NCBI GenBank assembly: GCA_021800165.1
Contig: JAJYZF010000014.1
Location: forward strand, 1 to 64,000
Direction of reading: 5' to 3'
Origin: Planctomycetota bacterium
Lineage (GTDB): Bacteria > Planctomycetota > Phycisphaerae > WQYP01
DNA length: 64,000 nt
Shown here: piece by piece, positions 1 through 64,000 of the stretch
How the letters are laid out: the number at the start of each line of letters is the position of its first letter
How positions within the stretch are numbered: the stretch's first letter is position 1
Notes under the pieces: generated by a model
What the model saw: only the letters and a program-made list of their open reading frames with translations
Told to the model about the DNA's origin: nothing
The model's database searches: none
Program-made: the position numbers and the translations under genes

Positions 1-140
1 GTGGTCAGCAGCGGAAACCCCTGGGCTAAGTCCACGCGGTAAAATGCTCCAAAACAGGAAAGCGTATCCACCCCCGTGCGACTGGGTTTGCGCGTTCCAT
101 GGTCCATGACCCATTTCACCAAATCCAGATATTCCTGCAT
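1..140 (-). CDS. thyA: Thymidylate synthase, N-terminal part (cut by window edge)
   Basis: Thymidylate synthase makes dTMP from dUMP using methylene-tetrahydrofolate. Only the first 46 codons are in the window; the rest lies beyond position 1. Reading leftward from the ATG at 140 the protein begins MQEYLDLVKWVMDHGTRK, followed by a SRTGVDTLS stretch and a QGFPLLTT stretch. These match the conserved ThyA start (GT.....RTGTGTLS.FG, then GFPL.TTK). The Arg in the RTG motif belongs to the phosphate-binding set in this family. An AAGGA ribosome site lies 7 nt before the ATG. Its place downstream of the folate-linked methyl-transfer genes, on the same strand, may be coincidence. Confidence 0.85.
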   Translation of the reverse strand, partial: MQEYLDLVKWVMDHGTRKPSRTGVDTLSCFGAFYRVDLAQGFPLLT

Positions 141-280
141 GAACGATCCTTAAAGCATGCCACACCCAACGAACTGGAAAAATTCTAACATAAACCGGCG
201 CGGTGAATAGCCTGCTGCTGGGCGCAATTCGGGTGATCAAGTGGGTCTGATGAACCCTTGCACCTATTTTCTAACCGAAG

Positions 281-1396
281 TTATCCGGTAACGCGGGCCG
301 CACGGGTAAGCCGCTGGACTTCCAGTAAAAATGAATCCGCGGCAGCCACAGAGAAAAATTCAGGTCCGCCCACATCCAGCCACACACCGCGCGGCCCAAT
401 GGCTCCGAGCACGGTCAGAGCGTCGGCGGGATTTTCCGCCAGAATCTGGACTGCCTTGCCGGCGCTGCGGATACGGCGGTAAACATCTATCCACGCGCTG
501 GCCGGCCCATGTCCGGCTCCGAAAACCCACTGAATGGCATGGAGGTTCGGCAGGGCCAAAAGCAGATCCAGGTGACGCAAGGCCCGTGGGCCGTCGAGGT
601 GAAAGATGCCGCGCGCCAAGGGTTGCATTTCCACCAGAATATCGGGCAAAATCAAGTTGCCCGCCACCTCATCGGAAACCATGCACCAGAAATCGCAACT
701 CGGAACATACGCCGGTCCCTGATGGTAACAGGCTGTCCAGCACGTGCTGCCAAAACCCGCCTGCTGAACCATGGAGTATTGTCGGTTAAAAGCCGCGGCA
801 AAGCCATTGGATACGTGGCGGCCAGCCTGGCGGATTATTTCCGGGATATCGAGAATATCTTCACACAGCGCCTGGGGATCGCGCAGCGCTGCGAGAATGT
901 CATAGTTGCCGTGTAAGTCGGTCATACCCACCACAAACCGCTGGTCGCAGATATGCAGGGCATAGCGCATCATAGCTTCGAGGGTTTGCCAGTAGATATT
1001 GGAAAAATCGGGTGGTGCGTCGATAATTCTCCGCCATTCGCCGGGATCACGCACCACCGGGGAAGACCAACTGGTTTCGGTGCCGAATTCCAGAGGGCAT
1101 CCAAACAGGGTGGCGGTAATTTCCGGGCCGAGATTGGCCCAGAACATCGGGAAGGAATCACCGGGATAAACGCGCCGCGATATCGCGTGCACGGCCGTGT
1201 CCACCACGTATTGCACATCCATCCATCGGTCACGCAGCAGGGCGGGTTGAGGGCGTGGTGGGGGCGCGGTGCCACCGGCGGGAGCCGCGGCGCGCAGGGT
1301 AACCGGCGGGCGGTCCAGCACCTGGCAATTCCACCAGGCTTCAAATCGGTCAATGGTGCGGCCAAAATTGGGCTTGAGCTGGAGTTCACGAATCAT
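281..1396 (-). CDS. URO-D-family protein, putative corrinoid methyltransferase (HLD type)
   Basis: A 371-residue protein of the uroporphyrinogen decarboxylase-like superfamily, which includes the MtaA/MtbA-type cobalamin methyltransferases. It lacks the heme-pathway N-terminal signature and sits last in an operon with a corrinoid protein, so methyl transfer is far likelier than porphyrin decarboxylation. The C-terminal third has GIFHLDGPRALRHLDLLL followed by AIQWVFGAG, a pattern typical of uncharacterised URO-D relatives. The metal-ligand position reads His-x-Asp where MtaA/MtbA have His-x-Cys. The start at 1396 has only a weak GGGA ribosome site, and the gene follows the upstream paralog by 18 nt. 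The substrate is unknown. The family call is firm; the methyltransferase role is inferred from context. Confidence 0.72.
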   Translation of the reverse strand: MIRELQLKPNFGRTIDRFEAWWNCQVLDRPPVTLRAAAPAGGTAPPPRPQPALLRDRWMDVQYVVDTAVHAISRRVYPGDSFPMFWANLGPEITATLFGCPLEFGTETSWSSPVVRDPGEWRRIIDAPPDFSNIYWQTLEAMMRYALHICDQRFVVGMTDLHGNYDILAALRDPQALCEDILDIPEIIRQAGRHVSNGFAAAFNRQYSMVQQAGFGSTCWTACYHQGPAYVPSCDFWCMVSDEVAGNLILPDILVEMQPLARGIFHLDGPRALRHLDLLLALPNLHAIQWVFGAGHGPASAWIDVYRRIRSAGKAVQILAENPADALTVLGAIGPRGVWLDVGGPEFFSVAAADSFLLEVQRLTRAARVTG

Positions 1397-1414
1397 GGTT
1401 TAATCCCATCAAGC

Positions 1415-2620
1415 TCATACGGTGGCGGCGGCGGATGAGGCTCCGTTGAAATCGCCAAACTCTTTTCCGGCATGATACATCGCTTCGATATTTTCCAGCG
1501 GCGTGAAGGGAGCCAGGTTATTGCCTTCGCGCAGAACAAATAAACCTCCATCCAGAATGCCGGACTGCATAATGCGTTGCACTTCCGTGTGGATGGCGGC
1601 GGGTTTGCCGGTACGCAGCAACTCCACGTGCGGACCTCCGTAGATGCGCACTTTGGGACCCAATTGACGCCGCAACTGGCCAAAGTTGACCGGGAATCCA
1701 GTATCAAAAGCCCAGACATTCAATTCATCACGAATGGTTAAAAAGTGGCGGGTGGCATCTCCACAGAGATGAATTGAACGCTGTCCGGCTGGGCATAGGG
1801 CGTCACAAAGCCGGCGATGGTGCGGCAGAACGTGCTGACGGTACATAGCCGTGGAAATCAGGGCGATGCTGTCATCGGCAAAGCCGAAATCCTTGACGTT
1901 CAGGGATATGCCGGTGCGCTTTCGCCAGGCGGTCATGCGCTGAATTGTGGCTTCGGTAATGAACTCGAAGAGCCGGTGCAACCGTTGCGGCTCCGCCACC
2001 ATGGTGGTGCATACAAATTCAGGCCCGAAAAGGTTGCAGGCCACGGTCATCACGCCATCGGTTCCCAGGCCAAAGCCGGGTGTGGTGACGTCGATCGGGA
2101 TATCGCAGTAGGTTTGGTGGGCCGCCATCTCTTTGAATTGCTCAAAATAATCCCACCCTCTGGCCAGCAGTCCCCCAAATGGGTCCGGCAGACCCTGATC
2201 CATGATCCGCTCCGGGCGATCGGTAAATCCCGGAGTGGTGTCGGGTACTTGGCCGTTGAGGTAGACAATGGGGCAGCCAAACCATCCGGCCTCGTAGTAA
2301 TTTTGAAAATCCGGTGTCAGAGACCATCGCTGGGGCAGGCCGAGCTGGGCATCCTGAAGAATGTTGTGGCGTGACCAGCGTTGAAATTGCAACTGGCTAT
2401 CAAACATGATCCGGGGATTTTCGGAATACTCCTGAAAGCTGATGCCCGATGGATTGGCCTGCCCATTGAAGAGAAAGTAGCGAGAGTTGGTGCCGACCAC
2501 GATCGGCGTGCGAATGGGGCGGCCCTCATTGAGCGCCTGCCAGACTTGTTGTACCTCGGTGTTGTGTGCGGCGAAATCCAGGTGTGCCAGGCGGTCGGTG
2601 GGCAGCGAATGTGGTTGCAT
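1415..2620 (-). CDS. URO-D-family protein, putative corrinoid methyltransferase (HLC type)
   Basis: A 401-residue URO-D-superfamily protein. Near the C-terminus it carries RSIHLCGDATRHF, so it keeps the His-x-Cys pair that holds catalytic zinc in MtaA/MtbA-type methyltransferases. Other visible motifs are DIPIDVTTPGFGLGTDG, GFADDS and a C-terminal APFTPLENIEAMYHAGKEFG, which resembles the usual 'P.EN..AM' tail of the family. Of the four paralogs in this operon it looks most like a true zinc-dependent methyl:corrinoid enzyme. The ATG at 2620 has a strong AAGGAG site 9 nt upstream. Which methyl donor or acceptor it uses cannot be read from the sequence. Confidence 0.75.
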   Translation of the reverse strand: MQPHSLPTDRLAHLDFAAHNTEVQQVWQALNEGRPIRTPIVVGTNSRYFLFNGQANPSGISFQEYSENPRIMFDSQLQFQRWSRHNILQDAQLGLPQRWSLTPDFQNYYEAGWFGCPIVYLNGQVPDTTPGFTDRPERIMDQGLPDPFGGLLARGWDYFEQFKEMAAHQTYCDIPIDVTTPGFGLGTDGVMTVACNLFGPEFVCTTMVAEPQRLHRLFEFITEATIQRMTAWRKRTGISLNVKDFGFADDSIALISTAMYRQHVLPHHRRLCDALCPAGQRSIHLCGDATRHFLTIRDELNVWAFDTGFPVNFGQLRRQLGPKVRIYGGPHVELLRTGKPAAIHTEVQRIMQSGILDGGLFVLREGNNLAPFTPLENIEAMYHAGKEFGDFNGASSAAATV

Positions 2621-2677
2621 GGTGATCTGCTCCTTTATATTGCCGCCGCGGTCCAGCCCAGTCCCGGAGGCTGTGAT

Positions 2678-3796
2678 CTATCCCGGTGATTTCAAACTGG
2701 CGGCTGTTTCATACATGGCAATGACATTTTCCACGGGTGTCACCGCCTGAATGTTGTGGCAAGGTGCGCAGAACCAGCGGCACGATTTGAATATCTCGGC
2801 TGTTTGGCGTACCTCTTCGGCTACCTGTTGGGGTGTGCCGAAGGGGAGCGTCTGCTGGTTATCTATCGCACCATGAAAGGCCACCAGATGGCCGAAGTCG
2901 CGGGCCAGAGTTTCCCGTTCCATCCCCGGACATCGCCATTGAATGGGGTTAAGCACCTCAATGCCGACGGTGTCAATGAGATCCGCAATGAATGGATAGG
3001 CCGCGCCGTCCGTATGGTAAAAGACATGAATGCCAAAAGATCTGGCCAGATCCGCCATGCGTTTCTGATAGGTGAGAAGGAACCGACGGTAGATTTCCAG
3101 GCTAAAGAGCGGTCCGGTCTGGCCGGCTAAATCCTCGGCGACGTAGGTCATGTCAATATGACCGCGGCCGGCCTGAAAAATGCGCCGATTGTGTTCAAAA
3201 AAGAAGGCGAACATTTTTTCCAGGGCGGCTTCGACCATGTCGGGATTGAGCAGCATGTCTTCGTAAGCCTGTTCCATGCCGCGCATGCCGGCGTAGATGA
3301 GGAACGGCTCGTATCCACCGGCTTGAATAATGCGGTACCCATCGTCATGATGCAATGCTTCGGTAATGGGTGAATAATCAAAATCGTCCGGGTCCGGCCA
3401 GCGAAACGCCCGTACTTGATCGGGTGTGGTCATGGAGGCCAGCGGACCGGTGGCGAATTCATCATACGCTCCGGTTCCGTAGTCGATGCGGCGGTGCCGA
3501 TTGCCCCACATATCGGCCTGTGGATCATCCGGATGAGCCTGGAGTTTCCACCGCGGACCTACGCCGCGTGGCCGGTCAATGCCGAGCCGCCGCCAGAGGA
3601 TCTCATCGGCGCGTCGGGCCCGCTGTTCGGGTGAGGGGGATACCGGGTCTATATTAGGGTGTTGCGTTTCCGTACCGGTGATACCCAGCTTGGCCAGTAT
3701 TTTCGCATGGAATTCGCCCGTGGCCCAGTAGTCGGTGGGGATACGGTCGGCGGGCTGCTTGTTAAGTAGGGCCAGCCAGCGCTGTCGTGGTGTCAT
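2678..3796 (-). CDS. URO-D-family protein, putative corrinoid methyltransferase (HTD type, TPVEN tail)
   Basis: A 372-residue URO-D-superfamily protein beginning MTPRQRWLALLNKQPADRIP, the standard start of bacterial URO-D-like methyltransferases. The core has HVFYHTDGAAYPFI followed by IEVLNPIQWRCPGM. The tail has CAPCHNIQAVTPVENVIAMY, the typical ending of this subfamily. The first metal ligand pair reads His-x-Asp; Cys residues near the tail could complete a site. The gene starts 12 nt after the stop of the upstream paralog, and an AAGGA site lies 9 nt before the ATG, so co-transcription is very likely. Function beyond the superfamily is inferred from neighbouring corrinoid and folate genes. 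Confidence 0.75.
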   Translation of the reverse strand: MTPRQRWLALLNKQPADRIPTDYWATGEFHAKILAKLGITGTETQHPNIDPVSPSPEQRARRADEILWRRLGIDRPRGVGPRWKLQAHPDDPQADMWGNRHRRIDYGTGAYDEFATGPLASMTTPDQVRAFRWPDPDDFDYSPITEALHHDDGYRIIQAGGYEPFLIYAGMRGMEQAYEDMLLNPDMVEAALEKMFAFFFEHNRRIFQAGRGHIDMTYVAEDLAGQTGPLFSLEIYRRFLLTYQKRMADLARSFGIHVFYHTDGAAYPFIADLIDTVGIEVLNPIQWRCPGMERETLARDFGHLVAFHGAIDNQQTLPFGTPQQVAEEVRQTAEIFKSCRWFCAPCHNIQAVTPVENVIAMYETAASLKSPG

Positions 3797-3808
3797 CTTG
3801 ATAGTCCT

Positions 3809-4891
3809 TTAGGTATAGCGTCCGTATTTCTCAACCATTTGCATGATGGCCTGATAGGTTTTCCAGCTTACCTGCGGCGGCACACTGTGATCGCTATGGT
3901 AAATGTACCCTTTGGTAGCCATGCCGGCGGCGAATTTGACCTTTATTTCCTCTTCGATGGCGGCCAAGTCGTTGGTGGCCATTTTCATCACATCGATGTT
4001 GCCGAAGAATGAAAGCTCTCGGCCATATTTCGGGCAGAGCTTGCGAATATCCACGCCGGCTTTGGCCTCAAGAGGTTGCAGACAATCAAACCCGGCTTTG
4101 ACGTATAAATCCATCACGCCGTTGATATCGCCATCGGTGTGATAGATGAATTGCATGTTGTGCGCGTGGGCCCAGTCGGCGAGTCTCTTGTGATCAGGCC
4201 AGATCAATTCCTTATACATCTCTGGTGAGCACATGGTCGCATGGTTATAGGCCATGTCGCCGTAGATCCACAGGCCGTCAGGTTGAATGCCGGTGGCCAT
4301 GGCGGCATCAAAGTTACGCAAAGTCTGGTCGGTAAAGGTGCGGGAAACATCGCGAACCCATTCGGGGTCTTCCACCATGGCCATGAGTGTAATTTCGTCG
4401 CCCATGAGGGACCGGGTTTCCTCAAAACTTTCGACACCAGTCAGATGGCACCAGAGCTTTTTCGAACGACCCTGCCGATAGTTGCGTTTAACCGCATCCG
4501 GATCCAGTTGCAGACCGGTATCCAGCAAAGCCGGTTTGAAGGTGCGTTCCCACACATCCCGTGAGGAACACTCAAAGCCCAGATGTTCGGGCGTTCCGCT
4601 TTTTTCTTTCCAATAACGCACGCGTTTGCCCTGAGCATCACGTACCACGCGGGTCTGGGCGTCTTCTTCAATGAGTATGTCCTGGCCTGGAAAAATGCTG
4701 GGCCATACCCAGCACAAGCCGTGAAAGTCGCTGCCCAGCATATCTAAAACCGTCTGGGCATCGCCGGAAAGGCCTTCATTTTTCCAGCGGGTGATTGTTT
4801 CACCCCAGAAGGATTCGTGTCGCGGCACGCGGTCGTGATCCTGCCGCGTCAAGGCCCGATTCACGCGTTCTTGGCTGGTAAGGTTGGTCAT
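3809..4891 (-). CDS. URO-D-family protein, putative corrinoid methyltransferase (HTD type, HSDHS tail)
   Basis: A 360-residue URO-D-superfamily protein. I start it at the ATG at 4891 (MTNLTSQERVNRALTRQD), which has an AGGGA site and matches the family's 'R...AL....DRVP' beginning; a longer frame to 4963 would run into the amidohydrolase gene. Key stretches are RHESFWGETI, then MQFIYHTDGDINGVMDLY and GFDCLQPLEAKAG, then IYHSDHSVPPQVSW near the end. This is the architecture of URO-D relatives often found with corrinoid proteins. It carries His-x-Asp rather than His-x-Cys. The gap to the upstream amidohydrolase stop is one base, so translation is probably coupled. Confidence 0.75.
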   Translation of the reverse strand: MTNLTSQERVNRALTRQDHDRVPRHESFWGETITRWKNEGLSGDAQTVLDMLGSDFHGLCWVWPSIFPGQDILIEEDAQTRVVRDAQGKRVRYWKEKSGTPEHLGFECSSRDVWERTFKPALLDTGLQLDPDAVKRNYRQGRSKKLWCHLTGVESFEETRSLMGDEITLMAMVEDPEWVRDVSRTFTDQTLRNFDAAMATGIQPDGLWIYGDMAYNHATMCSPEMYKELIWPDHKRLADWAHAHNMQFIYHTDGDINGVMDLYVKAGFDCLQPLEAKAGVDIRKLCPKYGRELSFFGNIDVMKMATNDLAAIEEEIKVKFAAGMATKGYIYHSDHSVPPQVSWKTYQAIMQMVEKYGRYT

Positions 4892-4892
4892 G

Positions 4893-6143
4893 TCAATTTC
4901 CCTGTGATAAGACGGTTGATGCGAGGGTGGGTGAGGTACCGTCGGGCCTGACTGCCTGTCCATTGCGGCAGATCAGTCGGACCTGGCGCAAAGCGGTTAT
5001 ATCATTCAACGGCGAGTCCGCCAGAGCAATAAAATTCGCGGCTTGTCCCACCGCCATATTCGCCGGTGGCGCATTCCAGAGTTGGCGTGGCACGCTTGTA
5101 GCGGCGCTGAGCACCTGCTCTACCGTCAGCCCGGCCTGCCGTAGAAACACCAACTCGTCAATAAGGCCGGTGCCATGCGGTACGCCGTAACTTCCCGCGT
5201 CGGATCCGGCGACCACGGGTACGCCCCTTGCGGAGGCCTCCGCGACGGTATGAAAATGATTCTGCAAAATGGCGTGGAGTTTGGCCAGGGTGGCCGGGTT
5301 CCATCCGGTGACGTCGGGGCGAGCGAATTGAAAATAAACCGGTGCAAAGGTGGGCACCCAGGCGGTACCCTTGTCGGCCATTTTCTTAACGATATCCGGT
5401 TCCATGAAAAAACCATGCTCAATGGAATCGATTCCCGCATCCACCGCAATGTTAAGCCCTTCCGGCCCATTGCAATGGGCGTAGGTTTTCAGGCCCAGGC
5501 GGCGAGCCGTGCGGACAATCAACTGTGTTTCCGCGAGGTCAAATTGTACGGGTCCCTTGACACAGCCATTTTCAAAATCAATGATGCCGGTCAGTAAAAT
5601 TTTCAGATCGTCGGCGGTGGGGGCCAGGCTCTCAATGGTTCGCTCGATACTTTCCGCATCACTGACTTCCAGGGCCATGAAACTTCCATAGCGACCGGCC
5701 TTGCGGATGGCCCGGCCGGGACTGCGTAACTCGGGTACGACACCGCGGGCGTGGGCCAGTTCTTCTTTCAAATGGGTATTTACGCCGTGGATATCACCGG
5801 CATCACGGATGAGCGTGATACCCGCGGCGGTATTGGCCGCCAGATTGGATCGTGCCACATCCAGCATCTGGGCCGTGGTTGCGGTCAGATATTGTTTGCG
5901 TGCGGTTAAATCCAACTCGCCGCCGTCCAGAAACAAATGGCAATGAGCCTCGACGAGTCCCGGCATGACAAACGCTGTGTGCAGACGCGGCGTGGTGGCA
6001 TCGGTGGCTGGAACACCATCGCCGGGTCGAAGAACGCAGATGTCTCGGATACTACCGTTGGTGATGGTAAACAGATACGGACCTGCACTGTGGTTCTGCC
6101 GCCCATCAAAATAGCTTTCCGCCTGGATCAACAGGTTATTCAT
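4893..6143 (-). CDS. Metal-dependent amidohydrolase
   Basis: A 416-residue amidohydrolase-superfamily enzyme of the imidazolonepropionase/prolidase-like group, which hydrolyses C-N bonds at a metal site in a TIM barrel. Visible signatures are PGLVEAHCHL (His67 and His69, the HxH metal ligands), AGITLIRDAGD, KTYAHCNGPEG, IDSIEHGFFM, and VVAGSDAGSYG with the catalytic Asp. The closing segment (NMAVGQAANFIALADSPLNDI) is the usual beta-sandwich return. Its ATG overlaps the stop of the upstream methyltransferase gene by four bases (ATGA). Lying inside a methyl-transfer operon, it may release or trim the methylated substrate. That role is inference; the fold is clear. Confidence 0.82.
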   Translation of the reverse strand: MNNLLIQAESYFDGRQNHSAGPYLFTITNGSIRDICVLRPGDGVPATDATTPRLHTAFVMPGLVEAHCHLFLDGGELDLTARKQYLTATTAQMLDVARSNLAANTAAGITLIRDAGDIHGVNTHLKEELAHARGVVPELRSPGRAIRKAGRYGSFMALEVSDAESIERTIESLAPTADDLKILLTGIIDFENGCVKGPVQFDLAETQLIVRTARRLGLKTYAHCNGPEGLNIAVDAGIDSIEHGFFMEPDIVKKMADKGTAWVPTFAPVYFQFARPDVTGWNPATLAKLHAILQNHFHTVAEASARGVPVVAGSDAGSYGVPHGTGLIDELVFLRQAGLTVEQVLSAATSVPRQLWNAPPANMAVGQAANFIALADSPLNDITALRQVRLICRNGQAVRPDGTSPTLASTVLSQGN

Positions 6144-7030
6144 CCCTCGTCCCTTTGGTAAAGGCGGCGAATGCGCTCCAGGGTATCAAAACCCTCCAGC
6201 GCAATGGCTTGCTGGAACCCTTGCAGAACAAAATCATCGGGCGGCAGAATGCGGTAATCGCGGCCTGGCGTGCCTAAAACAGTGTCCAGGCCGTGCGGCA
6301 TGGTCAGGGTGAGAAAGGCTGATTCTATTTTCACCGGCAGCGGGCTGCCATCCACAGCAACTTTGGGCAGCATAATACCCAGATTGGAAAGCCCCACCAC
6401 CAGATGAATTCCGCGAAGGTCGGCATCAGCGCCGATGAGCCGGATGGCCTCTATAGCCCGCCGCACCAGGCCATTGGTATCCATGGCGATCGGCGTTAGC
6501 GATACATCCACAAATAAGTCCTCCGGCCCCAAGCCATAGCCATTCGAGAGAATGTTATGCACCATCCGATGCACGGTGGAGGCAATCTCGGTGGGCGTTT
6601 CATTGGGCACTGGTTGGCCGTCTTCCATCCGTTCAGAGGCCATGAGCACCACTTTGGCGGGGGTTATCTTGAGTACATCGAGCATATCCCAGCGCAATTC
6701 AGAAATGGAATTGACGATGGGTTTGCGGCCCTGGGCTTTGGCTGGCTGCCATGCCTTGAGGCAGATTTCCTGTACGGCCCGGTTGGGATAATCAAAAGAC
6801 AGGGGCAGATGGCTGACGGCTTGCACGGCCTGGATGACATCCACCAAAAATCCGCTGTCGCGCTCCGCCCGATCTCCAATGTTAATCGTCAGGTAATCGC
6901 AGCCTTTAGCGGTCTGGGATCGGGCCAGTTCCTGGAGGCCGGAGATATCACCACCATCGAGCATGGCCTTGGATTTGGCGAACCCCGGATTAATGCGCTC
7001 ACCGATGATTTTCAGACTGGGGATGGACAT
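6140..7030 (-). CDS. Methyltetrahydrofolate:corrinoid methyltransferase (pterin-binding)
   Basis: A 296-residue protein with a pterin-binding (dihydropteroate-synthase-like) TIM barrel. Enzymes of this family (AcsE, MtgA, the MetH folate module) move a methyl group between tetrahydrofolate and a corrinoid protein. Visible motifs are IIGERINPG at the start, DYLTINIGDRAERDSG with the Asn/Asp that grip the pterin, IVNSISEL, LFVDVSLTPIAMD and VGLSNLGIMLP. The length is right for a free-standing methyltransferase without the other MetH modules. It overlaps the upstream MetV-MetF stop by 19 nt and the downstream amidohydrolase start by 4 nt. It would link the corrinoid protein to the folate pool. 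Direction of transfer is not shown by sequence. Confidence 0.85.
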   Translation of the reverse strand: MSIPSLKIIGERINPGFAKSKAMLDGGDISGLQELARSQTAKGCDYLTINIGDRAERDSGFLVDVIQAVQAVSHLPLSFDYPNRAVQEICLKAWQPAKAQGRKPIVNSISELRWDMLDVLKITPAKVVLMASERMEDGQPVPNETPTEIASTVHRMVHNILSNGYGLGPEDLFVDVSLTPIAMDTNGLVRRAIEAIRLIGADADLRGIHLVVGLSNLGIMLPKVAVDGSPLPVKIESAFLTLTMPHGLDTVLGTPGRDYRILPPDDFVLQGFQQAIALEGFDTLERIRRLYQRDEG

Positions 7031-8397
7031 GCGGACCTCATACCACGACTGTTTACAGAAGAAAGAGCTTGGTTGGCCGCAGGCTCCGGCAATAAGGGTT
7101 CCGGGGGGGATGGGGGCCAGTTTGATCGGGTGGCCGGCAGATCGCCAACCAGGCCCGGCAGCACCGCGTGATCCGGACCAAAGAGCATCAGATGGACGCC
7201 GGCAACGCCTGGAATGTCATAAACTTCCTCGATAATTTTGCGGGCGGCGGCCAGCCCCGCAGCCACAATATCCGGGGCCTGCTTCAAATGCTGGATCATT
7301 TCCGGCGGAAGATGCGCTCCGGGTATTTTCGGCAGCATATCCAAAACCTTCATGGATGTTACCACCGGTACGCCGACAATCAGGAATACATTTTCATCCA
7401 TTTTTTCCTGCCGAAACAGATCCATAAATTGACGGAAGCGCGGCACGTCAAACACCAATTGCGTCTGGATAAAATCGACTCCGGCGGCAATTTTTTGCTT
7501 GAGTCGGCGAATGGGCACGTCAATCGGCTCGGTATACGGATTAATGGCAGCACCAAGGAACGGTTGCGGGGTGGGTTGCATCGTCTCGCCGGTGAAACGG
7601 ATGATACCCGTATGACGCAGATGTCGAGCTTCATAAATCATCAGCGCGGCATCCATGTCAAACACCTGTTTAATCTTGGGCACCCCGCTGTAGGAATCGC
7701 CCGTCAGGCACATCACGTTATGGACCTCGTTGATCTGGTTTTCCAGCAGCTCCGCGATAAAGGTGGTTCGGGTATGATCTCGACAGGTAGACTGGCAAAT
7801 TGCCTCTATATCCATCTGGCCGAGTTTCACCGCCGCCATCGGTGAGGAGATCGATGGCCGGGCATTTAAGTATGCGGTGGCGTTGACGGCGTCAAAGTGA
7901 TCACGCACCAGCAGGGCCTGGCGCACAAAGTTATCCCACCGGGCGGTACGCGGGGCGCGAATTTCGCAGGTCTTGACGAAGGCCCCGGATTTTAGCCGTC
8001 GTTCCAGTCGTGAAGGCGTGGCCACAGGCTGGCGGGTACGCCGATCGCCTAAATCCAAATATGGCAAAGGTGTGCGGCCGCCGCGGTCTGATCCGGAGAG
8101 CATATTCAAATAGGATGAGGTATTAAATAAACGGGCATCGGGCGAAGGCAGCAGTGGAGGCGTATCGAGGGAAGCGCCAGCAGTGCGGTGACCGATGCGC
8201 ACCCATACACATCGGCGATCAGGGTATACTTCACATTCTCCATGCAACGTGCCGCCACAGGGGCCATTACGCAGGCCTTTGGGGCAAGTCATGGGACAGA
8301 TCAGACCGGTTTGGCTAAGCACGCACTGACCACAGGATCGGCAGTCGAATACCAATCCTTTCAAAAACGTTTCAATGTGTGCGACGGTTTTGAGCAT
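7012..8397 (-). CDS. Fused MetV-MetF methylenetetrahydrofolate reductase
   Basis: A 461-residue fusion. Residues 1-55 are a MetV-like (MTHFR C-terminal-type) cysteine domain with Cys19, 22, 25, 34, 38 and 47 (DCRSCGQC, then CPMTCPKGLRNGPCGG). Residues of about 120-440 form a MetF-type flavin TIM barrel (GAFVKTCEIRAPR, VMCLTGDSYSG, GAAINPYTEP, KIAAGVDFIQTQLVFD). MetF interconverts methylene- and methyl-tetrahydrofolate. In acetogens MetV is a separate subunit that serves electron transfer, so this gene suggests a non-NADH electron partner. I chose the ATG at 8397 (GAGG site about 10 nt upstream) over 8439, which would add an unconserved 14-residue leader. The last 40 residues are a low-complexity Pro-rich tail. 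Confidence 0.85.
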   Translation of the reverse strand: MLKTVAHIETFLKGLVFDCRSCGQCVLSQTGLICPMTCPKGLRNGPCGGTLHGECEVYPDRRCVWVRIGHRTAGASLDTPPLLPSPDARLFNTSSYLNMLSGSDRGGRTPLPYLDLGDRRTRQPVATPSRLERRLKSGAFVKTCEIRAPRTARWDNFVRQALLVRDHFDAVNATAYLNARPSISSPMAAVKLGQMDIEAICQSTCRDHTRTTFIAELLENQINEVHNVMCLTGDSYSGVPKIKQVFDMDAALMIYEARHLRHTGIIRFTGETMQPTPQPFLGAAINPYTEPIDVPIRRLKQKIAAGVDFIQTQLVFDVPRFRQFMDLFRQEKMDENVFLIVGVPVVTSMKVLDMLPKIPGAHLPPEMIQHLKQAPDIVAAGLAAARKIIEEVYDIPGVAGVHLMLFGPDHAVLPGLVGDLPATRSNWPPSPPEPLLPEPAANQALSSVNSRGMRSACPSPV

Positions 8398-8454
8398 GGA
8401 TACCTGCCTCTGTCGAACGGTGCACTGATTTGCCGACAAAATTCCGGAAGGCCT

Positions 8455-9093
8455 TTAAGCCGCCGCCACCAATCGCCGGGCTGTATCCACCGCGCCGGCG
8501 GCATCGGCGGCAAAGCCATCCGCACCAATCTCCTTGGCAAACGATTCGGTAATCGGTGCCCCGCCAATTACTACCTTCAATCCCGGTAGATTAGCGGCTT
8601 TCAAGGCCATAACCGTTTGTTTCATGGCCGGCATGGTGGTGGTAAGCAGGGCCGAGAGGCCCACCACTTTGGCCTTATGCTCGCGGGCGGCGGCGATAAA
8701 TTTTTCAGCAGGGACATTCGATCCCAAATCCACCACGCCGAAGTTGGCCCCTTTCCACATCATGGCCACAAGGTTTTTTCCAATGTCGTGTAGATCTCCC
8801 TGCACCGTACCGATGACGGCCGTGAATTCCGGCTTGATACCCGCTTTCACCAGCAGCGGTTCCAGCAGGGCCATGCTTTCGCGCATGGCTCGTGCCGCAA
8901 TAAGCATTTCTGGAACAAAGACCTGATTGCACTGAAACTTCCGGCCCACATCGTCCATGGCCGCCACCATGGCCGCAAGCACTTTGGCAGGCGGAGTGGC
9001 GGCATTGATGGCCTCTTGGGTCAGACGCACCGCTTCGGCGCGGTTTCCCTTGCCGATGGCCAACGTGAGCGAATTGAGATCAACCTCTACCAT
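8455..9093 (-). CDS. Corrinoid (B12-binding) methyl-carrier protein, MtbC/MtmC-like
   Basis: A 212-residue two-domain corrinoid protein. Residues 1-85 are the helical cap domain (B12-binding 2). The rest is the Rossmann-like cobalamin domain with GDLHDIGKN, in which His102 is the expected lower cobalt ligand, followed by VVDLGSNVPAEKF, VGLSALLTTTMP and VVIGGAPITESFAKEIGADGFA. Such proteins carry a methyl group between a substrate-specific methyltransferase and an acceptor. The start at 9093 has a GGAG site 8 nt upstream; the longer frame to 9366 would overlap the preceding gene. It is the first gene of the operon and the only corrinoid carrier in it, so all four URO-D-type enzymes probably share it. 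Confidence 0.92.
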   Translation of the reverse strand: MVEVDLNSLTLAIGKGNRAEAVRLTQEAINAATPPAKVLAAMVAAMDDVGRKFQCNQVFVPEMLIAARAMRESMALLEPLLVKAGIKPEFTAVIGTVQGDLHDIGKNLVAMMWKGANFGVVDLGSNVPAEKFIAAAREHKAKVVGLSALLTTTMPAMKQTVMALKAANLPGLKVVIGGAPITESFAKEIGADGFAADAAGAVDTARRLVAAA

Positions 9094-9140
9094 GACACAT
9101 TCTCCATAAATGATAGGAAGAACATGCCGACGCACTGGCA

Positions 9141-9169
9141 ATGTTACAGTTTTGCCGTTGGATAGGCAA
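9141..9169 (-). promoter_or_regulatory. Candidate promoter of the methyl-transfer operon
   Basis: On the minus strand a TTGCCT box (9169-9164) and a TAACAT box (9146-9141) are separated by 17 nt, about 50 nt before the corrinoid-protein ATG. Each box matches the housekeeping consensus at four of six positions. This is a pattern match only, but it is the one well-spaced pair in the leader. Confidence 0.35.
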
Positions 9170-9197
9170 GTGCCAGCTCCGCCGGGCCCTTCAGGCA

Positions 9198-9217
9198 TCA
9201 AGCCGGTACCGGCTTGA
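9198..9217. promoter_or_regulatory. 20-nt perfect palindrome between two operons
   Basis: TCAAGCCGGTACCGGCTTGA is self-complementary over 20 nt. It lies 27 nt after the UDP-sugar pyrophosphorylase stop and just upstream of the candidate promoter of the corrinoid operon, both read leftward. It could act as a weak terminator hairpin, though no U-run follows, or as an operator for a dimeric regulator. I could not identify a cobalamin riboswitch core here. Confidence 0.5.
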
Positions 9218-9244
9218 CGGCACCCGAAATGGCCGCCCCAAGTC

Positions 9245-10684
9245 CTATTGCAGATATACTTTGTCGCCTGCCGAAATGGGTGGAATATCAGACTTTCTGG
9301 CCAGAACATCCTGAGGATACAAGGCAAAAGATGGGGCGATTTCGATGCTGCAATTGGGCGTACCATCCGGTCGGCGGGGAATCTGAACTCCGGCCGCCTC
9401 CAGCCAGATGGCGTTGCGTAGCGTGGTTATTTCCCGCGAGGACACCACCGAATCAATACCCGTAGGAGCTTTAATGGGCGCAAATTCGTCGCTGCGACTG
9501 GTTTCATAAATAATTGAACGGGTGGTGAGAGGTAGCGCATCAAAAACGAAGGTTTCCATTTTCACCGCGTTCGGCTTTTCCGGCTTTATCGGTTGGCCGG
9601 AAATCGGATCAATACATGGCACTTTTTTCTCCGCGCGGTGGTAGGGCAGAGCGAAGCCGTGGTCGTTGAGTGATTCCACGAAGTCCCGACGGATCGCATG
9701 CAGTGCGATGCTGCCGGCACGAAACCGAAGTTCACCGGTGGGCAACCGCTGTTCGGCGAGAGAATCGGGCAGGTCCGAATATTCGATTACCGTCAGTTTG
9801 CCATTCGCCAGGCAGAAATTACCGAGTTTCTCCTTGCCGAAGGCCTTGGGCAGCATTTTGCTCGACATCTGGGCCTCATCCAGATCATGCAGACCGATAA
9901 ACAGGGGGTCAATACAGCGGACGATGGGGTTATCCACCTGAAAATAACTGATTTGCTCAATCCCGCGACGTCGCATATCCGCCAATGCTCCGCTTTTATG
10001 TAACGCCAGAAGTGATCCGCCGTGTCCATTCGGTGATAAGGCCAGACTGGCTGGTGTTTCCAGCAGGGCTTTGCCGTCAAAACCAATAGCGGGCAGCATG
10101 TCTTGCGGAAAAAACATCACCTGCGACGGATCCAGATTAAAGTATCGGTGGTTTTCCCAGAAGCTTATGGTGGCCGCATGGTTCATCGGACTGGTCATAA
10201 TATAAAATGGAATCGTACGGCCGTAACGCTTGGCTAAAGCGATCAGGAATTCGGCAAAGCATTGAAAAAGAGGCTTTTGACGCACGGGTGTGGCCGGAAA
10301 TGTTCCTTTAGGGCCGTCCCAGCCCAGCCGGGTGCCCTGGCCGCCGGCAACCACGAAGGCCGCGATTTTTCCCTGGCGAAGCAACTCTTCGCCGCGGGCG
10401 AAAGCTATGCGGTACTTTTCCTGTTGGGCGAGATCGTGGGGTACGTAGGGATAAACAGTGGGGGGCTGCAAGTCGGAGGGGATTTGCCAAGCCTGCGGCT
10501 TGAGTACAACCGATTCCACCAATCGGTGAACCAATGACCAGTCGAGGGAGGCGATCTGACGGTCAAGGGCCGATTTTTCCGGCAAGGACAGGCGGGGGTA
10601 AAAGTTCATGAGATGTTGTTGGCCGAACTGCCGCAGCAGGTTTGACAATGCCTGGTGATCGGGAGGCGGTGGAGCTGGTTGCAT
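9245..10684 (-). CDS. UDP-N-acetylglucosamine pyrophosphorylase, eukaryotic (UAP1) type
   Basis: A 479-residue nucleotidyltransferase of the UDPGP/UAP1 family, which makes UDP-HexNAc from UTP and HexNAc-1-phosphate for envelope polymers. It carries the family signature FVVAGGQGTRLGWDGPKG (about 110-127), SPNGHGG (217-223) for uridine contact, FQVDNPIVRCIDP for the metal/phosphate region, and a conserved PYHRAEKKV segment. Length and motif order fit UAP1 rather than bacterial GlmU, and there is no left-handed beta-helix acetyltransferase domain. The ATG at 10684 has an AAGGG site 7 nt upstream. It begins inside the 3' end of a small upstream frame (10563-10907). Confidence 0.88.
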   Translation of the reverse strand: MQPAPPPPDHQALSNLLRQFGQQHLMNFYPRLSLPEKSALDRQIASLDWSLVHRLVESVVLKPQAWQIPSDLQPPTVYPYVPHDLAQQEKYRIAFARGEELLRQGKIAAFVVAGGQGTRLGWDGPKGTFPATPVRQKPLFQCFAEFLIALAKRYGRTIPFYIMTSPMNHAATISFWENHRYFNLDPSQVMFFPQDMLPAIGFDGKALLETPASLALSPNGHGGSLLALHKSGALADMRRRGIEQISYFQVDNPIVRCIDPLFIGLHDLDEAQMSSKMLPKAFGKEKLGNFCLANGKLTVIEYSDLPDSLAEQRLPTGELRFRAGSIALHAIRRDFVESLNDHGFALPYHRAEKKVPCIDPISGQPIKPEKPNAVKMETFVFDALPLTTRSIIYETSRSDEFAPIKAPTGIDSVVSSREITTLRNAIWLEAAGVQIPRRPDGTPNCSIEIAPSFALYPQDVLARKSDIPPISAGDKVYLQ

Positions 10685-10907
10685 GATAAACCCTTACAAG
10701 CGAATTTACGATGGGGAGTTTATCCGAACCGGGCGTAATTCCCAACAGCAAAAGTACCAGAAGGGTCATCCCGATGGCGGGAGTCATCAGCACGGCAAAG
10801 CTCAGCCAATGAAGTGGATGAGACAGCCGGAAGGATGTTGGCGATGGGGCGGCAACAGGTCGTTGTCCGCGATAGCCAAAAGCATCAATGGGGCGGAGGT
10901 GTAACAT
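10563..10907 (-). CDS. Small single-span membrane protein overlapping the UAP1 start
   Basis: A 114-residue frame beginning MLHLRPIDAFGYRGQRP. Residues of about 33-57 form a convincing membrane span (WLSFAVLMTPAIGMTLLVLLLLGI), and the C-terminal half is Ser/Thr/Pro-rich. I do not recognise the family. It is reported because the ATG has a strong AAGGAG ribosome site 8 nt upstream and the membrane span lies outside the neighbouring gene. The last 122 nt overlap the UAP1 gene in another frame, which is unusually long, so the 3' part may not be conserved. Either this is a translationally coupled leader gene, or the stop was moved by a frameshift. Confidence 0.42.
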   Translation of the reverse strand: MLHLRPIDAFGYRGQRPVAAPSPTSFRLSHPLHWLSFAVLMTPAIGMTLLVLLLLGITPGSDKLPIVNSLVRVYHATSSTASRSPGIVKPAAAVRPTTSHELLPPPVLAGKIGP

Positions 10908-11578
10908 TTTTAGACTCCTTATTCAATGGTCCAGCACCTGTACACAACCAAAATTGAGCTTTATCGGAAGCTCCCGTGGCTTTGTTTTGGCCTGGCCGTC
11001 CGGCGAGCTTCTCGCTCTGGGATAACTATTGCAATTGGCGTGCCAAATCGAAAATTGGCGTTTGGAAGGGGCAAATAGTGGAAAACAGCGCATTTGTGGG
11101 CATCATGATAGGTCAGATCAAGCGGCGTTGCTTCCGTCTTCCGCTGGGGAATTTGGTTCATCGGCTTAATCGTCGGGCCAAACGGCCGTGATGCACACGC
11201 GGGATTGCTTCGGGTCCGGCTCCGGGAATGGCTGCGATAAAAGCTATGCTCTCGCCGGTACGAATCAGGTCAGCACGCCGTAGCGATCTGCCGAGAGGTT
11301 GCCGATGGCCGGTACTTGCCCTGCCAGCCCCTACCGGCTCATCCACGGCTTCTTGGTGTTTGGGGGTGGTCCGCTGGGTAAAACCACCAGCAGTCCAGTT
11401 TATACTAACAGGGTTCAAAACGCTTTTGGAAGCGGATAATTTGGCGGACGCTGGCAATAGACGCAATTCTCGCGTAAACTACTCTGCCTCAATTTCCGGC
11501 AGGATGCCGGCCTAGCGGGCCGACGCTGCGACGAGCGGAAGGCGAGGTGAATGGTGTGACTTAAAAAAGAGGTGTGCA
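10908..11578. other. Intergenic region before rpmI, no supported gene
   Basis: About 670 nt separate two divergent gene sets. Several short open frames exist on both strands, but none has a good ribosome site, recognisable motifs or natural amino-acid composition. infC, the usual neighbour upstream of rpmI, is not here. Possible -10-like boxes occur (TATACT at 11401, TAAACT near 11472), but no convincing full promoter or L20 leader was identified. Confidence 0.5.
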
Positions 11579-11782
11579 TTGCCAAAAATGAAAACCCATA
11601 AGGGAATCAAAAAGCGGGTAAAGGTTACGGCAACGGGGAAAATCAAATTTCACCGCCATAACAAGGGTCATTTGCAGAGCCATAAATCGGGGAATCGTCG
11701 TCGGCGACTGCGTGGCACCACCACCATCACCGGGCCTTATGCCGCCAAAATGGTAACCCTGTTGGGGCCGGGTGCTCGTTGA
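11579..11782 (+). CDS. rpmI: 50S ribosomal protein bL35
   Basis: A 67-residue basic protein reading MPKMKTHKGIKKRVKVTATG and continuing with GKIKFHRHNKGHLQ and KSGNRRRRLR, the standard bL35 sequence. bL35 belongs to the large ribosomal subunit. The start is a TTG with an AAGAGG site about 7 nt before it; this is the start that yields the conserved PKMKTHK beginning. rplT follows 81 nt later, as in most bacteria. Confidence 0.96.
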   Translation: MPKMKTHKGIKKRVKVTATGKIKFHRHNKGHLQSHKSGNRRRRLRGTTTITGPYAAKMVTLLGPGAR

Positions 11783-11863
11783 GGGGCAGCCGCAGCCGGT
11801 GTGGTGATGCGGCTTTCATAATAAAGAAAAGCGTCAAAACGGTATTTTTTCCAGAGGTGTAAT

Positions 11864-12232
11864 ATGCCACGAGTAAGAATTGGGGCGGCCCGTAAGCAGC
11901 GGCACAAACGATTGCTTAAACGCGCCAAGGGTTTTGTCGGTGGGCGGAGCAAGCTCTATAAAACGGCCCATGAAACACTGTTGCGAGCAGGTGCCAACCG
12001 GTTCAGCGGACGCAAGGAAAAGAAGCGGGACTATCGCGCGTTGTGGATCACGCGGTTAAACGCCGCAGCTACGCAGCGCGGCTTGCGGTACAGTCAGTTG
12101 ATTGACGGTCTGGCTAAGGCCAAAATTACGCTGAACCGCAAGAGCCTAAGCGAACTTGCCATTGCGGACCCGGCGGCGTTCGACCAAATTGCGGCCAAGG
12201 CCCGCGACGCGTTGGGGCTGGCGGCGGCATAA
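11864..12232 (+). CDS. rplT: 50S ribosomal protein bL20
   Basis: A 122-residue protein with the full bL20 signature: MPRVRIGAARKQRHKRLLKRAKG, the motif GRSKLYKTAHE, and RDYRALWITRLNAAATQRGLRYSQLI. bL20 is needed for early assembly of the 50S subunit and in many bacteria represses its own operon. Length is normal. An AGAGG site precedes the ATG. It lies between rpmI and pheS. Confidence 0.96.
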   Translation: MPRVRIGAARKQRHKRLLKRAKGFVGGRSKLYKTAHETLLRAGANRFSGRKEKKRDYRALWITRLNAAATQRGLRYSQLIDGLAKAKITLNRKSLSELAIADPAAFDQIAAKARDALGLAAA

Positions 12233-12327
12233 TGGTCGTCCAGTTGCACGGTCCCGCCTTTGGGATGGCCGTACCATGGTTGCTTGCCGGAGAAACTCTC
12301 AACGCATCCTCAAACTGTTGACGAATC

Positions 12328-13338
12328 ATGGACTTGGAACAACTGTTAAGTTCTGCCCGCACGGAACTCTCTGCGATCTGTTCATCAGAGCAGTTGGAGG
12401 CGTTTCGCGTTAAGTACCTGGGCACCAAGGGGCTGCTCAAGGAGGCCAGCGATCATCTCCGAACCCTGCCTCCGGAAGGCAAGCGGGCCTTTGGCCAGCA
12501 ACTCAACACCGCTAAGGCCGCGATAACCACTGAATTTGAAGGATGCCTGGCCCGCATTGGTTCTGCTTCCCAGCCGACGGGTCCGTTGGTGGATGTCACC
12601 GAGCCGGGGGTGCTTCAGTTTGACCGTTACCAGCCAGGATCGCGGCACCTGATCGGCCAAACCATAGATCGGCTGATCGATTTGTTTGCGATGATGGGGT
12701 TTGCGGTGGCCAGCGGCCCGGAACTGGAGGATGAATTTCATAATTTTGAAGCCCTGAATGTGCCGCTGACGCATCCGGCGCGTGATCCGTTGGATAATTT
12801 CTATCTCGAAGGCGCGGACGGGGCACCTCTTTACATGATGCGGTCGCAAACCAGCAGTGTCCAGATACGGGTGCTGGAAACGCAACGTCCTCCAATTCGT
12901 ATTGTGGCTCCTGGTCGGGTGTACCGCCCGGACACGGTGGATGCCACGCACAGTTACATGTTTCATCAATTGGAGGGGCTGGTTGTGGACGAACATGTGA
13001 CCATGGTGGATCTTAAAACATGTATTGATCAATTCGCCCGCGGATTTTTCGGGGCCAAGGTGAAAACCCGTTTTCGGCCCAGCTTTTTTCCGTTTACCGA
13101 ACCGAGTGCGGAATTCGATGTTAGTTTTGAGTTTGCCGATGGTTCCACGAAATGGATGGAACTGGGCGGGTGCGGCATGGTGGACCCCAATGTGTTACGC
13201 ATGGTCAATGTGGATCCGGAAAAATATACCGGTTTCGCTTTCGGCCTGGGGATTGAACGGGTGGCCATGCGGCGGCATGGGGTCGAGGACATTCGGGCCT
13301 TTTATGAAAATGATTTGCGCTTTCTGCGGCAATTTTAG
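12328..13338 (+). CDS. pheS: Phenylalanine--tRNA ligase alpha subunit
   Basis: A 336-residue class II aminoacyl-tRNA synthetase alpha chain, which charges tRNA-Phe as an alpha2beta2 enzyme in the cytoplasm. The N-terminal 90 residues form the coiled-coil arm (VKYLGTKGLLKEASDHLRTL). The catalytic core follows with GSRHLIGQTIDRLIDLF, DNFYLE, MRSQTSSVQIRVLE, GRVYRPDTVDATHSYMFHQLEG (motif 2), FFPFTEPSAEFDV, MELGGCGMVDPNV and FAFGLGIERVAMRRHG (motif 3). Length and motifs are normal. The usual partner pheT does not follow; the next gene is an agmatine-pathway amidase, so pheT must be elsewhere. Confidence 0.96.
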   Translation: MDLEQLLSSARTELSAICSSEQLEAFRVKYLGTKGLLKEASDHLRTLPPEGKRAFGQQLNTAKAAITTEFEGCLARIGSASQPTGPLVDVTEPGVLQFDRYQPGSRHLIGQTIDRLIDLFAMMGFAVASGPELEDEFHNFEALNVPLTHPARDPLDNFYLEGADGAPLYMMRSQTSSVQIRVLETQRPPIRIVAPGRVYRPDTVDATHSYMFHQLEGLVVDEHVTMVDLKTCIDQFARGFFGAKVKTRFRPSFFPFTEPSAEFDVSFEFADGSTKWMELGGCGMVDPNVLRMVNVDPEKYTGFAFGLGIERVAMRRHGVEDIRAFYENDLRFLRQF

Positions 13339-13471
13339 CCGCAAGAAATTGCCGCGGACGAACAGCGGCAGTGCCATCATTTCATACTGCGCCGCGGATA
13401 ATTTTTCATTGGAGTAAACCCGCGGCTTGAAGATTCCGGCAGGGTGAACCTAACCGCAACAGGAAAGCACG

Positions 13472-14365
13472 ATGACACGTATGGAAAAATTCCGGGTGGG
13501 TCTGGTGCAGATGAGCTGCGTCGATCATGCGGCAACCAATATGGACAAAGCCGTCGCCCTCATTCGACAGGCCGCCCAGCGCGGGGCACAGGTGATATGC
13601 ACGCAGGAACTGTTTCGCAGTTTGTATTTCTGCCAAACCCAGGATTTGCAGCTTTTTGATCTAGCGGAAACCATTCCAGGGCCGTCTACCGACATTTTGG
13701 GGCGACTGGCCAGAGAACTGGGGGTGGTGCTGGTGGCCTCGCTGTTTGAAAAGCGGGCGGCGGGAATTTATCACAATACCGCAGCGGTGTTGGATGCCGA
13801 CGGGGCTTTACTGGGTTTGTACCGCAAGATGCACATTCCGGATGATCCGCTCTATTTTGAAAAGTACTATTTTACCCCCGGCGATCTGGGCTTTAAGGCC
13901 TTCGATACGCGATTCGGCCGGCTTGGTGTGCTCATCTGCTGGGATCAATGGTATCCGGAGGCGGCGCGGCTGACGACAATGCAGGATGTAAGCATACTAT
14001 TTTACCCTACGGCCATCGGCTGGCATCCACGGGAAAAGGCGGAATTTGGTGAAGCTCAGGTCAGCGCCTGGCAAACCATGCAGCGATCCCATGCGATTGC
14101 CAACGGCGTGTATGTGGCGGCGGTCAACCGCGTGGGCCATGAAGGGGCAGCGGACGGCGGGATTGAATTTTTTGGCAATTCGTTTATTTGTGACCCGTTC
14201 GGACGGGTGCTGGAGCAGGCGGGGCGTGGGGAAGAGGAAATTTTGATTGCGGAAATCGACCCCGCGCTGCAGGAGATCACCCGCCGCAATTGGCCGTTTT
14301 TTCGGGATCGGCGTATTGAATATTACGGGCCGCTGACCAGACGTTTTGGTGACGAAAGGCCGTGA
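13472..14365 (+). CDS. aguB: N-carbamoylputrescine amidase
   Basis: A 297-residue nitrilase-superfamily enzyme that hydrolyses N-carbamoylputrescine to putrescine, the last step of the agmatine route of polyamine synthesis. The catalytic triad is visible: Glu46 in CTQELF, Lys119 in LYRKMHIPDDP and Cys156 in LICWDQWYPE. The sequences KYYFTPGDLGF, ILFYPTAIGWHP and NGVYVAAVNRVGHE are characteristic of AguB. The start is the ATG at 13472. aguA follows directly, its open frame overlapping this stop, so the two enzymes of the pathway are made together. Confidence 0.93.
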   Translation: MTRMEKFRVGLVQMSCVDHAATNMDKAVALIRQAAQRGAQVICTQELFRSLYFCQTQDLQLFDLAETIPGPSTDILGRLARELGVVLVASLFEKRAAGIYHNTAAVLDADGALLGLYRKMHIPDDPLYFEKYYFTPGDLGFKAFDTRFGRLGVLICWDQWYPEAARLTTMQDVSILFYPTAIGWHPREKAEFGEAQVSAWQTMQRSHAIANGVYVAAVNRVGHEGAADGGIEFFGNSFICDPFGRVLEQAGRGEEEILIAEIDPALQEITRRNWPFFRDRRIEYYGPLTRRFGDERP

Positions 14366-14421
14366 ATCTCGCGTGGGCGGTCGGGCCGCGAGTCTGTACC
14401 CAGCGGTTATCGAAAGGTTTT

Positions 14422-15534
14422 ATGGGCACCGCGCACGACTACAATTGCGTTCCCGCCAAGCTTGGTTTTGCCATGCCCGCCGAATGGGATCGCCATGCGG
14501 CCACTTGGCTGGCCTGGCCGCATCATCGGGCGGATTGGCCGGGAAAATTTGGCCCGATTCCATGGATATTTGCGGAAATTGTGCGTCTGATTTCCGCCGG
14601 GGAAGTCGTGCATATTCTGGCGCAAAATGCTGCCCAGCGCTTGCTGGCCAAGAAAATATTGAATCGAAACCAGGATGAAGGCGCTGCCAACGTCCGCTTT
14701 CACATCTGCCCGACCGATCGCATCTGGACCCGCGATTCCGGGCCATCCATGGTCCGCCGCGGCCGGGGTCGCACCACCGAGGTGGCGGCCGTCGGCTGGC
14801 AGTTCAACGCCTGGGCGAAGTACAAAAATTATCTCCTGGACCAGCACGTACCGCGATTTATCGCCCGGGAATCCGATTTGCGCTTGTACCAGCCGGTGGT
14901 GGCAGGCGCGGATGGAAAACCACGGCGTTTCGTGCTGGAAGGCGGGAGCATAGATGTAAATGGAGTGGGCTGCGTTTTAACCACGGAAGAATGTCTGCTT
15001 TCGGGGGTGCAACAGCGCAATCCCGGACTGGATCAGGCGGCGGTGGAACAGACTCTCTGTGATTTTCTGGGGGTGCAGAAAGTGCTGTGGCTGGGGCAGG
15101 GCATCGCCGGTGATGATACACACGGTCATATTGATGACACCGCCAGGTTTACTGGTCCATCCACCATTGTCGCGTGTGTCGAGCCTAAGAAGCAGGATCC
15201 CAATCATGATCCGCTGGCGGAAAATATGCGTCGGCTGAAAAAAATGCGCGATCATCGTGGGCACCCTTTTGACCTGGCGGAACTGCCCATGCCCAAGCCG
15301 GTGATTTTTGATGGACAGCGTCTGCCGGCGAGTTATGCCAATTTTTATGTCTGCAACGCCGCTGTGCTGGTGCCGGTCTTTAATGATCCAGCCGATAGTG
15401 CGGCACTGAAGGTATTGGAGGGATGTTTTACCGACCGTCCGGTGATACCCGTGTATTGCCGCGATATGGCGTGGGGCTTGGGCACGTTACACTGCATGAC
15501 ACAACAGCAGCCGGCCGCAGCCGATGGGCGGTAA
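14422..15534 (+). CDS. aguA: Agmatine deiminase
   Basis: A 370-residue enzyme of the peptidyl-arginine deiminase fold that converts agmatine to N-carbamoylputrescine and ammonia. Visible family motifs are FAMPAEWDRHAATWLAWPH, RIWTRDSGPSMV, FVLEGGSIDVNGVG, TTEECLL, WLGQGIAGDDTHGHIDD and, at the end, GLGTLHCMTQQQP with the catalytic Cys358. Length matches the family. I prefer the ATG at 14422 (AAAGG site) because the longer frame from a GTG at 14362 adds a non-conserved leader. With aguB it converts agmatine to putrescine. No arginine decarboxylase gene is in the window. Confidence 0.93.
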   Translation: MGTAHDYNCVPAKLGFAMPAEWDRHAATWLAWPHHRADWPGKFGPIPWIFAEIVRLISAGEVVHILAQNAAQRLLAKKILNRNQDEGAANVRFHICPTDRIWTRDSGPSMVRRGRGRTTEVAAVGWQFNAWAKYKNYLLDQHVPRFIARESDLRLYQPVVAGADGKPRRFVLEGGSIDVNGVGCVLTTEECLLSGVQQRNPGLDQAAVEQTLCDFLGVQKVLWLGQGIAGDDTHGHIDDTARFTGPSTIVACVEPKKQDPNHDPLAENMRRLKKMRDHRGHPFDLAELPMPKPVIFDGQRLPASYANFYVCNAAVLVPVFNDPADSAALKVLEGCFTDRPVIPVYCRDMAWGLGTLHCMTQQQPAAADGR

Positions 15535-15588
15535 AAAACATCAAGCTGCCGGACGGCATAGGCCCTGTGAGTATAAAGGTGATATGGC

Positions 15589-16479
15589 ATGAGAATCTTA
15601 GTAACGGGCGGCGCGGGATTTATTGGATCCAATTTGGCCCACACCCTGGAGCAAAAAGACCACGAGGTGGTGGTGCTGGATAATTTTTCATCCGGTAGTT
15701 TCCGCAATCTGGTTCACTTCCGGGGCCAGGTGGTGGCGGGCGGGTGCGATATTATGCCGGCAGGTCGCTTCGATATCATCAGTCATCAAGCGTCCATTAC
15801 GGATACCACCGTAACCGATCAACTCGCCATGATGCGGAACAACCTGGAAGGCTTTCGCACGGTACTGGCATGGGCGGCTCAATGGAAGGCCAGGGTGGTA
15901 TGGGCATCGTCGGCGGCGGTGTATGGGAATTCTCCGGCCCCTATGCGTGAATCCATGCCGCCTGCGCCGTTGAATGTTTACGGCTATTCCAAGCTGGCCA
16001 TGGAACATCTGGCCCGGCGGTGGCATCAGGAAACGAAGCTGCCCATTGTCGGTCTGCGCTATTTTAATGTGTACGGGCCGGGAGAAGGGCACAAGGGCAA
16101 GTTTGCTTCCATGATTTATCAACTCGCCCAGCAGATGAAAAATGGAAAGCGTCCGCGAATCTTTCACGATGGCGGGCAGAAGCGTGATTTCGTCTGGATT
16201 GGCGATGTCCTGTCGGCCAATCTTTTGGCCATGCAGTCCCAGGGTTGCCACGTATGCAATGTCGGCAGCGGGAAGGCCGAAAGCTTTAACACAGTTATTG
16301 CAGAACTTAACAACGTCCTGAACACCCATCTAGAGCCGGATTATTTTCCCAATCCGTACGATTTTTTCCAGAAGCACACGGAGGCGGATATTTCGGTGGC
16401 GGGGGCCGCCTTGGGCTACGTTCCGGAGGTTGGCTTGCAACAGGGCGTTGGGCATTACCATGCGTCTGGATCGCTATAA
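15589..16479 (+). CDS. hldD: NAD(P)-dependent sugar epimerase, HldD-like
   Basis: A 296-residue extended short-chain dehydrogenase with TGGAGFIGSN (6-15) for dinucleotide binding, VWASSAAVYG (about 104-113) and the catalytic YGYSK (Tyr131, Lys135). The stretch GLRYFNVYGPGEGHKGKFAS and the following KRDFVWIGDVLSANL are strongly like ADP-L-glycero-D-manno-heptose 6-epimerase, which finishes the heptose precursor of lipopolysaccharide inner core. The C-terminal CNVGSGKAESFNTV also fits. Another sugar epimerase of this family cannot be excluded. The stop overlaps the next gene's likely start. Confidence 0.82.
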   Translation: MRILVTGGAGFIGSNLAHTLEQKDHEVVVLDNFSSGSFRNLVHFRGQVVAGGCDIMPAGRFDIISHQASITDTTVTDQLAMMRNNLEGFRTVLAWAAQWKARVVWASSAAVYGNSPAPMRESMPPAPLNVYGYSKLAMEHLARRWHQETKLPIVGLRYFNVYGPGEGHKGKFASMIYQLAQQMKNGKRPRIFHDGGQKRDFVWIGDVLSANLLAMQSQGCHVCNVGSGKAESFNTVIAELNNVLNTHLEPDYFPNPYDFFQKHTEADISVAGAALGYVPEVGLQQGVGHYHASGSL

Positions 16480-17203
16480 AATGGGGCAAAGGCTGCCTGG
16501 TGGCGGTGCCAAGCGAACGGCCGATGCGGTGGGGGCCGGGTTGGTGCCCACGCGGAGCTATTTCTTCCCGGTGATGGCGGCTGCGGTACTGCTGCTGACC
16601 GGGTGCGCGGCCATCGTGCCCGCGAAAATAAAACTCGGCCCCGGTCCAGCTCCGGAGGTGGCGGTGGTTTCACGGGCCTTGGCGCAGTGGCCGAGGCCGT
16701 TTTCGCGTCTCTTTACCGGGATGCTGATCGTTGCCCACCAACACGTAAGAGTACTGGGTTTCTGGCGTTTTCGCACCCCATGGAGTTTTCGGCTGGCCGT
16801 GGCCAAGGCCAATGGGCGGCTACTTTTTGAAACGCGGGCCAATTGGGCCGGAGTGCATCTGTTGCGATTGCAACCGGGCTTTTCCAGGAATCTCGCTTTG
16901 GCGATAAGCCACGATTTCTCACTGGCCACACGTTCGCCGCCGAATCCAGGTGCTATGCGATTGGGGCGACATCAGACACAAATTGTGGCCAGAGATGCGT
17001 GGGGACATATCATCATCTGGCAGTTTTCGGGATTGGCGGGGCGTTTACGGCAGATGTTGGTGCGTCGCCATGCGGGTGATATTTTAACCGTGCAATATAG
17101 CCGTTACGGCTCTGCTGGTTGGCCGGGCACGATGGTGCTCTATAGGCCGGCTCTGGATTATGCACTGGCCATTGGTTTCCGGCGCTTGCGTCTCCGGCAT
17201 TAG
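16460..17203 (+). CDS. Putative lipoprotein, unknown family
   Basis: A 247-residue protein with a hydrophobic stretch ending in a lipobox (FFPVMAAAVLLLTGCAAI), so it is probably lipidated and envelope-anchored. The mature part is rich in Arg, Trp and Leu and contains beta-type segments (RLAVAKANGRLLFETRANWAGVH, then QIVARDAWGHIIIWQF), loosely like outer-membrane lipoproteins, but I do not recognise a family. The N-region before the hydrophobic core is long (about 30 residues) if the ATG at 16460 is used; an ATG at 16481, just past the hldD stop, is an alternative. It probably shares a transcript with hldD and faces ribD convergently with a 16-nt gap. Confidence 0.6.
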   Translation: MRLDRYKMGQRLPGGGAKRTADAVGAGLVPTRSYFFPVMAAAVLLLTGCAAIVPAKIKLGPGPAPEVAVVSRALAQWPRPFSRLFTGMLIVAHQHVRVLGFWRFRTPWSFRLAVAKANGRLLFETRANWAGVHLLRLQPGFSRNLALAISHDFSLATRSPPNPGAMRLGRHQTQIVARDAWGHIIIWQFSGLAGRLRQMLVRRHAGDILTVQYSRYGSAGWPGTMVLYRPALDYALAIGFRRLRLRH

Positions 17204-17219
17204 CCGCCGACTTGATCGG

Positions 17220-18371
17220 TCAGGTAACGGGCGGTAGCGAGGGGGGCGGGCGCAAGACGATGTGCATATCCGGTCCGAATCGCTGCATGGCGATAATTTC
17301 TCCTGGCCTGGCGTGGGTCAGGCGGCGTGCGATCTGGCCCTCCACGGCATGGCGGGCTTGGGTATCGCCCAGGATAACAGGAGCAATGTAAACGTGTATT
17401 TCATTGGCCAGATGCGCTTCCAGCAGCGAAGCCATCAGGCGCGGGCCGCCTTCCACAAGGACGTTGGTCATGCCCCTGCGACCAAGCTCTTTTAGGGCGC
17501 GGCGCAGATTCAGGTGACCATGGGAATCGACGTCGATGGCCAGCATTTTCACTCCGGCTTGGAGGAGTCGCCGGCGGCGGGCCAATGTCCCCGGTTTTAG
17601 CTGCTTCCCATGGAGCAACAGCACCGGAATCCTGGTGGCGGTACGAACCAGTCGGCAAGTCAATGGCAATTGACATTCCCGATCCATGATCACGCGGGTG
17701 GCAATACGCAGCGGCTTTTCAGGGTGGGGGAGTCGGGCGGTCAGCACTGGATCATCGGCTAAGGCGGTACCGATTCCCACGATAATCGCATCCACCCGGG
17801 CGCGCAACAGATGGACGTGTCGGCGGGAGGCGGCGGAACTGATCCACCGTGACTGATTCCGGCGATCGGCCACGCACCCATCAAGCGTTTGAGCCCATTT
17901 GGCAATGACGTAGGGCTGGCCGGTGGTGACCCGCTTGATGAAAGGGCCGTTGAGCTTCCGGGCCTGCGCTTGGCCCACACCCACCAGCACTTTCACCCCG
18001 GCCCGCCGCAATGTGGCAAATCCCCGTCCGCGGACCTGGGGGTACGGGTCCATCATGGCCGCCACGACGCGTTGGATACCAGCCTCGATGATAGCCTGTG
18101 TGCAGGGGCCGGTTTTTCCGGTGTGGCAGCAAGGTTCCAGGGTGACATAGAGCGTGGCACCTCTGGCTTTGGCACCCGCCTGGCGCAGAGCTTCAATTTC
18201 CGCGTGTGGGCCGCCAAAGCGGCGGTGCCAGCCGCGGCCCACAATGGTTTTATTCCGGACAATAATGGCCCCCACCATGGGATTGGGTTCAACCCAGCCT
18301 TGCCCGCGGGCGGCCAGCTTCAGGGCCAATTGCATGTAGTTTTTATCAGCATCCGTGATATTCGCCTTCAT
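17220..18371 (-). CDS. ribD: Bifunctional riboflavin deaminase/reductase
   Basis: A 383-residue two-domain enzyme for the second and third steps of riboflavin synthesis. The N-terminal deaminase carries the zinc site HAE (56-58) and PCCHTGKTGPC (80-90), with GWVEPNPMVGAIIV upstream. The C-terminal reductase (about 150-375) carries PYVIAKWAQTLDGCVA, SRWISS, DAIIVGIGTALADDP and NVLVEGGPRLMASLLE. Length is normal. The ATG at 18371 has an AGAGG site 9 nt away; the ATG at 18380 is too close to that site. No other rib genes are nearby. The upstream region is shared with a divergent STN-like gene. Confidence 0.94.
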   Translation of the reverse strand: MKANITDADKNYMQLALKLAARGQGWVEPNPMVGAIIVRNKTIVGRGWHRRFGGPHAEIEALRQAGAKARGATLYVTLEPCCHTGKTGPCTQAIIEAGIQRVVAAMMDPYPQVRGRGFATLRRAGVKVLVGVGQAQARKLNGPFIKRVTTGQPYVIAKWAQTLDGCVADRRNQSRWISSAASRRHVHLLRARVDAIIVGIGTALADDPVLTARLPHPEKPLRIATRVIMDRECQLPLTCRLVRTATRIPVLLLHGKQLKPGTLARRRRLLQAGVKMLAIDVDSHGHLNLRRALKELGRRGMTNVLVEGGPRLMASLLEAHLANEIHVYIAPVILGDTQARHAVEGQIARRLTHARPGEIIAMQRFGPDMHIVLRPPPSLPPVT

Positions 18372-18487
18372 GGAGATCATCCTCTTGGATATTTTCAGAA
18401 TAGCTGCCGACTCGCCGGGCCTGGGCCATGTTTTCCCGGGGCCAGTTTGGCCCTGGCAAAGTTGCTTTTTTTATCCTGGCCGCCAGC

Positions 18488-18493
18488 TATAAT
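18488..18493 (+). promoter_or_regulatory. TATAAT box upstream of the STN-like gene pair
   Basis: A perfect TATAAT lies 69 nt before the ATG at 18562 in the divergent region between ribD and the exported STN-like protein. A TTGCTT at 18462 is a possible -35 box, but its 20-nt spacing is long, so only the -10 is proposed. Confidence 0.35.
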
Positions 18494-18561
18494 AACATGA
18501 GTAGACGATTCACGGACCTTGGGCCGCGAATGGTAGAGCTCTTTTACAGGAGGTTCATGCC

Positions 18562-19374
18562 ATGTCAGACAAATCCACCGCAATCACAGCTATCTCCGGC
18601 CGCCAACGCAAAGATTGGTGGAGCCTACGTTGCAAGCTTTGGGCCACGGCGTTGCCGGCCTTGGTCGGTATGGTCCTGGTTAGCGCAACTACGGCCACCG
18701 CCGCCGCCCAAAGCTACAGCGTTAATACAAAAAATGCGATTCGTTACATCTTGCCGCACACGCGGATGAATAACGCTCCATTTCAGGATGCCATTCAATA
18801 TCTGCGTGATACAACCGGCGCGAATATTTTTGTGAACTGGGCGGCATTGCAAGCCGCCGGTGTCATGAAAACCAGTCCCATTGATCTGGACTTGCGTTAC
18901 GTTTCGGCGCAAGAACTGGTCAAGTTGATGCTGGCCCAGGTTTCGCCGCAAACACCGTTGATTTCCTATGTGCATGATAACGTGCTGACTATTACGACGG
19001 TGGCCCAGGCTAATCAGCGGCGCGTAACGCGGGTGTATGACATTCAGGATTTGATTATGACGATCCCGAATTTCACTAATTTTCCGCAGTTTAATCTCCA
19101 GTCGGCCACGCAAAACACCAACACCAGCGTAAGCAGCGGCAGCGCGGGTTCCGCGACGAATCAGGGAAATTTGTTTAGCGGCTCGGGTGCGGCTTCAAGT
19201 GCGGCCAGTTCGACACCGGCCACCCGGGCCAAGGCGATCGTGCGGCTCATAGAGCACACCATCCATCCGAGTTTGTGGACTTCCGGTGGAGGCCAATGCA
19301 CCATCACCTACTTCCGCGGTCAATTGGTGGTCAGTGCGCCGGTGTATGTGCAACAGCTTATCGGAGGCCGTTGA
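18562..19374 (+). CDS. Exported protein with STN-like (secretin/TonB short N-terminal) domain
   Basis: A 270-residue exported protein. A long n-region and hydrophobic core (about 27-48, ending TATAAA) form a signal peptide. Residues of about 70-150 resemble the STN fold: FQDAIQYLRDTTGANIFVNW, IDLDLRYVSAQELVKLML, and YVHDNVLTITT. A region rich in Ser, Gly, Asn and Ala (about 175-215) separates it from a C-terminal 'RLIEHTIHPSLW' segment and a beta-rich tail. Repeated use of such modules is common in planctomycetes, but the role is unknown. The ATG has an AGGAGG site. The next gene is a clear paralog. Confidence 0.72.
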   Translation: MSDKSTAITAISGRQRKDWWSLRCKLWATALPALVGMVLVSATTATAAAQSYSVNTKNAIRYILPHTRMNNAPFQDAIQYLRDTTGANIFVNWAALQAAGVMKTSPIDLDLRYVSAQELVKLMLAQVSPQTPLISYVHDNVLTITTVAQANQRRVTRVYDIQDLIMTIPNFTNFPQFNLQSATQNTNTSVSSGSAGSATNQGNLFSGSGAASSAASSTPATRAKAIVRLIEHTIHPSLWTSGGGQCTITYFRGQLVVSAPVYVQQLIGGR

Positions 19375-19394
19375 GGCTTAAGGCGGGGTCAGGC

Positions 19395-20426
19395 ATGAAG
19401 CTTAGGGGCCGGACAAAAATAACTTCACACCCTCCGGCTGGTCCTTCTACGCACTGGCTTCGTTGCTGGCTCCTTAAAGACCCACTGGCGGGGTATGCGC
19501 GTCGTGCACGCCTCGCCAGCCGCCAAACTTCCAGCGCCGTAAAACATGAATTTATTTTTGCGCGGCCCCTTACAGGGCGCTGGTGTTGTTTCAACTCTGG
19601 TCGGAGCGCAGCGCCGTTTCTCCGGCTGCCGTGCTCTCTGACATGCGTGGTTATAGCCTTGGCCAGCTTGGGTCTTGCCCCGATGCGGGTACAGGTTGCG
19701 GCCGCAGCTCCGGTGAGCACCCGGCCGGCGAAACGCATTTTTCCCAAGGACCCCAACTTTCGTCCCGCCGAAATCGGGCGCTGTGTTTTTGTGGTCAACG
19801 ATGCGGCCTTGCTCGCCCATGTTGTGCCGGCCCTGACCCTCCGGCAGGTGACTCTGCCGCAGGTTCTCAACAAGCTTTCCAGCATCACCCGAACCAATCT
19901 GGTGGGCAGTTGGGCGGCGCTGCAGCGCCGGCACATCGATTTGAAAAAGAGAGAGGATGTGCGTTTGGGCGCTATGTCTTATAGAAAGGCTCTGGTGGCG
20001 GTGCTCAAGCAATTCGCGCCGCATGTGCACATGGTGATTACCGCGCAGGAAAACGTCTTGTTTGTTACCACGCAGCAGCAGGATGATCAGACGCTTATCA
20101 CGCGAACCTATCACCTGGAAGATTTGATTGCCAATTTACCGCGTATTATTCGCGCCGGTACCAATCTGGAAACCTTTCGCAAGCCCGGTGCCAAAGCGCT
20201 CGCCCACAAGCCCAAACCGCATCATCCCATTTCCACCAACATTCTGGAATTAATTACCAATACGGTGCGGCCAAGGATATGGCTGAATCATGGCGGCAAA
20301 GCCAATATCAGTGAAGTCAACGATCTGGTCACGGTGACGGCACCGGCCAGTGTGCAAGCGATTCTCAAGGGGCCGTCGCATTATAATCCCAATGCCGCAC
20401 CGCTTTATCTGATGGTGAATTATTGA
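19395..20426 (+). CDS. Exported protein, paralog of the preceding STN-like gene
   Basis: A 343-residue relative of the upstream gene: TLPQVLNKLSSITRTNLVGSWAAL matches its STN-like part, YRKALVAVLKQFAPHVHMVI matches the 'AQELVKLML' helix, and NILELITNTVRPRIWLNHGGKANI matches its 'RLIEHTIHPSLW' region. A hydrophobic segment near residues 75-105 (LTCVVIALASLGLAPMRVQVAAAAP) should be the export signal, which leaves an unusually long basic N-terminal stretch; the true start may be later. The gene follows its paralog by 20 nt. Its stop overlaps the convergent O-antigen-ligase-like gene by 7 nt. Confidence 0.68.
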   Translation: MKLRGRTKITSHPPAGPSTHWLRCWLLKDPLAGYARRARLASRQTSSAVKHEFIFARPLTGRWCCFNSGRSAAPFLRLPCSLTCVVIALASLGLAPMRVQVAAAAPVSTRPAKRIFPKDPNFRPAEIGRCVFVVNDAALLAHVVPALTLRQVTLPQVLNKLSSITRTNLVGSWAALQRRHIDLKKREDVRLGAMSYRKALVAVLKQFAPHVHMVITAQENVLFVTTQQQDDQTLITRTYHLEDLIANLPRIIRAGTNLETFRKPGAKALAHKPKPHHPISTNILELITNTVRPRIWLNHGGKANISEVNDLVTVTAPASVQAILKGPSHYNPNAAPLYLMVNY

Positions 20427-22639
20427 CCGCGGACGCGGCTTTTTTGCATGCGCAGGGTGCTCATCAGCCGGTGAATTTCCGCAAGTTCCCGCGGACTGAA
20501 TCTGGCCGGTTCCGTAGGTGGCAATTGGGCATTTAACTTTAACGCCAGTTGCAGTTGAGCCACGCGCTGTGCGGGTGTTAAGCCGCAGGCCGCGGTACTT
20601 ACCAACCGAAAGCGGAACCGGGCATCGGCGCGGTTGAGTGCGAACATCTTTTGCACTTGTGCGGCCGGATCTTTTCCGAGCCACATTTTTATGGCTATGA
20701 TCTGGCTAAGCCAATTTTGTGATCGGGTATCGCGTTGCAGTACGGCTTGGGCATCGCCAAGGGCGGCGGGCAGATTGCCGGCGGCAAGGTTCAACGAATA
20801 ACGGTGTATGAAGCTCGCGGGATCCCAGCTCTGAGTGCGGCGGACGATGGGCACCCAGATCAGCACCGCGGCCAGCACGGCTCCAAGAAGGCCTAGCGCT
20901 CCGACCGTTGCGCCGGGCGGGTAGAATGCGTGCGGTTGTACCCGCACCGAATCAGGTTCCGGATCTGAGGATAAAAGTGGTGCGGCCAAGGCCCCCAGCA
21001 CCATCCAAAAAAGCATGGCCACCGAGCTTGTAACCTGGGCCATATTAACCTGATCGTATAGCAACATCCCCGCGGCTCCGAGCACACCGGCCAAAGCGAC
21101 AAAGCGCCGGAATTCCGGCTTTAACTGGGTCCAGGCATGGGAGGCCAACACCATGCCGGTAACGGCGGCCAGGCCGTAAAGAGTATCGAGCAGGGCCACG
21201 TATTCCACTGTGTGCCGGGTGCTACCAAGCACCATGAAATGAATCGACCACCAGGCTAGGGTAAATATTGCCAAGCCCCAGAACGGCAGCGGCCGACACG
21301 CAACCGTTTTGCCGGGCGTGGTGGGCTGGGTTTCCAAAACCAGGCCAAAATAAATGGCAATCACCGCTGCCCAGAGCACCATGGCCGGAAGCCCCATTTC
21401 CGCAGCCACCCGGACCAGCACACTGTGCGGATTTTTAACATCTTCCGGCGCGCTGGGAAGTTTATACTGCGTATAATAGTAGCCGAAGTTATTTAATCCT
21501 ACGCCCAGGAGCGGATGACGAAAGATCATCGGCACGGCACCCGTCCAATACTGCCAGCGAAACTTAAGGCTTTTGGTGGGAAGGCTGTGAAAATGAAAGC
21601 CCCAGATCAACAAACCTGCCGTTCCCACTGCCGCCAGCAGCACCACGGCAATGGCGAGATGGCGACGATGTCGCGCCACCCACTCTTGCCACCGCCATGC
21701 CGCCAGCAATGCCAACAGGCACAGAACGGCGCTGGCCAGCCCCCCTTTGCTTTTCGTCAAAACCACGACGGTCAGTCCGGCCAGAAAAATAACGCTTGAG
21801 CAGACCGCGAGAAATTGCGGCAAAGGAATGTCGGATGTGCTCGGCCCCGGCGGATCCGCTGCAACGCGGCGCGGGGTGTGGGGTGGCGGTAACTTACCGG
21901 GCGCGGCTGGCGGTGGAATCGATGCAGGAACGCCGGCCCGGGAGGCGAAAAGTGCCAGTCCCAAGGCCGCCACCAACATCAACAGGGGGCACATGGCCTC
22001 GGCAAAGGCATCGCTGAGGTCAAAAAAGCCGGTTACTTCCTGGGAATTCAAGCGGCCTATATAAAGCCTCATTTCCGGCGAGTTGAGTTTCCAGCCCATC
22101 TGACGCGCGTATTGCGCTTCATGCTTGAAAAAAAAGTGCATGGTTTCGGGAATTTCCACATAACGTTGATAAAACCCCTTCACACACAACATGGTTAAAA
22201 AGCCAACCATCAGCACCACCACCCATTGGCGTCGTCGATCTGTGTTGCAGAGGATGAACATGGCCCAACCGGCCAAGAGGCCCATGCCGGCATCAAAAAC
22301 CCCGACCAGAGCAGCAAAATGGTTGGCAGCATGAAATGTGCCGGCAACCGCCAAAGCCAGGATCGCCACAATCAATGCCAGCAAAAGCCACGCAACTTTA
22401 CGGATTTTTCCCGCGGCGATCAGGGCCAGCCCGGTCAGCGCCACAGTGACGACGCCGGCACCGACAATTTCCGCCGGTCCTGGAAAATGGAGCGCGGAGA
22501 GACTCTGGCCGCCGTGTCCTGCCGACACATGCGGTACCGTGCGGATGGTGACTTCCAAAAGGGTCATACGCACGGCCAGTACCAGCATCAGTCCGGAAAG
22601 CGCCGTCCAAGCCAGAAAAGTTTGCAGCCGTGGCTTCAT
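20420..22639 (-). CDS. O-antigen ligase/polymerase-like membrane protein
   Basis: A 739-residue polytopic membrane protein of the Wzy_C/O-antigen-ligase superfamily. About 10-12 membrane spans precede and follow a large loop that includes FRWQYWTGAVPMIFRHPLLGVGLNNFGYYY, the signature 'G.G.NNF' segment, and PEDVKNPHSVLVRVAAEMGLPAM with the catalytic-type His. A Pro-rich linker interrupts the middle, and the C-terminal 150 residues are soluble and helical (LGDAQAVLQRDTRSQNW), possibly repeat-like. Such proteins ligate or polymerise undecaprenyl-linked glycans at the periplasmic face. I chose the ATG at 22639, which overlaps the stop of the upstream WecA-like gene by four bases, a sign of coupling. 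Confidence 0.78.
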   Translation of the reverse strand: MKPRLQTFLAWTALSGLMLVLAVRMTLLEVTIRTVPHVSAGHGGQSLSALHFPGPAEIVGAGVVTVALTGLALIAAGKIRKVAWLLLALIVAILALAVAGTFHAANHFAALVGVFDAGMGLLAGWAMFILCNTDRRRQWVVVLMVGFLTMLCVKGFYQRYVEIPETMHFFFKHEAQYARQMGWKLNSPEMRLYIGRLNSQEVTGFFDLSDAFAEAMCPLLMLVAALGLALFASRAGVPASIPPPAAPGKLPPPHTPRRVAADPPGPSTSDIPLPQFLAVCSSVIFLAGLTVVVLTKSKGGLASAVLCLLALLAAWRWQEWVARHRRHLAIAVVLLAAVGTAGLLIWGFHFHSLPTKSLKFRWQYWTGAVPMIFRHPLLGVGLNNFGYYYTQYKLPSAPEDVKNPHSVLVRVAAEMGLPAMVLWAAVIAIYFGLVLETQPTTPGKTVACRPLPFWGLAIFTLAWWSIHFMVLGSTRHTVEYVALLDTLYGLAAVTGMVLASHAWTQLKPEFRRFVALAGVLGAAGMLLYDQVNMAQVTSSVAMLFWMVLGALAAPLLSSDPEPDSVRVQPHAFYPPGATVGALGLLGAVLAAVLIWVPIVRRTQSWDPASFIHRYSLNLAAGNLPAALGDAQAVLQRDTRSQNWLSQIIAIKMWLGKDPAAQVQKMFALNRADARFRFRLVSTAACGLTPAQRVAQLQLALKLNAQLPPTEPARFSPRELAEIHRLMSTLRMQKSRVRGQ

Positions 22640-23754
22640 ATCAGGTGGTCTCCGACCCGCTCCAGAATTCCGACCACCACCAGAATCGCCACGCACTGCG
22701 TGGCAATGAGGATAGCTCCGTCATTGTTGGTCAAGGCGAGTAGCGGCGCGGAAAGACCACTGGCCAGGGTGACGGCATAAATGACCATAACCGCACCCCG
22801 CTGCGTGAAACCGTGTCGCGTAAGCCGGTGGGAAAAATGATTCGCATCGCCCTGCATGGGGCTGCGGTGTCGCCAGAGCCTTATGACGATAATCACAAAA
22901 AAATCGTACAAAGGCACGGCCGTGACGATCAGCGGCATAAAGATGGCCCACCATCTTGCGCCGCTGTGGTAATAGGTGGTGCGAATGGTCAGCGCCGCGA
23001 GAAAAAAACCCAACACCATGCTGCCGCCATCCCCCATGAAAATCGCCGCCGGCGGAAAGTTATAAAATAAAAAGCCCAGTATAGCTCCCAGATACAGCAG
23101 TAAAAGCCCCCCGATAAACCATTGTCCGGCGTGCAATGCCGCGAGAAAAAACATCAGCCCGCAGATAAACGCTACGCCCGCGGAAAGGCCGTCCATGTTG
23201 TCCATGAAATTAAAAGCGTTGGTCAGTATCACCACCCACAGCACGCTGGCGATACCCGAGACGATTTCTCCGCCCGGGAAGAGATGATCCAGCAGCGTGA
23301 GGATGCGAAAGCCTCCCGGGGCGGCAATTTCACCGCCGATAACCAAGGCTCCAGCAATGACCAATTGTCCCACCAGCTTGGGAACAGCGGCCATGGGCCG
23401 ATGGTCATCAAATAATCCCAGCAGATGAATGGCCCCGGTGCATAAAAGCAATACCAAGGCCAGGCCGCGATGAGCCAGCAATCCCGGAATTTCCACGATC
23501 ACCGACGTTGGCAGCAGATGGGCCAACCACGGCTGCTGCAACAGTGGAGTGAAAATAATTGCTGCCAAGAGCGGCAGACCAATGCCGCAGAAAATGGCCA
23601 TGCCGCCATTGCGCGGTTTGGCCGAAACATGGACTTTGCGTTGACCGGGCTGGTCCATCATTCCCAGGCGCGGTGCCAGCCGAAGGGCGATGGCCGTGCC
23701 CATGGCGGAAAGCCCCAAGGCCGTAGCAAACAACACCAAGCCCAAAATCAACAT
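22636..23754 (-). CDS. Undecaprenyl-phosphate glycosyl-1-phosphate transferase, WecA/MraY family
   Basis: A 372-residue polytopic membrane enzyme that transfers a sugar-1-phosphate (usually GlcNAc-1-P) from UDP-sugar to undecaprenyl phosphate, starting envelope glycan synthesis. It has about ten membrane spans and the family motifs DQPGQRKVHVSAKPRNGG (cytoplasmic loop), LLGLFDDH (112-118, catalytic Asp pair), NAFNFMDNMDGL (179-190), IFMGDGGSM and NHFSHRL. The 'NMDGL' and 'HFSHRL' forms fit WecA/RgpG-like members better than MraY. Its neighbour, translationally coupled, is an O-antigen-ligase-like protein, so both probably serve one surface-glycan pathway. Confidence 0.88.
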   Translation of the reverse strand: MLILGLVLFATALGLSAMGTAIALRLAPRLGMMDQPGQRKVHVSAKPRNGGMAIFCGIGLPLLAAIIFTPLLQQPWLAHLLPTSVIVEIPGLLAHRGLALVLLLCTGAIHLLGLFDDHRPMAAVPKLVGQLVIAGALVIGGEIAAPGGFRILTLLDHLFPGGEIVSGIASVLWVVILTNAFNFMDNMDGLSAGVAFICGLMFFLAALHAGQWFIGGLLLLYLGAILGFLFYNFPPAAIFMGDGGSMVLGFFLAALTIRTTYYHSGARWWAIFMPLIVTAVPLYDFFVIIVIRLWRHRSPMQGDANHFSHRLTRHGFTQRGAVMVIYAVTLASGLSAPLLALTNNDGAILIATQCVAILVVVGILERVGDHLI

Positions 23755-23816
23755 AAAACCACCCTACACACCCTGCACCACATACCGATTTATACGCCTC
23801 CGTATCGCGCCGATCA

Positions 23817-24377
23817 TCAGCCTCTGCCGCCCGGCCCCAATCTTTGCTCCAGTAGCTTCAAGTAAGCGTCCCGGGCCTGGGTTAAAAAATTCACGGCCAC
23901 CGGGGTTTGATAATCCGCATAGGTCCAGGGCCATGGAGTCCAGCCGGTTTTGCTCCAGTGCAGCGTTACCTCGCCGTAAATGCCGTCGCCCAAATATACC
24001 CGATGGCTATGGTCCTTGGTGGATGCCAGTATCACCTTGGCCCGGTTGAGATATCCCGGGTCAATGTTAATGGGGCGTCGCGGCCCGTGGGCAAATTGTC
24101 GCGCCAGGATAAGCTCGATCTTGTTGGTCTGGTGTTTGCAGCGGATCAGTTGATCCGGGGCAAACAGCGTGCTGAAGCGCACCCACTGCCGTAACAATCC
24201 TTGACCCATTTCATCTTCATAATACGAAGTAAAGGTAAACGGTATGGGGGTAGACACAGCGTCAATAGGCCCATAGTAGTCTGTGAGTTCGCGCCGCGCG
24301 GCTTCAAGCTGGTTGGCGTCGGCGGCCAAAAGGCCTGCAAACCGCAATACCGGAAAGGCTGGAGTGGCAATTCCCAT
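23817..24377 (-). CDS. DUF4416 family protein
   Basis: A 186-residue protein with the DUF4416 pattern: YYGPIDAVSTPIPFTFTSYYEDEMG at about 34-58, a RPINIDPGYLNRAKVILAST stretch, KDHSHRVYLGDGIYGEVTLHW, and PWTYADYQTPVAVNFLTQAR at the end. The family is found in planctomycetes, deltaproteobacteria and aquificae-like lineages. I know of no established function. Length is normal for the family. It lies just upstream of the WecA-like gene, 62 nt away on the same strand, so it may be in that operon. Confidence 0.82.
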   Translation of the reverse strand: MGIATPAFPVLRFAGLLAADANQLEAARRELTDYYGPIDAVSTPIPFTFTSYYEDEMGQGLLRQWVRFSTLFAPDQLIRCKHQTNKIELILARQFAHGPRRPINIDPGYLNRAKVILASTKDHSHRVYLGDGIYGEVTLHWSKTGWTPWPWTYADYQTPVAVNFLTQARDAYLKLLEQRLGPGGRG

Positions 24378-24530
24378 CTGAACTCCAATGACAATGGCTT
24401 TTGGTGCCTTACCGGGGCCATGGCCGACCTTGCGCCAGAGGCCCGGTGGTGGGAGCCGACGAAGCTTGCCCTACCGGCAACAACCGCCAAACCGTAACCG
24501 CAGCCGCATCGGCAGGCAAGCGCCGTGATG

Positions 24531-24725
24531 CTATCGGGAATAAACATAGGTGATGGGTATATGCCCGTTGCCTGGCGCGATCGTGGCGGCGGCAGCCTCC
24601 TCGGCCAGTATGGCAAGGCACGCCCGGCGATCATCATCGACGAAAAAGACCTGTTGACGGCTATTGCCGCGCTGGGTAACGTGACGTGGTATTTCTGGGA
24701 TGGCAATGCGCGCGGTTCGAAGCAT
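24531..24725 (-). pseudogene. REP-associated (Y1-type) transposase, N-terminal fragment A
   Basis: A 64-residue remnant reading MLRTARIAIPEIPRHVTQRG and then QQVFFVDDDRRACLAILAEEAA. This is the standard start of RAYT/IS200-like tyrosine transposases. Full enzymes have about 150-230 residues; here similarity stops before the His-hydrophobe-His motif and the frame ends in unrelated residues. The DNA from 24586 to 24786 is repeated, diverged, at 26293-26468. Confidence 0.72.
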
Positions 24726-24786
24726 GAAGAATATCGTACCACAACCCGGCATGGGAGTCAATAAATCGGTGACTGTCCCTAGTTTC
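24586..24786 (-). repeat. Direct repeat A (transposase fragment plus flank)
   Basis: This stretch matches 26293-26468 closely. The other copy has about 25 nt fewer around the former transposase start. Both end with the shared text GTGACTGTCCCT (A/G)GTTTC on the plus strand, which resembles the GGGACAGTC-type palindrome half often seen beside RAYT genes. The two copies bracket the first exported paralog (24876-26111). Confidence 0.7.
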
Positions 24787-24875
24787 TGGACCCGGCTTGC
24801 ACAGTAGCGCGCGTGGCCGGCGTGGCCACGTTGAGTGGCGCGAGGAACCGCAAACTCAGAATGGAGAAAAATGCT

Positions 24876-26111
24876 ATGCAAGATGATTTTGTGGACGGTG
24901 CTCGCGGCGAGCGGGCGGGCGGCCGCTACCTTGTTTTTTGGGGCCTCGTCGTGGCCGCAACTGCTGTGCTGTGTGCCGTTCCATCCGGCCGGGGCCGGAG
25001 CGCCGTGGCAGCGGCCCCATCCGGAGGGCCTTGGGTGGTTGGGAAGGTGCCGCCAGCGCCGTGGAAGAGCAGGACAGCGCATGGTGTGCGTACGCTCATT
25101 CAAGCGCCGGCTCGTGTGAACGCTGGGTATCCGGTTGACGTCAGAATCACGCTGGTGAACCACGGGGATCTGTGGATAGCGGATCGGGGTCTTGTCCCAG
25201 CCTGGGGACTGCTGCCTCGGACATGGTGCTGGGGGCCTCGAACACGTTCTCCCGCGAAGCTTTTGCGCTACGCGGCCGGAGGGCGGCTGGGGGTAACATT
25301 GACGGGCAGCGGGCCGACGGTTTGCGCAGGGCCGGGGGCGAGCCTCGCCCTTCCTCGCCGTCTGCACCTCTCTCGCATCTTCGACCTGAGCGTGCCCGGC
25401 AGCTATGAAGTGCAGTTGGCGGGGGAAGGCCCGTTTTTCACAGCCAGCCCCGCTCATGGCGGGAGGATTGAGCGGCATCTGACGGGGCGGCTTTTGGTTA
25501 GCAACGTGATAAAAGTTCGGGTGCTGGCCCCGGCCACCGAGCCACCGGGACCGATCCTTAAGATTGCCGCCATCGGCACTACCCGGTCCGCCATTTGGGG
25601 CATGGCTGAAGATGGCGTTGAGATGGCGGCACAGGCCCGGCCATCCGCCGGACTGACGGCACGAGTGCGTCTGCTGTTTCGCTGCACTGGGCGGCGGCCA
25701 GCCGGGCTGCGCCTCACGGGGAATCCCCCGATTGACTTCCTCGGCGGGTGCGATGTGCGTGGGCCGTTTGTCGGCCCCGGTTATGTCAATCTCCCCGCCT
25801 ACAAACGGATCATCGGCAAGCCCGCCCCTCTGACGGCCTACGGGCGGCAGCTTTCCAGGCCCGCAGGGGCGAGCCCGCCCGAAAAGATGTTCACGCTCAA
25901 GCCGGGCAAGGTATACGAATATTGGGTACCCCTCGTGCTGAATAGTTGGTTCGACCTGTCGTACAAGGGCGTGTACCGGTTTAAGGCACGGTTGGGCGGG
26001 ACGCATTTGAACTCCGCTCCGATTCCACTGTTCATAGGCGTACCGCCGGCGGAATACAAACGCCCCGGCGACCTTTTCCGCGTGGTTCCACCGCGCTGGG
26101 CCCGCCGTTGA
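24876..26111 (+). CDS. Exported protein, paralog family member 1
   Basis: A 411-residue protein of no family known to me. A signal or anchor segment is present (YLVFWGLVVAATAVLCAVP, about 18-37). Two beta-sandwich-like halves follow. In the first, VDVRITLVNHGDLWIADRGL and FDLSVPGSYEVQLAGEG match the same positions in the three downstream paralogs ('VLRLILRNRG..', 'FDMTVPGDYRVQV'). In the second, MFTLKPGKVYEYWVPL and FDLSYKGVYRFKARLGGTH repeat the theme. The ATG at 24876 is chosen for its GGAG site. Sequence is rich in Pro, Gly, Arg. It lies between two transposase-fragment repeats. Confidence 0.6.
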   Translation: MQDDFVDGARGERAGGRYLVFWGLVVAATAVLCAVPSGRGRSAVAAAPSGGPWVVGKVPPAPWKSRTAHGVRTLIQAPARVNAGYPVDVRITLVNHGDLWIADRGLVPAWGLLPRTWCWGPRTRSPAKLLRYAAGGRLGVTLTGSGPTVCAGPGASLALPRRLHLSRIFDLSVPGSYEVQLAGEGPFFTASPAHGGRIERHLTGRLLVSNVIKVRVLAPATEPPGPILKIAAIGTTRSAIWGMAEDGVEMAAQARPSAGLTARVRLLFRCTGRRPAGLRLTGNPPIDFLGGCDVRGPFVGPGYVNLPAYKRIIGKPAPLTAYGRQLSRPAGASPPEKMFTLKPGKVYEYWVPLVLNSWFDLSYKGVYRFKARLGGTHLNSAPIPLFIGVPPAEYKRPGDLFRVVPPRWARR

Positions 26112-26227
26112 GGCCAGCGGGAGCAATGGGCGGATACAAAAATAGGGGTCTTCGGGCAAACGGGGAGTGCAACGGGGACGCAGCTCATTTATCCAAAATG
26201 GGTACCAAGTTATCGCGGCCCTGGCCG

Positions 26228-26423
26228 GGTGCGGTGTGGCAATCGGGTGGATATGGTTGGTCATCGGGCAGAAGCCGAGGATCGCCCCATTTGCGGCGGC
26301 AGCCTCCTCGGCCAGTATGGCAAGGCACGCCCGGCGATCATCATCGACGAAAAACACCTGTTGACGGTTATTGCCGCGCTGGGTAACGTGACGGGGTATT
26401 TCGGGGATGGCAATGCGCGAGGT
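26228..26423 (-). pseudogene. REP-associated (Y1-type) transposase, fragment B
   Basis: The minus strand reads IAIPEIPRHVTQRGNNRQQ, VFFVDDDRRACLAILAEEAA, then ANGAILGFCPMTNHIHPIATP. This continues through the NHIH (HUH) motif of RAYT transposases and further than fragment A. The start codon is lost (a TAA precedes TSRIAIP) and the C-terminal half with the catalytic Tyr is absent. It is a decayed copy. Confidence 0.72.
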
Positions 26424-26468
26424 TTACCCGGCATGGGAGTCAATAAACATGTGACTGTCCCTGGTTTC
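26293..26468 (-). repeat. Direct repeat B (transposase fragment plus flank)
   Basis: Second copy of the repeat at 24586-24786, diverged by substitutions and one deletion of about 25 nt. It ends immediately before the ribosome site of the second exported paralog. Confidence 0.7.
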
Positions 26469-26479
26469 ATTGAAAGGAA

Positions 26480-27661
26480 ATGAATATTCGCGATCTGTTT
26501 AAACCTCCGGCGCGGTTGGTTTCGGCCTTGGCCGCCGGCCTGTTGGGCGTATCCGCCAGCATCTGCGCGGGTGCCGGCCTACCGTCCGGGAAGGCCCATG
26601 CAATCGGTGCGGCAACGAAGACTGCGGTCGGCACCGGCTTGGTGGCCGGGCCGGTACCCACGCCGTACGGGCTGGCCATGAGCATATCGCCGGTCGGCTC
26701 GGCAATCAAATCGGGGCAGCCTCTCGTTCTCAGATTAATTCTGAGGAATCGTGGTAGGACGCCGCTCAAGCTGTTCCTCGACACGTGGGGCAGCATCCTG
26801 ACACGCTTTTCCGTAGTGGGCCCGGCACCGAGAAGCGGCCTCTGCCCCCTTTCTAGACTTGGGCGTCATCCGGCCTGGCGATACCCGTCCTTCGTGAGCG
26901 GGCACTGGGTCATGCATGCGCGCCTGGGTGGCGGGATCGTGACGGGCTTGGCACCTGGGAAATCCGTCGTCTTTCTGAGTCGCTACGTGGTCCCACCTTT
27001 CTTCGACATGACGGTTCCCGGCGATTATCGTGTTCAGGTCGGATGCGCGGGGATGGTCTCGAATGTCGCCACGGTCCGCGTTTCGGCCGACGGTACCAAG
27101 CCACCCACCAAGCCCCTCATTTCCGGGCCGCTCAAGGCAGCCCCAGGCACCGTTGGTGGGCCGCCAGGCCCACATTTTCATGGTGCCCTCCTTCCCGGGA
27201 CACCCAGGGCAGCCGTGCGGTGGGGCAAGCCCTGGCGTGGGTTGGAGGTGCGAGTATTCCAGGCCGCCCCCGGCGGAACCACGGTGGGCGTGGTGCTGCG
27301 GAACGTGGGGAAAACTCGCGTCCACATCGGCCTTACCGGAGCGCCCGCCCAGGATTTCCCGGAAATTGCGGCAACTGGCCCGAACGCAGGCTTCCTGATT
27401 TCCGGCGGGCTGGCACCACGTCTGGTCGATTTTCGTAACAAACCGGTGCCGTCGAGCGCGTACGGTGCCTATTTGGCGGCGAGCGGTCCGGTGCGGACGC
27501 TAAAGCGCGCCACATATAACCTCGCGCCCGGGAAGGAATACTGGTACGCCGGGCAGGTTACCATAGGCTCTCGCGTTGATATGTCGCTGCCCGGAAAATA
27601 CCGGGTTAAGCTTAGACTGGCGGGCACACGCTGCTGGTCTAACGTGGCCGTCTTGCCTTGA
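26480..27661 (+). CDS. Exported protein, paralog family member 2
   Basis: A 393-residue exported protein with a signal peptide (LVSALAAGLLGVSASICAGAG, about 13-33). The first half contains QPLVLRLILRNRGRTPLKLF and FFDMTVPGDYRVQVGCAGMVSNVATVRV. The second contains TTVGVVLRNVGKTRVHIGL, YNLAPGKEYWYAGQV and MSLPGKYRVKLRLAGTRCWSNVAV. The two halves therefore look like repeats of one beta-sandwich module, similar to the CARDB/BsuPI-like 'relative strength of neighbours' folds; this is fold-level inference only. An AAAGGAA site lies just before the ATG. It is most similar to member 1. Confidence 0.62.
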   Translation: MNIRDLFKPPARLVSALAAGLLGVSASICAGAGLPSGKAHAIGAATKTAVGTGLVAGPVPTPYGLAMSISPVGSAIKSGQPLVLRLILRNRGRTPLKLFLDTWGSILTRFSVVGPAPRSGLCPLSRLGRHPAWRYPSFVSGHWVMHARLGGGIVTGLAPGKSVVFLSRYVVPPFFDMTVPGDYRVQVGCAGMVSNVATVRVSADGTKPPTKPLISGPLKAAPGTVGGPPGPHFHGALLPGTPRAAVRWGKPWRGLEVRVFQAAPGGTTVGVVLRNVGKTRVHIGLTGAPAQDFPEIAATGPNAGFLISGGLAPRLVDFRNKPVPSSAYGAYLAASGPVRTLKRATYNLAPGKEYWYAGQVTIGSRVDMSLPGKYRVKLRLAGTRCWSNVAVLP

Positions 27662-28193
27662 GGGCCAAGGGAGCAAAAAGCGGAGGCAGTTATAGATATG
27701 GCGCGGGTTAGGTGATTCCGCCTCCTCCGGTCTCAACGCCTATTACACGCCGCCATCGGATGCGCCGGAGGGCCAGCTTTCAGCCAGCTACGATTGGTCG
27801 GTTTCGCAGGTGCAATACAAGGCCATACAGGCGGACACATTTGGTGCTCCACCGGCGAATAGTTATACTGATTCCATCAGTCTCCCGATGCATCGGGATA
27901 AACTCCCCAACGCGTTTGGGGGCGACCTTGACATTTACGCCGGAGATTGGGGGCTATTGGCAGGTTTCGGTGGATTGCAGCGTGGCCGGGACGAATACCA
28001 CGACAAATTTCCAATGGAAATGGGCCGGGGCGGCGCTGAATCTTAACGGCAGCGGTTGGACCGCGAGCGGGGCAAACTCCCCGAACCCACCGACCACCAC
28101 CAGCCCGGCTACGGAGCCGACGTGGACGGCGAACATAAAATCGGTAACGCCCGCTGCGATCACAAGCGTCTGGGAACGGGCGGAGGATCAACG
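27662..28193. pseudogene. Remnant of an unknown surface-type protein (copy C region)
   Basis: Between two exported paralogs the plus strand holds pieces of a protein in two frames. From about 27714 one frame reads AYYTPPSDAPEGQLSASYDW and continues to TDSISLP near 27886. Then another frame reads GATLTFTPEIGGYWQVSVDC and continues with FQWKWAGAALNLNGSGW and PATEPTWTANIKSV to the stop at 28197. Comparison with the copy at 30388-30600 shows mainly synonymous differences in the first frame before the palindrome at 27884 and in the second frame after it, so both parts were once coding. No intact start was found. Family unknown. Confidence 0.5.
27771..27983 (+). repeat. 213-nt direct repeat, copy C
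   Basis: Matches 30388-30600 base for base in length, with scattered substitutions. It starts GGCCAGCTTTCAGCCAGC and contains the palindrome CCCGATGCATCGGG (27884-27897). The two copies bracket exported paralogs 3 and 4. Confidence 0.85.
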
Positions 28194-29021
28194 ATGAAAA
28201 GCTCGCTAACAGCTCAATTTTCTCGGAAAGGAGCGCCTTGGCCGGCGGCCCTTGCCTTGCTGGCTACCGCAATGTCGGCACAGGTCTCGGTCGGGCACAT
28301 GTTTCTACGCCGCATCCTGCTGAGATCAGCGCACGGTGTCGCCGCGGCCCTGAGGCCTGTGGGGCAAAGTACAACTCTAGCCGCGACGGTGGAGAATCGC
28401 GGGCACAGCGTGGCCTACGTCATGACCGAGAAACCATGCGGGTGGAGGATCGTAATCGTTAACGATGACCTCGCTGTCCCCGCCAGCACCAAAGCGGGAA
28501 GGCTGCTGAAGGCCGCCCACAGCGCGCTGGAGACGAGGCCTAACCTCAGGTACGTGCCACTGGAGCCGGGGAAATCGGTGGCCACTAAGATCTCGTTGCG
28601 GAAATATTTTCTACTGGTGCCCGGAAAATACTTCGTTCAGGTGACCCGCCCCGTCGGTTTCGGCACCGGTGACCAGCCTTCCAAGCTGGTGTGGATAGCC
28701 TGTGGTCCCATTGAGCTGACGATTTCGGCCAACGGCAAGATCACGTGGCGGACGAGGGATGTCAAGTGGCCGGTCCCGCCGCCGCGAAAAATCCCGCCGG
28801 GGCCGCGTGTGGAATTCGCCGAGCTTCCCCAAACCGGGCCTATCGCGGCCTTGGCCGGCGAGGCGTTGGCGGGCGCACCGGGCACGTTCTTCCTGTTCTC
28901 GGGGACGCAGTCGCCGCTGCCCGCGCCGACCGGCACGGACCTTTCGGCGCTTCCGCAGTGGGACAACAACGTATTTCCGGCGTGGAATGACCCGCAATGG
29001 TCGGTCGTGCAGGCACCCTGA
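28194..29021 (+). CDS. Exported protein, paralog family member 3
   Basis: A 275-residue protein with a signal peptide (AALALLATAMSAQVSVGHM, about 18-37). It keeps one copy of the module shared by this cluster: QSTTLAATVENRGHSVAYVM, LEPGKSVATKISLRKYFLLV and PGKYFVQVTRPVGFGTG. The C-terminal part is Pro-rich and different from members 1 and 2. The ATG at 28194 has a GGAGG site 7 nt upstream, which decides the start over the longer open frame. It may begin within the decayed surface-protein remnant. Function unknown. Confidence 0.6.
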   Translation: MKSSLTAQFSRKGAPWPAALALLATAMSAQVSVGHMFLRRILLRSAHGVAAALRPVGQSTTLAATVENRGHSVAYVMTEKPCGWRIVIVNDDLAVPASTKAGRLLKAAHSALETRPNLRYVPLEPGKSVATKISLRKYFLLVPGKYFVQVTRPVGFGTGDQPSKLVWIACGPIELTISANGKITWRTRDVKWPVPPPRKIPPGPRVEFAELPQTGPIAALAGEALAGAPGTFFLFSGTQSPLPAPTGTDLSALPQWDNNVFPAWNDPQWSVVQAP

Positions 29022-29053
29022 CCTGCAGCTCCCGGAGGCAGTTATAAGGAACA

Positions 29054-30364
29054 ATGTCTATGTCAACGCGTATCCGTATTTCGCTGCTGGCACCACTTGT
29101 ATTTCTGTCACTGGCGCTGGGCATTCAGCTACCCGGCCTAGCTTCTCCCCCCGCTGGCCCAGGATTTTTGGCAATCCGTCCCGCCCCCAAAGCCAGTTTC
29201 CATGGGGCGGTCATTTCGGTTAATCCAAAACGCCGCGGCTTGGCCGTGAGCGCCGTGATCGTGAACCGTGGGCCGGGTGCGTTGTGGGTCTTTGAGCACG
29301 GCGAGCTTATCGGCTGGCGACTGCGGGCATTCTCAGGCGATGGGAGGCCGCTGCGCCTGAAGCGGCGGAGCCCCCGGAAACGCAGATCGCGGACCGTGGT
29401 TTTGCGCCCCGGTATGTCGCTGGCAAGAACCTTTAACCTCTCGGCATGGCCGGAACTTAGTAAAGAGGGCGTCTACTACCTCTATGTGGAGAGGGCCGTT
29501 GCCCTCCCGACCGGTCCGGGTGGTGCCACCGTAGGCTCGCCTATCCTACGGCTTACCCTCCGCAAGGGCGCTCCGGCGGCTTGGAAGGTGGTGCCTGCCG
29601 TGCCGAAACCGGCCTACCACTACCGGCCTCCGCGTCCCCCGCCCCCGTTCCCGCCCTATCGTGTCCCGAGAACCGGTCCGATCGCCACGTTGGCCGAAAT
29701 TTCCGCGGCCGTGCATGGCGGCGACCTCGGTGCGGTCAGGCGGCTGTGTTACCACGGTCGCCGAGAGCCGTCGCCATTTTACGTTGCCAGCGCGGAGGAG
29801 GCAATTGCGGCAGCGAAGATGTGCGCGGCTGTTGGAAAAAAATTTGGAGGCGACACCGGTGCGAAGCTGGAACGTGGGCTGACGTTGTTGCACCCGACCC
29901 CTGAGTCCTTCTCGCGCTTCGTGGCCGAGCTGGACCCACGCTCACTCACGGTTGCGCGCGGAAGGGCCTCCGTCGGTATCTTGTGTTTCCACGCTGGTAG
30001 GTTCGTCCCAACCGGCAACGGATTCCGTTTCCGCGAGATCGGGGGCCGTTGGCTGCTGGACTCCCGGGCCACCTGGAGCACCGGTGCCGGCGTGAGTCGG
30101 CGGGGCTATCGCTTGGATGTGGAATACATGTTGGCCGGAGCTCGACTTTTCGGCTCGCTGAGGAGCAGCGTTGCCGCTGGAAAATTCGCAACCTTGGGGG
30201 CCTTTGAGTCCGCAATGGGTCGGCGTCTGGCCCTCCTAGAGGATCGATTCATGCGGAGAGCAACCGGAGGCAGCCGGGGGTGGGAGAAGTTCGAACGGCG
30301 GTTCCTCCTTAAGAAAAAAAAGTCCGCCGGAGCACCGAAGGACGCCCCTAGGAACCAGCCGTAG
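29054..30364 (+). CDS. Exported protein, paralog family member 4, with extra C-terminal domain
   Basis: A 436-residue protein with a clear signal peptide (ISLLAPLVFLSLALGIQLPGLA, about 9-30). The first 165 residues contain the cluster's module (LAVSAVIVNRGPGALWVFEHGE, LRPGMSLARTFNLSAWPEL, GVYYLYVERAV). After a Pro-rich linker (RPPRPPPPFPPYRVP) comes a 220-residue helical domain (AEISAAVHGGDLGAVRRL, then EEAIAAAKMCAAVGKKF, then FREIGGRWLLDSRATW), which resembles small NTF2-like or DUF-type domains often attached to planctomycete lipoproteins. The linker-plus-domain layout differs from its neighbours. An AAGGA site precedes the ATG. Confidence 0.6.
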   Translation: MSMSTRIRISLLAPLVFLSLALGIQLPGLASPPAGPGFLAIRPAPKASFHGAVISVNPKRRGLAVSAVIVNRGPGALWVFEHGELIGWRLRAFSGDGRPLRLKRRSPRKRRSRTVVLRPGMSLARTFNLSAWPELSKEGVYYLYVERAVALPTGPGGATVGSPILRLTLRKGAPAAWKVVPAVPKPAYHYRPPRPPPPFPPYRVPRTGPIATLAEISAAVHGGDLGAVRRLCYHGRREPSPFYVASAEEAIAAAKMCAAVGKKFGGDTGAKLERGLTLLHPTPESFSRFVAELDPRSLTVARGRASVGILCFHAGRFVPTGNGFRFREIGGRWLLDSRATWSTGAGVSRRGYRLDVEYMLAGARLFGSLRSSVAAGKFATLGAFESAMGRRLALLEDRFMRRATGGSRGWEKFERRFLLKKKKSAGAPKDAPRNQP

Positions 30365-30851
30365 CGGGTACGCCCGGTACCTCGGCAGGCCAGCTTTCAG
30401 CCAGCTACGATTGGTCGGTTTCGCAGGTGCAATACAAGGCCGCCCAAGCGGACGCATTTGGTGCTCCACCGGCGAACATTTATACTGATTCCATAAGTCT
30501 CCCGATGCATCGGGATAAGCTCGCCAGCGCGTTTGGGGGCGACATTGACATTTACGCCGCTGATCGCGGGATATTGGCAAATTTCGACGAGTTGCAGCGT
30601 GATCGTGAGGGTGCATAAGGAGTGCCAACCCGGGCCGGTGGCCAACCGTACCCGGCCATTGTCAACGGCGCGTCGCCAGATCACAACGGTGATCAAGGTG
30701 GAGTATAAAAATTGTAGTTCATGGTGTAAAATTGTCCCGTTGTCGCTGAAGTACCAGGCGGGTACCGTCTGAATTTTGCGTGGAATGTGCCGGGCCGTGA
30801 CATCGGAGGCTGGACCTTGGGCATATAGGGCAGCGTGTAGTAGAGGATCCT
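30365..30851. other. Region with repeat copy D, no supported gene
   Basis: The stretch begins with the second 213-nt repeat and its short surface-protein remnant (QLSASYDWSVSQVQYKAAQA in one frame, GATLTFTPLIAGYWQISTSC in another). The remainder up to the transporter start has only a 60-codon minus-strand frame (30693-30875) without motifs. I see no terminator or clear promoter. Confidence 0.5.
30388..30600 (+). repeat. 213-nt direct repeat, copy D
   Basis: Second copy of the repeat at 27771-27983, with the same palindrome at 30501-30514. After about position 30600 the two sites diverge completely, so only this unit was duplicated or retained. Confidence 0.85.
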
Positions 30852-33293
30852 GTGGCTCATAGAAACCTCATTCATCGCTGCATAAGCCGTCGGCGGTTCG
30901 GGGGGCTTTCGCGGTGGGTTTTTGTTGTCTGGGCGATGGTGTGCCTGCTGTGGGGCGGCACGACCGTGGTTGCGGCGGGGACGGCTCCGCGGCGACCAAT
31001 ACGGCTATATTTCTGGACGATTTCGCGCGATCGGGGGGTGGAAGCGATTGTGCATCAGTTTGAGGCGGATCATCCGGGTGTGAAGATTGTGGCATCGCTT
31101 TATGACGGCGGTACCAACGGATCACAGCGTCTGGCCACGGCCATTATGGGCGGCGCGCCGCCGAATATCGTCTACCAGGATCGTTTTACCATCGGGCAGT
31201 GGGCGGTGTTGGGGGCGTTTTACCGGCTCAATGACCTTATCAGCCAGAGCATGGCGCGGCAAAATCGCGGTGGTCCGGAGGGTATCAATTCCGCCGATTA
31301 TTATCCCTTCTGCTGGCGGGAAGCATCGTATCGGGGAGGGGTTTATGGTATTCCCACCGGCACTGAGGTGCGGGTGCTTTTTTATAACTCCGACGAACTC
31401 CGTCAGGTCGGTCTGGTAAACACGCTGGGCCGGGTGGCACCGCCGAAAACCTGGGGCCAGCTCGAGCGGGACGCCTTGAAGCTCTGTCGCCGCAACGCTG
31501 CCGGGGATTTGACGCGACTGGGCTTTGCTCCGAACTACGGCAATAGCTGGCTTTATATTTATGCCTTCCTGGACGGGGGAAGATTTATGAACCGGGCCGG
31601 CACGCTTTGCACGATGGATTCGCCGCCAGTGGTCAAGGCCCTGGCTTACATGGCGCGCTTGTACCGCTTGCAGGGCGGCATCAATCGGGTGGATGCGTTT
31701 GTTAATGCCGGTTCCGGCCCGCAGTTCGACCCTTTTTTGAGCGGCAGATTGGCGATGAAGATTGACGGCAACTGGGTGCTCAACGAGATCGTTCGCTACC
31801 AGCGGCATTTGCGTTTCGGCGTGGCTTATCCGCCGCCGCTACGGGGTCATGGGTCCGCCACATGGAGTGGTGGCTTTGCCCTGGTGATACCGAAAACGGC
31901 GAGCCATAAGCAACTGTCATTTGATTTCATACGGTTTTTTGTCAGTCAGCGCGGGGCGCAGATCTATAACCGCGTGAACAACCGCTATTACGCGGCGCGT
32001 GGACGCACGTATCTACCCGACTTTACCGCCCAGCCGGCGATTAATCGCGAAATGTATCGGCGCTATGTGCGGGGGAATCCCAACATGCCGCCGCGTGTAG
32101 CCAAAGCCATGCACACCTGTTATGAACTCTTGAAGATCAGTCATAACCGGCCGGTTACACCGGTGGGCGATTATATGTGGGACCAGATGTTGGAGGCCCA
32201 AAGCAGCGTGTTTCGCGCGGGTATGAGTGCACAAGCCGCCCTGACGCGGGCGACCAAAAAGGTGCAGCGGCGATTGAACCGCATTTTACATCCAATTCCG
32301 GCGGCCCGGTTGCCGGAGGGTGTGGTGATGGCGGTGCTGGCCGTGGTGGCGGTGGTATTGGTGCTGGCGGGCTTTTGGCGGGAGTGGCGGAAGAACAGGC
32401 TAACGCAATGGCGGCGGTCGCAGACGGCCATGGGGTGGATGTTTGCAGGTCCGGCGGTGGCGGGGTTTCTTATCTTTTCGTTGGGGCCGATGGTGGCTTC
32501 GCTGCTGTATAGTTTTTGTCGGTACAATTTGCTCCACGCTTCGCGTTGGGTGGGGCTGGAAAATTACCAGCGTGTATTGATGGGGCATTCGCTGTTCTGG
32601 TATTCGCTGGCCAATACGGCGTATATGCTTATCGGCGTGCCGTTGGGTATGGCGGTGGGGTTGGCGTTGGCGATGTTGCTCAATACGGAGGTGCGCGGCA
32701 TCCGACTGTATCGCACCATTTTCTATTTGCCGGCGGTGGTGCCGGCGGTGGCGGCGGCGTATTTGTGGATGTGGATCCTGAATCCGGTGAATGGTTTACT
32801 CAATTCGCTGTTAAGGGATTTTGGGGTGGCGCATCCGCCGCTGTGGCTCAACAGTCCGTCGTGGTTGCTGGGGTCCAAGGCGGGAATTATTTTGATGGGG
32901 TTGTGGGGCGCTGGTGCGGGAATGATTATCTGGTTGGCGGGGCTTAAGGGCATACCGACGCAGCTCTATGAGGCGGCCAAGATGGACGGTGCGGGTCCGG
33001 TGCGGCGGTTTTGGAATATCACACTGCCGATGCTCACGCCGTACATTTTCTTCAACCTGATTATGGGGGTGATCGGCACGATGCAGATTTTCAGCCAGTC
33101 GTACATTATGACCTCGGGTGGGCCGGACCATTCGACGGATTTTTATGCGTTGTATCTGTTCAATCAGGCCTTTAAGTATTTTCGGATGGGCTATGCCTCG
33201 GCCCTGGCGTGGCTTCTGCTGCTTTTGATATTGGCTCTGACGGCGATACAGTTTTGGCTGAGCCGGAGATGGGTGAATTATGATGTGGTGTAA
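30852..33293 (+). CDS. ABC sugar transporter: substrate-binding protein fused to permease
   Basis: An 813-residue fusion. After a signal anchor (about 19-42) residues of roughly 48-470 form an extracellular solute-binding protein of the carbohydrate type (RPIRLYFWTISRDRGVEAIV, PNIVYQDRFTIGQWA, GVYGIPTGTEVRVLFYNSDEL, GRLAMKIDGNWVLNEI). A membrane span near 485-508 leads into a MalF/UgpA-type permease (about 520-813) with six spans and the EAA loop YEAAKMDGAGPVRRFWNITLP that docks the ATPase. Normally these are separate proteins. The start is a GTG with a GAGG site. The partner permease follows; no ATPase gene is in the window, so a shared MsmK-like ATPase is likely. Confidence 0.87.
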   Translation: MAHRNLIHRCISRRRFGGLSRWVFVVWAMVCLLWGGTTVVAAGTAPRRPIRLYFWTISRDRGVEAIVHQFEADHPGVKIVASLYDGGTNGSQRLATAIMGGAPPNIVYQDRFTIGQWAVLGAFYRLNDLISQSMARQNRGGPEGINSADYYPFCWREASYRGGVYGIPTGTEVRVLFYNSDELRQVGLVNTLGRVAPPKTWGQLERDALKLCRRNAAGDLTRLGFAPNYGNSWLYIYAFLDGGRFMNRAGTLCTMDSPPVVKALAYMARLYRLQGGINRVDAFVNAGSGPQFDPFLSGRLAMKIDGNWVLNEIVRYQRHLRFGVAYPPPLRGHGSATWSGGFALVIPKTASHKQLSFDFIRFFVSQRGAQIYNRVNNRYYAARGRTYLPDFTAQPAINREMYRRYVRGNPNMPPRVAKAMHTCYELLKISHNRPVTPVGDYMWDQMLEAQSSVFRAGMSAQAALTRATKKVQRRLNRILHPIPAARLPEGVVMAVLAVVAVVLVLAGFWREWRKNRLTQWRRSQTAMGWMFAGPAVAGFLIFSLGPMVASLLYSFCRYNLLHASRWVGLENYQRVLMGHSLFWYSLANTAYMLIGVPLGMAVGLALAMLLNTEVRGIRLYRTIFYLPAVVPAVAAAYLWMWILNPVNGLLNSLLRDFGVAHPPLWLNSPSWLLGSKAGIILMGLWGAGAGMIIWLAGLKGIPTQLYEAAKMDGAGPVRRFWNITLPMLTPYIFFNLIMGVIGTMQIFSQSYIMTSGGPDHSTDFYALYLFNQAFKYFRMGYASALAWLLLLLILALTAIQFWLSRRWVNYDVV

Positions 33294-33335
33294 ACCAGGC
33301 GCGCCGCCTCGGCGGTGGTGCCGGGAAGAGTTGGT

Positions 33336-35147
33336 ATGAAACGATTGCTGTTTGCGGGCGGGCTGTGGCTGGAAACGGTGTTGATGGCGGCGCTGGCTAC
33401 GATTATTGTTCACCGCACCTTGCCGGACAATGCCGGAGAACTGACCTGGGCCCTGGGCGTGCTGGCTATTTTTGCGGGTGCTGCGGCTTTTCTTGCGCCC
33501 ATGGGACTGCTGCAACGTTTAACGCTTCAAGGGGCGCTGATCAGCGGAGCGTGTCTATTTATCCTGCCTTTTTTGTGGCTGGTGGGTACGAGTTTCAAAT
33601 ACAACCGGGAAATTTTTGTGCAGCCACCACATTGGCTGCCGGCCTTGCCAAGAGAGGTCATCCGCTCTCCGTATCTGGTGAAACGCTATGTCCGTTTGCC
33701 GCCGCCACCACATGTTGGCAAGAGCCGCTGGCGCGCCATGGCTTTGGCCTTGGAGCAAAACTTGTGGCGGCAAGCACGTCCCCTGCTGCCGCAGAAGGAG
33801 TTGGCCCTTATTGGTGTTGGTTCGGCGCGTGCGGTGATGGGTCCGATGCTGGTCCATAGGCTCCAGAAGTTCGAGCCGCCGGGGTTTTGGAATCAGCCCA
33901 CCTCGGCGATCTGTCAAAAGGCGGTGGCGGCGATGACTGCTGGGCGGGTTCGCTCAGCGTGGGAGCGGGCTTATCGTGGACTAAAGCTCTCCGGTATTAC
34001 GCTTACCGATACCCACTATCATGATGCTGCGGTGCAGCCTGCGGATATTGGTTGGCGGGTCAGTTCGCCGGCAAGGTTACTGCGGGGTGAGCCGAATCTG
34101 GTGGCGTACAACTTAGCGCAAGGTCATGGGTTTACGATTCAAGCCGATTTCACGTTGCCGAAATCGGTGCATCATCTGCTGGGCATTACCATTCCCATCC
34201 ACGAAGATCGCTCCTGGCAATATGTGCGGGTGTCTTTGCGGGTGGGAGTGGTGCGTTACGTATCTAAGAATCTTATGTTTTTGGGCAATCGGCGCTGGCA
34301 ATCGCTGATATTTCATCTTCATGATCGCGATCCGGCCAATGAGACCAATATGGGTATTTTCCCGTTGTATCGCAGCGGCGTGGTTGACGTTCACGCGTTG
34401 CAGATGCCGGGTGCAGTGCAAGTTAAGCTGCATGTGACCAAAATTTCGCCGGCGGCTGCGGCTTTCTATAAGTTTACCGATTCTTACCGGCAGGCCTGGT
34501 ACGCCGATCGGCATTGGTTGGATTACCTGTTCAACAGCGTGACGGTGGTGATATTGTGCGTCATTTTTCAGGTGATCAGTTGCTCCATGGCGGGGTATGC
34601 CTTTGCCCGCTTGCAATGGCCGCTGCGGGATAAAATATTTGCACTGCTGCTGGCCACAATGATGTTGCCGGGAACGGTCACCATGATTCCGGTCTTTCTG
34701 ATCTTCAAACATCTGGGTTGGTACAACACGCTCTTACCACTGTGGGTGCCGGCCGTTTTCGGTAGCGCATTTTTTATATTTCTGCTGCGGCAGTTTATGC
34801 GCAATATTCCCCGGGAGTTGGAAGAGGCTGCGTTGATCGATGGCTGCGGGTGGTTTGGCATCTATTGGCGGATTATTATGCCGCTGATGAAGCCGGCGCT
34901 GGCGGCCATCGCCATTTTGACGTTCATGGGCGTGTGGAATGATTTTATGACGCCGTTGATTTATCTTTCCAGTCCGAGCCGTTACACGCTGCCTCTGGGC
35001 ATGTACGAGTTTTCCAGTGCCCATGGCGGGCAGTTTGGCATGATGATGGCGGCGGCAACAATGATGACCTTGCCCGTGGTGGCGGTGTTTTTCGTGGCGC
35101 AGCGGTATTTTATTCAAGGCATCACCCTCACGGGTATGAAGGGGTGA
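33336..35147 (+). CDS. ABC sugar transporter permease (MalG type) with a large extracytoplasmic insertion
   Basis: A 603-residue permease, about twice the usual 280. Two spans form a leader (about 7-65), then a span ending WLVGTSFKYNREIF. Where a MalG-type protein would continue within a few tens of residues, there is an insertion of about 290 residues (roughly 100-385), soluble and beta-rich (LVAYNLAQGHGFTIQADFTL, WQYVRVSLRVGVVRYVS, WQSLIFHLHDRDPANETN). The normal core resumes at LDYLFNSVTVVILCVIFQVI and includes EEAALIDGCGWFGIYWRIIMP (EAA loop) and FMGVWNDFMTPLIYLSS. I chose the ATG at 33336, preceded by GGAAGAG. It pairs with the fused binding protein-permease upstream. Confidence 0.85.
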   Translation: MKRLLFAGGLWLETVLMAALATIIVHRTLPDNAGELTWALGVLAIFAGAAAFLAPMGLLQRLTLQGALISGACLFILPFLWLVGTSFKYNREIFVQPPHWLPALPREVIRSPYLVKRYVRLPPPPHVGKSRWRAMALALEQNLWRQARPLLPQKELALIGVGSARAVMGPMLVHRLQKFEPPGFWNQPTSAICQKAVAAMTAGRVRSAWERAYRGLKLSGITLTDTHYHDAAVQPADIGWRVSSPARLLRGEPNLVAYNLAQGHGFTIQADFTLPKSVHHLLGITIPIHEDRSWQYVRVSLRVGVVRYVSKNLMFLGNRRWQSLIFHLHDRDPANETNMGIFPLYRSGVVDVHALQMPGAVQVKLHVTKISPAAAAFYKFTDSYRQAWYADRHWLDYLFNSVTVVILCVIFQVISCSMAGYAFARLQWPLRDKIFALLLATMMLPGTVTMIPVFLIFKHLGWYNTLLPLWVPAVFGSAFFIFLLRQFMRNIPRELEEAALIDGCGWFGIYWRIIMPLMKPALAAIAILTFMGVWNDFMTPLIYLSSPSRYTLPLGMYEFSSAHGGQFGMMMAAATMMTLPVVAVFFVAQRYFIQGITLTGMKG

Positions 35148-35324
35148 TATGGGGCGGTAGAACGTGGAACATCGGCCTGATTTTGGAGCAAGTGTAGAAG
35201 CAGTGCCGACACCATACCTGAATCCTCAAAACTTCAGGGGGGAGAAATGGATCGCGGATACTGTGAGTGGTTCCAACACAGAGCCGCATAGCGGTTCGGC
35301 GGGTTTTTGTAAAAAGGAGTTTTT

Positions 35325-36620
35325 ATGGCGGCAAATCCGGCCTTGGGGGTGGTGTTTCATTGGATTGGCGGGTTGGCGTCAGCCAGTTTTTATGTGCCTT
35401 ATCGCAAGGTTCGGCATTGGTCTTGGGAGACGTATTGGCTGGTGGGCGGATTTTTTTCCTGGATTGTGGCACCGGTGTGCTTTGCGGCGCTGCTGGTACC
35501 GGATTTCTGGCGGGCTATTTTATCTCCGAAGACTGAGCTGGTTCATGCTTTTGGAAGATCCATGGAACTGCATAATGGCGGTATTCTGGCTTTAACCTAT
35601 ATTTTCGGAGCCTTGTGGGGATTGGGCGGATTAACTTTCGGCCTCACCATGCGTTATTTGGGTATCGGGCTGGGCATGGCGATCGCGCTAAGTTATTGTG
35701 CCGCCTTTGGTACGTTGATGCCGCCGATTTTTGACGGTTCCATCCTGCAGATCGCCCATACTCTCTCCGGGCAAGTTATTTTGCTGGGGGTGGCGATATG
35801 CCTGCTGGGTATTGCACTTAGCGGAGCCGCTGGTATGTCCAAGGAAAGGGAGATGCCGGAGGCCCAGAAAAAAGCCGCGGTGAAGGAATTCAACTTCGGC
35901 AAGGGAATTGTGGTGGCCACGTTCTCCGGAATCATGAGCGCCTGTTTCGCCTATGGCCTGGCGGCGGGCACTCCGATAAATACCGTGGCCCGGCAAATTC
36001 TAGTGCAGCACCATCGAGCGGTATTCTGGGACGGGTTGCCGGCGTTGATCGTGGTCTTGCTGGGCGGGTTTACCACTAATTTTATCTGGTGTGCCATCCT
36101 GCATTTTCGCAATCGCAGCGCCCATGAGTACCTGGCTTCCACCGCCCGGCCGGATGAGAATCGGATCGTGGCGGCGGTGGATGGACCTGGATATGGCCAG
36201 GCCCCGGAAGCTATGAACGCCGAACAGGGGGCCGCGTTGAGATCCGCGGCCAAAGAGCCATCGGTACCTCTGCTGATCAACTATGTCTTTTGCGCGTTGG
36301 CCGGAACTCTTTGGTACTTGCAATTTTTCTTTTACACCATGGGACAAACGCAGATGGGGCCGTATAAATTTTCGGGTTGGACGTTGCACATGGCGAGTAT
36401 CATTATTTTTGCCACGCTCTGGGGCGTGGCGCTGCATGAATGGAAAGGCTCGAGCAAACGAACCCATGTTATTATCGCGGTGGGTTTGGCGGTGTTGGTC
36501 GGCTCCACCGTGATTGTGGGCTATGGAAACTACCTGAAGATCAAACCGAAACATGCCGTTCCGGCGGTTGAGAAAGTGCGGGCGGCGGGCCGCCGCGCCC
36601 AATTCGCGCGGATCGGCTAA
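35325..36620 (+). CDS. rhaT: L-rhamnose/proton symporter family protein
   Basis: A 431-residue polytopic protein of the RhaT family, which imports L-rhamnose with a proton. Family features are HWIGGLASASFYVPYRKVRHWSWE at the start, the segment GALWGLGGLTFGLTMRYLGIGLGMAI, EFNFGKGIVVATFSGIMSACF, and LAGTLWYLQFFFYTMGQTQMG. Ten membrane spans can be drawn. It is longer than E. coli RhaT (344) mainly through central and C-terminal loops. The ATG has an AAGGAG site. No rhamnose catabolic genes are adjacent, so the substrate is assigned from the family alone. Its stop overlaps the convergent queF stop. Confidence 0.85.
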   Translation: MAANPALGVVFHWIGGLASASFYVPYRKVRHWSWETYWLVGGFFSWIVAPVCFAALLVPDFWRAILSPKTELVHAFGRSMELHNGGILALTYIFGALWGLGGLTFGLTMRYLGIGLGMAIALSYCAAFGTLMPPIFDGSILQIAHTLSGQVILLGVAICLLGIALSGAAGMSKEREMPEAQKKAAVKEFNFGKGIVVATFSGIMSACFAYGLAAGTPINTVARQILVQHHRAVFWDGLPALIVVLLGGFTTNFIWCAILHFRNRSAHEYLASTARPDENRIVAAVDGPGYGQAPEAMNAEQGAALRSAAKEPSVPLLINYVFCALAGTLWYLQFFFYTMGQTQMGPYKFSGWTLHMASIIIFATLWGVALHEWKGSSKRTHVIIAVGLAVLVGSTVIVGYGNYLKIKPKHAVPAVEKVRAAGRRAQFARIG

Positions 36621-36970
36621 GTGGGATAATGGCAGCGGATGGTGGAGCGCAGGCCGCCACGTGGCGTCCATTCACTGATGACGGTCAATCGTTGTGGTTG
36701 GAGCACGGCGACGAGATCATCGAGAATGCGGTTGGTGACATCCTCGTAGAATATCCCGCGATTACGGAAGCTCTGGAGATACAACTTAAAACTTTTAAGT
36801 TCCACACACAACGCGGCGGGAACGTAAATCAGGCGAATCGTGCCAAAATCAGGCTGGCCGGTCTTGGGACACACCGACGTAAATTCCGGAGCGATATGTT
36901 CAATTTCGTAGGCCCGATCGGGGTGCGGGTTATCAAAGGTCTCCAAGATGCTTTTAGGACTGCTGGGCAT
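36617..36970 (-). CDS. queF: NADPH-dependent preQ0 reductase
   Basis: A 117-residue type I QueF (T-fold), which reduces preQ0 to preQ1 for queuosine synthesis. Motifs are SVCPKTGQPDFGTI with the catalytic Cys34 and Asp41, and CVELKSFKLYLQSFRNRGIFYED (55-77) with the QueF NADPH motif. Length fits the single-domain unimodular form. It is last in a dapB-queC-queE-queF order, 32 nt after queE. Its stop overlaps that of rhaT. Confidence 0.95.
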   Translation of the reverse strand: MPSSPKSILETFDNPHPDRAYEIEHIAPEFTSVCPKTGQPDFGTIRLIYVPAALCVELKSFKLYLQSFRNRGIFYEDVTNRILDDLVAVLQPQRLTVISEWTPRGGLRSTIRCHYPT

Positions 36971-37002
36971 GATGGGGCTATCCTTTCAAAAACGGTTCAT
37001 CT

Positions 37003-37704
37003 TCATACGCCGCGCCGATTGCCATATAAGCTGATGTGCAAACGTGCTCCAAAGCGGTAGCCGCGGGCTTTGCAAAGTTCCGCCAGCCATGTTCCTTTTT
37101 TTTGGAGTTCGGCGGCATCAATTCCTTCCGGCATCAGAAATATATTTTCCCGTTGCGGGGTAAGATCAGCAAACGTGGCCAGCAGGCTTTCCACCTCGAT
37201 GAGGTCTTCCGGGCCGCAGATCACGAATTTCCACTGCCGGTGTTTTATCTTTGTGGATCGGACAAATTGCGTCAACGTGGGGATATCGATGCGGGCGGAT
37301 TCGTGAGTCTTGGCGAACGTGCCATCGGCCCGGTCATGGGGAGTTGAATTGGCGAGTTTCGGACTGATGCTGGCCAGATCGACGGCGATATTCCGCCAGA
37401 AGGTGCCGGCGGTTTCAAGCGTGACGTATTTTTGCCGGACCTTAAGCTGCGCCGCCAGTTCCACCACCTCGGCCTGAATCAACGGTTCTCCGCCGGTAAT
37501 CACGACATGCTCCACCGCGTGGCGGCCAACCTGGTCTAAAATGGCCCCGATGGACATTTCCGCGCCCTGCGGGTTCCACGAGGCGTAGGGGGTGTCGCAC
37601 CACCGGCATCGCAAGTTGCATCCACTGGTACGTATAAATACGGATGGCATTCCCAGCCACTGGCCCTCACCTTGGATACTTAAAAATATTTCCGAAATTT
37701 TCAC
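37003..37704 (-). CDS. queE: 7-carboxy-7-deazaguanine synthase
   Basis: A 233-residue radical SAM enzyme that contracts 6-carboxy-tetrahydropterin to the 7-deazaguanine ring. It begins [14 protein letters not shown] and has the cluster motif CNLRCRWC (Cys29, 33, 36), then [12 protein letters not shown] for SAM binding. I use the GTG at 37704: it has a GGAG site, gives the conserved start, and overlaps the queC stop by four bases. A longer in-frame extension to 37788 would lie inside queC and is not conserved. QueD, the enzyme before it, is not in the window. Confidence 0.93.
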
Positions 37705-38411
37705 CCCGGCGTCTCCGCCGCAGCCTGACCATACGCAATCGGATCCGGAACCTGGCAGGCGGCAAACCCCGCACGCCGCAACTTGCACGCATCGCAGCGG
37801 CCGCAGCTTTTGCCATCCGGCGCGGGATCATAGCAGGAAATGGTATCCGCATAATTGACGCCCAGCGTCAGGCCGAGCCGGATGATTTCAGATTTGCGCA
37901 GGTTTATCAGGGGGGCGTGAATTTGAATTTTCCCCTGGCCTTGCACCCCAGCGCGGGTGGCCAGATTGGCCAGTGCGCCAAAGGCCGAGATAAACTCGGG
38001 GCGGCAATCCGGGTAACCGGAATAATCGAGGGCGTTAACCCCGATGAAAATATCCCGACTGCCCAGCACCTCGGCCCAGGCCAGGGCAAAGGCCAGAAAA
38101 ATGGTATTTCGTGCCGGCACATAGGTAATGGGAATTTCGGCGGCCATTTCATCCATCGAACGGTCTTTCGGCACCGCCACCGCGCTGGTCAGCGCCGAGC
38201 CGCCAAAAACTCGTAAATCTATGGGAACTTCAATATGCCTTTGCACCTTGGCCGCCGCGGCAATACGCCGGGCACACCGAAGTTCCAGTTCATGCCGTTG
38301 GCCGTAGCGAAAGCTAAGGGCAAAACACTCCAGGCCATCCCTTGCGGCCATGGCCAAAACGGTTGCGGAATCAAGTCCGCCGCTTAAGAGAATCACGGCG
38401 CGTGCCGACAT
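37701..38411 (-). CDS. queC: 7-cyano-7-deazaguanine synthase
   Basis: A 236-residue ATP-dependent enzyme that turns 7-carboxy-deazaguanine into preQ0. It has the pyrophosphatase loop SGGLDSAT (10-17), [29 protein letters not shown], and the zinc-binding tail [20 protein letters not shown]. The stop overlaps the queE GTG (GTGA). It follows dapB by 48 nt, probably on one transcript. No preQ1 riboswitch can fit in that gap. Confidence 0.95.
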
Positions 38412-38459
38412 CTTTAAACTCCAGATATCCCAATCGCATGGACCAAATCTTGTCGCGCG

Positions 38460-39245
38460 TTACATGCCCAGCACATCGGCCATGGAATAGCGGCCGGGAG
38501 TTTTTCCGGAGATAAACCGGGCCGCCTGCAAGGCTCCACGTACAAAGGTATCCCGTGTGGAAGCGATGTGTTTGACCTCTACCCGTTCTCCCGCGGCGGC
38601 AAAGTACACTGTGTGCTCTCCCACCACATCGCCCAGGCGCAAAGCGTGCATGCCGATGGTTCCGGCTATCCGTGGAGCTTCGGTGCCGTGTCGGCCGTGA
38701 ACCAGATGTTTATCCAATGATCGGCCGGTGGCCTTGGCGATGGAATCGGCCAGGGCCAGCGCGGTGCCGGATGGGGCATCTTTTTTCTGGTTATGGTGCG
38801 CCTCGACAATTTCAATGTCATAAGCCGAGCCCAGTTGCCGCGCCATATCCGCCACCGTACGCAGAAGCACGTTCACGCCAAGGCTGGTATTGGCCGCCTG
38901 CAAAATAGCGATATCCTTGGCGGCGGCATCAATAAGGGCATGGTCCGCCGAGGTTAGCCCCGTAGTGCCGATGACCATGTTTATTTTTTTCTGCCGGCAG
39001 ATATCCAGAAGGAGGCGCGTCGCGGCCGGCGCGGAAAAGTCGATCAGTACATCGGCCGGGGCGGTTAACGCGGCGGATACGCGAACACCCGCACCGCAAT
39101 CCCGGCCCAGCAGCGGCGAAGCCGCGGATTCCAGGGCTGCGGCCAGACGGAAGTATTCGGGTTGCTCCAAAACCAACGCAATAAGCCGGGTTCCCATTTT
39201 GCCGCCCGCCCCGGAAATTGCCACGCGTATGGGGTTCGCACTCAT
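38460..39245 (-). CDS. dapB: 4-hydroxy-tetrahydrodipicolinate reductase
   Basis: A 261-residue enzyme of the lysine/diaminopimelate pathway that reduces hydroxy-tetrahydrodipicolinate with NAD(P)H. Motifs are VAISGAGGKMGTRLI (8-22) for nucleotide binding, DFSAP, VIGTTGLTSADHA, and the substrate motif EAHHNQKKDAPSGTALALA. The start at 39245 gives the typical 'P.RVAI.GA.GKMG' beginning; the frame to 39389 is an artefact. The ribosome site is weak (AGGA, 14 nt away). The product feeds peptidoglycan and lysine synthesis. Confidence 0.93.
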   Translation of the reverse strand: MSANPIRVAISGAGGKMGTRLIALVLEQPEYFRLAAALESAASPLLGRDCGAGVRVSAALTAPADVLIDFSAPAATRLLLDICRQKKINMVIGTTGLTSADHALIDAAAKDIAILQAANTSLGVNVLLRTVADMARQLGSAYDIEIVEAHHNQKKDAPSGTALALADSIAKATGRSLDKHLVHGRHGTEAPRIAGTIGMHALRLGDVVGEHTVYFAAAGERVEVKHIASTRDTFVRGALQAARFISGKTPGRYSMADVLGM

Positions 39246-39565
39246 CAGAAAAATCACCATCCTAAAAAGTTCGGGAGTTTCATCAGTCCGGTGCACCCGA
39301 CCGACCCTCGAAGTGAGGTTCGCGGTTGAACCTGGCCCCGCTTTCCCGTGTGAACGCCGGCCGCCGTGCAATCCTAACCGTAACTTCAATCAGCGCAAAG
39401 GGCCGATCGACTTATTACCAGCTTTGCGCCTGGTACACATGGCTTTATGCGAGGCGAATTCTTAGCCCAATTCAGGCCCGGCGAGCCAACGATTGCCTAA
39501 CCCTTGCTGGAATTGCGGCTCTGCGGTAGGCTCGCCCAAGTTGGTAAGTCCTTGTGGAGTAAAAA
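39246..39565. promoter_or_regulatory. Divergent intergenic region dapB/clpP
   Basis: This 320-nt stretch must contain promoters for two divergent operons. Toward clpP a TTGCTG (39504) and TAGGCT (39527) pair sits at 17-nt spacing, a weak match. Short frames on both strands lack support. No riboswitch or heat-shock operator was recognised. Confidence 0.3.
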
Positions 39566-40306
39566 ATGACGCATCTTGGAAAAATCGGCCAAACTTTTGG
39601 GGAATCTCAGTGTGATGGAAACGGCCGGGCGATGCCGGGGGCCACGCAAGCCAATCTCGTTCCCATTGTCGTGGAAAAAAGCGGCCGGGGTGAACGCAGT
39701 TACGACATCTTTTCCCGACTGCTGCGTGACAGAATCGTGTTCCTGGCAGGGCCTGTGGATGACGAAATTGCCAATCTTATTATTGCCCAGCTTTTGTTTT
39801 TATCGAATGAGGATTCCAAAACCGACATCAACATGTATATCAACAGTCCGGGTGGCTCGGTGACGGCCGGCCTGGCTATTTACGACACCATCCAATTTTT
39901 GCGGTGCGACGTGGCCACGACCTGTGTGGGTTTGGCGGCGAGCATGGGAGCGTGGTTGCTGGCGGCGGGTAAAAAAGGCAAGCGCTATGCCTTGCCCAAC
40001 AGCCGCATCATGCTCCACCAGCCCTTGCTTTCAGGCGTGATGCAGGGCACGGCCACGGATTTATCCATTGAAGCCCGTGAGCTGCTGCGGCTGCGCGAAC
40101 GCATGTTTCAAATTATGGCCAACCACACCGGCCAATCTGTGGAAAAAATCCACAAAGATTGTGACAGGAACCTCTGGCTGGAAGCGGACGAAGCGGTGGC
40201 ATATGGTGTTGTGGATAGCAAGCTTGAGCGCATGCTGCGGCCGACACCGGGGCGCGGTGGAGATATGGCTCCGCCAGCGGGTGAAACGGATGTGGCGGAT
40301 CAGTGA
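39566..40306 (+). CDS. clpP: ATP-dependent Clp protease proteolytic subunit
   Basis: A 246-residue ClpP-family serine protease. Visible catalytic residues are Ser126 in [11 protein letters not shown], His151 in RIMLHQPL, and an Asp in KDCDRN (198-200). The oligomer-forming motifs [20 protein letters not shown] and [12 protein letters not shown] are intact. The N-terminus is about 30 residues longer than E. coli ClpP, but the ATG at 39566 has a GGAG site; an internal ATG at 39632 would give the classic 'LVPIVVE' start. No clpX follows. Confidence 0.92.
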
Positions 40307-40342
40307 GGTTGGGTAGAGTCCTGCGGCTTGAAGGGAAACCGG

Positions 40343-40993
40343 ATGCGGTTGACAAGTTCACTTTATTCCCGCGCTGGCACTGCCGTCGGCACGGTGGCGG
40401 CTTTGGGCCTCATCTTCCTGGTCGGATGTGCCAGCACACCTGGTGGCTATCGGGTGTTTCAACAGAATATTACGCTGCAAAATGAAAATGCGGCCTTAAA
40501 ATCTAAACTTCACAGACAACAGGCCGAGTTGAAAGTGCTGGAGGCCCAGCTTGCCGCCAAAACTCCGCGCGTTGCCACACTGCCCGCGGCCCGCCTAGGG
40601 GAACTTTTCACGGTTCATGCGATCAAGATACAAAGCGCGACAAACACGGCCAGATTTCATGGTGGAAAAACCTTACGCGGCTTCCGCGTATTTGTGGCGA
40701 CTTTAATGGCGGACGGACATCCACTTCCTGCCACCGGAAAATTTACCATCAGTGCTTTTGATCTGGCGGTAAAAACCGGCGCAACGAGAATTGGCCACTG
40801 GGCTTTCAGCGCCCGCCGCAGCAAGAAGCTCTGGTATGGCCAGTTCGGCCTGAACTGCTTTGCCTTTGATTGCCCTTGGAAGCGTCCGCCTGCCCATGCC
40901 CAGATCACTTTCCGCGTGCGTTTTCGTGATGCCTTGACGGGTCGGATTTTTACCGCCCAGCGGCTGGTGCGGGTAAATCTGGCCGGCCGGTAG
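40343..40993 (+). CDS. Putative lipoprotein with coiled coil
   Basis: A 216-residue protein with a lipobox (LGLIFLVGCAST, about 22-33). Residues of about 45-75 form a coiled coil (NITLQNENAALKSKLHRQQAELKVLEAQLAA). The rest is beta-rich (TLRGFRVFVATLMADGHPL, FGLNCFAFDCPWKRPP, HAQITFRVRFRDALTG), consistent with an outer-membrane or periplasmic scaffold. No family recognised. The ATG at 40343 has an AAGGGA site. It follows clpP by 36 nt. Confidence 0.66.
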   Translation: MRLTSSLYSRAGTAVGTVAALGLIFLVGCASTPGGYRVFQQNITLQNENAALKSKLHRQQAELKVLEAQLAAKTPRVATLPAARLGELFTVHAIKIQSATNTARFHGGKTLRGFRVFVATLMADGHPLPATGKFTISAFDLAVKTGATRIGHWAFSARRSKKLWYGQFGLNCFAFDCPWKRPPAHAQITFRVRFRDALTGRIFTAQRLVRVNLAGR

Positions 40994-41004
40994 TCGAAAG
41001 ACCT

Positions 41005-41388
41005 TCACGTATCGTCCTCGGGCGGTTTATCGCCCATGCGCTTTCCCGCAAGTTTCCAGGCATCCACATACCTGGTTTTGCGGGATTTTCCGGGTGGATA
41101 TCCCAGCAACACCGAGCGCAGCGTCAAAATCAGGGATATGGTCAGCAAGACGCCAAGCACTACCAAAGCCATGAGCAAACCGGCCCGAGCCAGATCTAAC
41201 ACCGCCGGATGAGGTCCGGAGGTTGAGGTGGTTGGTGGCGCATGGGTCGATGGTGGCCAGACGGCGGGGGCCGTGGCAGGAGCGGCGGATTGGGTCAGCA
41301 GGGGATCAACCGCTTGCATCCAGAGAATCACAATAGCGACCACTGTGGCCACGGAAATCAGGATCCAGATAAGCGAACGGTAGGCCAT
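41005..41388 (-). CDS. Small membrane protein with two spans
   Basis: A 127-residue protein. Spans are at about 5-24 (LIWILISVATVVAIVILW) and 69-92 (AGLLMALVVLGVLLTISLIL), with a Pro/Thr-rich extracytoplasmic loop between them and a charged cytoplasmic tail (KSRKTRYVDAWKLAGKRMG). I do not recognise the family; planctomycetes often have such a small protein beside dnaJ-like genes. It lies 12 nt after the DnaJ-like stop on the same strand, so it is probably co-expressed. Confidence 0.6.
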   Translation of the reverse strand: MAYRSLIWILISVATVVAIVILWMQAVDPLLTQSAAPATAPAVWPPSTHAPPTTSTSGPHPAVLDLARAGLLMALVVLGVLLTISLILTLRSVLLGYPPGKSRKTRYVDAWKLAGKRMGDKPPEDDT

Positions 41389-41400
41389 GGCATCCCGCAG

Positions 41401-42402
41401 TTATAACTTCCAGGCGGTTTTGGCGCGGGGATTAAAGTGATGCCCTTGATCCATCTGTTGGAGCTGCTGCTTTTCCGCGTCTGTCAACTCCTCGGGCAAT
41501 TGAATAATAATGCGACACAACTGATCGCCGGGCGGGCCACTTCGTGCCGGGACACCCCGTCCCTTCAGGCGCAGTTTCATACCGCCCACAATGCCCGCCG
41601 GTACGCGCATTTCCAGCGGACCATCGATAGTGGGTACCCGAATCGTGGTTCCGGAAGCGGCCTCACCGGCGGAAATCGGCACATCCAAAATGATATCCTG
41701 GCCGACGCGCACAAAGTAGGGATGAGCATCCACATGAATGCTGATGATTAAATCGCCGCGGCTGCGCCCACCCATGGCCGGCTGGCCCCGTCCACGGACG
41801 CGAACCTTGGACCCTTCGTGAACTCCGGGTGGAATCTTCACCGCGATGGTCTCGGAATGTGCGCGATTGACCGTATCGAGGCGTAAATCCAGGGTAGTAC
41901 CTTTGATCGCCGCTTCAAAACTCAACATGACTTCATGGGTGATATCCGCTGTGGCCGGGGCCTCCGGTGCTTCGGCAAAGCCTCCGGAAGCGTACGGATT
42001 GCGGCTGCCGCGGTTTCTGCGGTTGCCGACGAAGCTTTCAAAGATGTCATGAAGGTCCACCTCGCCAAAGTCCACCGTTGCCCCACCAGGTGTTTGGGTG
42101 GCATAACGGAATCCACCCTGCCGACGACCGGAAGCAGCGGCCGCAGCCGCGGCTTCCGCCGCCGCACTGCTGCTGACTCCCGCGTGGCCGAACTGGTCAT
42201 AAGCCTGCCGTTTCTTGTTGTCGGTGAGAATGTCATAGGCTTCCTGCACCTCTTTGAAACGGCGCTCCGCAGAGGGATCGTTGCGATTGACATCGGGATG
42301 ATATTTGCGGGCCAGTTTGCGGTAGGCCTTTTTTAAGTCTTCAGCGCCGGCGGTTTTGGAAACGCCCAGCACTTCGTACAGATCTCGTTTTGTTTCAGCC
42401 AT
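41401..42402 (-). CDS. DnaJ/CbpA-type co-chaperone
   Basis: A 333-residue J-domain protein that stimulates the DnaK ATPase. The J domain (1-75) has the HPD motif at 35-37 (ARKYHPDVNR). After a Ala/Gly-rich linker come the C-terminal peptide-binding domains (THEVMLSFEAAIKGTTLDLRL, VKIPPGVHEGSKVRVRGRG, GDLIISIHVDAHPYFVRVGQ). The four CxxCxGxG zinc motifs of canonical DnaJ are absent, so it belongs to the CbpA class. The small membrane protein gene follows at once. Confidence 0.9.
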   Translation of the reverse strand: MAETKRDLYEVLGVSKTAGAEDLKKAYRKLARKYHPDVNRNDPSAERRFKEVQEAYDILTDNKKRQAYDQFGHAGVSSSAAAEAAAAAAASGRRQGGFRYATQTPGGATVDFGEVDLHDIFESFVGNRRNRGSRNPYASGGFAEAPEAPATADITHEVMLSFEAAIKGTTLDLRLDTVNRAHSETIAVKIPPGVHEGSKVRVRGRGQPAMGGRSRGDLIISIHVDAHPYFVRVGQDIILDVPISAGEAASGTTIRVPTIDGPLEMRVPAGIVGGMKLRLKGRGVPARSGPPGDQLCRIIIQLPEELTDAEKQQLQQMDQGHHFNPRAKTAWKL

Positions 42403-42483
42403 ATTATTTCAACCTGCAATAACCAACCAACTTCCTTGCACTGTGGGTATTATACAAATCAGACCGCTCCTTGGCGCACGGCG

Positions 42484-43365
42484 CTAGGCAATGATGGAAT
42501 CTTCCAATTGTGGGCGTGGATTAACCACGATGGCTCTGGGTTCGGTGGGGCAGGTGTTTTCGCACAGGCCGCAGCCAATACAGCGATCCAATTTTACCAG
42601 CACCTTGCCACTCGATGAACTGATTACCAGAGCGTTAATGTCCGCCGGACACGCTTCGAGGCAGAGGCGACAATCTTCGCCGGAACTGCGCAGACACTGC
42701 TGGTGGTCTACTTCGGCGCGACCGATGCGGATGGCGGACTTATCAACTAAAACCAAGGCACCGGTAGGGCAGTTTTTCATGCAGGAAAGATCCGCACATA
42801 CGACGCACGGTGAAATTTCCGGTACGATGTAGGGAAAGCCACCAGCCACCATTCCCGATGGGTCTATTTGTATCGCCTTCACCGGACACACCTCTACGCA
42901 TTTGGCGCACCGGGAGCAGGCGAATTCAAAATCACCTGCCGGCATCGCTCCAGGTGGACGCAAAATGGCTCTGGGGTGTGGGCTGGTGTTGTAGGAATCG
43001 GGCGGCTCTGACGGCAGATCGTCATCATCGAAGCCGGCAGGGTGTTGGCCTTGCAGGGCCTGAGTAACCGGTTCCATCCGATGCTCCAAAATGGCGGCCA
43101 GTGGGCCGACGGCCTCGCGCATAAGTTTGGTGAAAAACGCACGTCGATTGGGAACAGGGTTGCTTGGCGTTTCCACCACGGATTCCGAAGGTTTGCCGGT
43201 GGTTCTCGCTGCGGTCAGTGCGGCATCCTTGGCCTGGGCACCAGCGGTAATGGATGAATCCGATGGGACTGCTGGTGGGAGGTCTTCGGGCACGCCTGGG
43301 ACGGTTGGCGAAAAATCGGTCGGACCCGATGGTGTTGGGATGGATTCATCAGCGTGGCTCATCAT
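42484..43365 (-). CDS. Ferredoxin-type protein with four [4Fe-4S] motifs (MauM/NapG-like)
   Basis: A 293-residue iron-sulfur protein. Residues 1-140 are a low-complexity, acidic and Pro-rich extension with a short NRRAFFTKLMREAVGP segment. Four cluster motifs follow: CSRCAKCVEVCP, CVVCADLSCMKNCP, CLRSSGEDCRLCLEACP and CIGCGLCENTCP. This pattern matches MauM/NapG-type electron-transfer ferredoxins, which donate electrons to periplasmic enzymes or quinol systems. No Tat motif is obvious at the N-terminus, although a 'NRRAFF' internal motif recalls a degenerate twin-arginine. The partner enzyme is not identified. Confidence 0.78.
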   Translation of the reverse strand: MMSHADESIPTPSGPTDFSPTVPGVPEDLPPAVPSDSSITAGAQAKDAALTAARTTGKPSESVVETPSNPVPNRRAFFTKLMREAVGPLAAILEHRMEPVTQALQGQHPAGFDDDDLPSEPPDSYNTSPHPRAILRPPGAMPAGDFEFACSRCAKCVEVCPVKAIQIDPSGMVAGGFPYIVPEISPCVVCADLSCMKNCPTGALVLVDKSAIRIGRAEVDHQQCLRSSGEDCRLCLEACPADINALVISSSSGKVLVKLDRCIGCGLCENTCPTEPRAIVVNPRPQLEDSIIA

Positions 43366-43563
43366 GATTTATTATATTGATTTCTTTGGACTTTGACATC
43401 CGGGGTTGGGTGGGCCTGCGGCTGGCCGGCACCCATCCCGGAGTCCTGGCCGGCGGTTAAAGAAGCCTCTGCCGCCGATCAATACCCATATCGCCCAATT
43501 CCATGTAGACTGTCGCTTGGCGTTAGCGAACCAGGCGTTAGCGAGCTAGGGAATCGAAACCTC

Positions 43564-44859
43564 ATGGCGAACAACTCCAAGCAACCACCAGCCCGTGCGG
43601 CGCTGGAGGGATTACATCATCGCGCATCGCGGCGGCCCCTGGTCGCCTGGAAACTGGCCTTGGCGGTGATTGGACCGGGGCTGGTCGTGATGTTGGCCGA
43701 CACCGATGCCGGCAGTGTGATCACCGCGGCCCAGAGCGGGGCCCAATTCGGCTATGCGCTTCTGTCGCTGCAAATCCTGCTCGTGCCGATTCTATTTATC
43801 GTGCAGGAATTAACGGTTCGTCTGGGCTTGGTAACGCGCAAAGGCCATGGCGAATTGATATCGACCCGTTTTGGCCGCGGCTGGGCGTGGCTTTCGGTAA
43901 GCACGTTGATGCTCAGTTGTGTTGGTGCTCTTTTGACTGAATTTGCGGGAATTGCGGGCGTGGGGTTGTTATTTGGGGTACCAACCTGGGCCAGCGTCCT
44001 GGGCACAGTGGTGTTTCTGGTGATGGTGGTGGCTTCAGGTACCTATCGGCAGGTGGAAGTGGTGGCAATTTTGATAGGGCTCTTTGAGTTGGCCTTTCTG
44101 GGAACCGCCGTGGCCTCCAAACCAGACTTGGCCAGTATGTTCAAGGCCTGTCGGGATCTCCCCATCGCCAATCATGCTTTCCTGTTTTTGGTGGCGGGCA
44201 ATGTGGGGGCGGTGATTATGCCGTGGATGATTTTTTATCAACAATCCGCAGTGGTTGATAAGGGCCTGAAAATAGAGCACCTGAAAGCGGAACGATGGGA
44301 TACCCTTGGCGGTGCGCTGGTGACGCAGTTGATTATGGGTGCGGTATTGATATTGGCCGCGGCGACCATCGGGCGTACCAACCCCGCGGCTCCGCTCGAT
44401 ACCGTACAGCAAATTGCCCATGCCTTGATTCCAATTCTTGGTTCTACCTGGGGGAAGGTTGTATTTGCCATGGGCATGCTGGGGGCGGCCTTGGTGGCGG
44501 CCATTGTGGTGTCTCTGACGGCGGCCTGGGGGCTGGGCGAGGTAACGGGCTATAAACGCTCCCTGGCCCATAACCCTTTTGAAGCCCCATGGTTTTACGC
44601 CGTGTATGTGGTATGCCTTTTGCTCGGAGCCATGACGGTACTTTCCGGAATTAATCTGGTGAATCTGACGGTGGCGGTGGAGGTGATGAACGCTCTGTTG
44701 TTGCCGATTGTTCTGGGATTTTTGTATCTGCTGGCGCTTAAGGCGCTGCCCGATCCCTGGCGATTGCGCGGTTGGTATGCATGGTTGGTGGGGTTTATCG
44801 TGGCCCTTACCAGCCTGGTAGGTGTGTACGCCGGACTGATGGGGATATTTTCGTCGTAA
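43564..44859 (+). CDS. NRAMP-family transporter with atypical metal site
   Basis: A 431-residue transporter of the SLC11/NRAMP family with about 11 spans. In manganese/iron NRAMPs, span 1 has DPGN and span 6 has a Met-Pro-His. Here span 1 reads ADTDAGSVITAAQSGAQFGY (Asp46, Asp48) and span 6 reads GAVIMPWMIFYQQSA (Met219, Pro220, Trp221), so both sites differ. Similar replacements are known in NRAMP-related magnesium transporters, which makes Mg2+ or another divalent ion plausible; this is inference. The ATG at 43564 is chosen because the upstream extension is unlike the family and lacks a ribosome site. Confidence 0.8.
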   Translation: MANNSKQPPARAALEGLHHRASRRPLVAWKLALAVIGPGLVVMLADTDAGSVITAAQSGAQFGYALLSLQILLVPILFIVQELTVRLGLVTRKGHGELISTRFGRGWAWLSVSTLMLSCVGALLTEFAGIAGVGLLFGVPTWASVLGTVVFLVMVVASGTYRQVEVVAILIGLFELAFLGTAVASKPDLASMFKACRDLPIANHAFLFLVAGNVGAVIMPWMIFYQQSAVVDKGLKIEHLKAERWDTLGGALVTQLIMGAVLILAAATIGRTNPAAPLDTVQQIAHALIPILGSTWGKVVFAMGMLGAALVAAIVVSLTAAWGLGEVTGYKRSLAHNPFEAPWFYAVYVVCLLLGAMTVLSGINLVNLTVAVEVMNALLLPIVLGFLYLLALKALPDPWRLRGWYAWLVGFIVALTSLVGVYAGLMGIFSS

Positions 44860-44876
44860 ACGCCGGCGGCATCGGA

Positions 44877-45218
44877 TCACGGTTCATCGGTAGTGGTATT
44901 GATATTGGTGCTGGACACCTGCTTGATTTGCCGGGGATTTTGGGCCGGTGGCATTTGCGACATCTGGGATGGCGGAATTTGGGCCGGCGGGCGATAGGCG
45001 TTATTATCGGGTTCGTCCTTGGTGGCTTTATCTACTTCGCTGCGGGTTTCTTTGAGACCTTTTTTGAACTCGACAATCGTTCTTCCCATGCTGCGGGCAA
45101 GATCGGGCAGACGATTACCGAAAAGAAGCAGGGCAATGACCCCGACAATAAGAATATCCGGACTGTCAAAAAGATTCTGGAACAATCCAAGTGTCAGCAG
45201 GTGTTGTAAGCCAATCAT
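44877..45218 (-). CDS. tatA: Sec-independent translocase subunit TatA/E
   Basis: A 113-residue TatA-type protein of the twin-arginine export pore. It starts MIGLQHLLTLGLFQNLFDSP, then a short span (ILIVGVIALLLFG), the conserved Pro in FGNRLPDLARSMG, and an amphipathic helix (RTIVEFKKGLKETRSEVD). The C-terminal 45 residues are Pro/Gln/Asn-rich. The ATG at 45218 gives the short periplasmic N-terminus typical of TatA; the frame to 45329 is unconserved. No tatB or tatC is adjacent. It faces the NRAMP gene convergently. Confidence 0.9.
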   Translation of the reverse strand: MIGLQHLLTLGLFQNLFDSPDILIVGVIALLLFGNRLPDLARSMGRTIVEFKKGLKETRSEVDKATKDEPDNNAYRPPAQIPPSQMSQMPPAQNPRQIKQVSSTNINTTTDEP

Positions 45219-46085
45219 GATCGATACCTTGTGTTGGAAACGGTGCCAATGCCAAAAGTATACCACCCGCCCGCATTGCCACAATTCAAGCCGGATCAGG
45301 CACTCCAAGGCAGTCTGGTTCCAAGGCAACTACGCATATTATACACACTTTGCCCCTGGAAAGCATCCTTACACTTTCGTAACCGGAGGGCATAAGGCCC
45401 GCAGCGAGAGGTATGGCGCAGTTAGGGCGATAGTGCTCAGGCTGGGCTATCAGCCGTGGTTGCTGCTGGCCGATAGCCAATGACTCTTCTCTGCAATACC
45501 TTGGACGGATGAAAGTCGTAGAGTTTGGCGTTTTAGCCAAGGCGGGTCATTTCATTCCAACCTCACCGGTACCCGGCGAATCTACTATTGCGTTGGCATG
45601 GCCGGGGCCGTGCATGCCGTCGAGGCCACCCAGCGGGCGTACGTCCCATAAAAGCGACCAAGTGTGTTGGCAAGCTGGGCACACTGCATCTGGGCAAAGT
45701 ACCGACAGCTTTATGCGAAAAGCTGCCGCGAAACAGGACATGACGATTTTTTACCATCCCGACAGACATAGGGATAAGCTCCGGGCACGAAGGTTCACGG
45801 GGCACAGCGTCGGATTTTTGGGGTAAGATTGTCAAGATCGACAAGATCAACAGATATTTTGGGCAAGGAGGCAGGAGGCAGGGACGGGCACGGGCTGCGG
45901 CCCGCGAGACGGGAGGTCCCGATTGGCGACTCCTGCCCAAGAGGCCTGTCCCGAAGGCTCGGGAGATTTCGGCATCCATGCCTTAACCGGGGCGGCGCGG
46001 TCGCTGCGGCGACGGGAGGCGGGGAAGGTGGCTGCACATCTGGGAGGGCGGTCGGGTAAAATAGATGGTTTGACTTGGAGGTGCA
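45219..46085. other. Repeat-bearing intergenic region between tatA and uvrB
   Basis: No gene is supported over about 870 nt; short frames on both strands lack motifs and natural composition. A TATAAT on the minus strand at 45343-45338 may belong to the tatA promoter. At 45758-45780 a palindrome-like element resembles the hairpins inside the 213-nt repeats. A 77-nt element at 45907-45983 recurs after uvrB. Confidence 0.5.
45907..45983 (+). repeat. 77-nt direct repeat flanking uvrB, left copy
   Basis: Starts AGACGGGAGGTCCCGATTGG and ends at CATGCCT. It matches 48264-48340 with only about four substitutions over 77 nt, and it contains several short inverted repeats (CCCGA/TCGGG, AGG/CCT), so it could fold as RNA or act as a mobile palindromic unit. 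Confidence 0.8.
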
Positions 46086-48239
46086 ATGTTGCCTGGCAGT
46101 TTAAAAATTGAGAGTCCACTTTCGCCGGCCGGCGATCAGCCGGCGGCGATTGAGAAGATTGTGGCGGCGTTTCGCGGGGGCAGCCGTCATCAGGTTTTGA
46201 TGGGGGTAACGGGTTCGGGTAAGACGTTTACGATGGCCCATGTGGCGATGCAGCTTGGCGTGCCGACGCTGGTGATCAGTCATAACAAGACGCTGGCGGC
46301 GCAGCTTTATGATGAATTCAAGGTGTTGTTTCCGCATAATGCGGTGAACTATTTTGTGAGTTACTACGATTACTACCAGCCGGAGGCTTATATCCCGCAG
46401 CGCGATATTTACATCGAAAAGGATGCGGCGCGCAATGACGATCTGGATCGGTTGCGTCTGGCGACGACCAGCAATCTGATTGGTCGGCGGGATGTGATAA
46501 CGGTGGCGTCGGTGAGCTGCATTTTTGGTTTGGGATCGCCGGAGGAGTACAAAAAAAAGGTGCTGGGTCTGCAAAAAGGGGCGGCTCCGGGCCGGGAAGC
46601 GCTGATGCGGGCGCTGGTCGACATGCAATATGAGCGCAATGATATAGAATTTAAGCGGGGCACTTTCCGGGCCCGCGGGGATGTGCTGGAAGTGTTTCCG
46701 GCGTATGAAACCACAGCGCTGAAAATAGAAATGTTCGGGGATGAAATAGAGAGCATCTGGCAGATTCACCCGGTGAGCGGTGAAAAACTGACGGCGGAGG
46801 AATCCGCGTTTGTGTACCCGGCGAAACATTACATGGCTGATCCATCGACGCTGGTGCGTGCGGTTGGGGATATTAAGGCGGAACTGGAACAACGCACAAA
46901 AGAACTGCGCATGGAAGGCAAATTGCTGGAGGCGCAGCGGCTGGTGGCCCGAACCCGCTATGACATGGAAATGCTGTTGGAGACGGGGTTTTGTAGCGGC
47001 ATTGAAAATTATTCCCGGCATATAGCGGGTTTGCCGGCGGGGTGTAAACCGTTTACGCTGATGGATTACTTTCCGAAGGATTATCTTCTGGTCATTGATG
47101 AATCGCACGTGACGATTCCGCAGATCAACGCCATGTATGCGGGGGATCGCAACCGCAAAGAGGTGCTGGTGGAGCATGGCTTTCGGCTGCCTTCGGCGCT
47201 GGACAACAGGCCGATGCGGTTTGAGGAATTTCAGGGGATGTGGAATAAGGTGTTGTTTGTGTCGGCCACGCCGGGAAAGTTTGAACTGGAATTGACGGGT
47301 GGGGAAGTGGTGGAGCAGATTATTCGGCCGACGGGCTTGCTGGATCCGGTGATTGCGGTGAAGCCGGCGGAGGGGCAGGTGCAGGATTTGTTGGAGCAGG
47401 TGCGGTTGCGAGCGGGCAAGGGGGAGCGGGTTTTGGTGACGACATTGACGAAGAGGCTGGCGGAGGACTTGGCGCATTACATGGCGGAGGCGGGGCTGCG
47501 GTGCAAATATCTGCACAGCGAAATTCAGACCTTTGAACGGGTGGAAATTTTGCGCGAACTGCGGCAGGGTGGTTTTGATTGCCTGGTGGGAGTAAACCTG
47601 CTGCGGGAAGGGCTGGATTTGCCGGAGGTATCGATGGTGGCGATTCTGGATGCGGATAAGCAGGGATTTTTGCGCAGCGAGACCTCGCTGATTCAGATGA
47701 TAGGCCGATGCGCCAGGAATGTGGGCGCGGAGGTGATTTTGTATGCGGATGCGGTTACGCCGTCGATGCAGCGGGCCATGGATGAAACGACGCGGCGGCG
47801 GAGCATTCAGGAGGCGTATAACAAGGCGCATGGCATTACGCCACAAACCATTCAAAAGGCGATTCGGCAAGGTATTGATGAGGATATGCAGGCGCGGCGC
47901 ACGGCCCGGGAAATGGTAGCGGCGACGGAAAGTCAGTACGACCGGCAGGAACTTGTGCGGATGCTGGAAGAGGAGATGTTGGAGGCGGCGAATAATCTGG
48001 AATTTGAAAAGGCGGCGGAGATACGGGATAAGATAGCGGAATTGCGGGGCCCCGAGTCGGGGAAGGGGGAGGCTGGCGATGCGGCGACGGCGGACATGGC
48101 GGGGCACAATGCAGCCTTGGCCTCGGCCATTGACGAGGGTATTGCCCGGCGTCTGGCCAACCGCCCGGCTATGACTCCGCAGCAGAAAAAGCCGCAGCGC
48201 GGCCCGGGGCGGATGCGGTCGCGGGAAAAGAGAAGGTAG
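46086..48239 (+). CDS. uvrB: Excinuclease ABC subunit B
   Basis: A 717-residue helicase-like damage-verification subunit of nucleotide excision repair. It has Walker A (MGVTGSGKT, about 39-47), the beta-hairpin region with VNYFVSYYDYYQPEAYIP, LLVIDESHVT (Walker B), FVSATPGKFE, the motif V/VI stretch LVGVNLLREGLDLPEVSMV and QMIGRCARN, and the C-terminal UVR motif (LEEEMLEAANNLEFEKAAEIRDKI) that contacts UvrC. A short Lys/Arg tail follows. Length is slightly above average. The ATG has a GGAGG site. A 77-nt repeat lies on both sides of the gene. Confidence 0.97.
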   Translation: MLPGSLKIESPLSPAGDQPAAIEKIVAAFRGGSRHQVLMGVTGSGKTFTMAHVAMQLGVPTLVISHNKTLAAQLYDEFKVLFPHNAVNYFVSYYDYYQPEAYIPQRDIYIEKDAARNDDLDRLRLATTSNLIGRRDVITVASVSCIFGLGSPEEYKKKVLGLQKGAAPGREALMRALVDMQYERNDIEFKRGTFRARGDVLEVFPAYETTALKIEMFGDEIESIWQIHPVSGEKLTAEESAFVYPAKHYMADPSTLVRAVGDIKAELEQRTKELRMEGKLLEAQRLVARTRYDMEMLLETGFCSGIENYSRHIAGLPAGCKPFTLMDYFPKDYLLVIDESHVTIPQINAMYAGDRNRKEVLVEHGFRLPSALDNRPMRFEEFQGMWNKVLFVSATPGKFELELTGGEVVEQIIRPTGLLDPVIAVKPAEGQVQDLLEQVRLRAGKGERVLVTTLTKRLAEDLAHYMAEAGLRCKYLHSEIQTFERVEILRELRQGGFDCLVGVNLLREGLDLPEVSMVAILDADKQGFLRSETSLIQMIGRCARNVGAEVILYADAVTPSMQRAMDETTRRRSIQEAYNKAHGITPQTIQKAIRQGIDEDMQARRTAREMVAATESQYDRQELVRMLEEEMLEAANNLEFEKAAEIRDKIAELRGPESGKGEAGDAATADMAGHNAALASAIDEGIARRLANRPAMTPQQKKPQRGPGRMRSREKRR

Positions 48240-48263
48240 AGAGTAGCGCAGCGGCAGCCCGTA

Positions 48264-48340
48264 AGACGGGAGGTCCCGATTGGCGACTCCTGTCCAAGAG
48301 GCCTGTCCCGAAGGCTTGGGAGATTTCGGCGTTCATGCCT
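48264..48340 (+). repeat. 77-nt direct repeat flanking uvrB, right copy
   Basis: Near-identical to 45907-45983. The tail (about 48368-48386, TTTCGGCATCCATGCCTCAA) repeats its last 20 nt once more, so part of the element is present a third time. Confidence 0.8.
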
Positions 48341-48433
48341 TCCCGATGCCTGGCTCCTGCTCCATCGGGATTTCGGCATCCATGCCTCAACGGTGAGGAC
48401 GATTTTTTACCGGAAGAGGTCGGCTTTCTGCGG

Positions 48434-49693
48434 TCAGGGGGCGGTGGGGGGTGGATGGTCGTGGGAATTGGGCGGCACTTCGAGGAAAAGTTGGCGTTTG
48501 GGATCGCCGGCCAGATAAAGCGTTTGGGTGGGAAAGGCAAATTCGATGGCGGCTTTTTCGAAGGCTTCAAACAAGGCGAGGTTGAAACGCTGGTTGAAAT
48601 CCAGATAAGCCCACCAGTCGGTGCCGGGGTAGAAGTAATAATAAACGACGATATTGAGGGAGGTGGCACCGAGTTCGTTGAAAAAAACGCGGGGAATACG
48701 GCCATCGGGCGGAGGCGGCGAATGGAGGTGAGGTTTGAAATCGGGTCGCTGACAGAGGTCCTGGACAATTTGAATGGCCTGGCGGATTTTGGCGGGAGGA
48801 GTGTCGTAAGGCAGGGAGATGTTGAGGGTGCGGCGAATGAACGGGCGATCGGCGAAATTTTGCACGGCATGATTGACAATGTCGGAATTGGGAATGGAGA
48901 CGGCGCTGCCGTCAAAAAGCCGCAGCCGGGTGGATCTTAGCCCAATGGCCTCAACCATGCCGTTATAATTTTGATAGTTAATCCAATTGCCGACCAAAAA
49001 GGGCTGGTCGAGGAAGATGGTGAGTGTGCCGAAGAGATTTTTGAGCGAATCCTGGGCGGCCAGAGAGATGGCCAAACCGGCGATGCCCATGCCGGCCAGC
49101 CAGGCACCGATATTCTGGCTAAAAACATTTTCGAGGATGTAGAGGGACCCGATGATGAAGATGAACAGGCGGAGGGTTTTGCGAACCAGGGGGACAAACT
49201 GTTCCGTAAAATTGGATTGATGCCGGGCCAGGAGTCGTTTGAGACTGTGTTCGACGATGGAGACGATATTAAAAAAATACCAAAAAGCGGCGACATCCAC
49301 GAGCAGATAAACGATGCGATAGCTGACACTGGTTAAGGCCTGGCTCAAGGTGAGCTGGTGGAACCCGACGCCCAGCAAGACGGCGAAGATTGCGACTTTG
49401 CCGGGGTTGGCCAGGCCATCAAGCAAGAGTGCTTCGACATGCCAGTGGCCGCCTTCCAGGCGCACGGCCAGGCGGCGCAAAATAACGGAGGCGATTTGTC
49501 CGAGCAGCAGGCCGAAAAAGATGGCCGTGATAAGACTTATCCAGGCGAGCCATCCGTTGTTATGAATAAGGCTGTTGAGATTGAGTTGGTGCCAGATATT
49601 TTCCAGCAGATGCATGATGGGGTGCGGTACCGGGCTTCCGTGCGGCGCGGTGGTGGGGGTTGCGGCGAGTAAATTGAAAATTTGGCGGGCCAT
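48434..49693 (-). CDS. Small-conductance mechanosensitive channel, MscS family
   Basis: A 419-residue inner-membrane channel that releases solutes under hypo-osmotic stress. Spans precede the pore helix GAWLAGMGIAGLAISLAAQDSLKNLFG (Gly/Ala-packed TM3), followed by the beta domain TIFLDQPFLVGNWINYQNYNG, TRLRLFDGSAVSIPNSDI and a mixed C-terminal domain (LNIVVYYYFYPGTDW). Four or five spans in total, more than E. coli MscS (three), as in the YnaI group. The start at 49693 gives an extra N-terminal stretch before the first span; an ATG at residue 27 is an alternative. The cytoplasmic tail is Pro-rich. Confidence 0.88.
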   Translation of the reverse strand: MARQIFNLLAATPTTAPHGSPVPHPIMHLLENIWHQLNLNSLIHNNGWLAWISLITAIFFGLLLGQIASVILRRLAVRLEGGHWHVEALLLDGLANPGKVAIFAVLLGVGFHQLTLSQALTSVSYRIVYLLVDVAAFWYFFNIVSIVEHSLKRLLARHQSNFTEQFVPLVRKTLRLFIFIIGSLYILENVFSQNIGAWLAGMGIAGLAISLAAQDSLKNLFGTLTIFLDQPFLVGNWINYQNYNGMVEAIGLRSTRLRLFDGSAVSIPNSDIVNHAVQNFADRPFIRRTLNISLPYDTPPAKIRQAIQIVQDLCQRPDFKPHLHSPPPPDGRIPRVFFNELGATSLNIVVYYYFYPGTDWWAYLDFNQRFNLALFEAFEKAAIEFAFPTQTLYLAGDPKRQLFLEVPPNSHDHPPPTAP

Positions 49694-49825
49694 GGTGGGG
49701 AGAATACTATGGAGGGCGTGGTTCAGTCAATGCGGGTGCGGGCAGAAATTGCGGCCAGCGGCGGAGCGGTGGGTTTGGCGGAAAGCGCCTCGGCGAGGCC
49801 CACCCCGGTCCGTTCGGTCGGTTGG

Positions 49826-49853
49826 TTGAAAACGCTGCCAAAGCAACTAAAAT
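49826..49853 (+). promoter_or_regulatory. Candidate promoter for tRNA-Lys
   Basis: TTGAAA (49826-49831) and TAAAAT (49848-49853) at 16-nt spacing, 12 nt before the tRNA. Both boxes match five of six consensus positions. Confidence 0.5.
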
Positions 49854-49865
49854 AGACCTTTGCTG

Positions 49866-49938
<73 letters not shown>

Positions 49939-50232
49939 TTTTTTAATTCATATTCCAAAATCGCTGCGGTGGGAAAAGCTTACCACACGTCCGCCAGCGC
50001 TCCGGAAAATGGTGGAAACATTCAGCGGCGATTACGCCGCCGGGCTGTGCTCAAGCCCACGGTTTGATCCTGCCTTCTTGACCGATAACGCCGCAGGATG
50101 GCCATCAAAATTCTGGCCTGTCGCCTCGCCCACGGTCCCGTTGTTTCGGTATTGTGATGATACCGCGATAGGGGTAAAATCAAGTTCGTGGCCGGGTGCC
50201 TCGGCCCATGATAGCGAAAGGGGACTCTTCTC

Positions 50233-50904
50233 ATGGCGGAAAAAAAAGCAGAGGGGAAAAACGGTGCGGGAGCAAATCCTGCCGGCCATGCTGATGCCTT
50301 GGCTGCACTACAGGGTTTGGGTAATCAGGAGGCACCGGCAGAGCAGGATGTGCTGGCGGACGGGGAAGTTGCCGGGAAAACGCCCGCCAGTGACGTGCGG
50401 GCGGGTAGCGCCACCGGATTCGCGGCAATGCTGGCGCAAAATGGCGCGGGGGCCGCTGCGACCGGTAGCGGTGCCGGCACGGCGGGTTCGCCGTCGATGA
50501 CTGCCGGGGCCAACCCATCCGAGACGAAAACCTCGTCACGGGCAAGGCCGGATTTTGAACAACTCCCCATGGCGAAATTGGTCGGGCAAAAAGATGACAG
50601 CACGGGCCAGGTGACAATAGCGCAAGCGGTATCGCGCCCCAAAGCCCGCTCTAAGGAAAGCTATAAGGTGCTGGTGCCAATTATGACGGTGCTGGGTTTC
50701 CTGCTTTTGATGATCGGGCTGTGGGCTTTGGCCGCTATTTGCGGCATGTCTGTGCCGGGCATGCCGGGCCGACATGACGCGGGTTATCATAGCTCGTTGC
50801 TGAAGGTGGATTTTCTGGTGCTGGCGTTGCCGGTGTCTCTGGCCTTGCTGATAATGGCGTTTATGATGCTGCGTCAACTTGATAAATCCAGAGCGGCGGG
50901 GTGA
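50233..50904 (+). CDS. Low-complexity membrane protein, two spans
   Basis: A 223-residue protein whose first 125 residues are Ala/Gly/Ser-rich and probably disordered (GSATGFAAMLAQNG, GAGAAATGSGAGTAG). Two spans follow (VPIMTVLGFLLLMIGLWALAA at about 148-168, FLVLALPVSLALLIMAFMML at about 193-212). Family not recognised. The ATG has an AAGGGG site. The Ala/Gly-rich N-terminal half is cytoplasmic if both ends are inside. No clear operon partner: the next gene is convergent. Confidence 0.6.
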   Translation: MAEKKAEGKNGAGANPAGHADALAALQGLGNQEAPAEQDVLADGEVAGKTPASDVRAGSATGFAAMLAQNGAGAAATGSGAGTAGSPSMTAGANPSETKTSSRARPDFEQLPMAKLVGQKDDSTGQVTIAQAVSRPKARSKESYKVLVPIMTVLGFLLLMIGLWALAAICGMSVPGMPGRHDAGYHSSLLKVDFLVLALPVSLALLIMAFMMLRQLDKSRAAG

Positions 50905-50922
50905 ATAGGGCGCATCAGCGGT

Positions 50923-51495
50923 TTAGACCGCCGTTTTGGCCGCGAGCCGTTGCGTAATATAGGTGAGAATTTCCTCCGGTTCGCTCATGCGGCCTTCGCC
51001 GAGAGTTCGGCAAGCCTGCCAGCCCGCGCCAGGACCGACAACGCCGACGCCTGCTTGGGCCAAGAGATTACAGTTACGCCCTGTGGCTGGATTCTGCCAC
51101 ATCATTTTATTCATGGCCGGAGCGACAACTATTTTTTTGGGGTCTGCGGCCAGCAGTACCGAACTCACCAGATCATCGGCCAGACCTTGGGCCATTTTAG
51201 CGAGCATATTCGCGGTCGCGGGTGCTACCAGTATCAGATCGCTTTCCTGCGCAAGCTGAATGTGCGGCGGATGGGCAGGATCGGGATTTTGCCAAAGGCT
51301 TAAATAAACCGGCCGGGCGGTGAGCGTTTCAAAGGTCAGAGGGCCTACGAAACGCTTGGCGGCCGAAGTCATGGCGACATGCACGGAAAATTTTTCCTGC
51401 ACCAGACGACTGACCACGTGGCAGACTTTGTACGCGGCAATCCCGCCACATACACATACCAAAATCTTTCCGCCGGAGCTTGGGGCGTTGACCAT
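50923..51495 (-). CDS. coaC: Phosphopantothenoylcysteine decarboxylase (CoaC-only flavoprotein)
   Basis: A 190-residue HFCD flavoprotein that makes 4'-phosphopantetheine in coenzyme A synthesis. Visible residues are the active-site His78 in HPPHIQLAQESD, the VVAPAMNKMMWQNPA motif (PAMNxxMW) and the Cys in GWQACRTLGEGRM that protonates the product. It ends where bifunctional CoaBC would continue into the synthetase domain, so CoaB must be encoded elsewhere. It follows rpoZ by 18 nt in the conserved yicC-gmk-rpoZ-coaC order. Confidence 0.88.
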   Translation of the reverse strand: MVNAPSSGGKILVCVCGGIAAYKVCHVVSRLVQEKFSVHVAMTSAAKRFVGPLTFETLTARPVYLSLWQNPDPAHPPHIQLAQESDLILVAPATANMLAKMAQGLADDLVSSVLLAADPKKIVVAPAMNKMMWQNPATGRNCNLLAQAGVGVVGPGAGWQACRTLGEGRMSEPEEILTYITQRLAAKTAV

Positions 51496-51513
51496 GGAAA
51501 TCCCCCGTTGGCG

Positions 51514-51750
51514 TTACTTGCGGCCCAACGCCTTTTCCGGTGGCGTGATGCCGGTGTCTTCCAGGTTGATGGATATCTTTCCCTGCATAATCTCGTCGAT
51601 AATCACTTCCAGGTCCGAACGGCCGCGACGTTCCACCAGCGGTCGAGCACCTTGGATGAGTTCCTTCCAGCGGTGCTGGATCAATGCACAAAGCTTAAAC
51701 CGTCCACCCAATCGCTGAACAATTTCATCGCTTTTGATAGCTTCGATCAT
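51514..51750 (-). CDS. rpoZ: RNA polymerase omega subunit
   Basis: A 78-residue omega subunit, which helps beta' fold in RNA polymerase. The sequence MIEAIKSDEIVQRLGGRFKL, then LIQHRWKELIQGARPLVE, fits the RpoZ helix core, although the family is loosely conserved. Its place between gmk and coaC, as in many bacteria, supports the call. An AAGGAG site precedes the ATG. Confidence 0.8.
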   Translation of the reverse strand: MIEAIKSDEIVQRLGGRFKLCALIQHRWKELIQGARPLVERRGRSDLEVIIDEIMQGKISINLEDTGITPPEKALGRK

Positions 51751-51806
51751 GATTTACAACTCCTTTTATTCTGATGCCCATCCGCGCTCGATCGCGGAAG
51801 CGTTTT

Positions 51807-52415
51807 CTACCGTACCGCGGATTTTAATTTCATACCCTCTAGAAATTCCTTGATCCGTTCGATGGTGCTCTCCACCACCTCATTGACCACCTCTAAGGAA
51901 TATGCCCCGGATTCTCGGCCTGCGGCGATTTCCATCTTGGCTTGGGCCAGGCGGTTGGTGATGGTCGCGGGATCATCGCGCCCGCGGTTGGTAAGCCTTT
52001 GTACCAGCGATTCCTCGCTCGGCGGCAAAATCAACACGCCCACCGCCTTGGGAAACATCAATTTAATCTGCGCACCGCCCTGAACATCTATTTCCAGCAG
52101 CACCTTTTTTCCGGCATTCAGGCTCTCAATCACCGGCGCTTTGAGAGTGCCATACCAATGGCCGAACACTTGAGCATACTCTAAGAACTCACCTTTTTCA
52201 ATGCGCTGTGCAAATTCATTCGCATTAACGAATAGATATCGCTTACCCCATTGATCCTGCGGTTTGCCCAGACGCGTGGTGGCCGAAAGCGCGAATTCCG
52301 CCGGCAACTGCGCCGCCAGCGCCCGGCAGATTGTGGATTTTCCCACGCCGGACGGTCCGGAAATAAAAAGCAATAAGCCTTTTTCGTCGGGCGATAGTTG
52401 GGATGATTTCGTCAT
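51807..52415 (-). CDS. gmk: Guanylate kinase
   Basis: A 202-residue kinase that makes GDP from GMP and ATP. It has the P-loop FISGPSGVGKST (17-28), the GMP site SATTRLGKPQDQWGKRYLFV (Arg and Tyr contacts), EFLEYAQVFGHWYGTLK, and VLLEIDVQGGAQIK with the catalytic Asp. Length is normal. It is upstream of rpoZ in a typical order. Confidence 0.95.
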   Translation of the reverse strand: MTKSSQLSPDEKGLLLFISGPSGVGKSTICRALAAQLPAEFALSATTRLGKPQDQWGKRYLFVNANEFAQRIEKGEFLEYAQVFGHWYGTLKAPVIESLNAGKKVLLEIDVQGGAQIKLMFPKAVGVLILPPSEESLVQRLTNRGRDDPATITNRLAQAKMEIAAGRESGAYSLEVVNEVVESTIERIKEFLEGMKLKSAVR

Positions 52416-52622
52416 GAACGAAGCTCTGAATTCCGTTATTAGCCGCCACCCCTGGCAATTTTACGTCGCCCCCCTCTCCGCCGCCAACAGACTATTGTTT
52501 CGTCCGCCCCATCCCATCGTCGGCCAATGCACTCCCGAATCATGCTCTATAGCTTTGCGTCCACGGCCGCCTGCCCTCTTGTCAACCCCCGACTCTGGCT
52601 GGAACAAGGTCCCGCAGGCGCG

Positions 52623-53519
52623 TCATTCCACATTCTGGATCTGTTCCTTGATGCGGTCAATGGCACCTTTAATATCGACAATGGAACGCACAATGCTGCC
52701 ATCGCCGGCCTTACTACCAATGGTGTTGGCTTCGCGCAGCATCTCCTGAGCGATAAAATCGAGCTTGCGGCCGGCCTGACATTCATCGCGGCACGTATCG
52801 GCAAATTGGCGAATATGGCCGGCCATGCGGCTTAATTCTTCGCTGATGTCGCAGCGATCGGTAAAAAGCACCACCTCGCGCAGCAGATCGTTATCATGCA
52901 GCGACAACTTTGATTCGGCGACCATCTGCAGAACTCGAGCCCGTAATTTCTCGTGGTATTGCCGGGCCACCAGCGGGGCCTGCGTACGGACATTTGCCAG
53001 GGCGGTTTCAATACGTTGCAGATGCACTTGCAGATCCGCCCAAAGAGCCTGGCCTTCGCGCTGCCGCATCTGGACCAACAAGTTCAATGCCTTATCAAAG
53101 GTTTCCAGAACCAGATCTCGGGCTTGTTGCGTCTGGGCCTCGTTTTGCGGCACCGGCGCACATACCCCCGGCAAGGTTAAAAGCAGCGTCAGATCAATGC
53201 GCGCCATGGACTGGCTGGCCGGTGGCAACAACCGCTGCAGGGCCAGCATGTGCTGAAGATAGGATTCCGCAGCCTGCTGATTCACCGGCGCAGCGCTAAG
53301 GGTACCGGGCGTGCGCAGCACCACGGTAACGCTGATGGAACCGCGTCCCAGCTTGGCGCGCAACTGCTTTTCGATTTCCATTTCGGTGTCGGCCACTTCG
53401 TCGGGAACACGCACCGCGGCTTTCAAGAAGCGATTGTTGACGCTGCGGATTTCAACATGGCAGAAAAAATCGCCCCGTTCAATATTCGCCGATCCGTAAC
53501 CGGTCATGCTAAGAATCAT
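52623..53519 (-). CDS. YicC-family endoribonuclease
   Basis: A 298-residue protein with the YicC N-terminal signature MILSMTGYGSANIERG, then EIRSVNNRFLKAAVRVPDEV, and the C-terminal DUF1732 part ISEELSRMAGHIRQFADTC ending in DFIAQEMLREANTIGSKAGD. YicC proteins are RNA endonucleases involved in stress-related RNA turnover. The gene lies before gmk, its usual partner, with a 207-nt gap in between. Confidence 0.92.
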   Translation of the reverse strand: MILSMTGYGSANIERGDFFCHVEIRSVNNRFLKAAVRVPDEVADTEMEIEKQLRAKLGRGSISVTVVLRTPGTLSAAPVNQQAAESYLQHMLALQRLLPPASQSMARIDLTLLLTLPGVCAPVPQNEAQTQQARDLVLETFDKALNLLVQMRQREGQALWADLQVHLQRIETALANVRTQAPLVARQYHEKLRARVLQMVAESKLSLHDNDLLREVVLFTDRCDISEELSRMAGHIRQFADTCRDECQAGRKLDFIAQEMLREANTIGSKAGDGSIVRSIVDIKGAIDRIKEQIQNVE

Positions 53520-53540
53520 GGGGACTCCAGAAAACCGGGA

Positions 53541-53993
53541 TCAGGGCTGCTTCGTCGGCGTCGTGGTCTTCATGGCCCCTGATGCGGGCTTGGCCGAAGG
53601 ACTGGTGACCTGCCGCTGCGCCGGCTTGGGCGTTGGTGAACCGGTACCGATGGGTGGGCTGGCCGGAGGTGCCGCCGCCGGGCTAACCTTGGCACCGGAC
53701 GTTTTGGCCGCAGGGTTCGCCGCAGGCTGCTTTTTGGCCGGTGCCGTGGTGGTGGCCGCTATGATGTGCGGCTGCACCTGCCAGTTGAGTACAATGGCCA
53801 GCAGTAAAAACAAAACAAAAAAGACCACCGTGACGCTGGTGAAAACATCGCCGGTCTTGGTTCCAAATGCGGACCCTCCGCCTCCCGCGCCAAAGGCCCC
53901 GACCAGGCCTCCGCCGCGGCCCCGTTGAATCAGCACAATCAAAATAAGTAAAATGCTAATCAGGGCGAAAACAAAAGATAAAAATGTTGTCAT
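53541..53993 (-). CDS. secG: Preprotein translocase subunit SecG with long C-terminal tail
   Basis: A 150-residue SecG, part of the SecYEG channel. Two spans are visible (LSFVFALISILLILIVLIQ and VTVVFFVLFLLLAIVLNW) joined by the conserved RGRGGGLVGAFGAGGGGSAFG loop. A low-complexity Ala/Pro/Thr/Lys tail of about 70 residues follows, longer than in most SecG proteins. I prefer the ATG at 53993 with a GGAAGG site 10 nt upstream over 54011. It lies between tpiA and yicC; tpiA-secG is a common pairing. Confidence 0.9.
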   Translation of the reverse strand: MTTFLSFVFALISILLILIVLIQRGRGGGLVGAFGAGGGGSAFGTKTGDVFTSVTVVFFVLFLLLAIVLNWQVQPHIIAATTTAPAKKQPAANPAAKTSGAKVSPAAAPPASPPIGTGSPTPKPAQRQVTSPSAKPASGAMKTTTPTKQP

Positions 53994-54071
53994 GGTTAAA
54001 AAGCCTTCCATTTTTTCGTCGTTATGCGGTGTTGCGGGTGGCTCCGGACGCCCGGTTTCACCCGGATTTCT

Positions 54072-54845
54072 TCACTTCTTTACTTCTTTTGCGGCCCGCA
54101 CCATGGCGATAAATTCTTCCACAATTAAGCTCGCTCCGCCGACGAGCAGTCCGTCGATATCCGGCTGGGCCAAAAGCTCGGCGGCATTGGCCTTTTTGGC
54201 CGAACCGCCGTATTGAATTTGAATGCGATCGGCCCGGTCCGAACCAAAAAGCCGACGCAGTTCGCCGCGGATAAACGCATGAACCTCCTGGGCCTGCGCT
54301 GGTGTGGCCGTCAGGCCCGTGCCGATGGCCCAGACCGGCTCATAGGCAATCACCAGATGCCCGGCATCCAGGGCTTCGTTTGGAACCTGGGCCAGATCAC
54401 GAGTTAATTGCTCGCCGACCACGACCTCGGTGCGGTTGGCCTTCCGCTGCTCGATTGTTTCGCCCACGCACAAGATCGCGGTAAGTCCGGCGTTGATGGC
54501 GGCCCGCAACTTTTTATTCAACAGCGGATCAGTTTCACCCAGAATGTGGCGGCGTTCGCTGTGGCCCACCAAAACATATTTCACCCCAAGTTCTTTGAGC
54601 ATCTCCGTACTGACTTCGCCGGTGAACGCTCCGGGTTTTTCAAAATACACATCCTGTGCTCCCAGGGCCATCGGCGTATCCTGGATGATTTGCCGCACGG
54701 CCGCTAAATGCACAAAGGCCGGGATCAGGGCCACCTGTGCGGAAGTGGCCGCCGGAAAATTCTGCTTCAGGCCCGTGGCCAGATCCACACTTTTAGCCAG
54801 TGTAAGGTTCATTTTCCAGTTGCCGGCAATGAATAATTTTCGCAT
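54072..54845 (-). CDS. tpiA: Triosephosphate isomerase
   Basis: A 257-residue TIM-barrel enzyme that interconverts DHAP and G3P. It has FIAGNWKMN (Lys11), VLVGHSERR (catalytic His), IAYEPVWAIGTG (catalytic Glu) and the phosphate-binding IQYGGSAKKANA and DGLLVGGASL. Length and order are normal. The ATG follows aroF by 74 nt. Confidence 0.97.
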   Translation of the reverse strand: MRKLFIAGNWKMNLTLAKSVDLATGLKQNFPAATSAQVALIPAFVHLAAVRQIIQDTPMALGAQDVYFEKPGAFTGEVSTEMLKELGVKYVLVGHSERRHILGETDPLLNKKLRAAINAGLTAILCVGETIEQRKANRTEVVVGEQLTRDLAQVPNEALDAGHLVIAYEPVWAIGTGLTATPAQAQEVHAFIRGELRRLFGSDRADRIQIQYGGSAKKANAAELLAQPDIDGLLVGGASLIVEEFIAMVRAAKEVKK

Positions 54846-54919
54846 AAAATTTCACCTTTTTTTAAACCTTGTTCTTCGGGCCTGCCCCAGGCCGCCCCAG
54901 GTGCCACCATCATCCGCCC

Positions 54920-56011
54920 TCATGCTGACCGGCTCCCGGCAATTTCGGACCTGCCCTTTTTGTCGGCTGCGGCCTTTGGCACGGTAAAGCTGCGACCCAA
55001 TATCTTAGCCAACTGCGACAATTCGCCCATCATCTGGCCAAAGGCGTCCGGCAGCAGCGCCTGCGGACCATCGCACAACGCCTTGCTCGGGCAATCATGC
55101 ACTTCCACCATGATGCCATCGGCTCCCGCGGCGATCGCCGCTCGGGCCAGCGCCGGCACAAATTCCCGAATGCCGCTGGCATGGCTGGGATCCACAATGA
55201 CCGGCAGATGACTGGCCGCCTTCACCACCGGCACCGCCGAGATATCCAAAGTGTAGCGTAATGCCGTTTCAAAGGTCTTGATGCCGCGTTCGCACAGAAT
55301 GACCTGCCGATTGCCCTGGCTTAATACATATTCCGCGCTCATCAGCCATTCCTGAATGGATGCGGCCATGCCCCGTTTCAGCACCACCGGCTTGCGGGTT
55401 TTTCCGACTTCAAAAAGAAGGTTGAAATTCTGCATATTTCTCGCCCCGATCTGAAAGATATCCGTGTACCTTTCAATAACCGCCACGTGCCGGGTGTCCA
55501 TAACTTCGGTGATTACCGGCATATTATTTTCACGCCCCGCGTCGCGCAACCATTTGAGGGCATCTTCACCATGGCCCTGAAAGCTGTACGGGCTGGTGCG
55601 CGGTTTATACGCTCCGCCGCGGAGCACCGTGGCTCCGGAGCGGCTGATGTCCCGCGCGATTTCATGCACCATTTTTTCATTTTCGCAAGCGCACGGGCCG
55701 GCGATAGCCAGGCAACTGCCTCCGCCGATTTGCAGCGTTCGGCCATCCGGGCAGGGAATCTCGAAAACCGAATCTGCCGAATGAAATTCGCGGCTGGCCA
55801 GCTTGTACGGCTTCATAATAGGCAAAACCTGCTCGACGCCGTTAATAGAGAGCAGATGTTCTTTATCAATTTTGGCCTCTTCGCCCACCACGCCGATGAT
55901 GGTGCGGTATTCGCCGCGCGATAGATGGGCGTGCAGCCCAATGGCCTCAATCTGGCCGACAATGTCTTTAATAAGGGCCTCGTCCGCCGCAGGTTTTAAG
56001 ATCACAATCAT
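54920..56011 (-). CDS. aroF: 3-deoxy-7-phosphoheptulonate synthase (DAHP synthase, type I-beta)
   Basis: A 363-residue enzyme that joins PEP and erythrose-4-phosphate, the first step of the shikimate pathway. The N-terminal 85 residues form the ferredoxin-like regulatory domain (MIVILKPAADEALIKDIVGQ, then YRTIIGVVGEE). The barrel contains IAGPCACENEKMV, VLRGGAYKPRTSPYSFQGHG, QIGARNMQNF, VVLKRGMAAS and VIVDPSHASG, all conserved in the Thermotoga/Bacillus-type enzyme. Feedback control through the N-terminal domain is likely. First gene of the operon running leftward to coaC. Confidence 0.95.
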   Translation of the reverse strand: MIVILKPAADEALIKDIVGQIEAIGLHAHLSRGEYRTIIGVVGEEAKIDKEHLLSINGVEQVLPIMKPYKLASREFHSADSVFEIPCPDGRTLQIGGGSCLAIAGPCACENEKMVHEIARDISRSGATVLRGGAYKPRTSPYSFQGHGEDALKWLRDAGRENNMPVITEVMDTRHVAVIERYTDIFQIGARNMQNFNLLFEVGKTRKPVVLKRGMAASIQEWLMSAEYVLSQGNRQVILCERGIKTFETALRYTLDISAVPVVKAASHLPVIVDPSHASGIREFVPALARAAIAAGADGIMVEVHDCPSKALCDGPQALLPDAFGQMMGELSQLAKILGRSFTVPKAAADKKGRSEIAGSRSA

Positions 56012-56148
56012 GCAATTTTATTCCGCATCCAACGTCAAAATCACCATAGCCCAATAATTATCCCGGAAAACCAAAAAAATTCCAGCCGCCCCGGCCGCAA
56101 CGCCTCCGGCCCTCCGGCCGCCTCCGGCGCGGGGCCGCTGGCGTACGA
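56012..56148. other. GC-rich, inverted-repeat-rich stretch between aroF and tRNA-fMet
   Basis: From about 56075 to 56140 the sequence is nearly all C and G with repeated CCTCCGGCC/CCGGCGCGG blocks that can form several alternative hairpins. No gene is seen. Promoters for the divergent aroF operon should be at its left edge. Confidence 0.45.
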
Positions 56149-56178
56149 TTGACATATCCCCCTCCGATGTGGGATAAT
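56149..56178 (+). promoter_or_regulatory. Strong promoter of the initiator tRNA
   Basis: A perfect TTGACA (56149-56154) and GATAAT (56173-56178, five of six) are separated by 18 nt and lie 13 nt before the tRNA. This is the best housekeeping promoter match in the window. Confidence 0.75.
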
Positions 56179-56190
56179 GCAAAACATGAT

Positions 56191-56264
<74 letters not shown>

Positions 56265-56291
56265 TTATCTGGCTAAACAGAGCCGGATAGA

Positions 56292-56326
56292 GGCTGATTT
56301 CAACGCCTTTGGTGTTGGGATCAGCC
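56292..56326 (+). terminator. Possible hairpin downstream of tRNA-fMet
   Basis: GGCTGAT (56292-56298) and ATCAGCC (56320-56326) are exact complements around an internal CAACGCC...GGTGTTG stem, followed by a T-rich TTTATCGTTTTG. This fits a tRNA transcript terminator. Confidence 0.5.
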
Positions 56327-56407
56327 TTTATCGTTTTGACCTGGTGCCAGACAAGCTCCCTTTTCCCCTCCACGGTTCCCTCGGCCAAAAGCCGGTCCTC
56401 GACCCGG

Positions 56408-56929
56408 CTAATCCCCCGACGTGGGCATCTTGATCAGCCGTGGATCGAACTTGATCGGCTGCTTGGGGCCGACCGATATCTTCGCAAAATCCCGATGCGC
56501 AGGATTCAGCAGGTAATTCCACTCGCTCGGGACAATCACGCTGGGCAGCCGCAACAGCGCTGAAGTTCCGCTGGCCGCCCATGCGTCGCCGATCCGTTGT
56601 GCCGCTTCCGGTACCGGCGACTTTCGCCAGGACTTCGGAAGTGCGGCAGGATCAATGGCTGTCATCAAAGACTTGACGAATGTTACCTCGAAGCTAACGA
56701 AGCGACTCATTAATTCAGGAGCCTGCAGATGCATCAGGATTTCCAGAATGGCCAATGAAATGCTGCTGGCGGTGTAGACCATTGCCGTCCCCCGGCTATT
56801 TCAACGTCCGCCGTAAGCCTTGGCACCGCCACCTGAAAATGCCGCCGCCGCATGTTTACTTTTGGTGATGCGCCCATAGATGATTCGCCGCTCGACCACT
56901 TGGCGACCGGCCGCCACTAAAATCTCCAT
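56408..56929 (-). pseudogene. RES-domain toxin gene broken by a nonsense codon
   Basis: The minus strand encodes a RES-family protein. RES toxins degrade NAD+ and are normally about 150-160 residues, paired with an Xre-type antitoxin. From the ATG at 56929 the frame reads MEILVAAGRQVVERRIIYGR, ITKSKHAAAAFSGGGAKAYGGR, then a TGA (56803-56801) exactly where the invariant Trp of 'GGRWN' is expected, then NSRGTAMVYTASSISLAILE, with PSVIVPSEWNYLLNPAHRDF and FDPRLI further on. A single TGG-to-TGA change explains it. The residual frame from an ATG at 56782 (124 residues) lacks the NAD-binding Arg motif. No antitoxin was recognised next to it. Confidence 0.78.
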
Positions 56930-57243
56930 TCCCCAGCCACCACCTCAGGCCATGATCCCGAATCGCTCCATGACCTTTGCTAAATATCGCAACCTGATCT
57001 TAGTTTTTAAAGATATTGCCGCAATCGCTGACCGCACCCCAGGAAAATATCTCCCCACGCCGGCCACGGGGTCAAAAAGCGGCGCGGCCGGCCCGGAGGT
57101 CCGCGCAGCCATCGCCTTCAATACGTATCAACCGCGGAAGGAAAAAAATCAAAACTTTTCCCCTCCGTCCAATTTGGTGCTATCATCCCTTGTGGCGGGA
57201 TGTTGTTGGCTGGTCCGTGGTCGCCGCCTAAAAGGAATATGCT
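56930..57243. other. Intergenic region before the glucan synthase gene
   Basis: No gene is supported in these 314 nt. The expected antitoxin gene upstream of the broken RES gene is not evident in any minus-strand frame. The right end carries the AAAGGA ribosome site for the start at 57244. Confidence 0.45.
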
Positions 57244-60200
57244 TTGGGTTTGTTAAACAAAAGAGTTTTTCGTCCGTCGGCGGCCTTCTCCGCCGACGCA
57301 CCCGCAGAAGATCCGCTCCGCGAAGAACTGCTGAGCATCGAACAATTGGAACAACTCGCCGCGGAAATGTCGGCCGCATGGCCGGGAAAACCCGCCGTCG
57401 CCACCGGCGACCGGTTATTGCCGCGGCTGGCGGAAACTCAGCGGGTTTTGCTTTCGGCCTATCAACTGGTCAATGAGGCCTTAAACGGGGGCCAACATGT
57501 TTCGCCCGCGGCCGAATGGCTGCTGGACAATTATTATCTGGTGGAAGAACAAATCTTGTTGATCCGGCGGCATTTGCCACGCCGCTATTCGCTGGAATTG
57601 CCCCAATTGTCCAGTGGACCGCTGACCGGATTTCCACGGGTTTATGGCATGGTGCTGGCCCTGATCAGCCATCTCGACGGGCGCATCGATTCCGAAGCCC
57701 TGGCCCGGTTTACGGGGGCCTACCAGAAAAAAGCCGTGCTAACCATGGGCGAACTCTGGGCCGTGCCGATTATGCTGCGGTTGGCGCTGGTGGAAAACCT
57801 GCGGCGGGTAGCCTCACGCATCCGCGAAGGGCGCTACCATCGCAATCTGGCCAACGAGTGGGCGGACAAACTTATTGCCGCTTCGGAAGAAAGCCCCGAT
57901 GCGATCATCATTGTTCTGGCCGAAATGGTTCGGGCGGAACCGCCGCTTTCTTCAGCCTTCACCACGGAATGTGTGCGCCGTCTGGAAGGCCACAGCGCTT
58001 CGCTGGGCCTGGCTCTGGACTGGCTGGCCCAAATGCTGGCCCGGAGTTCCAAAAGTCTCGAGCGCATGCGCCACGAAGAAAGCCAACGCCAGGCCGCAGA
58101 CCATGTCCTGATCGCCAATTGCATCGGCAGTTTGCATTTTATTGACGCCACCGACTGGAAAGATTTTGTCGAATCACAGAGTGTGGTGGAACAATCGCTG
58201 GCCCGCGATCCCGCCGGGAGCTACCGAAACATGGATTTTCGCAGCCGCGATCGCTACCGGCACGAAGTGGAAAATCTGGCCAAGTGGACGGGTGTCTCGG
58301 AATTGCGGGTGGCGGATCAAGCCATTGACCTCGCCAGTCGGTGGCCGCGGCATAATTCAACCGTCGATCGCCGCAGCCATGTCGGCTATTACCTGGTGGA
58401 TCGGGGCCGGCGGGAACTGGAAACCGCGCTTCGGGCGCCGGTGCCCGCGTCACAGCGCAGCACCCGGGTTTTGCGCAACCACCCGCTGGCGTTTTACCAT
58501 GGTTTGATAACCATGTTGGTTGGCGGTTTCATGGTACTGCTGGTATGGGGCACCGGCGATTACCGCCCGACTCTTTGGACCATCATTGCCGGCTTGGCCG
58601 CCTTGCTGGCCGCCAGCCAAGTCGCCATTGCGCTGGCCAACTATCTCGTCACGCTGGTGATTCCTCCGTCCATTCTACCGCGGATGGATTTTTCCACACA
58701 CGTACCGGATGAATACCGCACGCTGGTCGTGGTTCCCACCATCGTCACCAGCCCGCAGGACGTGGCTGATCTGCTTGATGCCTTGGAAGTGAAGCACCTG
58801 GCAAACCGGGATAAAAATATCCTGCTGGGTCTGCTCACCGACTTTTCCGACGCCAACCAGCAGGTGCTGCCCGGCGACGAAGCCCTGCTGCGTCGCCTGG
58901 TGGAGGGCATTGAAGGCCTGAATCGGCGCTTCGCCACGGATTTTGGCCAGCCCTTCTACCTGTTCCATCGCCCAAGACTATGGAACGACCGGGAAAAACT
59001 CTGGATGGGCTATGAACGCAAACGCGGCAAGCTGACCCAACTGGTGGAGTTTTTACGCGGGCGAAGTACCGACGCCTTTCTCACCACCGTCGGTGATATG
59101 GCGGCCCTGCCCGGCGTGCAGTTTGTTATTACCCTGGATACCGATACCGAATTGCCCCGCGGTACCGCGGCGGAACTCATCGGGGCGATGGCCCATCCCC
59201 TCAATCGTCCGGTGTTCAACCCCGTTACCGGCATAGTCACGGAAGGCTACGGCATTCTTCAGCCCCGGGTGGCCATCAAGCTGACTTCCGCGAGCCGATC
59301 CTGGTTTTCGCGACTCTATGCCGGCGATGCGGGTGTGGATCCTTATACTCTGGCCGTTTCGGATGTCTATCAGGATCTATTCGGCCAAGGGTCTTTTATC
59401 GGCAAGGGCATTATCGATGTGGATGCCTTTGACCAGTCGCAACGCGGACGCTTTGCTCCCAATCGCATTCTAAGCCACGACCTGTTGGAGGGTTGCCACG
59501 TACGCTCCGGATTGATCAGCGATGCCCTGCTTTTTGAAGACCATCCGTGGCATTATGGAGTAGATGCCGACCGCCGACATCGGTGGATTCGCGGCGACTG
59601 GCAAATTGTGGCGTGGCTTTTTCCCTGGGTGAAAAATGCCGACCTGCGCTGGCAACGCAATGCGCTGTCGCTTTTTTCCCGCTGGAAAATCTTCGACAAT
59701 CTGCGCCGCAGCCTGGTGCCTCTGGCCTTGCTGCTGGTGCTGATGTTGGCTCTGGCCGGCCTGTTGCCCAATGGCCCGTTGTGGCTGGCCGCCATCGGCG
59801 GGGTATTGCTGCTGCCGGGGCTGCTGGTATCCCTGGTGGGGCTTATTCGCAAACCGGATCATACCGGTGCGGTCATGCACGTGCAGCGTGTCTTGGCCGA
59901 TCTGCGCCGGCATCTGCTGCAAGCCGGCCTGTCGTTGACCTTTCTACCCGACCAGGCCCGCCTGAGTCTGGATGCCACCATCCGAGCACTCACGCGGATG
60001 TATCTGACACGCCGCCGACTGTTGGAATGGCGCACCAGTTCCGCCGCGCAGGCTTTTGCCCGCACCCGCTGGCCCGACTTTCTCCGCTCCGTGTGGGCCG
60101 GACCCGCCATCGGTTTACTGGCGGTGGTGTTGGGCCTGGCCATGCCTTCCACCATGCTTATGCGGCTGTTAGCTCTGTTGTTGGGGGCGATATGGATCGC

Positions 60201-63200
60201 TTCGCCCCTGGCGGCGTGGCTGCTAAGTCGCCCGATAACCGACCGGGCCATGAACCTGCACCCGGCCGATCGGGCGTTTTTGCTGCTGGTGGCCCGCGCT
60301 ACGTGGAACTATTTTGATACCCATATCACCGCCGAGGATCACTATCTTCCACCCGACAATTTTCAGCAATTTCCCAATGCGGTGTTGGCCCACCGCACCT
60401 CGCCCACCAACATCGGCCTGGCCCTGCTGGCGAATGTGGCCGCCCGCGATTTTGGATGGATATCCACCGGAAACCTGCTCCTGCGCACCCGCCGCACCTT
60501 TGATACCCTGGGAAAACTGGAAAAATATCGCGGTCATTTTCTCAATTGGTACGACACTTTGTCCCTGGCACCGCTCAACCCTCGCTATATCTCCACCGTG
60601 GATAGCGGTAATTTGGCGGCCCATTTGCTTGTGCTGGCCGCGGCCCTGCGTGGCATCGTGAGCGATCCGGCCTGGTGGCCCGGCGCTATCGACGGCCTGG
60701 ATTCCACGCTTTTGGCCATCCGGGATTCGCTGACCTCCATCGAGCCGCTACCAACCCCGGACCCGTCGGTGGCCGCCGCAAAAAGCCTGTGTGATCAATT
60801 GCAGTCGATCTACCACCGTCCGCACGGCACAGTTTCCCAATGTCTGGCCATCATCAGCGAAAGCCACACCCACCTGCATGGGTTTCTGGCCGACCATTCC
60901 CAGATTGCCGGGGCCGCCGGTGATTTCTTGCGGGCTTTAGAGCGTCAACATGCGGATTTGCTGGAAGAACTCCGCACGCTGGCTCCGTGGCTTCATTTTC
61001 CGCTGCCCCCGCACCAGATGGCGAAAGCCTCAGTCTTGTCCAGCGAAACCGGCCTGAGCCAGATTCTCGACCAGTTCAATGCCAACCCGCCGCTTGCCGA
61101 TCTGCCCGACCTGTGCCGCCGCGCCATAAACTTATGTGCCGCGCCACCGCTGGCCGCCGCCCCCTTGGCCAACGGATCGGCCAATTTACCCGCCATCGAC
61201 CATGCTCCCGCCAAGTCGGTCTCGCCGGCCCAACCCACCAACTTGCGCCAGGCTTTAGAACAGACCTTACAAAACGCCGAAGCCCGCATGAAAACGCTTT
61301 CTACGCTCGCTGACGAAAGTACGCAATTGGCCAACATGGACTTTGTGTTTCTATACGACAAAAACCGCAAGCTGCTTTCGATTGGCTTTAGCGTGACGGA
61401 AAACCGCATGGATGCCGGATTTTATGATTTGCTCGCCTCTGAAGCCAGAATCGGCAGCTATGTTGGCATTGTGCTGGGCCAGTTGCCGCAGGAAAACTGG
61501 TTCAGCCTGGGCCGGCAATTTACCAGTGCAGGCGGCGATCTGGCCCTCATTTCATGGAGTGGCTCCATGTTTGAATACCTCATGCCGGAACTGGTCCTGC
61601 CCAGCTACCGCAACACCATTCTCGACACCACAAATCGGGCGGTGGTGCAGCGCAACATTGAATACGGCCGGCAGCGCGGCATTCCCTGGGGTATTTCCGA
61701 GTCGGGTTATAATGCCACCGATGCCCAACTCAATTACCAATACAAAGCCTTCGGTGTACCGGGGCTGGGATTTCGGCGGCGTTTGGCGGAAGATACCGTC
61801 ATTGCCCCCTACGCCAGCGCCATGGCTCTGCTGATCAATCCGCCCGCCGCCTGCGCCAACCTTCGGCGACTGGCGGGCATGGGAATGTTGCACCGCTATG
61901 GCTTTTACGAAGCTCTGGATTACACCCCATCACGCCTCCGCGAAGCCGGCGAACCCGCCATGGTGCAATCTTATATGGTGCATCATCAGGGCATGAGCCT
62001 GCTCGGGTTGGAGGCCTGCCTCTTGGATCATCCCATGCAACGCCAATTTCTCTCCGATCCGCTGCTGCGCTCCGGCGATTTCCTCCTCCAGGAACGAAGC
62101 CCGCATGGCCGGCCGGTGTTCCCGCACGCCGGCGAAGTAGCCCAGGCCCAGCGTCCCGTGCTGCAAGAGGAGCCGGGCTGGCGGTCGTTTAATACGGCCC
62201 AAACTCCGGTTCCGGAAGTGCATCTGGTCTCCAACGGCCGTTATCATCTGATGATTACCGCCGCGGGCGGCTCCCGGGCGTTGTGCCGCAACGTGGCCCT
62301 TACCCGCTGGCGGGAGGATTTTACGCGCGATTGCCGGGGCGTGTTCTGCTACATTCGTGATCTTGATGCGGGCCTTTATTGGTCCAATACGCACCAGCCG
62401 GTGCAGCGGCGACCCTCCATGTATGAAGCCACCTTCTCGGAAGGCAAGGTGGAATTTCGGAGGCGCGATGGTGTCATTGAAACCTTCACCCAGGTGGTGG
62501 TCTCGCCCGAGGACGATCTGGAATTGCGGCGTATCCGCCTCACCAATCGATCAAAAACCCCGCGCCGGATGGAAGTAACCTCCTACGCTGAAGTGGTGCT
62601 GCAAGCGCCCAACGCCGATCTATCCCATCCTGCCTTTGGCAATTTGTTTGTACAAACCGAAGCCATCAGCGAGTATAACGGGCTGCTGGCCACCCGCCGG
62701 GCCAGAAGCAAAGAGGAAACTCCCCCCTGGTTGCTCCATAGCCTGGTCTTGCATGGGGCCGCCACCGCACCCTGTTCCTGGGAAACCGACCGCATGAAAT
62801 TTGTCGGGCGGGGCCGTACGCCCGCCCGCCCGCTGGCCATGGACGCCCGCGCTTCGCTTTCCAACACCACCGGCGCGGTACTGGACCCCATCATCGCCAT
62901 CCGCCGCGAATTTGTGCTTCAGTCCGACCAAACCGCGCTCATAGATCTGGTGGTCGGTATTGCCGGCTCCCGCGCCGACGCTGTGGCCCTGCTGACCCGT
63001 TATAACGATTCACGCTGCACCGATCGGGTGCTGGAAATGGCCTGGTCTTACCAGCAGGTGTTGCTGCGCCAGATCAACGCCACCGAAGCCGACGCCCAGA
63101 TATTTGGCCGTCTCGCCGGTCCCTTGGTCTACGGCGGACCGCTTTACCGTGGAGCCGCCCATTTCATACGGGCCAACCGCGCCGGCCAATCCGGGTTGTG

Positions 63201-64000
63201 GGGCTTCGGTATTTCCGGAGATTTGCCGATTCTCCTGCTTCGGGTGGCCAACGCCGATCATCTGGCCCTGGTGCGTAAAGTGATTCAGGCCCATGCGTAC
63301 TGGCGGCTCAAGGGGCTGGCGGTGGACATGATGGTCTGGATTGAAGATTCCTCCGTCTACCGACAAGCCCTGCACCAGCAGATTATGGATATGATCGCCG
63401 CCGGACCGGAAAATAAACTCCTGGATCGACCGGGCGGAATTTTCGTCCGCCGATCAGATCAACTCTCCGAGGATGATCGCACCTTGCTGCTGGCCGTGGC
63501 CACCGTAGTGCTCAACGACTCTACCTCCGGTCTGGAGCGGCAAATACGCGATTCCGGCCAATACGTGGAGGTGCCACCAGGCCGGCTCGTGCCGGTGACA
63601 CAACCCTATCCGGAACCACGACGCCTGCCGCGGCCGCAGCGCCCGGATCTGCAGTTCTTCAATTCCATCGGCGGGCTGACCCCGGACCACCGCGAATATG
63701 TCATGGATATCTCGCCCGACCGTCCCACGCCGGCTCCGTGGTGCAACGTCCTGGCCAACGGGTTATTCGGAACCGTCATCAGCGAGCGCGGCGGAGCCTA
63801 CACCTGGGCCGGCAATGCCCACGAATTCCGCCTCACGCCGTGGTACAACGATCCGGTAAGCGATGTTTCCGGCGAGGCTATTTATATCCGCGATGATCAC
63901 AGCGGAGCGTTCTGGTCGCCCACACCGGGGCCGGTTGCAGTCGCCTCGCCCTGCGTGGTACGCCATGGCTTTGGTTACAGCGTGTTCCAGCGCACCTGCC
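57244..64000 (+). CDS. ndvB: Cyclic beta-1,2-glucan synthase, NdvB/ChvB family (3' end outside window)
   Basis: An uninterrupted frame of 2252 codons runs off the window; full family members have about 2800 residues. The protein is an inner-membrane glucosyltransferase that makes cyclic beta-1,2-glucan. Membrane spans lie near 420-475, 825-870 and 950-995. The GT84 domain has FVITLDTDTELPRG (about 630, DxD), GKGIIDVDAFDQ, SHDLLEGCHVRSG and RWIRGDWQ (about 778). A glycoamylase-like domain (about 1365-1570) has DFVFLYDKNRKLLSIGF and GIPWGISESGYNA. A GH94 phosphorylase domain starts near 1655 (PEVHLVSNGRYHLMITAAGG). The start is a TTG 7 nt after AAGGA, giving MGLLNKRVFRPS. Confidence 0.92.
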   Translation, partial: MGLLNKRVFRPSAAFSADAPAEDPLREELLSIEQLEQLAAEMSAAWPGKPAVATGDRLLPRLAETQRVLLSAYQLVNEALNGGQHVSPAAEWLLDNYYLVEEQILLIRRHLPRRYSLELPQLSSGPLTGFPRVYGMVLALISHLDGRIDSEALARFTGAYQKKAVLTMGELWAVPIMLRLALVENLRRVASRIREGRYHRNLANEWADKLIAASEESPDAIIIVLAEMVRAEPPLSSAFTTECVRRLEGHSASLGLALDWLAQMLARSSKSLERMRHEESQRQAADHVLIANCIGSLHFIDATDWKDFVESQSVVEQSLARDPAGSYRNMDFRSRDRYRHEVENLAKWTGVSELRVADQAIDLASRWPRHNSTVDRRSHVGYYLVDRGRRELETALRAPVPASQRSTRVLRNHPLAFYHGLITMLVGGFMVLLVWGTGDYRPTLWTIIAGLAALLAASQVAIALANYLVTLVIPPSILPRMDFSTHVPDEYRTLVVVPTIVTSPQDVADLLDALEVKHLANRDKNILLGLLTDFSDANQQVLPGDEALLRRLVEGIEGLNRRFATDFGQPFYLFHRPRLWNDREKLWMGYERKRGKLTQLVEFLRGRSTDAFLTTVGDMAALPGVQFVITLDTDTELPRGTAAELIGAMAHPLNRPVFNPVTGIVTEGYGILQPRVAIKLTSASRSWFSRLYAGDAGVDPYTLAVSDVYQDLFGQGSFIGKGIIDVDAFDQSQRGRFAPNRILSHDLLEGCHVRSGLISDALLFEDHPWHYGVDADRRHRWIRGDWQIVAWLFPWVKNADLRWQRNALSLFSRWKIFDNLRRSLVPLALLLVLMLALAGLLPNGPLWLAAIGGVLLLPGLLVSLVGLIRKPDHTGAVMHVQRVLADLRRHLLQAGLSLTFLPDQARLSLDATIRALTRMYLTRRRLLEWRTSSAAQAFARTRWPDFLRSVWAGPAIGLLAVVLGLAMPSTMLMRLLALLLGAIWIASPLAAWLLSRPITDRAMNLHPADRAFLLLVARATWNYFDTHITAEDHYLPPDNFQQFPNAVLAHRTSPTNIGLALLANVAARDFGWISTGNLLLRTRRTFDTLGKLEKYRGHFLNWYDTLSLAPLNPRYISTVDSGNLAAHLLVLAAALRGIVSDPAWWPGAIDGLDSTLLAIRDSLTSIEPLPTPDPSVAAAKSLCDQLQSIYHRPHGTVSQCLAIISESHTHLHGFLADHSQIAGAAGDFLRALERQHADLLEELRTLAPWLHFPLPPHQMAKASVLSSETGLSQILDQFNANPPLADLPDLCRRAINLCAAPPLAAAPLANGSANLPAIDHAPAKSVSPAQPTNLRQALEQTLQNAEARMKTLSTLADESTQLANMDFVFLYDKNRKLLSIGFSVTENRMDAGFYDLLASEARIGSYVGIVLGQLPQENWFSLGRQFTSAGGDLALISWSGSMFEYLMPELVLPSYRNTILDTTNRAVVQRNIEYGRQRGIPWGISESGYNATDAQLNYQYKAFGVPGLGFRRRLAEDTVIAPYASAMALLINPPAACANLRRLAGMGMLHRYGFYEALDYTPSRLREAGEPAMVQSYMVHHQGMSLLGLEACLLDHPMQRQFLSDPLLRSGDFLLQERSPHGRPVFPHAGEVAQAQRPVLQEEPGWRSFNTAQTPVPEVHLVSNGRYHLMITAAGGSRALCRNVALTRWREDFTRDCRGVFCYIRDLDAGLYWSNTHQPVQRRPSMYEATFSEGKVEFRRRDGVIETFTQVVVSPEDDLELRRIRLTNRSKTPRRMEVTSYAEVVLQAPNADLSHPAFGNLFVQTEAISEYNGLLATRRARSKEETPPWLLHSLVLHGAATAPCSWETDRMKFVGRGRTPARPLAMDARASLSNTTGAVLDPIIAIRREFVLQSDQTALIDLVVGIAGSRADAVALLTRYNDSRCTDRVLEMAWSYQQVLLRQINATEADAQIFGRLAGPLVYGGPLYRGAAHFIRANRAGQSGLWGFGISGDLPILLLRVANADHLALVRKVIQAHAYWRLKGLAVDMMVWIEDSSVYRQALHQQIMDMIAAGPENKLLDRPGGIFVRRSDQLSEDDRTLLLAVATVVLNDSTSGLERQIRDSGQYVEVPPGRLVPVTQPYPEPRRLPRPQRPDLQFFNSIGGLTPDHREYVMDISPDRPTPAPWCNVLANGLFGTVISERGGAYTWAGNAHEFRLTPWYNDPVSDVSGEAIYIRDDHSGAFWSPTPGPVAVASPCVVRHGFGYSVFQRTC

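Follow-up and report, generated by a model that had tools for sequence, protein, structure and literature searches.

An array of four exported genes

Four tandem ORFs, P1 to P4, lie on the + strand between a DUF4416 gene and an ABC transporter gene in the window, by which we mean the whole 64,000-nt stretch of planctomycete DNA that was analyzed (Table 1). Each encodes a protein that opens with a hydrophobic, signal-peptide-like stretch, as judged by a simple hydropathy scan rather than a dedicated predictor; the ORF of P1 opens at GTG 24813. P1 and P2 are homologous (28% identity; blastp, E 3e-16), as are P3 and P4 (phmmer, E about 1e-9), and no pairwise comparison between P1/P2 and P3/P4 gave a significant match. 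Profiles join the two pairs: hhalign aligned the P family (20 sequences) with the P34 family (7 sequences) over 126 columns (Prob 95.7, E 1e-8, score 72.9); 30 column shuffles scored 20.2 at most, and a reversed alignment 16.2. A predicted beta-sandwich module is thus common to all four proteins at profile level.

The first-pass annotation of this DNA had described four diverged exported paralogs, and the matches within pairs, the profile link between them and the hydrophobic N-termini bear this out. Since the link between the P and P34 profiles holds, well above its shuffled and reversed controls, the motifs on which that description drew do not vanish in a proper alignment. One of them, given as 'V.NRG', is present in all four proteins in the form [VLI].N[RH]G; the other, 'FD..VPG.Y.VQV', is clear as D...PG.Y in P1 and P2, with two copies each, and is loosened in P3 and P4. 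The copies also differ in module number as claimed, with two in P1 and P2 and one in P3 and P4.

Table 1. Features of the array and of the DNA between and around its genes (positions within the window)
Feature	Positions	Strand	Description
D2a, dispersed repeat upstream of P1	24586..24786	-	96% to 26293-26424 over 132 nt
P1	24876..26111	+	P type with signal peptide and two beta-sandwich modules, both covered by the P profile (E 1e-87)
D2, second copy, between P1 and P2	26293..26468	-	26293-26424 is 96% identical to D2a
P2	26480..27661	+	P type, two modules, signal peptide
Degenerate X copy 1	27711..28197	+	starts at X profile position 91; without start codon or signal peptide
P3	28194..29021	+	one P34-type module, signal peptide; P34 profile E 4e-54
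P4	29054..30364	+	P34 type, with one module and a C-terminal region that Pfam does not match
Degenerate X copy 2, behind P4	30373..30607	+	starts at X profile position 106

One copy was further said to have gained a separate domain, and this we revise. A C-terminal region like that of P4 (itself 42% identical to G024:C137 and 37% to G002:C137) is the normal P34 build, regular in the relatives L050, L055, L135, L136 and L062; it was therefore not newly gained by P4, and P3, from which it is absent, is the odd one. The last ~31 residues of P3 (28926-29018) look by eye, with no score attached, like the C-termini of X proteins, described below, that are paired with P34 at L050, L055 and L127. A P34 module followed by an X-like tail is most simply read as a P34 gene fused by deletion to the last part of an X gene, and P3, directly before P4, is probably such a deletion chimera.

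Selection among the four array copies is saturated at about 28% identity. For P2 and its close copy in genome G001, which is split over two frames, dN/dS is 0.35 over 151 codons and 0.17 over 56 codons, so the test for selection proposed with the first-pass annotation points to constraint on P2, not to positive selection. In searches of 61 genomes, P2 found matches in 14 and P4 in 9 (E 0.01). Every strong match falls within the window's family, and matches elsewhere are few and weak (E 1.7e-5 to 0.007); scanning a collection of 84,980 species gave 10 loci, each in an assembly titled as planctomycete. P genes often stand in tandem, with four in L044, three in L045 and two each in L046 and L047. 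All of the sequence data are metagenome assemblies, and we presume that the relatives come from acid sites, from the style of the isolate names and the word 'SulCav' in one record. Neither Pfam, NCBIfam nor PADLOC gave a usable match for P1-P4 at curated cut-offs; the best family match among the P relatives, PLipase_C_C, reaches E 0.001 and is seen in 4/20 members.

Remains of X and the W-X-partner locus

The debris that the first-pass annotation had noticed in the gaps is present, although it mixes two things: degenerate X genes and a dispersed repeat, D2, of 132-200 nt. Much of it is, to go by the sequence, the broken remains of X, the other half of a two-gene system; the debris is informative because the X half survives here only as pseudogene pieces. 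Neither copy has a start codon, and in each about 90 to 105 codons are missing from the 5' end. Copy 1 is frameshifted at a palindrome (27883-27904) and has lost much of its C-terminal half while keeping the C-terminal tail, and its stop codon and the P3 ATG overlap. Copy 2 carries the same palindrome and frameshift, at 30500-30521, and is 89% identical to copy 1 over 214 nt. A 226-nt repeat, D1, lies behind P2 and P4 and recurs 3' of P-type genes in other genera; we considered it as a conserved RNA or a recombination site and dropped both ideas, intact coding copies of X accounting for it. Rfam finds two tRNAs only in the window.

D2 has other copies in the same genome on contigs C148 and C69, and on C69 a 66-codon remnant of a P gene adjoins the repeat, together with a short X match. 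D2a has no match in Pfam or the PDB; its minus strand may resemble the N-terminus of a RAYT/IS200-type transposase.

Intact loci in related genomes have the order W, X, partner, the partner being P (as P1 and P2), P34 (as P4), Y (about 810 aa) or Z (about 250 aa), with partner sizes of about 250-850 aa overall. W is an exported beta-propeller protein with Reg_prop propeller repeats, and X is an exported protein of about 500-560 aa with a conserved N-terminal domain and a variable C-terminal half. Full-length X stands directly 3' of W, its start overlapping or abutting the end of W in most of six borders inspected, and the partner mostly overlaps X or follows within <=15 nt, with a few spacings of 69 to 557 nt. 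Fusions occur: X and P34 form one 902 aa ORF in L062, and P is joined to P34 in L048 and L136. Within the window's family, 16 of 28 genomes carry X; in the 33 genomes searched outside the family, X was not found. Set beside these loci, P1, P2 and P4 are orphan partner genes, the window having orphan partners only plus the two X pieces. No match that names a function was found for X, the partners or W in Pfam, NCBIfam, PADLOC or PDB profiles, W matching Reg_prop only.

Structure prediction of the module, another check proposed at the outset, gave an AlphaFold2 model of P2 with two beta-rich domains (pLDDT 72, pTM 0.70), the first of them Ig-like. VIA-align ranks the N-terminal region of AsaP1 first among the matches of that domain (Z 9.2, rmsd 4.6, 113 residues); a profile comparison of AsaP1 with the P module yields E 0.22. 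The model of X is a confident beta-sandwich only for about residues 5-140 (mean pLDDT 59, pTM 0.46), and its Foldseek rows were set aside as generic Ig matches. X and its partner may be imagined as a two-part exported complex, such as a fibre, biofilm scaffold or polymer binder, that is diversified by exchange of cassettes and involves no toxicity. Such a complex would suit the predicted beta-sandwiches of the X core and the P modules, the signal peptides on both X and partners, the X-P34 fusion, and the biofilm scaffold RbmA at the top of the P2 Foldseek rows (E 6e-8, but TM 0.2-0.3). RbmA aligns with P2 at Z 7.5 amid many unrelated rows at Z 6-8, however, and Ig-type folds match many unrelated proteins; neither this likeness nor the best match, AsaP1, gives a function; adhesins, moreover, do not need silent partner-only arrays. 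We regard adhesion of this kind as quite possible, if short of probable.

Type matching, N-truncation and mosaic DNA

The C-terminal half of X matches the type of the partner that follows. The X C-termini were grouped on the basis of nothing but their sequences. Of 38, 32 had sufficient length (>=150 aa), and 28 of these have a recognized partner, leaving four without one. Cluster and partner type agree in 28/28 pairs from 14 genomes, an agreement that is partly built in because Y and Z were defined from the genes that come after X (P and P34 took their definition from the window). None of 20000 permutations reached 28/28, the best giving 20/28. Among the six C-termini shorter than 150 aa that were set aside, L130:2267 disagrees, with a P34-like C-terminus followed by Z, and L138 agrees; L061:5911, also among the short X left out, overlaps a P34 gene. 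The nearest neighbor is of the same type for 21/21 X sequences when compared by C-terminus and for 14/21 when compared by core. We had expected the X core to follow genus, and this expectation failed: mean identity is 0.463 for same genus and different type versus 0.514 for different genus and same type, and 4789 of 5000 permutations reach the statistic.

X genes that stand behind a partner are mostly truncated at the N-terminus. Our census comprises 51 copies off contig edges, with seven contig-edge copies set aside. Where a partner lies just upstream, the X N-terminus is missing in 23 of 27 cases, the other four keeping much of it; the remaining 24 copies divide into 19 full-length and 5 N-truncated (Fisher p 4e-6). 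W precedes 18 of the 19 full-length X without an upstream partner, none of the 27 X behind a partner and one of the five others. The truncation recurs beside different partners and falls mostly within profile positions 91-137.

The DNA of these loci is mosaic. Two loci of genome G007, L052 and L053, share two stretches: 1502 bp at 91.5% identity, running from the last part of W through most of X, and 225 bp at 92.4% where P ends; the ~1.6 kb between these flanks, which holds the X C-terminus and most of P, is 31-70% identical per 100-nt step. Among P2-type paralogs of G007 and G021, the last 60 P codons are 82-98% identical in DNA versus 28-70% for the rest of the gene. Within the window's own genome, the X genes on C225 and C69 agree at 99-100% of DNA positions over the first 60 compared codons and at 30-62% thereafter.

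Could all this reflect ordinary birth and death of tandem exported paralogs, the X pieces being bystanders of unequal crossing-over? Tandem P genes without an adjoining intact X in L045, L046 and L047 would be expected then, an X core that does not track genus fits as well, and other W paralogs of the same genome do precede other exported genes with no X there. Set against the 28/28 type matching, an X truncation that recurs beside different partners and the sharp mosaic borders, we find this account unlikely.

We think it probable that W, X and partner make up a cassette-shuffling system of exported proteins, of which the array in the window is a leftover, orphan and mostly silent part. The intact W-X-partner locus would serve as the head; behind it lie further cassettes, each made up of a truncated X, devoid of start and signal, and a partner. 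Homologous recombination in the conserved X stretch, and in some genomes also in the conserved final ~60 P codons, would supply the head with another X C-terminus together with the partner that matches it, reloading the head from the cassettes; X and its partner would be expected to bind each other. The first-pass annotation had pictured a fast-evolving surface or secreted family. Fast turnover and a likely extracellular role agree with our results, but the family is not self-standing: it comprises two partner types of the W-X-partner system.

Known cassette systems and the possible role of X and its partners

Antigenic variation of the vls or pilin type also combines one expressed head with silent donor cassettes. 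The cassette of the W-X-partner system differs from these in spanning two genes, the end of X and the partner, and in differing by type rather than in small segments.

CDI loci share the layout of head and orphans. In cdiBAI loci, as one study describes them, tandem orphan cdiA-CT/cdiI modules lack start and signal and keep a core stretch (PMC3150448), a pattern that the N-truncation of orphan X (23/27) repeats, and both systems have a constant N-terminal part, a variable C-terminal part and a matched gene directly downstream. In contrast to CDI, the partners of the X system are exported and large, X measures about 500-560 aa, and a beta-propeller gene, W, comes before it. The VENN motif is present in 0 of 73 X ORFs, and a Pfam scan of six X sequences detected no toxin domain and no CdiA/Rhs core domain. 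Lacking VENN and these core domains, the W-X-partner loci are not filed here as CDI or Rhs members.

Orphan immunity genes offer a second comparison. V. cholerae T6SS clusters are described as holding arrays of such genes left by displaced effectors (PMC5361080), and recombination through conserved blocks between paralogs is described for tandem esaG/tipC immunity genes (PMC9484751). Those systems and ours have in common rows of diverged paralogs of the downstream gene and conserved blocks for recombination, whereas the protein families and the phylum are other ones, and our partners are only putative immunity proteins. A sharper form of the cassette-shuffling reading would cast the X C-termini as toxins that act in the periplasm or outside the cell, with exported immunity proteins as their partners; the window would then be an orphan-immunity array. 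Besides the head/orphan layout shared with CDI and Rhs loci (PMC3150448) and the precedent of displaced-effector arrays (PMC5361080), the partner-only arrays of the window's system are in keeping with this, as are the conserved P 3' end, comparable with block recombination among tandem immunity paralogs (PMC9484751), and the P-P34 fusions, comparable with described tandem and fused immunity (polyimmunity) proteins (PMC3482391). The failure to detect a toxin domain or VENN, the large partners (about 250-850 aa) and the fusion of one X to its own partner, P34 in L062, tell against it, and we hold toxicity in this form to be rather unlikely.

For the cassette-shuffling system itself, surface recognition or interaction, whether antagonistic or adhesive, is the most likely role: X and its partners would act at the cell surface to recognize other cells or interact with them, and may follow an effector/immunity-like logic. 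A fuller proposal, which we make tentatively and with some doubt, is a polymorphic exported effector/partner system confined to one planctomycete family, with at least four matched types and a head reloaded from silent cassettes, acting between cells through toxin or recognition domains of unrecognized fold. Some candidate X/partner pairs, for example those of L144, L149 and L150, are small enough for expression tests. The literature searched by title and abstract yielded no description of the system in planctomycetes, which is not proof of its absence. The loci described here would join several unnamed exported planctomycete families in one system, governed by the rule that the C-terminus of X predicts the partner, and would repeat the head-and-orphan logic of CDI and Rhs cassettes in protein families that are not named in Pfam, NCBIfam or PADLOC.

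Palindrome in orphan X copies

Orphan copies of the exported protein X, which lie behind a partner gene without the beta-propeller gene W, carry the palindrome TCCCGATGCRTCGGGATAAACT at an identical frameshifting site in two species: it occurs there twice in the window and in all four matches in the compared genome G002 (contigs C98, C100, C135 and C137). Five further palindrome matches lie at other places in the own genome. The window also holds a 91-nt repeat pair of 91% identity.

Natural fusions and transporter genes

Natural gene fusions, each in one open frame, involve X and its partner types P (P1/P2) and P34 (P4). Two ABC transporter genes adjoin in the window.

Coordinates of sequence features
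Feature	Sequence	Positions
Palindrome, frameshifting site	window	27883-27904; 30500-30521
Fused solute-binding protein and ABC permease domains, single ORF, 813 aa	window	30852-33293
Second permease, next gene, long N-terminal extension	window	33315-35147
91-nt repeat pair	window	45894-45984; 48251-48341
X-P34 fusion	L062	1663-4368
P-P34 fusion	L048	6419-8431
P-P34 fusion	L136	304-1995

W paralogs beyond the X loci

W paralogs were found on 10 additional own-genome contigs (C3, C25, C31, C47, C59, C64, C111, C127, C151 and C210; loci L156-L165). Behind several of these paralogs stand genes of other exported families, some of them in tandem, such as the 'KGVGKWAREKGYY' proteins (L160, L162) and the 'HIWSPKSPEE' proteins (L161, L164), so that arrays of several kinds may begin with W.

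Follow-up and report, generated by a model that had tools for sequence, protein, structure and literature searches.

A gene pair in the window (the whole 64,000-nucleotide stretch of Planctomycetota DNA analyzed here) appears to encode a CUT1-type sugar importer that has been rebuilt on its periplasmic side, a reading to which we assign a probability of roughly 0.55. According to this reading, the genes at 30852-35147 would supply both membrane subunits of a CUT1 (maltose/Ugp) sugar importer. The substrate-binding protein (SBP) is covalently joined to the MalF-type subunit, and a large insert in periplasmic loop P1 of the MalG-type subunit would dock the tethered SBP and position it above the translocation path, a task performed in Escherichia coli by the MalF-P2 domain. 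Contact of the beta-sandwich of the insert with sugar is possible as a secondary role, and ATP would be used by a single MalK-type ATPase encoded at a distance, elsewhere in the genome. Both the docking role and the substrate class are inferred from sequence.

The permease gene (33336..35147, + strand) was characterized by Pfam, NCBIfam and PDB matches and by alignment. Its product has 603 residues when counted from the ATG at 33336, and an alternative start at GTG 33315 is possible. The sole Pfam domain of this product is PF00528 (BPD_transp_1; residues 418-596, E = 1.3e-19). The NCBIfam models MalG, UgpE and GlcU match its last ~210 residues, all under their curated or equivalog cut-offs; the MalG equivalog NF008231 scores 105 bits, its cut-off being 261. 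A PDB sequence search returned mycobacterial SugB and E. coli MalG as the best solved relatives of the core. The EAA loop (ELEEAALIDGCG..., EAALIDGCG; residues 496-520; 34821..34895, + strand), evident in the sequence and invariant in the alignment, is, as generally in this family, the cytoplasmic site of coupling to the ATPase. Two extra membrane spans precede the core at the N-terminus (residues 4-60; 33345..33515, + strand; hydropathy and AlphaFold2 helices). They are lineage-specific, being present in the source genus and missing from most homologs in the alignment. With a BPD_transp_1 domain, an EAA loop, a MalF-type partner and an SBP_bac_1 domain encoded alongside, and an OB_MalK-bearing ATPase in the genome, this is, as judged from its sequence, a genuine MalG-type (CUT1) ABC permease gene.

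Hydropathy places TM1 of the core at residues 62-87 and TM2 at residues 393-424, with nothing membrane-like in residues 103-385. These 283 residues (33642..34490, + strand; alignment and hydropathy) constitute an insert in periplasmic loop P1, between TM1 and TM2. Since TM2, TM3 and TM4 separate it from the cytoplasmic EAA loop, we infer from the membrane spans that the insert is extracytoplasmic and corresponds to loop P1 of MalG. The original prediction of an extracytoplasmic domain of 290 residues after the first core span, larger than the permease core itself, was thereby borne out, the insert comprising 283 residues vs ~244 for TM1 plus TM2-to-end. It is also not missing from homologs, having been kept in more than 40 of them, from Planctomycetota, Verrucomicrobia/Kiritimatiellae (Verrucomicrobiota), Hydrogenedentota, Armatimonadetes, Chlamydiae-labelled metagenome-assembled genomes (MAGs) and others, and a scan of GTDB species genomes yielded 44 loci, about 30 of which carry it. 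Within a phylum the insert is rare (6/294 Planctomycetota genomes; 11/289 in the Verrucomicrobiota sample). Its length is 259-311 residues in 27 aligned full proteins, the shortest being N-terminally cut, and 270-311 in nearly all of them; invariant residues of the region are few (P102, P112, P181, Y258, D291, A375, K379 and Y384). An enlarged insert was seen in one MalG of 709 residues (L055). A profile of the insert found nothing among PDB sequences at E<=1, and thus no sequence relationship to the solved MalF P2 domain. No description of the domain was found in the open-access literature. The insert is therefore a domain family absent from Pfam and undescribed as far as available databases and open-access papers show.

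To describe the fold of the insert, AlphaFold2 was run on the window protein with a 27-sequence alignment. Residues 101-330 were modelled at a pLDDT of 81-93 (84-93 for the greater part of them), while the membrane core was modelled poorly. Within the insert, the model contains a helical subdomain of about 85 residues (residues 129-212; 33720..33971, + strand; pLDDT of the helices mostly 87-92), followed by a CBM11-like beta-sandwich of ~155 residues (residues 213-368; 33972..34439, + strand; AlphaFold2 strands and Foldseek). For L046, a homolog from Verrucomicrobia whose insert is ~20% identical to the window copy, the insert was predicted with the same order of elements (pLDDT 93.6, pTM 0.89). 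The top PDB match of this second model was the carbohydrate-binding module CBM11 of Clostridium thermocellum (6r31; E = 7.4e-4, probability 1.00, TM 0.54 on target), and the next few matches include the N-terminal domain of a GH50 agarase (6xj9), which the model of the window protein also matches, and the hyaluronan-binding module CBM70 (4d0q). The CBM-type matches span E values from 7.4e-4 to 5.5e-3, at 9-14% identity and TM 0.40-0.54 on target. Matches to a contractile-injection baseplate and a botulinum complex were discarded for low probability and TM, and a Foldseek search with the whole protein was swamped by the MalG core. The insert shares the beta-sandwich fold of CBM11 (6r31), but in none of the 27 members does it match that Pfam family or any other Pfam entry, CBM families included. 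Because the AlphaFold2 models are confident and the Foldseek matches agree, the insert is, as modelled, a well-folded domain in two parts, one of which has a CBM-like fold. Thus, structure prediction gave a confident rather than a disordered domain, with carbohydrate-binding modules as its closest solved folds; the original description of it as beta-rich holds for the strands of residues 213-368 and fails for the helical residues 129-212.

The partner gene (30852..33293, + strand) encodes an SBP-MalF fusion of 813 residues, recognized by Pfam, by NCBIfam UgpA/MalF matches below cut-off and by hydropathy. Pfam assigns SBP_bac_1 to residues 62-368 and a MalF-type BPD_transp_1 domain to residues 599-807. 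Hydropathy indicates an N-terminal signal or anchor (residues 16-44), a span at residues 481-513 connecting the SBP with the MalF core, and only a short loop, not a MalF-P2-like one, at the place of P2. The fusion gene lies 22 bases upstream of GTG 33315 and 43 bases upstream of ATG 33336. No description of SBP-permease fusions in PVC bacteria was found in the open-access literature. In two further loci (L120 and L123, with SBP-MalF proteins of 948 and 924 residues), the SBP carries an extra ~80-100 residues near profile position 144, and the MalG insert is divergent. Directly downstream of the permease, at 35325-36620, lies a RhaT-like L-rhamnose/proton symporter (NF010024, 489 bits, above cut-off), which was rejected as a fixed neighbour since some species of the genus lack it next to the permease. 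Across loci, no pathway or catabolic gene recurs among the permease neighbours, which accordingly give no pointer to the substrate. A direct repeat of 226 bp lies upstream of the transporter; its copies (27766-27991 and 30383-30608) are 88% identical and separated by 2.6 kb, and the repeat extends into the final part of one predicted secreted protein.

The insert and the fusion occur together. MalG genes and their neighbours were classified with profiles built in this analysis: all insert-bearing MalG genes with a readable MalF neighbour stand beside an SBP-MalF fusion (38/38, including L061, whose insert gene is frameshifted), whereas short MalG genes do so in 8/33 cases and lack a fusion in 25/33, counts that are not phylogenetically independent. 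Stronger evidence comes from whole genomes, compared in three samples that overlap. An insert-bearing MalG is present in 12 of 61 relatives, and exactly the same 12 have the close SBP-MalF family (best other match, 349 bits). Insert and fusion are found in the same 11 of 289 Verrucomicrobiota genomes, and six of 294 Planctomycetota genomes have both. A seventh planctomycete (G130) has the fusion alone; its contig ends just past the start of a MalG with the TM1 motif of the insert family, ahead of the insert position. Since the contig edge falls inside TM1 of MalG, this genome is an apparent exception only. In three genomes, both genes are present yet unlinked (G347, C18/C190; G356, C81/C181; G473, C116/C37). 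Several other candidate exceptions were rejected: two loci scored as insert without fusion (L035, L046) lie at contig edges, a short MalG beside a fusion (L061) is the frameshifted insert gene, and the extra N-terminus of a seemingly long protein (L154) is an overlong reading frame. The proposed link between the insert and the fused binding protein upstream is strongly supported by this exclusive co-occurrence. Since the insert is found only in genomes with an SBP-MalF partner, the two probably form one capture-and-docking unit.

When MalG cores are placed on a tree, a single branch (support 98) sets the 43 insert-bearing proteins apart from the others, so that a single origin of the insert is the simplest reading. 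No insert-free member was seen inside this clade, and across the tree the insert changes once, the fusion state some five times. A third clade of fusions pairs with short MalG proteins, and the pairing is thus not obligatory from the fusion side: since SBP-MalF fusions exist with short MalG, the fusion itself does not need the insert. The insert is the most divergent part, with a mean pairwise identity of 26%, followed by the SBP (45%), the MalF core (63%) and the MalG core (67%). Because the insert evolves fast and has few invariant residues, the evidence for a fixed interface is weak. Pairwise insert distances show partial correlations of 0.49 with MalF, 0.39 with the SBP and -0.07 with the MalG core, a tracking of the two fused parts that is suggestive only and that saturation and shared ancestry could also produce.

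The source genome contains a second MalG family (L075 4158-6062 and 6052-9234, on G000:C156; relatives L076-L087 in other genomes). This MalG has an insert of ~370 residues at the same place between TM1 and TM2 and lies beside an SBP-MalF fusion of 1060 residues. Kinship of its insert with that of the 33336-35147 product was rejected by hhalign profile comparison (probability 0.5%). Because no kinship is detectable, it appears that a large P1 insert next to an SBP-MalF fusion originated on at least two occasions. Inserts of the second type show a recurring motif like Y..I..LN..W...Y.SF..I.LP, and one member matches GH42 below threshold (E = 0.018). An even larger insert was noted in a MalG-type permease of 1375 residues (L078 3773-7900, G060:C27), in which TM1 and TM2 are ~845 residues apart, a stretch with no Pfam domain.

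Work cited in PMC3150292 reports that E. coli MalE contacts loop P2 of MalF and loop P1 of MalG, its N-lobe being near MalG. Since P1 of MalG reportedly touches the binding protein there, the insert can be read as a docking element, and since the MalF-type partner lacks a loop of P2 size, a P1 insert that has taken over docking is the economical reading. The insert might instead be a true carbohydrate-binding module, which binds an oligo- or polysaccharide in the periplasm and enriches the substrate around the tethered SBP, with no part in docking. CBM11, the GH50 N-terminal domain and CBM70 lead its structural matches, and several aromatic positions are conserved (Y258, W294, Y308 and W321). 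However, these matches are remote in both identity and TM, CBM-like sandwiches are also found in non-binding proteins, overall conservation is low with no Pfam CBM match, and glycosidase genes do not recur among the neighbours; we consider this explanation rather unlikely.

Two further explanations seem improbable to us, and to the same degree. As an envelope tether, the insert would bind peptidoglycan or an outer-membrane or periplasmic partner and place the importer under a porin. The occurrence of so big an extracytoplasmic domain in mainly diderm lineages and the very basic character of the window copy (pI 10.6) would fit such a role, but no envelope gene recurs nearby, and the restriction to transporters with an SBP-MalF partner would be left unexplained. 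The domain could also be a neutral decoration that was inserted once into a tolerant loop and has no role in transport, the co-occurrence then reflecting vertical inheritance of two genes. Its single origin and fast divergence are consistent with this; however, it is kept at nearly constant length in several phyla, no member of the clade is seen to have lost it, its association with the fusion persists where the genes are unlinked, and a second lineage has an unrelated insert at this position next to its SBP-MalF fusions. Docking of the tethered SBP by the insert thus stays our preferred reading.

One OB_MalK-bearing ATPase was found in the source genome, on a separate contig (L168 4966-6156, - strand, G000:C35), with no other transporter genes evident beside it. 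This single MalK-type ATPase most likely powers the transporter, as deduced from the gene content, and since the genome has one such ATPase, yet several sugar-type permease pairs, it is probably shared. SBP-MalF genes can outnumber insert-bearing MalG genes (two in G014, three in G019, at least two in G011, and two flanking MalG in Chlamydiae-labelled MAGs), counts that come from incomplete MAGs, which could hide further MalG genes. Copies within a genome are 69-78% identical in their SBP parts and 77-95% in their MalF parts. Two SBP-MalF genes, with MalF parts more alike than the SBP parts, were also observed beside one insert-bearing MalG in L044, L045 and L047 (also L148 and L160). Tentatively, and with less confidence than the docking reading commands, the importer may be modular, one insert-bearing MalG serving several exchangeable SBP-MalF halves of different specificity with one general ATPase.

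The importer type is already known, and the P1 insert together with a tethered SBP is a new variant of it. With E. coli MalFGK2-MalE it shares the permease fold, the EAA motif, a MalF/MalG-type heterodimer and a large periplasmic domain carried by one of the membrane subunits. The E. coli domain, however, is MalF P2, whereas the present one, helical plus CBM11-like, sits in P1 between TM1 and TM2 of MalG and not in the second periplasmic loop of MalF; unlike in E. coli, the SBP is fused to MalF and the ATPase gene lies elsewhere. Mycobacterial LpqY-SugABC includes the closest PDB sequence to the permease core (SugB, 8e-26), but SugB has no insert and LpqY is not fused to SugA. In the importers GlnPQ and OpuA, substrate-binding domains are covalently fused to a membrane subunit (PMC8025302), as in the 30852-33293 product. 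These belong to other importer families (amino-acid or betaine type), whereas the pair described here matches sugar-type MalF/UgpA/MalG models, and GlnPQ lacks a distinct second subunit that bears a domain, while here the SBP is on one membrane subunit and a different domain on the other. With CBM11 (6r31), the GH50 N-terminal domain (6xj9) and CBM70 (4d0q) the insert has the beta-sandwich in common, but it differs from them in its 9-14% identity, in having no Pfam match, in lying within a permease and in the helical subdomain in front.

If the modular reading is true, specificity would change in these bacteria by swapping a receptor-plus-membrane half and not the binding protein alone. The insert defines a domain family outside Pfam in widespread, mostly uncultured bacteria. 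It would provide a natural counterpart of MalF-P2 on the opposite membrane subunit of importers in which tethering keeps the binding protein from diffusing away, and because insert and tethered SBP only occur together and a second lineage has an unrelated insert, the part that periplasmic domains play in docking becomes testable.
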